Assembly (NCBI GenBank): GCA_947475845.1
Contig: CANJMO010000019.1
Coordinates: 1 to 37,487, forward strand
Length of the DNA: 37,487 bases
Direction: 5' to 3'
Source: Caulobacteraceae bacterium
GTDB taxonomy: Bacteria > Pseudomonadota > Alphaproteobacteria > Caulobacterales > Caulobacteraceae
Shown here: one piece after another, positions 1-37,487 of the stretch
Position numbering within the stretch: position 1 is the first letter of the stretch
Layout of the letters: each line of letters opens with the position of its first letter
Translations under genes and position numbers: made by a program
The notes under the pieces: generated by a model
Database searches by the model: none
The model's input: only the letters and a program-made list of their open reading frames with translations
What the model was told of the DNA's origin: nothing

Positions 1-1
1 C

Positions 2-565
<564 letters not shown>

Positions 566-591
566 GCGCTTACACATCGCGAACAAGATTG

Positions 592-620
592 GGGCGGGTC
601 CTGCGGGGCCCGCCTTTTTC
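592..620 (+). terminator. Rho-independent terminator after acnA
   Basis: A GC-rich stem (GGCGGG with CC, closing on GG with CCCGCC) is followed directly by TTTTTC. It begins 26 bases after the acnA stop, so it should end the acnA transcript. Confidence 0.8.
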
Positions 621-625
621 TTTGA

Positions 626-669
626 GGGCAGCCGGCGCTCAAGCAGCGACGCGGTAGCGACGGCTGCCC
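626..669. repeat. Palindromic repeat copy A inside a longer hairpin
   Basis: The 26-bp repeat (635-660, two mismatches to the majority form) is flanked by perfect 9-bp inverted arms GGGCAGCCG (626-634) and CGGCTGCCC (661-669). The arms continue into the terminal stem of the repeat with one G-A mismatch, giving a long imperfect hairpin of 44 nt. No T-run follows on either strand, so it is not a standard terminator. Other copies lie at 2105-2130, 2140-2165, 4604-4629 and 22568-22593, with a diverged one at 3076-3101. Confidence 0.8.
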
Positions 670-711
670 AAACAAAAATGTGAGGGGCGCCCTTAAGGCT
701 TCTTCGGTTAA

Positions 712-1437
712 GTGCGGGCGATGCCTAGACCCGCGCTCCTCCCCGCGCTCCTTTCCGTTTGCCTGCTGTCCTTAGGGGCCGCGCAGTCCGCCGCGGCTCA
801 GGCCCGACGGCCGGTGGTGGTCGAGCTGTTCACCAGCCAGGGCTGCGCCGCCTGCACCACCTCCAACACCCTGGTGGCCGACCTGGCCGAGCGCCGCGAC
901 GTGATCGCCCTGACCTTCCCGGTCGACTACTGGGACTACCTCGGCTGGAAGGACACCTTCGCCAAGCCGCAGTTCTCGGCCCGTCAACGCGGCTATCAGA
1001 AGGCCCTGGGCCTGCGCGAGGTCTATACCCCGCAGCTGGTGGTCGACGGCGCCGCCCAGATGGGCAAGGCCTCGCCGGAGATGGCGCTGGAAATGATCAA
1101 GGGCGCCGCCAAGGCCCATCCGCCGGCGCCGGCCATGAGCCTGGCGCGCCGACGGCTGTCGGTCGGGACCGGCCGCGCGCCCAAGGGCGGGGCCGAGGTC
1201 TGGCTGGTGCGCTACGAGGGCCAGCCGCAGGAGACCGAGGTCAAGGACGGCGAAAACCGCGGGCTGAACGTTGTCTATCGCAATGTGGCCAGGGATCTGG
1301 TGCGCCTCGGCTCGTGGACCGGCAAGGACCGCGCCTATCGCCTGCCCGAGCACTCGGACGAGGACGCCGACCTGAAGACCCTGATCCTGCTGCAATCCAA
1401 GACTAACGGCCGCATCCTGGGCGTGCTCAAGCCCTAG
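712..1437 (+). CDS. Secreted DUF1223 family protein with thioredoxin-like CxxC
   Basis: A 241-residue protein of the DUF1223 family, whose biochemical role is not established. The N-terminus is a signal peptide (hydrophobic stretch at residues 9-29 ending in AAAQA), so the protein probably acts in the periplasm. VVELFTSQGCAAC at residues 36-48 is the DUF1223 hallmark; C45-A-A-C48 resembles a thioredoxin-type redox centre. The motif DYWDYLGWKD downstream is also typical. I used GTG at 712; ATG at 721 gives a protein three residues shorter and is equally possible, since no clear ribosome-binding site decides it. The gene follows acnA, a common alphaproteobacterial neighbourhood, but the terminator and hairpin between them suggest separate transcription. 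Confidence 0.88.
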   Translation: MRAMPRPALLPALLSVCLLSLGAAQSAAAQARRPVVVELFTSQGCAACTTSNTLVADLAERRDVIALTFPVDYWDYLGWKDTFAKPQFSARQRGYQKALGLREVYTPQLVVDGAAQMGKASPEMALEMIKGAAKAHPPAPAMSLARRRLSVGTGRAPKGGAEVWLVRYEGQPQETEVKDGENRGLNVVYRNVARDLVRLGSWTGKDRAYRLPEHSDEDADLKTLILLQSKTNGRILGVLKP

Positions 1438-1748
1438 GTGCCCAGGCCGGCGCAACAAAAAGCCCGCTCCAGCTGGGGGGGTGCTGGGCGGGCCATTTGC
1501 TCTTTTGCTTGGTAGTCTGTCGGCCAGTCGAAAACCGCGATCCCAGGGGGCTGGGGGGGCTGTTCAGGGTCCAGGACCGGCAATCCCCGGCTGGCCGACA
1601 CCCATAAGATGTCGGGTCAAGGGGGCCGCGAATGGGCCGGAATAAGGCCGATTAAAGGTCATTTGACCGGCGCGATTACAAAGCCGTGAGCACCCACCCG
1701 AGCGGTGACACCTTCAAACCGTCCGCGTTCGTGCTTAGTTTCGGTTGC
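1438..1748. other. G-rich intergenic region with hairpins and two G-quadruplex motifs
   Basis: I see no convincing gene in these ~310 bases. They hold a GC-rich hairpin beginning near 1461 (GCCCGC with GCGGGC, ending 1493) that could be a weak terminator for the DUF1223 gene. Two plus-strand runs fit the G3-N1-7 quadruplex pattern, at 1475-1492 and 1546-1569. A perfect 9-bp inverted pair GTCGGCCAG (1519-1527) and CTGGCCGAC (1591-1599) encloses the second G-rich run, and GGTCATTTGACC at 1657-1668 is a small palindrome. A structured leader or small RNA is possible but unproven. If the next gene starts at the upstream GTG (1686), the region is shorter. Confidence 0.5.
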
Positions 1749-2102
1749 ATGAGTCTCGACGCCTTCGCGCCCCAGCCCTCAAGCCCGGTGGTCTTCTTCG
1801 ACCGGCGCGAGCTGGATCAGTTGCTGCGGCTCTACGGACGCCGGGTAGCGGCCGGGGAATGGCGCGACTACGCTATCGACGGACTGCGCGATGCGGCGGT
1901 GTTCTCGGTGTTCTCGGTGTTCTCGGTGTTCCGCCGGTCCGCCGAAGCCCCCGCCTACCGCATCGAGAAGCGCCCGTCCTTGGCCCGACGCCAAGGCGCC
2001 TGGGCCGTGATCGGTCAGGGCGGCGTGATCCTCAAGCGCGGCCACGAACTGGCCCAGGTGCTCAAGCTGTTCGACAAGGGCAAGTTCGCGGTGGTGGAGT
2101 AG
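1749..2102 (+). CDS. DUF2794 family protein
   Basis: A soluble 117-residue protein of DUF2794, a small alphaproteobacterial family without known function. Recognisable segments are VVFFDRRELDQLLRLYGRRV near the N-terminus, GEWRDYAIDGLRDAAVFSVF in the middle, and YRIEKRPSLARRQGAW followed by GGVILKRGHELAQVLKLFD at the C-terminus. I chose ATG 1749 because it gives the usual family length and begins just before the conserved block; GTG 1686 would add 21 unconserved residues. Neither has a clear Shine-Dalgarno. The odd feature is a 9-bp in-frame tandem repeat (GTGTTCTCG, three units plus a partial one) at 1899-1931, which expands the usual single VFSVF into VFSVFSVFSVF. The gene is followed by two copies of the 26-bp repeat and a bidirectional terminator. 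Confidence 0.85.
   Translation: MSLDAFAPQPSSPVVFFDRRELDQLLRLYGRRVAAGEWRDYAIDGLRDAAVFSVFSVFSVFRRSAEAPAYRIEKRPSLARRQGAWAVIGQGGVILKRGHELAQVLKLFDKGKFAVVE
1899..1931 (+). repeat. In-frame 9-bp tandem repeat (Val-Phe-Ser)
   Basis: Three perfect units of GTGTTCTCG (1899-1925) plus a partial GTGTTC (1926-1931), inside the DUF2794 gene. Each unit adds Val-Phe-Ser without changing frame, so gain or loss of units by slippage would leave the protein intact but longer or shorter in a conserved strand. Confidence 0.9.
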
Positions 2103-2104
2103 CC

Positions 2105-2130
2105 GCGCTCAAGCAGCGAAGCGGTAGCGC
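2105..2130 (+). repeat. 26-bp palindromic repeat, copy B
   Basis: It starts GCGCTCAAGCAGCG and ends AAGCGGTAGCGC; the ends GCGCT/AGCGC pair. It is identical over 26 bp to the copy at 4604-4629 (opposite strand). It lies two bases after the stop of the DUF2794 gene. Confidence 0.9.
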
Positions 2131-2139
2131 GAAGGAATC

Positions 2140-2165
2140 CCGCTCAAACCGCGAAGCGGTAGCGC
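2140..2165 (+). repeat. 26-bp palindromic repeat, copy C
   Basis: Same orientation as copy B and only nine bases after it. Three bases differ from the majority form (positions 1, 9 and 11 of the unit). The two copies therefore form a short tandem cluster just before the terminator. Confidence 0.85.
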
Positions 2166-2170
2166 AACAA

Positions 2171-2204
2171 AAAAGCCCCGGAGGTTTCCCGCCGGGGCTT
2201 TTCC
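2171..2204. terminator. Bidirectional terminator between DUF2794 and BI-1 genes
   Basis: Perfect stem AAAAGCCCCGG (2171-2181) and CCGGGGCTTTT (2192-2202) with a 10-base loop. The A and T ends give a U-tract on either strand, so it can serve both the plus-strand DUF2794 gene and the minus-strand gene ending at 2223. Confidence 0.9.
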
Positions 2205-2222
2205 GTTTCGATCCGAGAACGT

Positions 2223-2972
2223 CTAGCGGCGCGAGCCGAGGAAGTTCATCAGGAATTGGAACAGATTGATGAAGTCGATGTAGAGGCTCAGCGCGCCGTA
2301 GTTGGTAGCCACCGCCAACGACGTGCGGTCGCCGCCCATCTGGTAGTAGGTCATCTTCAGGCGCTGGGTGTCGTAGGCGATCAGGCCGGCGAAGATCAGC
2401 ACGCCCAGCACGTTGACGATGAAGGCCATCGGCGCGGAGTGCAGGAAGATGTTGACCACGCTGGCGATGAACAGTCCGACCACGCCGATGATCAGGAAGC
2501 TGCCGAAGCCGGTCAGGTCCTTCTTGGTGGTGTAGCCCGCCAGGCTGAGCGCGCCGAAGGCGGCGGCCGTAACCAGGAAGGTCGTGGCGATCGAAGCGCC
2601 GGTGTAGACCAGCACGTTGACGCCGAGCGAGGCGCCGATACAGGCCACCACCGCCCAATACAGGGCCGAGGTGCCCGACGCGGTCTGCGTCTTCATAATG
2701 AAGCGCGAGCCCAGCAGCAGCACGAGCGGCGAGAAGCTGACGATCAGACCCAGAATGGTGTAGCCGCCGAAGCGGCCGTCGGGGGTGACGGTGAACATCA
2801 GGTCGCGGACGGCGGGGACACTGCCGGTGACGTAGGCCAGGGCGGCCGACACCACGAGGCCGAGGGCCACCTTGTTGTAGACGCCGAGCATGAAGGCGCG
2901 CAGTCCCGCGTCCACCGCCATATCGGCGCGACCCGCGGGGATCGATGTAAAGCCGCGGTTGAAGTCGCTCAT
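2223..2972 (-). CDS. Bax inhibitor-1 / YccA family membrane protein
   Basis: A 249-residue integral inner-membrane protein with about seven hydrophobic segments, matching the BI-1/YccA/TMBIM family. Bacterial members include a calcium leak channel (BsYetJ) and the FtsH-interacting YccA; which role applies here cannot be read from sequence. The N-terminus MSDFNRGFTSIPAGRADMAV and the motif YNKVALGLVVSAALAYVTGS are typical of alphaproteobacterial members, as is FAGLIAYDTQRLK near the sixth helix and the C-terminal LYIDFINLFQFLMNFLGSRR. The start at 2972 matches the family N-terminus and is preceded by a weak purine tract; an open extension to 3044 is not conserved-looking. The gene is monocistronic and ends at the shared terminator. 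Confidence 0.93.
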   Translation of the reverse strand: MSDFNRGFTSIPAGRADMAVDAGLRAFMLGVYNKVALGLVVSAALAYVTGSVPAVRDLMFTVTPDGRFGGYTILGLIVSFSPLVLLLGSRFIMKTQTASGTSALYWAVVACIGASLGVNVLVYTGASIATTFLVTAAAFGALSLAGYTTKKDLTGFGSFLIIGVVGLFIASVVNIFLHSAPMAFIVNVLGVLIFAGLIAYDTQRLKMTYYQMGGDRTSLAVATNYGALSLYIDFINLFQFLMNFLGSRR

Positions 2973-3075
2973 AGGATTTGAAACCCTTGTTGAACGCCCA
3001 CATGGGCGCCCGTTGAATATCGGCCCCCTTGGGCGCAAGCGCAAGACTCGCCCAAAAAGGTCACAATTTAGTTTC

Positions 3076-3101
3076 GCCCTAGCGCTTCGCGACTTGAGGG
3101 C
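3076..3101 (-). repeat. Diverged copy of the 26-bp palindromic repeat
   Basis: Read on the minus strand it matches the majority repeat at 21 of 26 positions. Two of the five changes (positions 3 and 24) are complementary, turning the terminal stem GCGCT/AGCGC into GCCCT/AGGGC, so pairing is kept. It lies in the gap between the BI-1 and DUF2306 genes. Confidence 0.6.
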
Positions 3102-3135
3102 GGGTTTGTTGTGCTTGTCTTGTCAATGTTTGGGC

Positions 3136-3699
3136 TCAACCCAGGAAGATGTTCCACATCAGCCGGCCGGGGACAAAGGCCAGCGCCCCGGCCAGGACCA
3201 GGCCGCCGGTGAACAGCCCCGTCATGGAGCGGGCGTGGGAGCGCACCTTGTGGCGGCGGGCGGCGGCCATGGCGAACGGCAGGGCGATGATGGTCCAGCC
3301 GGACAGCAGATGGATGAAGCTGAGTCCGCCGTGGTTGATGATTCGGATGAACATGGACGACACCGCTCCGGTCATCATCGCCAGCACCCAGGTCCAGCCC
3401 AGGGTCCGGTGCATCAGCGAGCCCTTGACCCCGATCAGCAGCACCACGCCGATGGCGAAGGCGGTCAGCACCGCGGCCAGATGGATCTGCACCGCGAACG
3501 GCGAGGTTAGCACCAGGTCGACGCGGGGCGCGTGCGGGTGGATCGCGGGCAGCGCCGTAATGCCCAGGCGGGGCAGGCTGGGGATCACCGTCAGGCCGAC
3601 GATGCCCAGGACCACGGCCAGCACGCCGGCCTGACGGATCAGGTTGGTCTTCGATCCAAGGTTGGGGGCGGCGAGATCGGGGGTTTGCGGGGTGGTCAT
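3136..3699 (-). CDS. DUF2306 family membrane protein
   Basis: A 187-residue protein with about four to five transmembrane segments (for example AGVLAVVLGIVGLTVI, HLAAVLTAFAIGVVLLIGV, LLSGWTIIALPFAMAAARR, SMTGLFTGGLVLAGALAFVP). The pattern of His and Arg residues (HRTLGWTWV, INHGGLSFIHLLSGWT, RSHARSMTGLF) fits DUF2306, a bacterial four-helix membrane family of unknown function that resembles haem-binding cytochrome-like proteins; the haem link is inference. The start at ATG 3699 has the ribosome-binding site AAGGAC at a good distance; longer in-frame extensions run into the divergent regulator and look non-coding. It is transcribed away from the membrane-anchored LytTR regulator, its probable partner. 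Confidence 0.82.
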   Translation of the reverse strand: MTTPQTPDLAAPNLGSKTNLIRQAGVLAVVLGIVGLTVIPSLPRLGITALPAIHPHAPRVDLVLTSPFAVQIHLAAVLTAFAIGVVLLIGVKGSLMHRTLGWTWVLAMMTGAVSSMFIRIINHGGLSFIHLLSGWTIIALPFAMAAARRHKVRSHARSMTGLFTGGLVLAGALAFVPGRLMWNIFLG

Positions 3700-3781
3700 C
3701 GGAAGCGTCCTTGCGGGAGGGGCGGCCGGCATGGCCTGATGCACCCCACTCAACCGATCCGACGAGCCGCCGCACCCGCCG

Positions 3782-4591
3782 ATGCACGAACCGCCGCCCG
3801 CCATACGCCAACGGCGCCTCCTCGCCGTTGGCGCTTCGCCAGTGACGGCCTTCTTCCTGCGTCCGGTCGCCATCGCCGCCGTGGCCGCGCTGTTCATGGC
3901 CTATGCCGGCGCCTTCGGCTCGCAGGCCGCGCCCCTGCCGATGCGTCTGGCGTACTGGCTGACGACCATGGTCCTGGCCAGTCTGATCGGCACGGCGGTG
4001 TTCGTACCTGCCTATGCCAGGGGCTGGCTGGAGCGGCGGCCGGCTGCGGTGATCGGCGGCCTGTCCCTGGTGATGGCCGCGCCGATCACGGTGCTGGTGT
4101 GGTTCATGAGCTCGCGTTTCTTACCGCAGCAGGCGTCGAGCGACCCGCGGTTCCTGCCGGCCTATTTTCCGCCGGTGCTGCTGGTCAGCGTGCTGATGAC
4201 CGGGATCAACTTCATGGCCGCCGAGCGCGCCGCCGCCCGCCGCAGCCAGACCCACGCCGCCCCCGCCGGTTCGGCCCCGGCTAAGTTCCTGGAGCGCATC
4301 CCGCTAAGGCTGCGCAGCGCAGAGCTGCACGCCGTGCAGGCCGAGGACCACTATCTGCGCCTCTACACCTCCAAGGGCTCGGATCTGATCCTGATGCGGC
4401 TGGCCGACGCGGTGGCCGAGCTGGAAGGCATCGAGGGCGCCCAGACCCACCGATCCTGGTGGGTGGCGAAGGCGGCGGTGCAGGGCGCCCGGCGCGGCGA
4501 CGGGCGGGCGGTGCTGACCTTAGTCGGCGGCATCGAGGCCCCGGTCAGCCGCAGCTATGCGGGCCCGCTCAGGGACGCTGGGTGGTTTTAG
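3782..4591 (+). CDS. Membrane-anchored LytTR-domain transcription regulator
   Basis: Up to 269 residues. The first ~150 contain about four hydrophobic helices (AIAAVAALFMAYAGAFGS; YWLTTMVLASLIGTAVFVP; AAVIGGLSLVMAAPITVLVWF; FPPVLLVSVLMTGINFMA). The last ~100 form a LytTR DNA-binding domain, with RSAELHAVQAEDHYLRLYTS and the terminal block VSRSYAGPLRDAGWF. It is not a phosphorylated response regulator because no receiver domain is present; sensing is presumably through the membrane helices. The start is uncertain: ATG 3782 has no Shine-Dalgarno, and GTG 3842, just before the first helix, is an alternative. A perfect 11-bp inverted repeat at 3806-3833 lies between the two starts. It is divergent from the DUF2306 gene. 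The stop lies 12 bases before repeat copy D. Confidence 0.85.
   Translation: MHEPPPAIRQRRLLAVGASPVTAFFLRPVAIAAVAALFMAYAGAFGSQAAPLPMRLAYWLTTMVLASLIGTAVFVPAYARGWLERRPAAVIGGLSLVMAAPITVLVWFMSSRFLPQQASSDPRFLPAYFPPVLLVSVLMTGINFMAAERAAARRSQTHAAPAGSAPAKFLERIPLRLRSAELHAVQAEDHYLRLYTSKGSDLILMRLADAVAELEGIEGAQTHRSWWVAKAAVQGARRGDGRAVLTLVGGIEAPVSRSYAGPLRDAGWF
3806..3833. promoter_or_regulatory. Perfect 11-bp inverted repeat near the LytTR start
   Basis: CGCCAACGGCG (3806-3816) and CGCCGTTGGCG (3823-3833) are exact inverted complements with a six-base spacer. The element lies between two divergent genes if the regulator starts at 3842, or just inside its coding region if it starts at 3782. It could be an operator or an RNA hairpin controlling translation of the regulator. 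LytTR proteins usually bind direct repeats, so autoregulation by the regulator itself is not certain. Confidence 0.5.
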
Positions 4592-4603
4592 ACATTCTTG
4601 TGC

Positions 4604-4629
4604 GCGCTACCGCTTCGCTGCTTGAGCGC
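4604..4629 (-). repeat. 26-bp palindromic repeat, copy D, forming the GNAT 3' end
   Basis: Exact copy of the 2105-2130 element in the opposite orientation. Bases 4607-4624 are the last five codons plus the stop codon of the acetyltransferase gene (Gln-Ala-Ala-Lys-Arg-stop), so the repeat supplies its C-terminus. Confidence 0.9.
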
Positions 4630-5149
4630 GGGCGCGCCACTGCTCCCTGGTCTGTCCCCACACCTCCAGCTCGATGTCGAACGGCGGCGGCAGGCGGTCC
4701 ATGCGCATGAACGACGAGCCGAGCCCCCGGGCCACCGCCTTGGAGGCGGCGTTGGCGCTGTCGATGGTGTGGATCACCTCGCTCCAGCCTAGGACGTCGA
4801 ACGACCAGTCGACGCAGGCAATGGCGGCCTCGGTCGCATAGCCCTTGCCCCAGGCCGAGCGGACGATACCCCAGCCGACCTCCGTGCCTGGCCAGCCCTC
4901 CGGCCGCCAAGGACCGATACGGCCGATGCAGGCGCCGGACGCCTTCTCCACCACCGAGAACATGCCGAAGCCCAGCAGGCTCCAGGATCCGGCCACCGAG
5001 GCCAGGCCGCGCCACGCCGCCGGGCGCAGCTGCACGCCGCCGAGGTAGCGGGCGCTTTGCTCGTCGCCCATCAGTTCGGCGTAGCCGTCGAGGTCTTCCT
5101 TGACGGGCGGGCGCAGGATCAGGCGATCGGTTTCGAGGGTAACGGACAT
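4607..5149 (-). CDS. GNAT family N-acetyltransferase (RimJ/RimL-like)
   Basis: A 180-residue cytosolic acetyltransferase that should transfer acetyl from acetyl-CoA to an amine; the substrate is unknown. The N-terminus LETDRLILRPPVKEDLDGY is typical of the RimJ/RimL-like (Acetyltransf_3) group. GCIGRIGPWRPEGWPGTEVGW is the central strand pair and RSAWGKGYATEAAIA is the acetyl-CoA-binding motif A (R/Q-x-x-G-x-G/A). HTIDSANAASKAVARGLG is the usual late motif with Asn-x-x-Ser. The final AQAAKR and the stop codon are encoded by the 26-bp repeat, so the ancestral C-terminus was probably different. Its ribosome-binding site (GGAG) lies in the descending arm of the mdh terminator immediately upstream. 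Confidence 0.9.
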   Translation of the reverse strand: MSVTLETDRLILRPPVKEDLDGYAELMGDEQSARYLGGVQLRPAAWRGLASVAGSWSLLGFGMFSVVEKASGACIGRIGPWRPEGWPGTEVGWGIVRSAWGKGYATEAAIACVDWSFDVLGWSEVIHTIDSANAASKAVARGLGSSFMRMDRLPPPFDIELEVWGQTREQWRARAQAAKR

Positions 5150-5150
5150 G

Positions 5151-5187
5151 AAAAAAAGCTCCGGTCCTTGGCAGGAGCCGGAGCTTT
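5151..5187 (-). terminator. mdh terminator overlapping the GNAT ribosome-binding site
   Basis: Perfect stem AAAGCTCCGG (5155-5164) with CCGGAGCTTT (5178-5187); on the minus strand the 3' arm runs into seven U residues and then, one base later, the ATG of the acetyltransferase at 5149. The GGAG in the 3' arm is the only plausible Shine-Dalgarno for that gene. Confidence 0.88.
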
Positions 5188-5226
5188 GATCTTAGCGCCG
5201 GCTCGCGCCAGCGTGTCTGGCGAAGA

Positions 5227-6318
<1,092 letters not shown>

Positions 6319-6366
6319 CTATCACGCCGCCCGCGCGACTGGACTCCGCGCGATGGATGCCTTCCC

Positions 6367-6807
6367 GTGGACAAGTTCAGTCTCGCCCCCGCCTTCGCGG
6401 CGACCTCACACCCCGTGGCCGACATGACCCTGTGCGCCGCCCGGCTGCAGGACGACGCCCGCTGGCCATGGATCGTGCTGATCCCGCGCCGGATGGGCGC
6501 CCGCGAACTCGAGCATCTGTCCCCCGCCAACCGCGCTCAGCTGATGGATGAGATCGTCCTCGCCGGCGCCGCCGTGCGCGCCATCGGCGCGGCGCTCGGC
6601 CGCCCGATCGACAAGCTGAATGTCGGCCAGCTCGGCAACATCACGCCGCAGCTGCATGTGCACGTGATCGGCCGCCGTCCGGACGACGCCGCCTGGCCCG
6701 GCCCGGTATGGGGCGTGGGCGAAGCCGCGCCCTATGCGCCCGACGCCCTCGCCGCCGCGATCAGCGCCGCCGACGCGCCGCTGCGCCAGCTGAAGAGCGC
6801 GTCCTAG
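6367..6807 (+). CDS. HIT family protein (histidine triad)
   Basis: A 146-residue member of the HIT nucleotide-binding superfamily, which hydrolyses or transfers nucleotidyl groups. The segment NVGQLGNITPQLHVHVIGRR carries the active-site HVHV; the first His of the usual triad is Gln, as in other members of this PQLHVHVI subgroup. WPWIVLIPRRMGARELEHL near residue 35 and WPGPVWG after the triad are also characteristic. The physiological substrate is unknown. I chose GTG 6367 because homologues begin a few residues before this point; the frame is open much further upstream, antisense to mdh, but that part is not credible. The stop codon overlaps that of the convergent CitE-like gene in the sequence CTAG. 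Confidence 0.85.
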   Translation: MDKFSLAPAFAATSHPVADMTLCAARLQDDARWPWIVLIPRRMGARELEHLSPANRAQLMDEIVLAGAAVRAIGAALGRPIDKLNVGQLGNITPQLHVHVIGRRPDDAAWPGPVWGVGEAAPYAPDALAAAISAADAPLRQLKSAS

Positions 6808-7646
6808 CCCGCCTGCAGCGCGAAGGCCGCGATCCGCTCGGCTTCGCGCAGGTGCAGCCGCTCGGTCATCTTGCCGTCCACCGCCAGCACGCCCGCCTTC
6901 GGCTCGGCCTCGAACGCCGCGATCACCGCACGGGCCCAGGCGATCCGCTCGGACGAGGGCGAGAACAGGCGGTTGGCGGCATCGATCTGCGACGGGTGGA
7001 TGAGGCTCTTGCCGTCGAACCCCATGTCGGCGGCGTGGCGGCACTGGCTCTCCAGACCGGCGGCGTCCTCCAGATCGATGAACGGGCCGTCGAGCGGCGC
7101 CAGGTTGAAGGCGCGCGCAGCGATCACGGTCTGGCTCAGGGCGCTATTCAGGGCCTCGCGCCCGGTGGTCAGGCGGCAGCGCATCTGAGCCGCCAGGTCG
7201 TTGGTCCCGACCAGCAGGGCGCCGAGCGCCGCGATCTTGGCCGTCGAGGCGATATCGGCCACGCGCAGCACCGCCTCGCAGCTTTCGATCATGGCCCAGA
7301 TCTCGATGTCCTCGCCGATCGCACGGCTGACCGCCACCACCTGTTCGGGAGTGGACACCTTGGGCAAGACGACCACGTCCGGACCCGCCGCCACCGCCGC
7401 CTTCAAATCCGCCGCGCCCCACGGGGTGTCGGTGGCGTTGACCCGCAGGGCCACGGTCTTGCCGGGGAAACCCTGACGGATGGCGGCCACGGCGGCCTCG
7501 CGCGCGGCGGCCTTGGCCTCGGGCGCGAGGGAGTCCTCCAGATCGACGATCACGGCGTCGCAGGGCAGGGTGCGCGCCTTGTCCAGCGCCCGGGCGTTGG
7601 CGGCCGGGACGTAAAGCAGGCTGCGGCGAAGGGACAGCTTGGTCAT
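6804..7646 (-). CDS. CitE-like HpcH/HpaI lyase (citrate lyase beta-like)
   Basis: A 280-residue TIM-barrel protein of the CitE/malyl-CoA lyase/citramalyl-CoA lyase group, which cleaves or forms CoA thioesters of hydroxy acids using Mg2+. Motifs are LRRSLLYVPAANARALDKA at the N-terminus, AVIVDLEDSLAP (acidic metal ligands) at residues 31-42, ALRVN (substrate Arg68), VVLPKV, IWAMIES (metal-binding Glu) and GFDGKSLIHPSQI near the C-terminus. No citrate lyase alpha or gamma partner genes are present, so a stand-alone lyase role, for example on citramalyl-CoA or malyl-CoA, is likelier than citrate lyase. The start at ATG 7646 is at the conserved N-terminus. It is divergent from the DUF2237 gene with a 28-base gap. 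Confidence 0.88.
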   Translation of the reverse strand: MTKLSLRRSLLYVPAANARALDKARTLPCDAVIVDLEDSLAPEAKAAAREAAVAAIRQGFPGKTVALRVNATDTPWGAADLKAAVAAGPDVVVLPKVSTPEQVVAVSRAIGEDIEIWAMIESCEAVLRVADIASTAKIAALGALLVGTNDLAAQMRCRLTTGREALNSALSQTVIAARAFNLAPLDGPFIDLEDAAGLESQCRHAADMGFDGKSLIHPSQIDAANRLFSPSSERIAWARAVIAAFEAEPKAGVLAVDGKMTERLHLREAERIAAFALQAG

Positions 7647-7674
7647 GACGCGCCAATAGGGGTTAAGTAGGGCC

Positions 7675-8058
7675 ATGACCATGCGTTTTGACGAAGGCGC
7701 CCGCAATGTGCTGGGCGGCGAATTGGCTCCATGCTCCAACGCCCCGATCACGGGCTTCTTCCGCAACGGCTGTTGCGAGACCGGGCCGGACGACACCGGG
7801 CTGCATACCGTCTGCGCGGTGATGAGCGCCGAGTTCCTGGCCTGGTCCAAGGCGGCGGGCAACGACCTGTCCACGCCTCAGCCGCAGTACGGCTTCCCGG
7901 GCCTCAAGCCCGGCGACCGCTGGTGCCTGTGCGCGCCGCGCTGGAAAGAGGCGCTGGACGCCGGCATGGCCCCGGACCTGGTTTTGGAATCCACCCACGA
8001 GGAGACCCTGGCGATCGTGACGCTGGGGGTGCTGAAGGACTACGCCTTCGGTGACTAG
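7675..8058 (+). CDS. DUF2237 family protein
   Basis: A 127-residue cytosolic protein of DUF2237, a widespread small family with no known function. The whole length is family-like: RNVLGGELAPCSNAPITGFF, RNGCCETGPDDTGLHTVCAV, FLAWSKAAGNDLSTPQPQYG, FPGLKPGDRWCLCAPRWKEA, and the closing LVLESTHEETLAIVTLGVLK. It has six cysteines in conserved places, including the Cys-Cys of NGCCETG and the Cys-Leu-Cys of WCLCA, suggesting metal or redox chemistry (inference). ATG 7675 and ATG 7681 are both possible starts. The stop codon overlaps that of the convergent thpR gene in CTAG. Confidence 0.9.
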   Translation: MTMRFDEGARNVLGGELAPCSNAPITGFFRNGCCETGPDDTGLHTVCAVMSAEFLAWSKAAGNDLSTPQPQYGFPGLKPGDRWCLCAPRWKEALDAGMAPDLVLESTHEETLAIVTLGVLKDYAFGD

Positions 8059-8588
8059 AGCCGGTAGAGCCGCTCCAGGCGGTAGACCGAGCCCTCGCGG
8101 CCAAGGCTGCTGGAATAGAGGCCAAAGCTCGACACGGTGAAGGGCGGCGACTGCAGCAGGTTGTTGTCCTGGATCCAGCCGCCCACCGCGCGCGGGTCGG
8201 GGCGGCTGAGGTAGGCCAAGGTGACGTGGGGCTTGTAGACCCGGCTCTCGCCCTTCAGCCCGACGCGGCGCGCCGCGCTCTCGCAGCGCCCGGCCAGGAT
8301 GTTCAGCGCCGGGTTGTCCGCCACCCCGGCCCAGACCGCGTGGATCGCCTCGCCCTCGCCGAAAGCGCCGGAGCCCTGCAGCACCAGATCGAGCGGGGCG
8401 CCTTTCAGCGGCGACAGGGCGTCGTCGAGGTCCTCGGCCTTGGACTCGGTCACTTCGCCGAAGAAGCGCAGGGTGATGTGCAAGGCTTCCAGCGGCCGCC
8501 AGCGAGCGCCGGGCAGGCCCAGTTGGCGGCGGGCCAGGCCTTCGCCGATGTCGGGCGGCACATGCAGGGCGGCGAAGAGGCGAACCAC
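8055..8588 (-). CDS. thpR: RNA 2',3'-cyclic phosphodiesterase (2'-5' RNA ligase family)
   Basis: A 177-residue member of the 2H phosphoesterase superfamily. The two catalytic HxTx motifs are clear: H37-I-T39-L in LEALHITLRFFGEV and H121-V-T123-L in YKPHVTLAYL. The family opens 2',3'-cyclic phosphates on RNA and can reversibly join 2'-5' linkages; the cellular substrate is not known. It begins at GTG 8588, giving MVRLFAALHVPPDI, the standard family N-terminus. The G of its GTG is the last base of the TAG stop of the upstream gene (TAGTG), which implies translational coupling. It is the last gene of an arylesterase-CcdC-thpR group on the minus strand. Confidence 0.92.
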   Translation of the reverse strand: MVRLFAALHVPPDIGEGLARRQLGLPGARWRPLEALHITLRFFGEVTESKAEDLDDALSPLKGAPLDLVLQGSGAFGEGEAIHAVWAGVADNPALNILAGRCESAARRVGLKGESRVYKPHVTLAYLSRPDPRAVGGWIQDNNLLQSPPFTVSSFGLYSSSLGREGSVYRLERLYRL

Positions 8589-9082
8589 TAAGCCACGCCG
8601 GCGCCGGCGGCGATCAGCCGCTTGCAGCGCAGCCACATCTCGATCCGCGCCACCGCGATCTGGCCGACGGCGAACAGCAGCAGGGCATCGGTTGCGACCA
8701 GCAGCTGGTTACCCTTTTGCGGATGTTCCTCCAGCCAGAAACGCAGGCCGAAGCGGATGGCGAACACCGCCACGATCAGGACCACGGCGGCGGGCGAGGC
8801 CTGGGCGGTGAGGACGCCGGTGTCGGGGTCATGGCTGATGCGGGTCAGCTTGCCGCGCTGCCAGCCGACGGCGCAGCCGAGCAGGGCGGCCAGGGCGATG
8901 CTGGCGATGGCGCCCAGGTCGGTGGGCGGAGCCTGGGCGATGGTCATCACCGCCGCCGCCAGCAGCAGCACCGGGATCACCCACAGGCGATCGACCTTGA
9001 GCGTGCGGCCACGGATGCTGCGGCGCAGGACCAGGGCGAGGACGAAGACGGTGATCAGATAGGGAAGATAATGTTGCGGCAT
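8588..9082 (-). CDS. CcdC-like (DUF1453) membrane protein
   Basis: A 164-residue inner-membrane protein with about five hydrophobic segments: PYLITVFVLALVLRR, RLWVIPVLLLAAAVMTIA, GAIASIALAALLGCAVGW, AAVVLIVAVFAIRFGLRF and LVATDALLLFAVGQIAVA. The pattern GWQRGKLTRISHDPDTGVL followed by a hydrophobic helix and IRFGLRFW resembles the CcdC/DUF1453 family, whose role is unclear. The ATG at 9082 has the strong ribosome-binding site AGGGGGAA. It lies 24 bases after the arylesterase stop and its own stop overlaps the thpR start by one base, so the three genes are probably co-transcribed. Confidence 0.72.
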   Translation of the reverse strand: MPQHYLPYLITVFVLALVLRRSIRGRTLKVDRLWVIPVLLLAAAVMTIAQAPPTDLGAIASIALAALLGCAVGWQRGKLTRISHDPDTGVLTAQASPAAVVLIVAVFAIRFGLRFWLEEHPQKGNQLLVATDALLLFAVGQIAVARIEMWLRCKRLIAAGAGVA

Positions 9083-9106
9083 ATGTTCCCCCTACTCAGG
9101 ACGCTG

Positions 9107-9745
9107 TCAGCGGCGCGATTTTAGCGCCGCCGCGACGGCCGGCGCCAGCCGCTTGGCGAGGATGCGCACGCCCTGGGCATTGGGATGGATACCATCGCCC
9201 TGGCTCAGCGCCCGGTCGCCCAGAACCCCGGCCAGAAGGTCGGGAAAATAGGGGATGCCCGCCGACCGGGCCGCATCGGGGAACACCGCGTCGAAATCGT
9301 GGGCGTAACCGGCGCCGATCGCCGGCGGCGCCTTCAGCCCGGCCATCATCGCTGGAATGCGCCGCGCCTTGAGCCGGGCCAGGATGGCGTCGAGGTTGCG
9401 GCGGGTGGTCTTGGGATCGACGCCCTGCAGTAGGTCGTTGGCCCCCAGAAACACCAGGCAAACGGTGCTGTCCGCCTTCACGCTGAAGTCGGTGCGAGCC
9501 AGGCCGTCTGCTGTGGTGTCGCCCGAGACCCCCGCCGCGCGAACCGTCACCTTGAGGCCCAGGCGTGTCAGTTCGAGCTGAAGTTGCGCCGGCAGCGCCT
9601 GCGCCGCCGGCAGGCCAAGGCCGGCGGTGATGGAGTCGCCGAGCATGGTCAGGATGACAGGCTTGCCCTGGGCTGAGGCGCCCGGCGCCGCCGCGAAGAC
9701 GGCCATGCCGGTGAGAAGGGTGCGTCGAAGGATCGCCAAGGGCAT
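9107..9745 (-). CDS. Arylesterase / lysophospholipase, SGNH (TesA-like) hydrolase
   Basis: A 212-residue secreted GDSL/SGNH esterase. The signal peptide covers about residues 1-26 (RRTLLTGMAVFAAAPGASAQ). Block I is LGDSITAGLG with nucleophile S38, the oxyanion Gly lies in AAGVSGDTTADG, block III is GANDLL (Asn103), and block V is DGIHPN with D184 and H187. This is the periplasmic TesA/arylesterase group that hydrolyses acyl esters and thioesters. The divergent genes downstream encode a YbbA/YbbP ABC system, reproducing the tesA-ybbA-ybbP arrangement known from E. coli and many proteobacteria. The start at 9745 fits the signal peptide, although its ribosome-binding site is weak. Confidence 0.92.
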   Translation of the reverse strand: MPLAILRRTLLTGMAVFAAAPGASAQGKPVILTMLGDSITAGLGLPAAQALPAQLQLELTRLGLKVTVRAAGVSGDTTADGLARTDFSVKADSTVCLVFLGANDLLQGVDPKTTRRNLDAILARLKARRIPAMMAGLKAPPAIGAGYAHDFDAVFPDAARSAGIPYFPDLLAGVLGDRALSQGDGIHPNAQGVRILAKRLAPAVAAALKSRR

Positions 9746-9833
9746 CAGGGCTTTTGCAATGCATCTGGAAGACAGGCCCCCTATGTAGGGCCAGACGCCC
9801 CGCCTCAACAGAGCTACCCGCGCAAAGGTTTGG

Positions 9834-10517
9834 ATGCAGCAGCCCGCCACTGACGCCCTCCCGCTCGTTCTCGAAGGCGTCGGCCTGACCCTGCCGTCGG
9901 CCGCCGGGCCGGTGGAAATCCTGCGCGGGGTCGACATGACCGTGGCGGCGGGCGAACGGGTGGCGGTGATCGGACCGTCCGGTTCGGGCAAGTCGTCGCT
10001 GATCGCGGTGGCGGCCGGGCTGGAGCGGCCGAGCTTCGGGACTGTGCGCCTGTTCGGCCAGGACCTGGCCAAGCTCAATGAGGACGGCCGGGCGCGCCTG
10101 CGCCGCTCGCGGGTCTCCTTGGTGTTCCAGGCCTTCCATCTGTTGCCCAATATGACGGCGGAGGAGAACGTCGCCGCTCCCTTAGAAATTGCTGGCGAAG
10201 CCGGTGCGGGCTTGATCGCCCGCCAATGGCTCGACCGTGTCGGGCTGTCGGCGCGCGGCCATCACTATCCGCATCAGTTGTCCGGCGGTGAGCAGCAGCG
10301 CGTCGCCCTGGCCCGGGCCCTGGCCGCGCGGCCTGCCTTGCTGTTCGCCGATGAACCGACCGGCAACCTCGACGGGGTCAACGCCGCCGCCGTGGCCGAC
10401 CTGATGTTCGACCTGATCAAGGAAACCGGCGCGGCCCTGGTGATGGTCACCCACGATCCGGTGCTGGCCGCCCGCGCCGACCGTCAGGTGCGCATGGCCG
10501 AGGGGCGCGCCGTTTGA
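9834..10517 (+). CDS. ybbA: ABC transporter ATP-binding protein, YbbA/LolD-like
   Basis: A 227-residue ATPase of the LolD/MacB/YbbA family. Walker A is GPSGSGKS (residues 47-54), the Q-loop is FQAFHLLP (Q99), the signature is LSGGEQQR (149-156), Walker B with catalytic Glu is LLFADEP, and the switch His is in VTHDP (H207). It should power the FtsX-type permease encoded next, with which it overlaps by four bases (TTGA). Position beside an arylesterase identifies it as the YbbA orthologue rather than the lipoprotein-sorting LolD. AAAGG upstream of the ATG serves as ribosome-binding site. The substrate is unknown; MacB-like mechanotransmission across the periplasm is a family-based inference. 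Confidence 0.93.
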   Translation: MQQPATDALPLVLEGVGLTLPSAAGPVEILRGVDMTVAAGERVAVIGPSGSGKSSLIAVAAGLERPSFGTVRLFGQDLAKLNEDGRARLRRSRVSLVFQAFHLLPNMTAEENVAAPLEIAGEAGAGLIARQWLDRVGLSARGHHYPHQLSGGEQQRVALARALAARPALLFADEPTGNLDGVNAAAVADLMFDLIKETGAALVMVTHDPVLAARADRQVRMAEGRAV

Positions 10518-13057
10518 AACTGCCCCTGTCGCTGCGTTTCACCGGACGGGAATTGCGCGCGGGCGTGCGGGGGTTCCGCATCTTCCTGGCCTGCCTGGCC
10601 CTGGGCGTGGCCGCCATCGCCGCGGCCAGCTCGACCGCCGAGGCTTTTCGACGGGGCCTGGCGTCCGAGGCGCGCACCATCCTCGGCGGCGACGTGGCGG
10701 CTGGGGCCCAGCGGCGTTTCACCGACCAGGAGAAGGCTGCGTTCGAGGCCAGGGGCAGGGTTTCTTACGCCCTGGCCACCCGGGCGATGGCGCAGGGGCC
10801 GGGCGGGGCCCGCCGCCTAGTCGAATTGCGCGGAGTCGATAGTCTCTACCCCCTGGCCGGGACGGTGAACGTGCAGGACGTGGGTGGTCATCCCCTGACC
10901 CTCGCCGCCGCCTTCGCGCCTAAGGGCGGCGTGCCCGGCGCGGCGGTGGAGAAGGCTCTGCTCGACCGCCTTGGGGTGTCCCTCGGACAGACCTTTCTCG
11001 TGGGCAACCAGCGGCTGGTAGCTAATGCCGTACTCGCCGCCGAACCCGACCGCATGAGCCGGGGCTTTCAGCTCGGCCCACGCGTCCTGACCCGGCTGGC
11101 CACGGTGGAGGGCGGCGGGTTCATCAGCGGCGGCATCCTCGGCGGCGGCACCCTGTTCAACCAGACCGCGCGCATCGCCATTCCCACGAGCGCCGATCCC
11201 AAGCAGGTGCGCGCATCCCTTTCCGCCGCCTTCCCCCGCGCCGGCCTGCGCATGCGCGACCGCTACGACGCCGCGCCCGGCATCCGCCGCCTGATCGACC
11301 GGCTGGAGTATTTCCTCGGTTTCATCGGCTTGGCGTCGCTGGTGGCCGGGGGGCTCGGGGTATCGGGCGCGGTCAACGCCTATCTGGAGACCAAGAAGCC
11401 CTCGATCGCGGTGCTGAAGGCGGTCGGCGCCGACGGAGTCCTGATCCGCAACCTCTATCTGGTCCAGATCGCGGTGCTGGCGGCCCTCGGCATCGCCATC
11501 GGCGTGGCCATCGGCGCGGCCTCGCCATTTCTGATCGCGGCCCTCGCCGCCAATAGCCTGCCGGTCCCGGCCCTGTTCGCCGTCTATCCCGAGCCTCTGC
11601 TGCGCGCGGCGGCGTTCGGCGCCCTGTCGGCGGGCGCGTTCTGCCTGGCGCCGTTGGCGCGAGCCCGCTCCACACCGCCGGCCGCCCTGTTCCGACACAA
11701 CCTCGGCGGCCGGCTGAGCCTTGGGCCTGAACTGGTTGGCGCGGTGCTGTGCGCCATCGGCCTGGCCGCCGTGGCCATTCTGACCGCCCCTTCGCGGACC
11801 ATGGCCGTGTGGATGATCGGCGGGGTCGCGGTGGCCTTCGTCGTGCTGTGGCTGCTCGGCATGGGCGGGGCCTTGCTCGCCGGCAAGGCGCGCAGACTAG
11901 CCACGGGCCCCGCCCGCCTGGGCCTCGCCAACCTCGCCGGACCGGGATCGGCCGCGCGCACCGCCGCGCCCGCCGTGGGGCTCGGTGTCGCCCTGCTGGC
12001 GTCGGTGGTCCTGATCCAGTCAGCCCTGCTGGCCCAGGTCGGCGAGATCGCGCCGCGCACTGCGCCGTCGCTGGTGTTCACCGAGATCCCCGCCGAGGAC
12101 GCCGCCCGCTTCGACGCCGAGGTCGGCGCGGCGCTCGGTCGCCTTACCGATGAAAGTTATCTGCGGATGCCGATGTTCACCGGCCGGATCAGCGCCATCC
12201 ACGGCCGGGCCGTGCAGCGCGACCGCATCGACCCGTCGCAGCGCTGGGCCTTCGACAACGACATCCAGATGAGCGCGGCGGGGGCGCCGCCCAAGGGCAC
12301 GGACGTCACCGGCGGCGCCTGGTGGGCCGCGGACTATGCCGGGGCGCCGCTGGTGGCGCTGGGCGAAGACATCGCCAACGCCGGCAAGCTCAAGCTCGGC
12401 GACGAGATTACCGTCACGGCTCTCGGCCAGGACATCGAAGCCCATGTGGCGGCGATCCGCCGCGTCGACGTCGGCGGCTTCGGCCCCGGCTTCCAGGTGA
12501 TCCTGAACGCCCATGCCCTGGACGGCGCGGTGCTGCGGCAGGTGGCCATAGCCAAAACCGACATGGCCGGCGAGGAGCGGGTGCTGCGCCGCCTCGGCTC
12601 GAGCTTCCCCGAGGTCAATGTCATCAGCGTACGCGAGCAGCTGGAATCGGCCACCGCCCTGTTCGACCGCCTGGCCCTGGCGGTGCGCGCGGCGGCGGGG
12701 GTCGCGGCCCTGGCCGGGGTGCTGGTGCTGGCCGGAGCCATCGCCGCCGGCGCGCGGGCGCGGGCGCGCGAAGCCGCGTTGCTGAAGGTTTTGGGCGCAT
12801 CGCGCGGCCAGGTGCTGGCGGCTTACGCCATCGAATACGGCGCGGTCGGGCTGATCGCCGGGACGGCCGGGGTCGGCCTCGGCGCGCTCGCCGCCTGGCC
12901 CATCGTGGTCAAGGTGTTCGAGGCCCACTGGAGCGTCCACTGGGCGGGCGTGTTCGCCCTGGTCGGCGGCGCGGTTCTGCTGGCCGGTCTCGGCGGGACA
13001 CTGGCGGCGCTGCAGGCCCTATCCAGACGTCCCGCCCCGGTGCTGAGAGCCGACTAG
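10514..13057 (+). CDS. ybbP: ABC transporter permease, YbbP-like (FtsX fold)
   Basis: An 847-residue permease. The first helix is at about residues 20-40, followed by a periplasmic domain, then a three-helix FtsX unit at about 258-370 (with SGAVNAYLETKKPSIAVLKA, the typical FtsX turn), further helices at ~400-450 and ~485-505, a second periplasmic domain, and a final FtsX unit at about 720-840 (GARARAREAALLKVLGASRG). Two FtsX units in one chain give a complete ten-helix permease, as in YbbP. Initiation is at TTG 10514 overlapping the ybbA stop; the coupling explains the weak start codon. The stop codon overlaps that of the convergent DUF1993 gene in CTAG. Confidence 0.92.
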   Translation: MKLPLSLRFTGRELRAGVRGFRIFLACLALGVAAIAAASSTAEAFRRGLASEARTILGGDVAAGAQRRFTDQEKAAFEARGRVSYALATRAMAQGPGGARRLVELRGVDSLYPLAGTVNVQDVGGHPLTLAAAFAPKGGVPGAAVEKALLDRLGVSLGQTFLVGNQRLVANAVLAAEPDRMSRGFQLGPRVLTRLATVEGGGFISGGILGGGTLFNQTARIAIPTSADPKQVRASLSAAFPRAGLRMRDRYDAAPGIRRLIDRLEYFLGFIGLASLVAGGLGVSGAVNAYLETKKPSIAVLKAVGADGVLIRNLYLVQIAVLAALGIAIGVAIGAASPFLIAALAANSLPVPALFAVYPEPLLRAAAFGALSAGAFCLAPLARARSTPPAALFRHNLGGRLSLGPELVGAVLCAIGLAAVAILTAPSRTMAVWMIGGVAVAFVVLWLLGMGGALLAGKARRLATGPARLGLANLAGPGSAARTAAPAVGLGVALLASVVLIQSALLAQVGEIAPRTAPSLVFTEIPAEDAARFDAEVGAALGRLTDESYLRMPMFTGRISAIHGRAVQRDRIDPSQRWAFDNDIQMSAAGAPPKGTDVTGGAWWAADYAGAPLVALGEDIANAGKLKLGDEITVTALGQDIEAHVAAIRRVDVGGFGPGFQVILNAHALDGAVLRQVAIAKTDMAGEERVLRRLGSSFPEVNVISVREQLESATALFDRLALAVRAAAGVAALAGVLVLAGAIAAGARARAREAALLKVLGASRGQVLAAYAIEYGAVGLIAGTAGVGLGALAAWPIVVKVFEAHWSVHWAGVFALVGGAVLLAGLGGTLAALQALSRRPAPVLRAD

Positions 13058-13575
13058 GCGTCGATCTTTTCCGGCATGCCCAGGTGTTGCAGGAAGTCGG
13101 GCTTGCCCACCGCCACGCCCTGCGCCCGCAGGATCGCGTAGGCGGCGGTGACGTGGAAGAAGAAGTTGGGCAAAGCAAAGCCGGTCAGATAGGCGGCGCC
13201 CTTGAAGCGGTAGCCCATGCCGTTGGGGAACTTCAGCACCACCTCGCGGCCCCCCGCCTCGGCCAGGGCCGCGCTGTGCACGCCCTCGATGAAGGCGATA
13301 GTCTTCTGGCAGCGTTCCTTCAGCTCGGCGAAGTTGGCCTCGGTGTCGGGCATCGACGGCGCATCGATCCCGGCAAGCCGGGCGATGGCGTTCTTGGCGG
13401 TGTCCGACGCCATTTGGATTTGGGCGGGCAAGGGCTTCATGTCCGGCGCCAGGCGCGCCTCCATCAGCATTGCCTCGCTCTTGCCCTCGGCCAAGGCCTT
13501 GTCGAGCCAGGCCTGGATGCTGGTCATGGCGCGCACGAACACCGGCGCCGACGCGTCATAGATGGTGAAGCTCAT
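13054..13575 (-). CDS. DUF1993 family protein
   Basis: A 173-residue helical protein of DUF1993, a family of unknown function that resembles DinB-like four-helix bundles. Family-like features are YDASAPVFVRAMTSIQAWLD at the N-terminus, LAPDMKPLPAQIQMASDTAK in the middle, and FALPNFFFHVTAAYAILRAQ followed by GKPDFLQHLG at the C-terminus. The conserved His and Asp/Glu residues could bind a metal, as in DinB proteins, but that is inference. Start ATG 13575 is at the conserved N-terminus. It follows the hicB-like gene by 28 bases on the same strand and could be co-transcribed with it. Its stop overlaps the ybbP stop. Confidence 0.86.
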   Translation of the reverse strand: MSFTIYDASAPVFVRAMTSIQAWLDKALAEGKSEAMLMEARLAPDMKPLPAQIQMASDTAKNAIARLAGIDAPSMPDTEANFAELKERCQKTIAFIEGVHSAALAEAGGREVVLKFPNGMGYRFKGAAYLTGFALPNFFFHVTAAYAILRAQGVAVGKPDFLQHLGMPEKIDA

Positions 13576-13603
13576 GTGGTTGTCCCTCCCCGGACGATCC
13601 ACC

Positions 13604-14047
13604 CTAGCGCTTGTCGCGGGAAGAAAACACGCTGGCGGCGTAGCTGGGGATCACGGCGTAGCGCTTGAGGTGTTCGTTGGCGGCCAGGGCCAGCCAGCCG
13701 GAGCGGTTGCCGTTCGCCACCGCGTCGATGCGGCGGACCAGACCCTCTGGCAGGGTGACGTTGAGGCGCATGTAGGTCGGCTTGGTGTCGGGCGCGTCGA
13801 CCTCCACCAGGAATACATAGCTGAGCACGTCCTGCGGAAGTTCGACCGCCTCGGCCGGTTTGGGCAGGGGGATGATCTGGCCGTCGTCGGCCATGGCCTC
13901 CATGTGCCGCATTAGTGTCTTGCGCGCCTGCTGCGCGGCGGTCAAAGGATCGTCCCCGTGGCTGACGCAGCCGGGGAAGTCGGGAAACCAGATGCCGAAC
14001 CCGCCGGCGTCGGCCTGTTCCATGACGGCGGCGTATTTCACGGTCAT
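13604..14047 (-). CDS. HicB-family antitoxin with C-terminal ribbon-helix-helix; no HicA partner
   Basis: A 147-residue protein. Residues 1-60 are the HicB partially degraded RNase-H fold (YAAVMEQADAGGFGIWFPDF, PGCVSHGDDPLTAAQQA). Residues about 92-130 (YMRLNVTLPEGLVRRIDAVA ending in EHLKRY) form a CopG-like ribbon-helix-helix that should bind DNA. HicB proteins normally neutralise a HicA mRNA interferase encoded beside them; I find no HicA-like frame on either side. It may be a solitary regulator. GGAG eight bases before the ATG is a good ribosome-binding site, and an inverted repeat overlaps the likely -10 region, consistent with autorepression. Confidence 0.85.
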   Translation of the reverse strand: MTVKYAAVMEQADAGGFGIWFPDFPGCVSHGDDPLTAAQQARKTLMRHMEAMADDGQIIPLPKPAEAVELPQDVLSYVFLVEVDAPDTKPTYMRLNVTLPEGLVRRIDAVANGNRSGWLALAANEHLKRYAVIPSYAASVFSSRDKR

Positions 14048-14066
14048 GACGGCGCTCCAGGAATGG

Positions 14067-14083
14067 TATGTATGCTATACACA
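14067..14083 (-). promoter_or_regulatory. Candidate HicB operator over its promoter
   Basis: TATGTAT (14067-14073), GCT, ATACACA (14077-14083): inverted arms matching at six of seven positions. On the minus strand it overlaps a -10-like TATAGC that has TTGAGT 17 bases upstream. The region is distinctly AT-richer than its surroundings. A ribbon-helix-helix protein usually binds such short palindromes. Confidence 0.5.
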
Positions 14084-14187
14084 CTCAATCTTGACGACTC
14101 AACACACTAATGCACATTGAATGCGCATTGCCTCGAATCTTTTGACGTTTTTGGCGGCTTTTCGAGGCGGATCGAGGTTGCAGGCGG

Positions 14188-14216
14188 TTGCCGCCCCCCA
14201 TGACGCTCTCTATAAG
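14188..14216 (+). promoter_or_regulatory. Candidate promoter of the sucCDAB-lpdA cluster
   Basis: TTGCCGC (14188-14194), 14-base spacer, TCTATAAG (14209-14216). It matches the Caulobacter housekeeping consensus at 6/7 and 6/8 positions, and equally a generic TTGCCG-N17-TATAAG promoter. It leaves a leader of about 80 bases before sucC. Confidence 0.6.
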
Positions 14217-14302
14217 CCAGCCTCAGCCATCACACTGAGGTGATCGGCCGTCCGCTCTCTTGGCCGGCCCCTCGCCCCGCACCGCATCCGCGACGGGTCC
14301 AG

Positions 14303-15472
14303 ATGAACATTCACGAGTACCAAGCCAAAGCCGTCCTCAAAGAGTACGGCGTCCCTGTTCCGCGCGGCGGTGCAGCCTTCTCGGTCGAGGACGCCGTCAG
14401 GGCGGCCTCCGAACTGGGCGGCCCGGTGTGGGTGGTGAAAGCCCAGATCCACGCCGGCGGCCGCGGCAAGGGCGGCGGGGTCAAGGTGGTCAAGAGCCTG
14501 GACGACGTGCGCAAGGAAGCCGAGCGCATGCTGGGCATGACCCTGGTCACCCACCAGACCGGCCCCAAGGGCCGCGTCGTGAACCGTCTCTATGTCGAAG
14601 AAGGCGCGGCCATCGCCCGCGAACTTTACCTGTCCCTGCTGGTCGATCGCTCGACCTCACGCGTCTCGGTGGTCGCCTCCACCGAAGGCGGCATGGACAT
14701 CGAAGAGGTCGCCGCCCACACCCCCGAGAAGATCGTCAGCTTCTCGATCGACCCGGCCACCGGCGTCTTCCCGCACCACGGCCGCAGCCTGGTCAAGACG
14801 CTGAAGCTGGAAGGCCCCGCCGCCAAGCAGGCCCTGCCGCTCCTCAAGGCGCTCTACAAAGCCTTCGTCGAGAAGGACATGGACATGCTGGAGATCAACC
14901 CGCTGATCGTCACCGGCGACGGCGACCTGCGCGTCCTGGACGCCAAGGTCTCGTTCGACTCCAACGCGCTCTATCGCCACGAAGACATCAAGGCCCTGCG
15001 CGACATCGCCGAGGAAGACGAGAAGGAAATCGAGGCTTCCAACTACGACCTCAGCTACATCGCGCTGGACGGCGAGATCGGCTGCATGGTCAACGGCGCG
15101 GGCCTGGCCATGGCGACCATGGACATCATCAAGCTGTATGGCTCCGAGCCCGCCAACTTCCTCGACGTCGGCGGCGGCGCCTCCAAGGAGAAGGTCACCG
15201 CGGCCTTCAAGATCATCACCTCCGATCCCAACGTGAAGGGCATCCTGGTCAACATCTTCGGCGGCATCATGCGCTGCGACATCATTGCCGAGGGCGTGAT
15301 CGCCGCGGTCAAGGAAGTGGGCCTGAAGGTCCCTCTGGTGGTGCGCCTGGAAGGCACCAACGTCGAACAAGGCAAGGCCATCATCCGCGACTCCGGCCTG
15401 AACGTCATCGCCGCCAACGATTTGTCCGACGCGGCCGAAAAGGTCGTCGCGGCTGTGAAGGGGGCTGCGTAA
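14303..15472 (+). CDS. sucC: Succinyl-CoA ligase, beta subunit (ADP-forming)
   Basis: A 389-residue subunit of succinyl-CoA synthetase, which couples succinyl-CoA cleavage to nucleotide phosphorylation in the TCA cycle. The N-terminus [20 protein letters not shown] is the family standard and starts the ATP-grasp fold; [16 protein letters not shown] is the nucleotide-binding loop. [20 protein letters not shown] carries metal ligands, and [20 protein letters not shown] plus [17 protein letters not shown] form the C-terminal ligase domain that contacts the alpha subunit. ATG 14303 is fixed by the conserved N-terminus, although the Shine-Dalgarno is weak. The gene is first in a co-directional run and sits only four bases before sucD. 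Confidence 0.98.
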
Positions 15473-15476
15473 GTCC

Positions 15477-16352
15477 ATGTCGATCCTGATCAACAAGAAC
15501 ACCAAGGTCATCTGCCAGGGCTTCACCGGCGCCCAGGGCACCTTCCACTCCGAACAGGCGATCGCCTACGGCACCAAGATGGTCGGCGGCGTGACGCCCG
15601 GCAAAGGCGGCATGACCCACCTCGGCCTGCCCGTCTGGGACACCGTCGGCGAAGCGCGCGAAGCCACCGGGGCCGACGCCTCGGTGATCTATGTGCCGCC
15701 GCCGTTCGCCGCTGATTCGATCCTGGAGGCGATCGACGCCGAAATCCCGCTGATCGTCTGCATCACCGAGGGCATTCCGGTCGAAGACATGATCAAGGTG
15801 AAGCGTTCGCTGGCAGGATCGAAGTCCCGCCTGATCGGACCCAATTGCCCCGGGCTGATGACGCCCGGCGAGTGCAAGATCGGCATCATGCCGGGAAACA
15901 TCTTCAAGAAGGGCTCCGTGGGCGTTGTTTCGCGCTCGGGCACCCTTACCTATGAAGCCGTGTTCCAGACCTCCAATGTGGGCCTCGGTCAGACCTCGGC
16001 CGTCGGCATCGGCGGGGACCCCGTCAAAGGCACCGAGTTCATCGATGTCCTGGAGATGTTCCTGGCCGATCCCGAGACTCTTTCGATCATCATGATCGGC
16101 GAAATCGGCGGCTCCGCCGAAGAGGATGCGGCTGATTTCATTAAGCATTCCAAGGTAAAGAAGCCGATGGTCGGCTTCATCGCCGGCCGCACGGCGCCTC
16201 CGGGCCGCCGCATGGGTCACGCCGGGGCGATCATCTCGGGCGGCAAGGGCGGCGCGGAAGACAAGATCGCGGCGATGGAATCGGCGGGCATTCGGGTTTC
16301 GCCTTCTCCGGCGTCGCTCGGCCAGACGCTGATGGAAGTGCTGAAGGGCTGA
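15477..16352 (+). CDS. sucD: Succinyl-CoA ligase, alpha subunit
   Basis: A 291-residue partner of SucC. Residues 1-120 form the CoA-binding Rossmann domain ([29 protein letters not shown]), followed by the ligase domain with [19 protein letters not shown] and [15 protein letters not shown]. The phosphorylated active-site histidine is H248 in [19 protein letters not shown]. Full length for the family. The four-base gap from sucC implies co-translation in equal amounts. A 71-base gap follows before sucA, containing a short GC-rich hairpin without a U-tract, so transcription probably continues. Confidence 0.98.
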
Positions 16353-16423
16353 GGCCCTTCCGCTGGTGTTGAATAAGAAGACGGCCCGCCGCTAGGGGGC
16401 GGACCGCCTAAGGATCGAAGATC

Positions 16424-19378
16424 ATGGCGGACGATTCCGGCAGGCTGAACCAGGTTCTCACCGAGACCTCCTTCCTCTACGGCGGCAACGCCGGTTTCGT
16501 GGAAGAGCTCTACGCCAAGTGGGCGAGCGACCCGGGTTCGGTCGAAGGCTCCTGGCAAGCGTTCTTCTCGAGCCTGCAAGAGCCCGCCGCCGAGGTGAAA
16601 GCCGCCTTCGCCGAGCCGGCGTGGACCGCCCGTCAGACGCCGCTGGCCCGCCCCGACTGGCTGTCGGCTCTGGACGGCATGTGGCCGGCCGTCGAAGCCA
16701 AGCTCGGCAAGGCGATCGCCGCCAAGACCCCCGACGCCGCGCTCGAAGTGGTGCGCAAGGCGACCCTGGATTCGCTGCGCGCGATCATGATGATCCGCGC
16801 CTACCGCATGCGCGGCCACCTGGCGGCCAACCTCGACCCCTTGGGCATCGCCGACCTGCCGGACACCTCCGAGCTCGATCCGGCCGCCTACGGCTTCGCG
16901 CCTGAAGACTACGACCGCCCGATCTTCCTCGACTTCGTCCTGGGGCTGGAAAGCTCCACGGTCAACGAAATCCTGGCCATCCTGCGCCGCACCTACTGCG
17001 GCACCTTCGGCGTGCAGTACATGCACATCTCCGATCCCACCGAGAAGGCGTGGCTGCAGCAGCGCATCGAGGGCAAGGACAAGGAGATCGCCTTCACCTC
17101 CGAGGGTAAGGTCGCCATCCTCAAGAAGCTGGTCGAGGCCGAAACCTTCGAGCGCTTCCTTCACAAGCGTTTCCCCGGCACCAAGCGCTTCGGCCTGGAC
17201 GGCGGCGAGGCCATGGTCCCGGCGCTGGAACAGATCATCAAGCGCGGCGGATCGCTCGGCGTGCGCGACATCGTCCTGGGCATGCCGCACCGTGGCCGTC
17301 TGAACGTGCTCGCCGCCGTGATGGGCAAGCCCTACCAGGTCATCTTCCACGAGTTCCAGGGCGGCTCGTCGCTGCCATCGGATATCGAGGGTTCGGGCGA
17401 CGTGAAGTACCATCTGGGCGCCAGCTCGGACCGCACCTTCGACGGCAACAACGTCCACCTGTCGCTGACCGCCAACCCCTCGCACCTGGAAATCGTCAAC
17501 CCGGTGGTGATCGGCAAGGCCCGCGCCAAGCAGGCGTTCCTGCTGCGAGAGTCCCCCGACGCGGGCCGCGGCCATGTGCTGCCGCTGCTGCTGCACGGCG
17601 ACGCCGCCTTCGCCGGCCAGGGCGTGATCGCCGAATGCTTCGCCCTGATGGGCCTGAAGGGCTACCGCACCGGCGGCACCATCCATTTCATCGTCAACAA
17701 CCAGATCGGCTTCACGACGAGCCCGCGCTACTCGCGCTCCTCGCCCTATCCGTCAGACTCGGCGCTGATGGTCGAAGCCCCCATTTTCCACGTCAACGGC
17801 GACGACCCCGAATCGGTCACCTTCGCCGCCAAGGTGGCCATCGAGTTCCGGCAGCAGTTCGCCAAGGACGTGGTCATCGACATGTTCTGCTACCGCCGGT
17901 TCGGCCACAACGAAGGGGACGACCCGACGTTCACTCAGCCCCTGATGTACCAGAAGGTGCGCGAGCAGCCGTCGACCCGCGAGATCTACGCCGGGCGTCT
18001 GGTCGGCGAGGGCGTGCTGACCCAGGAAGCCTCCGACACCCTAGTCACCGAATTCGAAGCCTTCCTCGACCAGCAGTTCGACGCCGCCAAGGGCTACAAG
18101 GCCAATAAGGCCGACTGGCTGGACGGCAAGTGGTCGCACATCGGCCTGCCCGACGTGGAAGAGCGCGACGCCACCGCCGTGCCCGGCCAGCGGCTGAAGG
18201 ACATCGGCCTCAAGCTGACCACCGTTCCGGACCACGTGAACGTGCACAAGACCCTGCACCGGGTCATGGAAGCCCGCCGCGCGATGATCGTTTCGGGCGA
18301 GGGCATCGACTGGTCAACCGCCGAGAGCCTGGCCTTCGGCACTCTGCTGGACGAGGGCTTCCCGGTGCGCCTGTCGGGCCAGGATTCCAACCGCGGCACC
18401 TTCAGCCAGCGTCACGCCGACGTGGTCGATCAGGTCACCGAGGAGCGCTACACCCCGCTCAATAACATCCGCCCCGGCCAAGCCCACTTCGAGGGCATCG
18501 ACTCGGCCCTGTCGGAAGAGGCGGTGCTCGGCTTCGAGTACGGATACTCCCTGGCGGATCCCAACAGCCTGGTGATGTGGGAAGCCCAGTTCGGCGACTT
18601 CGCCAACGGCGCCCAGGTGGTGTTCGACCAGTTCATCTCGTCGGGCGAACGCAAATGGCTGCGCATGTCGGGCCTCGTGCAACTGCTGCCGCACGGCTAC
18701 GAGGGCCAGGGTCCGGAGCACTCTTCCGCGCGCCTCGAACGCTACCTGCAGGCCTGCGCCGAAGACAACCTGCAGATCGCCAACTGCTCGACCCCGGCCA
18801 ACTACTTCCACATCCTGCGCCGCCAGCTGCACCGTCCGTTCCGCAAGCCGCTGGTGCTGATGACGCCCAAGTCCCTGCTGCGCCACAAGAAGGCGGTTTC
18901 CAGCCTGTCGGAGATGGCCGAGGGTTCCGCTTTCCACCGCGTGCTGTGGGACGACGCCCAGAACGGCAACGGCCTGACCAGCGTCACCCTGAAGCCGGAC
19001 GATCAGATCCGCCGGGTCATCGTCTGTTCGGGCAAGGTCTATTACGACCTGCTGGACGACCGCGAGAAGAAGGGCGTCGACGACGTCTACATCCTGCGCC
19101 TGGAACAGTTCTATCCGTGGCCGATGAAGTCGATCACGACGGAGCTCAGCCGCTTCAAGAACGCCGAGCTGGTCTGGTGCCAGGAAGAGCCGAAGAACAT
19201 GGGCGGCTGGTCGTTCGCCGATCCGTGGATCGAGCTGACCCTGGCCAAGATGAAGATCAAGGCCAAACGCGCCCGCTATGTCGGCCGTCCCGCCTCGGCG
19301 TCCACCGCCGCCGGCCTGATGACCCGCCACCTCAAAGAACTCGAAACCTTCCTCGGCGAGGCCTTCGCCCAGGGTTGA
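16424..19378 (+). CDS. sucA: 2-oxoglutarate dehydrogenase E1 component
   Basis: A 984-residue thiamine diphosphate enzyme that decarboxylates 2-oxoglutarate and passes the succinyl group to the lipoyl domain of SucB. The N-terminal region ([20 protein letters not shown]) resembles the segment that docks on E2. [18 protein letters not shown] is the substrate-related motif, [19 protein letters not shown] follows, and [20 protein letters not shown] with [20 protein letters not shown] is the ThDP/Mg2+ site. The pyrimidine domain contains [19 protein letters not shown] and [20 protein letters not shown]; the C-terminus has [15 protein letters not shown]. Full length and intact. ATG 16424 has AAGGAT upstream. 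sucB follows after 52 bases. Confidence 0.98.
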
Positions 19379-19430
19379 CGCCCGGACGCAGCCCGACCCA
19401 AACCAGAACAAAGTACGCCGGAGCTATCCC

Positions 19431-20660
19431 ATGACCGACATCCTGACGCCGACGCTGGGCGAGTCCGTGGCGGAAGCCACCGTGGCCCGCTGGACCAAGA
19501 AGCCCGGCGACGCGGTCAAGAAGGACGAGGTCCTGGTCGAGCTGGAGACCGACAAGGTCTCGCTTGAGGTCTCCGCCCCCGCCGACGGCGTGCTGCAGGA
19601 CATCGCCGCCGCCGAAGGCGCCACGGTCATCCCCGGCCAGGTGCTGGGCGTTGTGTCCGCCGGCGGCGCCGGCGCGGCGCCCGCCAAGCCTGCCGCCGCC
19701 GCCGCTGCTCCGGCCGCCGCCGCGCCCGCGCCCAAAGCGGAAGCGCCCAAGGCCGCCCCGGCGCCCCCCGCCGCAGCTCCGACCCAGCCGCTGGCCCCCT
19801 CGGTGCAGCGCATCGCCACGGAAACCGGCCTGGACACCTCCAAGGTCACCGGCACCGGCAAGGACGGCCGCATCACCAAGGGCGACGCCCTGGCCGCGCT
19901 GGAAGAACGCTCCGCCCCCGCTCCGGCCGCCCCGGTGGCCGCCGGCCCGCGCCCGGTGCATGAGCGCGAAGAACGGGTGAAGATGACCCGCCTGCGCCAG
20001 ACGGTGGCCCGCCGCCTGAAGGAAGCGCAGAACACCGCCGCCATGCTGACCACCTTCAACGAGGTCGACATGACCGCGGTGATGGCCCTGCGCAACGCCT
20101 ACAAGGATCAGTTCGAGAAGAAGCACGGCGTGAAGCTGGGCTTCATGGGCTTCTTCGTGAAGGCGACCATCGCCGCCCTGAAGGACGTGCCCGCGATCAA
20201 CGCCGAAATCGACGGCGACACCCTGGTCTACAAGAACCACTACGACATCGGCGTGGCGGTCGGCACCGAGAAGGGCCTCGTGGTCCCGGTGGTGCGCGAC
20301 GCCGACCAGATGAACATCGCCGAAGTCGAGAAGGCGATCACCGCCTACGGCAAGAAGGCCCGTGACGGCCAGCTGGCCATCGAGGACCTGCAGGGCGGCA
20401 CCTTCACCATCTCCAACGGCGGGGTCTACGGCTCGCTGATGTCGACGCCGATCCTCAATGCCCCGCAGTCGGGCATCCTCGGCATGCACGCGATCAAGGA
20501 CCGCCCCATGGCGGTCAATGGCCAGGTGGTGATCCGGCCGATGATGTACCTGGCGGTCAGCTACGACCACCGCATCGTCGACGGCAAGGAAGCGGTGACC
20601 TTCCTGGTGCGCATCAAGGAAGCCCTGGAAGATCCGCAACGCCTGCTGCTGGAAGTCTGA
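19431..20660 (+). CDS. sucB: Dihydrolipoyl succinyltransferase, E2 of 2-oxoglutarate dehydrogenase
   Basis: A 409-residue core protein of the complex. Residues 1-78 form one lipoyl domain with the modified lysine K42 in [11 protein letters not shown]. An Ala/Pro-rich flexible linker runs from about 80 to 120, followed by the peripheral subunit-binding domain ([15 protein letters not shown] to ALAALEER, 121-160), a second Ala/Pro linker, and the catalytic acyltransferase domain from about 180. The catalytic His380 and Asp384 are in [28 protein letters not shown] is typical of the succinyl- rather than acetyl-transferase. The protein is full length and lies directly upstream of a small membrane protein gene, five bases away. 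Confidence 0.98.
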
Positions 20661-20665
20661 TCGGC

Positions 20666-21040
20666 ATGGCGGCCGACGCGGAAATGGTCGTCGTCGCGTC
20701 GCCGGACTCAGCATCCGAAGCGGACGCCTGCGTCGCCGGCCTGCTGGGCGGCGGCTTCCATCCGATCTCGGGCTATCAGGCGGGCGGCGGGGCGCTGGGG
20801 CGCCCTAACGCCTATCCGATCCTGGTGCCCAAGCGCGAGCTGGCCCAGGCGCGGGCCTATCTGCTGGCCAAGCAGCTCGGCGTTCCGGCCAAGGATCAGT
20901 ACGAGCCGCCGGTACCCACCAGCGAACAGTTCCGCCGGGTCGGCACGGCCATCCTGATCATGATCGTCTTCATCGCCGTGGCCACCCTACTACTGGTCGT
21001 GGTTGAGAAATTCATGGGGCAACCCGTCCGTCTGCCCTAG
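20666..21040 (+). CDS. Small DUF2007-like protein with C-terminal membrane anchor
   Basis: A 124-residue protein. Residues about 7-72 resemble DUF2007 (putative signal-transducing domain): [20 protein letters not shown], a Gly-rich middle, then [20 protein letters not shown]. Residues about 93-115 ([20 protein letters not shown]) form a single transmembrane helix, so the domain should face the cytosol with a tail anchor. It sits between sucB and lpdA, the genes for E2 and E3 of the same complex, five bases after sucB. This position suggests but does not prove a link to the complex, for example membrane tethering. The function is unknown. The ATG lies so close to sucB that coupling is likely. 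Confidence 0.78.
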
Positions 21041-21104
21041 GGCTCAAGCTCGCAAGAACCCGCCCTCCTCCAGAGGGCAAGTCAGCATCCTATCGAGGTC
21101 CCAC

Positions 21105-22502
21105 ATGGCCCAGTACGACGTGATCATCATCGGTGGCGGCCCCGGCGGCTATAACGCGGCCATCCGCGCCGGCCAGCTGGGCCTCAAGGTCGCCCTGGTC
21201 GAAGGCCGCGCGACCCTGGGCGGCACCTGCCTCAACGTCGGCTGTATCCCTTCGAAGGCCCTGCTGCACGCCTCCGAGCTCTACGAGATGGCGTCCAAGG
21301 ACTTCGCCTCGCTCGGCATCGACGTGTCGCCCAAGCTGAACCTGCCGCAGATGATGGCGCAGAAGTCGGAAAGCGTGACCGCCCTGACCAAGGGCATCGA
21401 GTTCCTGATGAAGAAGAACAAGGTCGAGTGGCTGAAGGGCTGGGGCAAGATCGCCGGCCCCGGCAAGGTCTCGGTCAAGGCCGCCGACGGAACCGAAACC
21501 GTCCATGACGCCAAGGACATCGTCATCGCCACCGGCTCGGAGCCCTCGGGCCTGCCCGGCGTGACCGTCGACAACAAGCGCATCGTCGATTCCACCGGCG
21601 CCCTGGCCATTCCCGAAGTGCCCAAGCACCTGATCGTCATCGGCGCCGGCGTCATCGGCCTGGAGCTGGGTTCGGTGTGGCGCCGCCTGGGGGCCAAGGT
21701 CACCGTGGTCGAATATCTGGACCGGATCACCCCCGGCATGGACACCGAGACCGCGACCGCCTTCCAAAAGGCCCTGACCAAGCAGGGCATGGAATTCAGG
21801 CTGGGGGCCAAGGTCACCGGGGCCAAGACCAGCAAGACCGGCGTCGACCTGACCTATGGGCCGGTCGCCGGCGGCGCCGCCGAGACGATCAGCGCCGACT
21901 ATGTCCTGCTCGCCATCGGCCGTCGTCCGTACACGGAGGGTCTCGGCCTGGAGAGCGTGGGCGTGGTCCCCGACAAGCGCGGCGTGATCGCCAACGACCA
22001 CTTCAAGACCTCGGCCAAGGGCGTCTGGGTGATCGGCGACGTGACCTCGGGCCCGATGCTGGCGCACAAGGCCGAGGACGAGGCGGTGGCCTGTATCGAA
22101 CTGATCGCCGGCAAGGCCGGGCATGTGAACTACGACATCATCCCGGGCGTGATCTACACCTTCCCCGAGGTGGCCACGGTCGGCAAGACCGAGGAGGAGC
22201 TTAAGGCCGCGGGCGTCGCCTACAAGGTCGGCAAGTTCCCGTTCCTGGCCAACAGCCGGGCCAAGGTCAACCATGAGGCCGAGGGCTTCGTGAAAATCCT
22301 GGCCGACGCCAAGACCGACCGCATCCTGGGCGCCCACCTGATCGGGCCCTCGGTGTCGGAGATGATCGCCGAATACGCCGTAGCCATGGAGTTCTCGGCC
22401 TCGTCCGAGGACGTCGCCCGCACCTGCCACCCGCACCCGACCCGCTCTGAAGCCCTGCGCCAGGCGGCGATGGGCGTCGAGGGCTGGACCATGCAGGCCT
22501 GA
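21105..22502 (+). CDS. lpdA: Dihydrolipoyl dehydrogenase (E3)
   Basis: A 465-residue FAD flavoprotein that reoxidises the lipoyl group of SucB and reduces NAD. The FAD motif is [20 protein letters not shown] (residues 7-26). The redox-active disulfide is C42/C47 in [13 protein letters not shown]. The NAD-binding motif is [20 protein letters not shown], the second FAD motif is [20 protein letters not shown], and the interface catalytic base lies in HPHPTRSEA near the C-terminus. ATG 21105 follows GAGG at a good distance and matches the family start; an open extension to 21003 overlaps the previous gene and is not conserved-looking. The stop overlaps the next start in TGATG. It probably serves the 2-oxoglutarate complex. 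Confidence 0.98.
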
Positions 22503-22813
22503 TGGCCGGCGCCGGAGACGACGACTTCATCTTCGACGAAGCCTCCGGCGAATGGGTCAGCAGCGGTGCGCTCAAGCAGCCAAGCGGTAGCGCACAAGAG
22601 ATCCAAGTGCGGGATTCGGTCGGCAACATCCTGGCCGACGGCGACAGCGTGACCCTGGTCAAGGACCTCAAGGTCAAGGGCGCCGGCCAGACCCTGAAGC
22701 GCGGCACGGTGATCCGCTCGATTAAACTGACCGGCGACGAGCAGGAGATCGACTGCCGCTACGAGGGCATCAAGGGCCTGGTGCTGCGCGCGGAGTTCGT
22801 GCGCAAGAGCTAA
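22502..22813 (+). CDS. PhnA C-terminal-domain protein carrying an in-frame palindromic repeat
   Basis: A 103-residue protein. Residues about 34-103 match the C-terminal domain of PhnA/YjdM (VRDSVGNILADGDSVTLVKD, LKVKGAGQTLKRGTVIRSIK, GIKGLVLRAEFVRKS), a small SH3-like domain whose role is unknown; despite the old name it is not shown to act on phosphonates. The N-terminal zinc ribbon of E. coli PhnA is absent; instead there is an acidic stretch GDDDFIFDEASGEW. Residues 23-31 (Ala-Leu-Lys-Gln-Pro-Ser-Gly-Ser-Ala) are encoded by the 26-bp palindromic repeat, inserted without breaking the frame, between the acidic stretch and the conserved domain. Translation is coupled to lpdA through TGATG. 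Confidence 0.82.
   Translation: MAGAGDDDFIFDEASGEWVSSGALKQPSGSAQEIQVRDSVGNILADGDSVTLVKDLKVKGAGQTLKRGTVIRSIKLTGDEQEIDCRYEGIKGLVLRAEFVRKS
22568..22593 (+). repeat. 26-bp palindromic repeat, copy E, inside a gene
   Basis: It matches the element at 2105-2130 with one change in 26 (G to C at unit position 14). It lies in a frame without stops and encodes residues 23-31 of the PhnA-like protein. Confidence 0.9.
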
Positions 22814-22844
22814 GCCCGCGGATGATTTGGTCGCGTCGCGTTCT

Positions 22845-22873
22845 TTGACGGGCCGCGCCGAGCCAGCTAACCC
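22845..22873 (+). promoter_or_regulatory. Candidate promoter of the retropepsin-like gene
   Basis: TTGACGG (22845-22851), a perfect match to the Caulobacter -35 consensus TTGaCgS, a 14-base spacer, and GCTAACCC (22866-22873), six of eight at -10. It leaves a leader of about 20 bases before ATG 22899. Confidence 0.6.
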
Positions 22874-22898
22874 TTTCGACAGGTGGCTAAGGGCGAAA

Positions 22899-23828
22899 AT
22901 GTTCAAGCGGGCGGTTGCAGGTATCTTGTTTTCCGCTTTGGCGGTGGCCGCGTCCCCCGCCTCGGCTCAATGCAGTTTGGCCAAACTTCTCGAGATTCCG
23001 GTCACCTTGGTCGACGGTCGCCCCATGACCACGATCAAGGTCAACGGCCAGGACGCCAAGTTTTTCGTCAACAACAGCGTCTTTTTCAACATGGTCCATG
23101 CGAATGCCGCCAAGCGGCTGCAGATGGCACCCGTGGACAAGTTCGGGCGCATCGAAGTTGTCGATGCTAGCCGACCAAACGCCAACGTCGGTGTCACCAG
23201 AGCGAAAACGCTGACCGCTCCAGGGCTCGACCTAAAGGACGTCGACTTTCTCACTGATGACGGCGGACGCGACTCTCAGGTCGACGGCTCACTCGGTCAG
23301 AACCTGTTGGATATCGGTGACATTGAGTTTGATTTGCGCGGCGGAGTGGTTCGCCTCCTCAGAGCCACCGCTTGCGGGCAGACTCCACTGGCGTACTGGG
23401 AGGAGGCTAAAAAAGGCTACTCAGCCATGTCTGCCAGCAGCAAAAACGACGACCATTTCACGATCGCCAAGGCGACGATCAACGGCCAGCCGGTGAATGT
23501 CTTGTTGGCGAGCGGCGCCTCTTATTCTTTCCTGACCGAAGCGGGAGCCAAACGCCTGCACCTGACGCCACCCGCTTCGGCGCTTCGGCGCACCGGCGAC
23601 CGCGTCTGGGCACCCATCGCCACCATCAAATTGGGCGATGAAGAAATACACAACACCCAACTCCCGATCGCGAAGTTCGATTTGCACGAAGCTGCTGAGC
23701 AATACGACATGCTGCTTGGCGTGGATTTTCTGCTCTCACACCATGTCTATTTCGCGAAAGAGCAGAACCAGATCTATTTCACCTACAGCGGCGGCGCGGT
23801 GTTCGCTCCTGCCCCCAAAGCCCCCTGA
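22899..23828 (+). CDS. Secreted retropepsin-like protein lacking catalytic aspartates
   Basis: A 309-residue protein with a signal peptide (residues 1-24, ILFSALAVAASPASAQ). Two retropepsin-like repeats follow, at about residues 33-155 and 186-297. Each has the order: strand pair ending in a turn where the catalytic D-T/S-G normally lies, helix, and a closing hydrophobic segment (DGSLGQNLLDIGDIEFDLRG; MLLGVDFLLSHHVYF). The catalytic Asp is missing in both turns: F-V-N58-N-S60 in the first and L-A204-S-G-A in the second. It is therefore probably a binding or structural pseudo-enzyme. Codon use is less GC-biased than its neighbours. It has its own promoter and faces xerC with a four-base gap. 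Exact family assignment is by fold-like pattern. Confidence 0.7.
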   Translation: MFKRAVAGILFSALAVAASPASAQCSLAKLLEIPVTLVDGRPMTTIKVNGQDAKFFVNNSVFFNMVHANAAKRLQMAPVDKFGRIEVVDASRPNANVGVTRAKTLTAPGLDLKDVDFLTDDGGRDSQVDGSLGQNLLDIGDIEFDLRGGVVRLLRATACGQTPLAYWEEAKKGYSAMSASSKNDDHFTIAKATINGQPVNVLLASGASYSFLTEAGAKRLHLTPPASALRRTGDRVWAPIATIKLGDEEIHNTQLPIAKFDLHEAAEQYDMLLGVDFLLSHHVYFAKEQNQIYFTYSGGAVFAPAPKAP

Positions 23829-23832
23829 CGCA

Positions 23833-24753
23833 TCAAGCCCGCGGATGCGCCTTGGCGTAGACCGCCAGCAGGCCCGCCGCGTCCACCGCCGTGTAGCGCT
23901 GGGTCGTCGACAGCGAGGCGTGGCCGAGCAGTTCCTGGATCGAGCGCAGGTCGGCGCCGGCGCCCAGCAGATGGGTGGCGAAGGAGTGGCGCAGGGCGTG
24001 CGGCGTGGCGCTGGACGGCAGGCCGAGGCGGCCGCGCAGGCGCTGCATCAGGGCCTGGACCGGGCGCGGACCAAGCGGCGCCCCGCGATGGGCGCGGAAC
24101 AGGGGCTCGTTCGGCTCCAGGGCGAAGGGGAGTTGGGCGACATAGGCGTCGATCGCCTCGCGCACTACCGGCAGCACCGGGACCACCCGCTCCTTGTTTC
24201 CCTTGCCGACGATGCGGATGGCTTCGCGCACCGGCGCGTCCGAGCGTTTCAGCGACAGGGCTTCGGATATCCGCAGGCCGCAGCCGTAGAGCAAGGTCAG
24301 CATCGCCTCGTCGCGGGCGGCCTCCCAGCCCTCGTGGGCGTCGTCGTCGGCCGCTTCCTGGATCAGGCCGCGCGCCTGGTCTTCGCTGACCGGGCGCGGC
24401 GCTCCGGGCTTAACGCGCGGACCCCGCACCAGGGCGAGGGCGGCGTTGGCCACGCCGCAGCGGCGGTCGAGCCAGTTGTGAAAGGTGCGGATCGCCGACA
24501 GGGCCTGAGACAGGGAGCGCGGGGAGAGCGGATGATCGCCGGACCGGCGGAAGGCGAGATAGGCGCGCAGTTCGCTGGCCTCGACCCCGCCCATGTCGTT
24601 CAGGCTCAGGGGTCCGCCGCGATGCTGCTGCAGGAAGGTGATGTAGGCCCCCACGCAATCGCCGTAGGCGCGCACCGTGCGCGGCGAGGCCCTCCGCTCC
24701 TGCGCCAGATAGGCCAGCCAGTCGATCAGGGCCTGGCCAGCGGAGATGGTCAC
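23833..24753 (-). CDS. xerC: Tyrosine recombinase XerC
   Basis: A 306-residue site-specific recombinase that, with XerD, resolves chromosome dimers at dif. The N-terminal SAM-like domain (LAYLAQERRASPRTVRAYGD) is followed by the catalytic domain with R161 (LYGCGLRISEAL), K184 (VGKGNKERVVPV), H252 and R255 (HALRHSFATHLL), H278 (LLGHASLSTTQRY) and nucleophile Y287. All catalytic residues are present. The assignment to XerC rather than XerD or an integrase rests on the DUF484 gene directly upstream, a common xerC neighbour in proteobacteria, and on the absence of integration features. The start is GTG 24753, overlapping the DUF484 stop in GTGA, so translation is coupled. No dif site is visible in the window. 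Confidence 0.92.
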   Translation of the reverse strand: MTISAGQALIDWLAYLAQERRASPRTVRAYGDCVGAYITFLQQHRGGPLSLNDMGGVEASELRAYLAFRRSGDHPLSPRSLSQALSAIRTFHNWLDRRCGVANAALALVRGPRVKPGAPRPVSEDQARGLIQEAADDDAHEGWEAARDEAMLTLLYGCGLRISEALSLKRSDAPVREAIRIVGKGNKERVVPVLPVVREAIDAYVAQLPFALEPNEPLFRAHRGAPLGPRPVQALMQRLRGRLGLPSSATPHALRHSFATHLLGAGADLRSIQELLGHASLSTTQRYTAVDAAGLLAVYAKAHPRA

Positions 24754-25454
24754 AGCACCGGCCAACGCTCGGCGGTGCGTTCGACCACGCGGGCGATGAA
24801 GGCGATCAGCTCGGCGCCCATGTCCGCGGTGAAGGCCTCCGGATCGGCCGAACCGAAGCAGATGACCCCGGCGCAGGCCGGCTGCCACAGCGACAGGCGG
24901 ACCAGGGCGCAGCTTTCCACGGTATCTGCAGCGCCCGGGAACAGCAGGGCGCCGAATCCGGTCTGGCCCAGGCGCACGGCGCCGTGGTCGCCGAAGATGA
25001 TGTCGACCATTCCTTCGCCCAGGGCGACCCAGCCGGCCGGCGAATTGCCCTCGACAGCCAGAGTCCCGGCGGCCAGGCCGAAGCGCAGCTTGGCGGTCTC
25101 GTCGAGGCGTCGGGCCAGATCGGTGTTGTTGCGGGATTCGAGGATATCGACGACGCCGGCATGGGTCTGCGCCTGGGCGGCGAAATTGGCCCGGGCCGTG
25201 GTCTCCAGCTCGATCCGAGCCGAGCTTTCCCGGCGGTGAGCGTCGACGTGGTGGGCCAGGGCCGCCGGGCCGAATTCCAGCACATTGGCCGCGCTGTGGC
25301 GCAGGCCGAGGTCGTGCAGCAGTTCGCCGTCCTCGCGGATCAGGTTGGGGTGGCTGACCAGGAAACCGCGCACCGACGGCCAACCCGCAGCCGCCTCCGC
25401 CGCCTTGGCCACGGTCTTGGTCGGCGCCAGCATCGTCACGTTCTGATCGTTCAT
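24750..25454 (-). CDS. DUF484 family protein (GAF-like)
   Basis: A 234-residue cytosolic protein of DUF484, which has a GAF-like fold and no established function. WPSVRGFLVSHPNLIREDGE is the family N-terminal motif, followed by a helical stretch (HHVDAHRRESSARIELETTA), then the GAF-like part with GWVALGEGMVDIIFGDHGAV and SLWQPACAGVICFGSADPEA. The gene is upstream of xerC with a four-base overlap. The ATG at 25454 is chosen because the family N-terminus starts near here; an extension to 25514 overlaps fsa and is not family-like. Confidence 0.88.
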   Translation of the reverse strand: MNDQNVTMLAPTKTVAKAAEAAAGWPSVRGFLVSHPNLIREDGELLHDLGLRHSAANVLEFGPAALAHHVDAHRRESSARIELETTARANFAAQAQTHAGVVDILESRNNTDLARRLDETAKLRFGLAAGTLAVEGNSPAGWVALGEGMVDIIFGDHGAVRLGQTGFGALLFPGAADTVESCALVRLSLWQPACAGVICFGSADPEAFTADMGAELIAFIARVVERTAERWPVL

Positions 25455-25483
25455 GATCGCCCCCGTCGCGGGGGTCCGACCCC

Positions 25484-26137
25484 CTAAAGGATCGACTGTC
25501 CCGCCTTGGCCCAATCGCTCATGAACTGTTCAAGACCCTTTTCGGTTAACGGGTGCTTGAAGAGGGCCTCGAAAACCGCCGGCGGCACGGTCACGGCGTC
25601 GGCGCCGGCGATGCTGGCGGCGTGGACGTGGGCCGGCGTACGGATCGAGGCGGCCAGGATTTCGGTGTCGAAGGCGTAGTTGTCGAACACAGCGCGGATG
25701 TCGTGGATCAGTCCCATGCCGTCTTCACCGACATCGTCCAGGCGCCCGACGAAGGGCGAAACGAAGGTAGCGCCGGACTTGGCGGCCAGCAGGGCCTGGT
25801 TGGACGAGAAGCACAGGGTGACGTTGGTCTGGATGCCTTCGCGAGCGAAATGCTGGGTGGCGATCAGCCCGTCCCGGGTCATCGGCAGCTTGATCACCAC
25901 ATTGGAGGCGAGCGCCGCCAGCTTCAGGCCCTCGTTGAGCATGCCCTCGTAGTCGGTGGCGGCGACCTCGGCGCTGACGGGGCCCTCGACGAGACCGCAA
26001 ATCTCAGCAATGACCTCCAGCATGGGACGGCCCGATTTGGCGATCAGCGAAGGATTGGTGGTGACGCCGTCGACAAGGCCGGTGGCGGCCAGGCCCTTGA
26101 GGGCGTCGATGTCGGTGGTGTCTAGGAAGAGCTGCAT
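25484..26137 (-). CDS. fsa: Fructose-6-phosphate aldolase / small transaldolase
   Basis: A 217-residue TIM-barrel enzyme of the FSA/TalC group. [20 protein letters not shown] opens the protein, [13 protein letters not shown] gives the conserved strand 2 motif, and the Schiff-base lysine is K83 in [29 protein letters not shown] and [20 protein letters not shown] complete the family pattern. Whether it acts as transaldolase or as fructose-6-phosphate aldolase depends on one or two active-site residues that I cannot resolve with confidence. ATG 26137 is preferred over the TTG one codon upstream. It precedes DUF484 by 29 bases on the same strand and is divergent from priA. Confidence 0.92.
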
Positions 26138-26221
26138 CAAAAAAGCCCAAGCGGGTGTCGTGGCCAGCCTTTTAGCCCGGCTTTGTGGCGATAGCTACGG
26201 CTCGGCTTCGGGTTGAATCTG

Positions 26222-28384
26222 ATGAGCCGCATCGCCCAAGTCCTGCTGCCCCTGCCCCTGCCCGAGGCTTTCGACTACGCCGAACCCGACGGCATGGGGT
26301 TGGTTCCCGGCGACATCGTCGCGGTGCCGCTCGGCCCGCGCCAGATCGGCGGGGTGGTGGTGAGCGTGCGCGACGGCGCGGGCCATAACCGGCCGCTGAA
26401 GCCGGTCCTGCACCGGCTGGATGAAGCGCCGCTGCCGCCGGGCGCCCTGGCGTTCATTGAATGGGCCGCCCGCTACAGCGTCGATGTCCCCGGCGCGCCC
26501 CTGTCGATCGCCCTGCGCGGCGCCCGCGCCCCGCGTCCCAAGCCGGCGCGCATGCTGCTGGCCACCGGCGTGCAGCCCGCCCGGCCGACACCGGCCCGCG
26601 CCCGGGTGCTGGCCGCCGCCGCCGGCGGACCGATCGCCCCCGCCGCCCTGATCGCGCAGGCTCAGGTCTCGTCCGGCGTGATCAAGGGCCTGATCGACGA
26701 GGGCGCGCTGGAAGTGCTGCTTCAGGTGACCCCGGCGGCGTTCGACGAGCCGGACCTGGACCGCCCCACCCCCCCGCTCAACCCCAGCCAGGCGGCGGCG
26801 GCCAAGGCCCTGACCCTGCTGCAGGCCCAGGGCGGGTTCCAGGCGGCGCTGCTGGACGGGGTCACCGGCTCGGGCAAGACCGAGGTCTATCTGGAGACGG
26901 CAGCCGCGCTGCTGCGCGCCGACCCGCAGGGGCAGATCCTCGTGCTGCTGCCCGAGATCGCCCTGACCCAGGCGGTGCTGGCGCGGTTCGAGGACCGCTT
27001 CGGCGTCATGCCCGGCGAATGGCACTCCGGCATCGCCCCGCCCAAACGGCGCAAGGTGTGGGAAGCGGTCGGCGCCGGACGCTGCCGGATCGTGGTCGGC
27101 GCCCGGTCGGCCCTGTTCCTGCCATTCAACAGGCTGCGCCTGATCGTGGTCGACGAGGAGCACGACGGCTCGTTCAAGCAGGAGGAGGGCTTCATCTATC
27201 AGGCCCGCGACATGGCCGTGGCCCGGGCCAAGATCGAGGGCGCCATGGTGGTGCTGGCCTCGGCGACACCGTCTCTGGAGAGCCTGTGGAACGCCGAAAG
27301 CGGACGCTACAAATGGCTGAAGCTGAAGGCGCGTCACGGGACCGCGGTCCTGCCCGACATCGGGCTGATCGACCTGAAGGAAACTCCGCCCGAGCCCGGC
27401 CGCTGGCTGTCGCCGCCCCTGGTCCGCGCCGTGGCCGAGACTCTCGGCCGTGGCGAGCAGGCCCTGCTGTTCCTCAACCGCCGGGGCTACGCGCCCCTGG
27501 TTCTGTGCCGGTCGTGCGGCGAGAAGCTGACCGCGCCCGATACCGACAGCTGGCTGGTGGAGCACCGCTATACCGGGCGCCTGATCTGCCACCTGACCGG
27601 CTTTTCCATGCCCAAGCCGAAGACGTGCCCGCATTGCGGAGCAGCCGACAGCCTGGTCTCGATCGGACCGGGAGTGGAGCGGGTCGAGGAGGAGGCGCGC
27701 CAGCTATTCCCCGACGCCAATATCGCCGTCTTCTCGTCGGATACGGTGATGGACGCCGAGGCGGCGCGGGCCCTGATCGGGCGCATGGAGGCCGGCGAGA
27801 TCGACATCCTCGTGGCGACCCAGGCCGCCGCCAAGGGCCACAACTTCCCCAACCTGACCCTGGTCGGCGTGGTCGACGCCGATCTGGGCCTGCGCGGCGG
27901 AGACCTGCGCGCGGCCGAGCGCACCTATCAGCTGCTGGCCCAGGCCACCGGCCGCGCGGGGCGGGCCGAGCGCCCAGGCCGGGCCCTGCTGCAGACATAC
28001 GCCCCCGACCACGCGGTGATGCAGGCCCTGAAGGCCCAGGACCGCGACGCCTTCGTCGCCGTGGAGATGGCCGAGCGCGAAGCCGCGCGCCTGCCGCCGT
28101 TCGGCCGCCTGGCGGCGGTGATCGCTTCTGGCCCGGACGCCGAGGCGCTGGAAACCTATGTCCGGGCCCTGGCCGCCGCGGTGCCCAACACCACCGACGT
28201 CGAGGTCTATGGCCCCGCCGACGCGCCCCTGGCCCTGGTGCGCGGGCGCCGCCGCAAGCGGTTCCTGATCCGCGCCGACCGCACCGTGGACCTGCAGGCC
28301 TTCCTCAGCGCCTGGCGCGCCCGTGTCCGCCCGCCCGCCTCTGTGCGCGTGGTCATCGATGTGGATCCCTACAGCTTCCTCTAG
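26222..28384 (+). CDS. priA: Primosomal protein N' (replication restart helicase PriA)
   Basis: A 720-residue superfamily 2 helicase that reloads the replisome at collapsed forks. The N-terminal 3'-DNA-binding domain (VLLPLPLPEAFDYAEPDG) is followed by Walker A GVTGSGKTEV, DEEH (Walker B), SATPSLES, and later motifs including TQAAAKGHNFPNLTLVGVVD and ATGRAGRAERPG. The zinc region normally has eight cysteines in four CxxC pairs; here C429, C432, C469 and C472 are present, but A438, T441 and T459 replace three of the other four, leaving C456. The nested pairing of the family predicts that one zinc site is intact and the other lost. ATG 26222 is preferred over the in-frame TTG three codons upstream (26213). 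The gene is divergent from fsa. Confidence 0.96.
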   Translation: MSRIAQVLLPLPLPEAFDYAEPDGMGLVPGDIVAVPLGPRQIGGVVVSVRDGAGHNRPLKPVLHRLDEAPLPPGALAFIEWAARYSVDVPGAPLSIALRGARAPRPKPARMLLATGVQPARPTPARARVLAAAAGGPIAPAALIAQAQVSSGVIKGLIDEGALEVLLQVTPAAFDEPDLDRPTPPLNPSQAAAAKALTLLQAQGGFQAALLDGVTGSGKTEVYLETAAALLRADPQGQILVLLPEIALTQAVLARFEDRFGVMPGEWHSGIAPPKRRKVWEAVGAGRCRIVVGARSALFLPFNRLRLIVVDEEHDGSFKQEEGFIYQARDMAVARAKIEGAMVVLASATPSLESLWNAESGRYKWLKLKARHGTAVLPDIGLIDLKETPPEPGRWLSPPLVRAVAETLGRGEQALLFLNRRGYAPLVLCRSCGEKLTAPDTDSWLVEHRYTGRLICHLTGFSMPKPKTCPHCGAADSLVSIGPGVERVEEEARQLFPDANIAVFSSDTVMDAEAARALIGRMEAGEIDILVATQAAAKGHNFPNLTLVGVVDADLGLRGGDLRAAERTYQLLAQATGRAGRAERPGRALLQTYAPDHAVMQALKAQDRDAFVAVEMAEREAARLPPFGRLAAVIASGPDAEALETYVRALAAAVPNTTDVEVYGPADAPLALVRGRRRKRFLIRADRTVDLQAFLSAWRARVRPPASVRVVIDVDPYSFL

Positions 28385-28413
28385 TCCAGTGGAGACTAGC
28401 GACCGTGCGATGG

Positions 28414-28441
28414 GTCGAATTTCGACATAAGCGGTCGATTT
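28414..28441. promoter_or_regulatory. Palindrome and partial repeat before the RHH gene
   Basis: GTCGAATTTCGAC (28414-28426) is a perfect inverted repeat around one central base. GGTCGATTTC at 28432-28441 repeats most of its left part (GGTCGAATTTC, 28413-28423). It lies in a 195-base gap of lower GC content upstream of a gene for a ribbon-helix-helix protein, so it is a candidate operator. Confidence 0.4.
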
Positions 28442-28579
28442 CAGTCCGCGCCTCAGCATCCGCCGTCCGCGACCGCTTGGGCTTGTTCGAAGCCGAGCGC
28501 TTTGGGTCGGGAACCGTACGCACGGGTCCGCGTATTACGTCGTATCGACAGTGTAAGACGACTGGGCAAAGGCGCCATC

Positions 28580-28981
28580 ATGAAGAAACTGGTGACCTTC
28601 AGGCTCGACGCTGACCTGCTCGATCGGGTGAAGAAGACGGCCCAGGCCGAGAATCGCACCCTGACCAATTTCGTCGAAACGGTGCTCATGCTCGAGGATT
28701 TGGGGCACACGGTGCTGCAGGCCAACTCGGCCGATAGCGCGCTCGATGTCGTTCGCGATCACGGCCAGATCGATCTGGTCATATCCGACCAGGCCATGCC
28801 GGGCATGACCGGCGTCCAGCTGGCCGAAGCGCTGGCGCAGATGCGGCCCGGCCTTCGCGTGATCCTGGCCACCGGCTATGCCGAACTGCCGCCGGGAACC
28901 GATCCGCGTCTGCACCGCCTGGCCAAGCCCTTCACCCAGAGCCAGCTGGCCCTGGCGGTCGACGCCATAGCCCAAGCCTGA
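28580..28981 (+). CDS. Ribbon-helix-helix domain fused to a partial receiver domain
   Basis: A 133-residue chimera. Residues 1-37 (MKKLVTFRLDADLLDRVKKT, then LTNFVETVL) are a CopG/Arc-like ribbon-helix-helix that should bind DNA as a dimer. Residues 38-130 match a response-regulator receiver from its first helix onward: EDLGHTVLQANSADSALDVV, LVISDQAMPGMTG with phospho-acceptor D70, ILATGYAELPP with T98, and LAKPF with K116. The first beta strand and its paired acidic residues, which hold Mg2+, are missing, replaced by the RHH domain, so phosphorylation is doubtful. The frame is intact. ATG 28580 lies after a weak purine stretch (GGGCAAAGG). It converges on a hybrid histidine kinase with only four bases between stops. 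Confidence 0.8.
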   Translation: MKKLVTFRLDADLLDRVKKTAQAENRTLTNFVETVLMLEDLGHTVLQANSADSALDVVRDHGQIDLVISDQAMPGMTGVQLAEALAQMRPGLRVILATGYAELPPGTDPRLHRLAKPFTQSQLALAVDAIAQA

Positions 28982-28985
28982 TCGA

Positions 28986-30998
28986 TCAAGCCTCGCGGTC
29001 GATCAGTTCGCGGACCTTGGCCGCCAGGGCGGTCATCTCGAACGGCTTGGTCATGACGTCCATGCCGTCGTCCAGGCCGCCGCCGACCACGGCGCTCTCG
29101 GCGTAGCCGGTGATGAACAGCACTTTCAGCGAGGGGCGCGCGACCCGCGCCGCGTCCGCCAGCTGGCGTCCGTTCATGCTGCCGGGCAGGCCGACGTCGG
29201 TGACCAGAAGATCGATCCGCGCGCCTGTCCCCAGCACCTTCAGCCCGGATGGACCGTCCTCGGCCTCCAAAACCGCATAGCCGCTGTCGGTCAGCACCTC
29301 GGCCACCAGCATGCGCACGATGTCCTCGTCGTCGACCACCAGCACAGTCTCCCCTGCCCCGACCTCGGCGGCAGCCGCCGGCACCGCCTCGTCCTGCGCC
29401 TCAGCGCCCGCATGACGCGGCAGATACAGGCGCATGACCGTGCCGCGCCCGACCTCGGACCACACCTGTACCTGTCCGCCCGACTGGCGCGCGAACCCAT
29501 AGACCATCGACAGGCCCAACCCCGTGCCCTGGCCCAAAGGCTTGGTGGTGAAGAAGGGGTCGAACACGCGGGCGGCCACCTCCGGCGCCATGCCCGAGCC
29601 GGTATCGGCGACGCTGAGGCAGACATAGGGACCGGGCGTCAGCTCCAGATCGCGCGCGGCGGCGGCGGCGAGCGTCAGGTCGGCGGTTTCGATGGTCAGC
29701 CGGCCGCCGGCCGGAGCCATGGCGTCGCGAGCGTTGATGCTGAGGTTGAGCAGAGCGTTCTCAAGCTGGGAGGGATCGACTTCGATCGCCCCCAGGTTGC
29801 CGGCGGCGCGCACCTCGATCCGCACGTCCGGCCCGACGCTGCGGCGCAGCAGCTCTTCCATGCCGTGGATCAGACGATTGGCGTCGGTGAGCTTGGGAGC
29901 CAGGGTCTGACGGCGGGCGAAAGCCAGCAGCCGCTGGGTCAGGGCCGCCGCGCGCCGGGCCGATGCCTGGGCCCCGTCGATATAGCGCTCGAGGCCGCTC
30001 AAGCGGCCCTGGCCGATGCGTTTTTGCAGAAGTTCGAGCGAACCGGAAATTCCGGCCAGCAGGTTGTTGAAGTCGTGGGCCAGACCCCCGGTCAGCTGGC
30101 CGACCGCCTCCATCTTCTGGCTCTGGCGCAGCGCCTCATGGGCCGCGGCCAGCTCGGCCTCCTGGTCCTTCTGCGCTGTGATGTCTCGGGCGCTGCAATA
30201 GAACCGCCCGCCTTCCGGCAGGGCGACCCAGGATAGCCAGCGATAGCCGCCGTCCTTGCAGCGATAGCGGTTTTCGAAACGAAACACCGGCTCGCCCCGG
30301 GTCAGCCGGCTCAGGCCCGCGCTGGTCGACGCCACGTCGTCAGGGTGGACCAGGCTCAGCAGCGGCGTAGCGCTGACCTCCTCATGCGACCAGCCCAGCA
30401 CCGTCGCCCAGGCCGGGTTGGAGTCCTCGAAGAAACCCTCGGTATTGGCCACGCCCAATATCTCGGGGCTCAGCGACCAACTGCGGCCGCCGACGTGCGA
30501 GCGGCGCAGGATCTCCCGCTCGAGGTTGAGGTTCAATTCCCGCAGCGCCCCCACCGCATGGTCGCGCTGGCGCACCATGGAGCGCACCGCGCCGCGGAAG
30601 GCTTCGGCCAGGATCAGGATGACCATGGCGCTGATGCCGTTGACGATGGTGCGGGCCAGGTCGGGCTGGGTGGCGAATTGGAACGAGTGCTGAACGGGGA
30701 CGAGGTAGTACCAAATCCACACGAAGGCCGAGACATAGGTCACCACGCCCGACTGCCATCGTCCGTACAGGGTCGAGATCAGGACGAAGGGATAGACCAG
30801 GGCGTAGGGTCCGGAGGTCGGCGCCCAGACGGTCACCAGCAGGCGCTCGAGGATCATGACCCCGGTGCAGGCCAGGCCGAACAGACCCTGGGCGAGCAGA
30901 GCCGCTCGGCCGGACCACAGGTCGGCGACGTCGAACTGGGCGAAACGCTGGAACGGTGTCTGCACGTCCTCCCCTGGATGCGTGCTTTGCAAGGACAC
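28986..30998 (-). CDS. Hybrid sensor histidine kinase (membrane-PAS-HisKA-HATPase-REC)
   Basis: A 670-residue inner-membrane kinase. About three to four helices at residues 30-140 ([15 protein letters not shown]-like region to [17 protein letters not shown]) resemble the DUF4118/KdpD-type sensor region. A PAS domain occupies about 175-280 ([40 protein letters not shown]). HisKA has phospho-acceptor H308 in [14 protein letters not shown], an HWE/NtrB-like AHDFNN box. The ATPase has N-box [16 protein letters not shown], and [11 protein letters not shown]. The C-terminal receiver carries [10 protein letters not shown] and D601 in [11 protein letters not shown]. The kinase therefore passes phosphate internally. 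I used GTG 30998; GTG 30965, preceded by GGGGAGG, is an alternative. The signal is unknown. No separate response regulator is adjacent except the truncated chimera facing it. Confidence 0.9.
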
Positions 30999-31044
30999 TA
31001 GCGGGCAAACCGGCCGCGGTCACGGCCCCCGCTTTTGCGGGAGG

Positions 31045-32685
31045 CTAGGCCTCGACCCCGCCCGCCCCCTCGCCCGGCTCCGCGACCGGCTCGGCATGGA
31101 CGTGGTGTTTGCGCAGCTCGACTTTCGGGATGGCGAAGATCGCCAGCAGGCCAAGGCCGACCACACCCAAGGCGGCCACGAACACCGTCGACATCGAGGC
31201 CGAGAACGCCGCCTTGACCACCGGGTCGATGGCGACCTGGGCGGCGCCGATCTGGCCTTCGTGGTTCAGCGCCAGGGCCTGCAACTGGGCCAGTCCCGTG
31301 TTGGAGCCGGCTTCGCCGCGCGCCGCCATCTCGGCGGCGAGGCGGGCCGTGAGCAGAGCGCCGCACAGGGCCGTGCCCACCGTCGAGCCGATCTGGCGGA
31401 AGAACTGGCTGGCGCTGGTCACGGCCCCGAGCTGGCCGTCGGGCGCGGAGTTTTGGGCCACGGTGGAGAACAGGCTCTGGGCTGGGCCGAGGCCAAGGCC
31501 GACGATGAACATGCGCCAGGCGACCTGGCCGACGGTGGCCCCGTCGCCCATCCGGCTCATCAGGAAGATGCCCAGGAGCAGGCACAGGGCGCCGGCGATC
31601 ATGTAGCGCTTGTAGTGGCCGGTCTTGGACACCAGCCGGCCGGCGAAGCCGCTGGACAGGACCAGGCCGAACATCATCGGCAGGATCGCCACCCCGCTCT
31701 TGGTCGCCGGCACCCCGAGGCCCAGCTGCAGGTAGAGCGGCAGGAAGGTGACCACCGCCATGAACGACATGGCGATCAGGAAAGAGGCCAGGGTAGTGGT
31801 CCAGAACGGGCGAATCTTGAACAGGGCGAGGGGCATGATCGGCTCGGGCACCACCTGCTCGACCAGCATGAACACGCCGATGCCGACGGCAAACACCGCG
31901 AACAGGCCAAGGATGATCGGCGAGCCCCACGGGTGGACGTGGCCGCCCCAGCTCAGCGCCAGCATCAGGGCGGCGACGGAAATGGCGATCAGGGCGGCCC
32001 CGGCGAAGTCGATCTTGGCCTGACGCTTCCTGACCGAGATCGGCATGCGGGTGACGATCATGAACAGCGACAGGGCCGCCAGCGGCAGGTTCAGATAGAA
32101 GATCCAGCGCCAGCCGGCGATGTGCAGACCGCCGATATCGACCGTGCCGTGCTCGGTGAAGAAGCCCCCCACCACCGGGCCGATCACGCTGGCCAGACCG
32201 AACACCGCGCCAACCATGCCGGCGTATTTGCCGCGCTCGCGCGGGGGGAAAAGGTCGCCGATCGAGGCGAAGGCGCCGGTGAACAACGCACCCCCGCCTA
32301 TGCCTTGAACGCCGCGGAACAAGATCAGCTGGGTCATGCCGCCGCCGAGCAGCGGCAGATCGCCAAACTCGCCCGACAGGCCGCACAGCCACGAGCCGAA
32401 CACAAACAGGCCGATGCCGACGATCATCACCAGCTTGCGCCCGTAGAGATCGCCGATCTTGCCCCAGATCGGCACCATCACCGTGGACGACAGCAGATAG
32501 ATGGTGGTGACCCAGGCGTAGAGCTCCAGCCCCTTAAGCTCGGCCACGATGCGCGGCATGGCGGTGGAGACGATGGTCTGGTCCAGCGCGCTCAGCAGCA
32601 GCACGATCATAAGAGCGAGGAAGGTGACCTTCTTCTCCCGGTCCGTGGGGACGTGCGGGGCGGCGGCGGCGGCTTTTGAGGTCAT
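31045..32685 (-). CDS. MFS drug:H+ antiporter, DHA2 family (14 TM, EmrB/QacA-like)
   Basis: A 546-residue inner-membrane exporter. [20 protein letters not shown] (TM1 with the DHA2 D-x-T motif) is followed by [13 protein letters not shown] (motif A), [20 protein letters not shown] (TM4 motif B region) and GPVVGGFF (motif C, antiporter signature) before [15 protein letters not shown]. Hydrophobic segments total about 14, as in EmrB/QacA. An Ala-rich N-terminus and an acidic C-terminal tail ([11 protein letters not shown]) face the cytosol. No EmrA-like membrane fusion protein is adjacent. The start ATG 32685 overlaps the terC stop by four bases (ATGA), so the pump is translated as the second gene of a terC operon. 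Substrate unknown. Confidence 0.92.
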
Positions 32686-33446
32686 GGCGCCGTCCGTACC
32701 GCCCGGCGACGGGCCCGGGCAAGCATGTTCAGGCCCTCGACGAAGCCGGAGAAGGCCATGGCGGCGTAGATATATCCCTTGGGCACATGCTGGCCGAACC
32801 CCTCGGCGATCAGGATCATGCCGATCATCAGCAGGAAGCCGAGGGCCAGCATGACGATCGACGGGTTCTTGTTGATGAAGGCCGCCAGCGGTCCGGACGC
32901 CACCATCATCAGGCCGACGGCGATGATCACGGCGGCGCACATGATCGGCAGCTGATCGGTCATGCCGATCGCGGTCAGGATGCTGTCGATGGAAAACACC
33001 ACGTCGAGCGCCAGCACCTGGACGATGGCGGCGGCGAAGCTGGTCCCCGCCTTGGCCGCCGGCGCCTTGCCGCTATCGTCATGGCCGCCGTCCTCGCCGG
33101 CCGGCTGGACCGTGTGATGGATTTCGCTGGTGGCCCTCCAAACCAGAAACAGCCCCCCGGCGGCCAGAATCAGGTCGCGCCAGGAGAAGTCATGGCCCAT
33201 CAGGGTCAGCACCGGCCGGGTCAGGCCGACGATGAACACCAGGGTCCCCAGCAACAGCAGCCGCAGGATCAGGGCCAGGCTGATGCCCAATCGACGCGCC
33301 TTGCCGCGCGTGGCCTCGGGCAGCTTGTTGGTGAGGATGGCGATGAACACCAGATTGTCGATGCCGAGCACGACCTCCATCACCACCAGGGTGGCCAGGG
33401 CCAACCATGCGGCTGGGTCGCTCGCCAAGCTTAAAAGCTGGTCCAT
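32682..33446 (-). CDS. TerC family membrane protein
   Basis: A 254-residue inner-membrane protein with about seven to eight helices. The TerC motif [19 protein letters not shown] lies near residue 25, and its counterpart [19 protein letters not shown] near residue 145; the paired acidic residues are thought to bind metal. A short His/Asp-rich cytosolic loop ([10 protein letters not shown]) separates the two halves. TerC-family members include Mn2+ exporters such as Alx and MeeF, so metal efflux or insertion of metal into exported proteins is a reasonable inference. Downstream DHA2 pump overlaps by four bases. Transcription is divergent from the atp operon. Confidence 0.92.
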
Positions 33447-33473
33447 ATCTATCCCTGAATCCCTTGCCGAGGG

Positions 33474-33502
33474 TGTCTAGCCTTCAACGCGCGACGCGTC
33501 AT
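33474..33502 (-). promoter_or_regulatory. Candidate terC promoter
   Basis: On the minus strand ATGACGC (33496-33502), a 14-base spacer and GCTAGACA (33474-33481); 6/7 and 6/8 matches to the Caulobacter housekeeping consensus. The leader would be about 20 bases. Confidence 0.5.
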
Positions 33503-33766
33503 CAGGAACCCTCGCCCCATATAAAGAGGGCCGGTGCGGCGGGGCTAAATTAAGACACACATCGCCACGCCCTCCCAAGAAGGACCGATTGCCGCTCCGG
33601 CGTCGGTTGCGATGCGGAAACACGCGTGCTATCACCCGCCCGGCTTCGGGCAAGGGGGTTTGTAAGGCCTTCCGAGCTCACGTGCTTTCCTGAGCGCTTT
33701 CAAGCCTTTGGGTCGCCGCGATGGTCTGTCGCGGCCGGCCGTTAAACGCACCGGGCGGAATAGATT
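33503..33766. other. Divergent terC/atpH intergenic region
   Basis: Together with the terC promoter this 320-base gap (33447-33766) holds no gene I can support. It contains the atp promoter candidate at 33607-33635, a small hairpin CCCG-CCCGGCTTCGGGC around 33636-33651, and otherwise unremarkable sequence. I looked for a yybP-ykoY (Mn2+) riboswitch in the terC leader and did not see its conserved core. Confidence 0.5.
33607..33635 (+). promoter_or_regulatory. Candidate promoter of the atpHAGD operon
   Basis: TTGCGAT (33607-33613), a 14-base spacer, and GCTATCAC (33628-33635), seven of eight matches to the Caulobacter -10 GCtANAWC. It implies a leader of about 125 bases before atpH. Confidence 0.6.
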
Positions 33767-34321
33767 TTGGCTGACGATTCCAAGCAGACGGACGTGGGTG
33801 CGCGCTACGCGCAGGCCTTGTTCGATTTGGCGCTAGAAACCAAGGCGTTGGACGCCGTGGAGAGCGACCTCAGGGCGCTTCGGCTGGCGCGTGAGGAAAG
33901 CCCCGAGCTGCGCGCCGTGATGGCCTCGCCGATCTACAGCGCCGCCGACAAGGGCAAGGCTCTGACCGCGATCGGCCAAAAGATCGGCTTCAATCCGACC
34001 ACATTGAATTTCATCGGCGTGCTGGCGGCCAACAACCGCGCCTCGGCCCTGCGGGCGATCATCACCGCCTTCCAGCGCCTGTCCGCCGCCCATCGCGGCG
34101 TGGTCGCCGCCGACGTCACCACCGCCATCAAGCTGACCGCCGCCCAGGCCAAGGGCATCCAGAAGGCCCTGGCCCAGGCTTTGGGCAAGGAGCCCGAGAT
34201 CACCACCCACGTGGATCCCGCGATCCTCGGCGGGCTGAAGGTCAAGGTGGGCTCGCGTCTGTTCGACGCGTCCCTCCGTTCCAAGCTCGATTCCCTCAAG
34301 TTCGCCCTCAAGAGAGCGTAG
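33767..34321 (+). CDS. atpH: F1F0 ATP synthase delta subunit
   Basis: A 184-residue stator subunit that links the F1 head to the peripheral stalk. [20 protein letters not shown] is the conserved N-terminal helix of the family, [20 protein letters not shown] follows, and the C-terminal region has [20 protein letters not shown], the delta signature. Initiation is at TTG 33767: an in-frame stop lies two codons earlier, and the next candidate (GTG 33794) would remove part of the conserved start. The purine tract GGGCGGAA is the likely ribosome-binding site. It is first in an F1-only operon; the F0 genes are elsewhere, as in other alphaproteobacteria. Confidence 0.95.
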
Positions 34322-35866
<1,545 letters not shown>

Positions 35867-35885
35867 CCCCTGAGGTCCCGCCGAG

Positions 35886-36764
35886 ATGGCCAGCCTTAAG
35901 GACATGCGCAATCGGATCTCGAGCGTGAAAGCCACGCAGAAGATCACGAAAGCGATGCAGATGGTGGCGGCGGCGAAACTGCGCCGCGCCCAGGACGCCG
36001 CTGAGAGCGCGCGCCCCTATGCCCAACGGATGGCGGCCGTGATCGCCAACCTCGCGGCCGGGGTGTCAGGCGACGGCGCGCCCAAACTGCTGGCCGGCAC
36101 CGGCTCGAACAAGCGTCATCTGGTGATCGTGGCGGCGGCCGACCGCGGCCTCGCCGGCGGCTTCACCTCGTCCATCGTCCGCTTCGCCCGCGAGAAGATC
36201 GGGGCCCTGCTGGCCGAAGGCAAGGACGTGCGCATCATCTGCGTCGGCAAGAAATCGCGCGACCAGCTGCGCCGCCAGTACGGCGACCGGGTCATCGAAT
36301 CCTACGACCTGTCGGCCAACCGGGTGTTGAACCTGGGCGTCGCCCAGCCGATCGCCGACCAGATCCTGGCCGAGTTCGAAGCCGGCCGCGCCGATGTGGT
36401 GACCCTGGTCTACAGCCGCTTCCGCTCCGTGGTGCAGCAGATCCCGACCGCCAAGCAGCTGATCCCCGCCGTGGTCGACGCCGATGCGCCCGCCCCCGAT
36501 CTGCAGGGCGCCGCCTACGATTACGAGCCGGGCGAAGAGGAAATCCTCGACACCCTGCTTCCGCGCAACATCACCGTCCAGGTGCTCGCCGCCCTGCTCG
36601 AGAACATGGCCGGCTTCTATGCCAGCCAGATGAGCGCCATGGACAACGCCACCCGCAACGCCGGCGACATGATCGCCGCGCTCAATCTTCAATATAACCG
36701 CCAACGCCAAGCGCGGATCACCACGGAGCTGATCGAGATCATCTCCGCCGCCGCCGCCCTCTGA
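35886..36764 (+). CDS. atpG: F1F0 ATP synthase gamma subunit
   Basis: A 292-residue central-shaft subunit that turns inside the alpha3-beta3 head. The N-terminal helix [20 protein letters not shown] with [19 protein letters not shown] and the C-terminal helix [20 protein letters not shown] form the coiled-coil shaft and are highly conserved. The central Rossmann-like domain contains [20 protein letters not shown]. Full length; it lies 19 bases after atpA and 21 before atpD. Confidence 0.98.

Positions 36765-37487
<723 letters not shown>

Follow-up and report, generated by a model that had tools for sequence, protein, structure and literature searches.

Pseudo-receivers are recognised as receiver (REC) domains yet are without the residues for phosphotransfer, as stated in the accessible sections of PMC12632262. 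Receivers that share a protein with a ribbon-helix-helix (RHH) domain were found, within the portion of the open-access literature covered, only as archaeal RHH-HisKA-REC proteins, namely the Arc-type proteins of Lokiarchaeum, in which RHH and REC occur in one chain (PMC5847659, accessible text). Regarding Kai systems, the available part of PMC5520375 describes a Rhodobacter sphaeroides operon that joins a histidine kinase gene to kaiBC; the open-access literature, as far as its text was available, yielded no account of kai operons with an RHH gene, a scope outside which most subscription papers lie.

Here, we describe a Caulobacteraceae gene in which an RHH runs into a receiver. Compared with the pseudo-receivers in the sections of PMC12632262 at hand, its product loses a whole strand rather than residues only, and carries an RHH in front. 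In the Lokiarchaeum proteins, to judge by the passages of PMC5847659 that could be accessed, HisKA lies between RHH and REC, unlike here; the likeness noted is one of domain content. Nor does the protein have the layout of a normal DNA-binding response regulator, in which an output domain at the C-terminus follows a complete receiver at the N-terminus; the domain order is reversed and the receiver is incomplete.

The window, by which we mean the whole stretch of DNA that was analysed (37,487 nucleotides), is one whole contig of an assembly of 2.65 Mb (101 contigs, 98.7% complete; genome G000). The initial annotation had called an intact frame of 133 residues, whose translation is indeed free of stops. 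The gene, its parts and the element in front of it are the following, G234 being a genome of the same family and L053 a kinase locus used for comparison:

28580–28981, plus strand: chimeric gene; 133 aa, intact open reading frame (ORF) without internal stop
28580–28687, plus strand: RHH module, residues 1–36; 72% identical to the G234 RHH, 58% to the Pararhizobium RHH and 57% to Bacteroides plasmid RHHs
28679–28690, plus strand: seam; window gaaacggtgctcatg, G234 RHH gaaaccaccctcaag, L053 kinase aacaccgtactcatg
28688–28978, plus strand: receiver remnant, residues 37–133 (from the last part of helix 1 through helix 5); matches PF00072 from position 16 of the profile; 53–65% identical to 38 other kinase receivers
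28530–28549, plus strand: shared upstream element GCGTATTACNNCGTATCGAC, candidate promoter or RHH operator, read off the upstream regions of the window and G234

Sequence comparisons lend good support to the view that this gene is a chimera, in which residues 1–36 would stem from an RHH protein and residues 37–133 from the receiver of a hybrid kinase. The RHH-like character of the N-terminus, proposed at the outset, is confirmed by free-standing small proteins that match residues 1–36 or 1–37 at 72%, 58% and 57% identity. In Pfam, DUF6364 (PF19891), which we take to be an RHH-like family, matched residues 1–36 below its cut-off (E 3e-4 with the whole protein, 3e-5 with the 37-residue piece); CopG_antitoxin, BrnA and RHH_1 gave weaker matches to the N-terminal piece, all below curated cut-offs. 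Beyond this family-level similarity, the N-terminal strand (residues 3–5) and the two helices (11–23 and 31–40) of an RHH are present in the structural model discussed below. The closest RHH relative is that of G234, with 72% identity over 36 residues, or 69% when its TTG start is read as Leu. A 53-residue query with the RHH part matched 2 of 299 family genomes, the window's own (G000) and G234, the latter over residues 1–37 only, and a 37-residue RHH query matched 2 of 385 genomes of the class, G000 itself and one weak match. The latter (L116:935–1614, minus strand) is an ORF of 84 aa that overlaps another of 181 aa, the larger of which looks by eye like a PIN-domain toxin; the two are possibly a toxin-antitoxin pair. 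When 101 genomes of the genus to which G234 belongs were searched, the best RHH match outside the one in G234 itself had an E value of 0.0089. An RHH-like stretch was also seen on a viral contig (L148:2487–2579), with 41% identity to the window over 32 residues and 62% to G234 over 21.

The C-terminal part is matched by the Response_reg profile (PF00072) above its cut-off (E 3.5e-12), residues 36–104 corresponding to profile positions 16–83 of 111. That the profile is entered only at position 16 bears out the earlier reading of a receiver without strand 1: nothing in the chimera corresponds to the first 15 positions, where strand 1 and the acidic pair lie, and the residues found there belong to the RHH. 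Asp residues do occur at positions 10 and 12 of the chimera, but in the RHH part. The phospho-acceptor D70, T98 and K116, already singled out in the initial annotation, all fall in nearly invariant columns of an alignment with 39 kinase receivers, which were chosen from the best 80 of 423 loci plus L089 and L090; the Pararhizobium and Indioceanicola RHH rows and the L035 receiver are not part of this alignment. The receiver part matches 36 of the 37 columns conserved at ≥ 85% in the 39 other rows (these rows average 95%, with a minimum of 87%), a flattering count in that similarity to the window was the basis for choosing the rows and that two of them, L025 and L090, are one contig. Residues 37–133, including D70, T98 and K116, resemble the C-terminal receivers of alphaproteobacterial PAS-HisKA-HATPase-REC kinases. 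In contrast to these, the chimera lacks strand 1 with its acidic pair as well as the beginning of helix 1, and has no kinase in front. Because the Mg-binding acidic pair is gone, the remnant would not be expected to take up phosphate in the normal way.

The two similarities meet within a short stretch. RHH protein similarity extends to residue 36, and DNA similarity to kinase receivers begins at 28679–28686 among the long matches listed. When the seam sequences were compared (window gaaacggtgctcatgctcgagg, G234 RHH gaaaccaccctcaagagagc, L053 kinase aacaccgtactcatgcttgaag), the parents were found to have a short interrupted match in common, as illegitimate joining predicts. The seam is in frame and lies at the end of the RHH core, so that helix B would continue straight into the remainder of receiver helix 1, coupling the two parts rigidly. 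Third codon positions have a G+C content of 0.83 in the RHH half, 0.84 in the receiver half, 0.91 in priA and 0.87 in the neighbouring kinase. The original proposal of a recombination between an RHH gene and the 3′ part of a hybrid-kinase receiver is upheld by these data, with the relatives of the two halves being separate genes and the seam placed within ∼12 bases. Loss of strand 1 through a frameshift, which had been named as a possible refutation, is unlikely because the residues in front of the receiver form a recognisable RHH with its own upstream element.

This element has the structure GCGTATTAC-NN-CGTATCGAC, common to the upstream regions of the window and G234, and ends 30 bases before the start codon in the window and 25 bases before it in G234. 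It contains CGTAT twice at a 10-base step, a repeat that would suit an RHH operator. With ≤ 3 mismatches allowed, 0.01 chance matches would be expected in the window. Exact copies are present in 2 of 299 family genomes, the window's and G234, which are the two that gave the pattern; at two mismatches, the family holds 13 sites for the element versus 12 for a reversed control pattern, and hence only the two exact sites are meaningful. A search of G000 for a regulon gave no second site at up to 2 mismatches, and the Pararhizobium upstream region is without the element at up to 4 mismatches. No promoter of the sigma-70 kind was found by a scan that alphaproteobacterial promoters may not fit. GGAAC occurs upstream of both RHH genes and was compared with what we take to be the EcfG promoter consensus; the distance to the next block differs between window and G234, and an EcfG promoter is not claimed. 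The element being common to the window and G234 suggests that upstream region and RHH arrived together.

G234 encodes the RHH in a gene of its own, behind which genes for KaiC, KaiB, KaiB and a hybrid kinase lie on the same strand; the TTG start of the RHH gene, assigned by analogy, gives a protein of 59 residues. Likewise, plasmid p3 of Pararhizobium qamdonense encodes a 62-residue RHH, annotated 'YlcI/YnfO family' and 58% identical to that of the window, with kaiC, kaiB, another kaiB-family gene and an annotated response regulator next in line. Both RHHs resemble residues 1–36/37 of the chimera, and G234 has the upstream element as well; however, both are separate proteins with kaiC next, whereas in the chimera the RHH runs into the receiver. 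The two kaiC-kaiB-kaiB-kinase operons headed by an RHH gene lie at L098:759–5426 (minus strand, the family relative) and L149:6001–10249 (the Pararhizobium plasmid), and the RHH at their head is a candidate regulator of these clock-like operons. In the window, it is a hybrid kinase on the opposite strand, not kaiC-kaiB, that comes next, and G000 gave no KaiC match at 1e-30 and no other RHH of the chimera's kind at E up to 5.

Because its nearest RHH relative heads a kaiC-kaiB-kaiB-hybrid-kinase operon, we consider an RHH parent of the kai-operon type to be moderately supported. The toxin-antitoxin RHHs annotated on Bacteroides plasmids, with 57% identity to residues 1–37, are as close to the chimera as the Pararhizobium protein is, and a kai-operon origin thus rests mainly on G234. 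An Indioceanicola plasmid RHH is more distant (44–49%) and has no kai gene among the annotated neighbours in the one annotated record. The idea that such an RHH is a general partner of kaiC was rejected: a three-sequence RHH profile matched 2 of 21 scanned KaiC loci, those of G234 and Pararhizobium, both of which are profile members (the scan left aside L190, whose contig starts inside kaiC, and the more distant KaiC loci among L164–L181). Besides Pararhizobium, 4 of 12 plasmid kaiC records were examined.

We favour, tentatively and at somewhat less than even chances once the Bacteroides matches are taken into account, the reading of the gene as an orphan RHH autoregulator that arose by illegitimate joining and whose receiver tail probably cannot be phosphorylated in the normal manner. 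The joining would have taken place at a short match and put the final 97 codons of a PAS-HK-REC kinase in frame behind the upstream element and the first 36 RHH codons. The RHH part may still dimerise and bind the element just upstream, which would make the protein an orphan autorepressor, and the receiver remnant would at most serve dimerisation or protein contacts.

The surroundings of the gene were compared with those in its two congeners, G001 and G002 (the genus comprises three genomes including G000). The relevant features are:

26213–28384, plus strand: priA-like helicase gene, left flank; ORF, named by eye; 90% identical to G002, 89% to G001
28385–31044, no strand: segment of the window that both congeners lack at this place; significant DNA similarity to G002 breaks off at 28384 and returns at 31045
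28986–30998, minus strand: hybrid histidine kinase (PAS-HisKA-HATPase-REC), convergent neighbour within the same segment; ORF with Pfam domains
31045–32940, minus strand: MFS-like transporter gene, right flank; ORF, named by eye; directly after priA in G002

From the breaks in DNA similarity at 28384 and 31045, the chimera and the hybrid kinase lie in a ∼2.66-kb segment that the congeners lack at that place. In G002, priA is followed by the MFS gene across a gap of 38 bases; in G001, a different ORF of 113 aa lies between them. The priA-MFS gap is a variable site, spanning 28385–31044 in the window, 4918–4955 in L096 (G002, nearly empty) and 1861–2265 in L097 (G001, the 113-aa ORF). These flanks bear on whether the fusion is an artefact of draft or metagenome assembly. 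Such a misjoining could be suspected in an assembly of 101 contigs where the window is an entire contig, but we regard it as very unlikely: both flanks match the priA-MFS neighbourhood of the congeners, neither parent was found elsewhere in the assembly for misjoining, and the reading frame continues across a seam placed where the RHH core ends.

The same segment contains the hybrid kinase that the initial annotation had placed four bases away, as the gap at 28982–28985 between the ends of the two genes confirms, and had suggested as the source or partner of the receiver. Despite this proximity, a role of the kinase as receiver donor or dedicated partner is the least probable of the explanations considered, one to which we give hardly any credence. 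Its receiver is 42% identical to that of the chimera, versus 51–64% for 39 other kinase receivers, and no RHH of the chimera's kind was seen within the flanks taken around its best relatives (14 loci, L101–L114). Phosphotransfer to the chimera, as would befit a partner, is unlikely without the acidic pair.

The receiver part rather resembles a subfamily of PAS-HK-REC kinases (51–64% identity, against 42% for the neighbour). The best receiver matches in the congeners (59% and 62%) are located at the C-terminus of PAS-HK-REC kinases. G000 has 14 other receiver matches, all ≤ 42% identical, the neighbouring kinase being the one at 42%, and no intact receiver donor was found in its assembly. The lowest pS, 0.38, was obtained against the G001 kinase (among nine pairs, two of which are the same contig); the value for priA between the same genomes is 0.30. 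This fits, but does not prove, a donor from the same lineage.

Deletion within a single kai operon had appealed as an explanation of the whole gene, with the RHH first and a REC kinase last in such operons. It was rejected because the kinases that close the two RHH-kaiC operons are, in their receivers, only 42% and 33% identical to the chimera. Another Kai-like operon may have donated the receiver. In five of the 80 loci kept (L030, L032, L064, L069 and L087, ∼2.4–6.3 kb), a KaiC-like gene, 27–30% identical to Pararhizobium KaiC, directly precedes a kinase with a receiver of the chimera's type; the L032 kinase extends over two frames. Separately, the kinase region after kaiC-kaiB in Sinorhizobium sp. 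B11 (L193:6973–8455) carries annotations of two genes that overlap and may represent a single, frameshifted kinase.

None of the collections searched yielded a second copy of the fusion. Both congeners are without it, and none of the best 80 of 423 related stretches has an RHH of the chimera's kind; most matches in these 80 start at residue 31 or later, and the six that start earlier are full receivers with an acidic DDD in long kinase frames. Among plasmids, 726 records matched with the whole protein as query, of which 15 cover ≥ 80% of the chimera; the 15 plasmid matches listed cover 73–77% and start at residue 31. Residues 1–53 matched 8 plasmid records, one of which, from Planktothrix, covers most of the query at 38% identity and is annotated as a DUF6364 family protein. 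The plasmid DNA matches listed fall in the receiver part, and a DNA query of upstream region plus RHH gave only matches at E 0.3 or worse. Phages yielded no match to the chimera, and viral contigs one receiver match at 43%.

The confinement to a single genome is what would be expected if the gene were a neutral scar, i.e. a by-product of recombination with a frame open by chance and no function yet. We consider this a close rival of the autoregulator reading and nearly as likely. The fusion occurs in one genome and in neither of the two congeners, the other 298 family genomes returned only G234 with the RHH part only, and the central strand of the receiver has been lost. The intact frame, the hallmark receiver residues, the rank of pN/pS (19 of 39) and the 72% identity of the RHH to that of G234 speak against a scar, but they weigh little because none of them is surely post-fusion. 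Specifically, the pN/pS of the receiver part, ranked among the window and 38 kinase receivers (L025 dropped), is unremarkable for such a domain; many pairs have a high pS, and most of the divergence is older than any fusion. Conserved columns and pN/pS are as expected of a working domain or a recent fusion alike. The initial annotation had held that the proposal would fall if the fusion were seen in no relative and the gene were under no purifying selection. The first part applies, in that no relative with the fusion was found, while on the second the receiver part has an ordinary pN/pS, albeit one that mostly reflects the time before the fusion.

The structure of the full-length monomer was predicted with AlphaFold from 41 alignment rows, of which 39 are receivers and one is an RHH besides the query. 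The model has a mean pLDDT of 77 and a pTM of 0.73, with residues 1–30 at 45–61, and consists of strand 3–5, helices 11–23 and 31–40, strand 44–46 and then ordinary receiver elements; helix 31–40 crosses the seam. When the receiver piece was modelled alone, pLDDT was 90 and no strand formed at 44–46. The best PDB matches by Foldseek were receivers or receiver-like designs with rmsd 3.3–7.2 (among 50 matches listed; one domain can fill the list). In a second structure alignment, residues 1–133 of the model aligned with CheY 5–126 (113 aligned, rmsd 2.0 Å, Z about 15), the rows listed again being receivers or receiver-like designs. The ranges of the CheY alignment, taken by themselves, suggest with low confidence that the position of receiver strand 1 is occupied by the strand of the RHH.

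If so, the RHH strand would replace the lost one and the protein would be a complete pseudo-receiver with a longer helix-1 region and no RHH action. We judge this unlikely, although the chances given to the different explanations are not exclusive, as such a strand swap overlaps in part with other readings. Strands 3–5 and 44–46 of the model and the alignment with CheY agree with it, as does the absence of strand 44–46 from the receiver fragment alone. However, the first 30 residues have low pLDDT in a model whose alignment is nearly all receivers, an RHH dimer cannot form in a monomer run, and the alignments of Foldseek itself are looser. Moreover, the fragment is confident even without strand 1, and the predictor may simply fill an empty slot. 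More doubtful still is a bolder form of the idea, which we think improbable, in which a structural element passed by recombination from one fold into an unrelated one: the RHH strand would complete the central sheet of the receiver, and a clock-operon regulator and a kinase receiver would have become a single new phosphate-independent fold that could toggle between a DNA-bound RHH dimer and a closed pseudo-receiver. For the autorepressor reading, the model is a point to the contrary, as it lacks an RHH dimer and hints, at low confidence, that the RHH strand belongs to the sheet of the receiver; another is that the gene is known from one genome only, without an orthologue that shows constraint after the fusion.

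The locus represents a traceable case of gene birth by a fusion that cut through a domain: relatives of both halves are known, the seam is narrowed to ∼12 bases, and an upstream element appears to have been carried along. If the protein folds, it tests how a receiver manages once its central strand is gone, and whether a strand of foreign origin can stand in for it. Finally, with an RHH of this kind heading at least two alphaproteobacterial kaiC-kaiB-kaiB-kinase operons, the RHH parent points to a possible regulator of clock-like systems.
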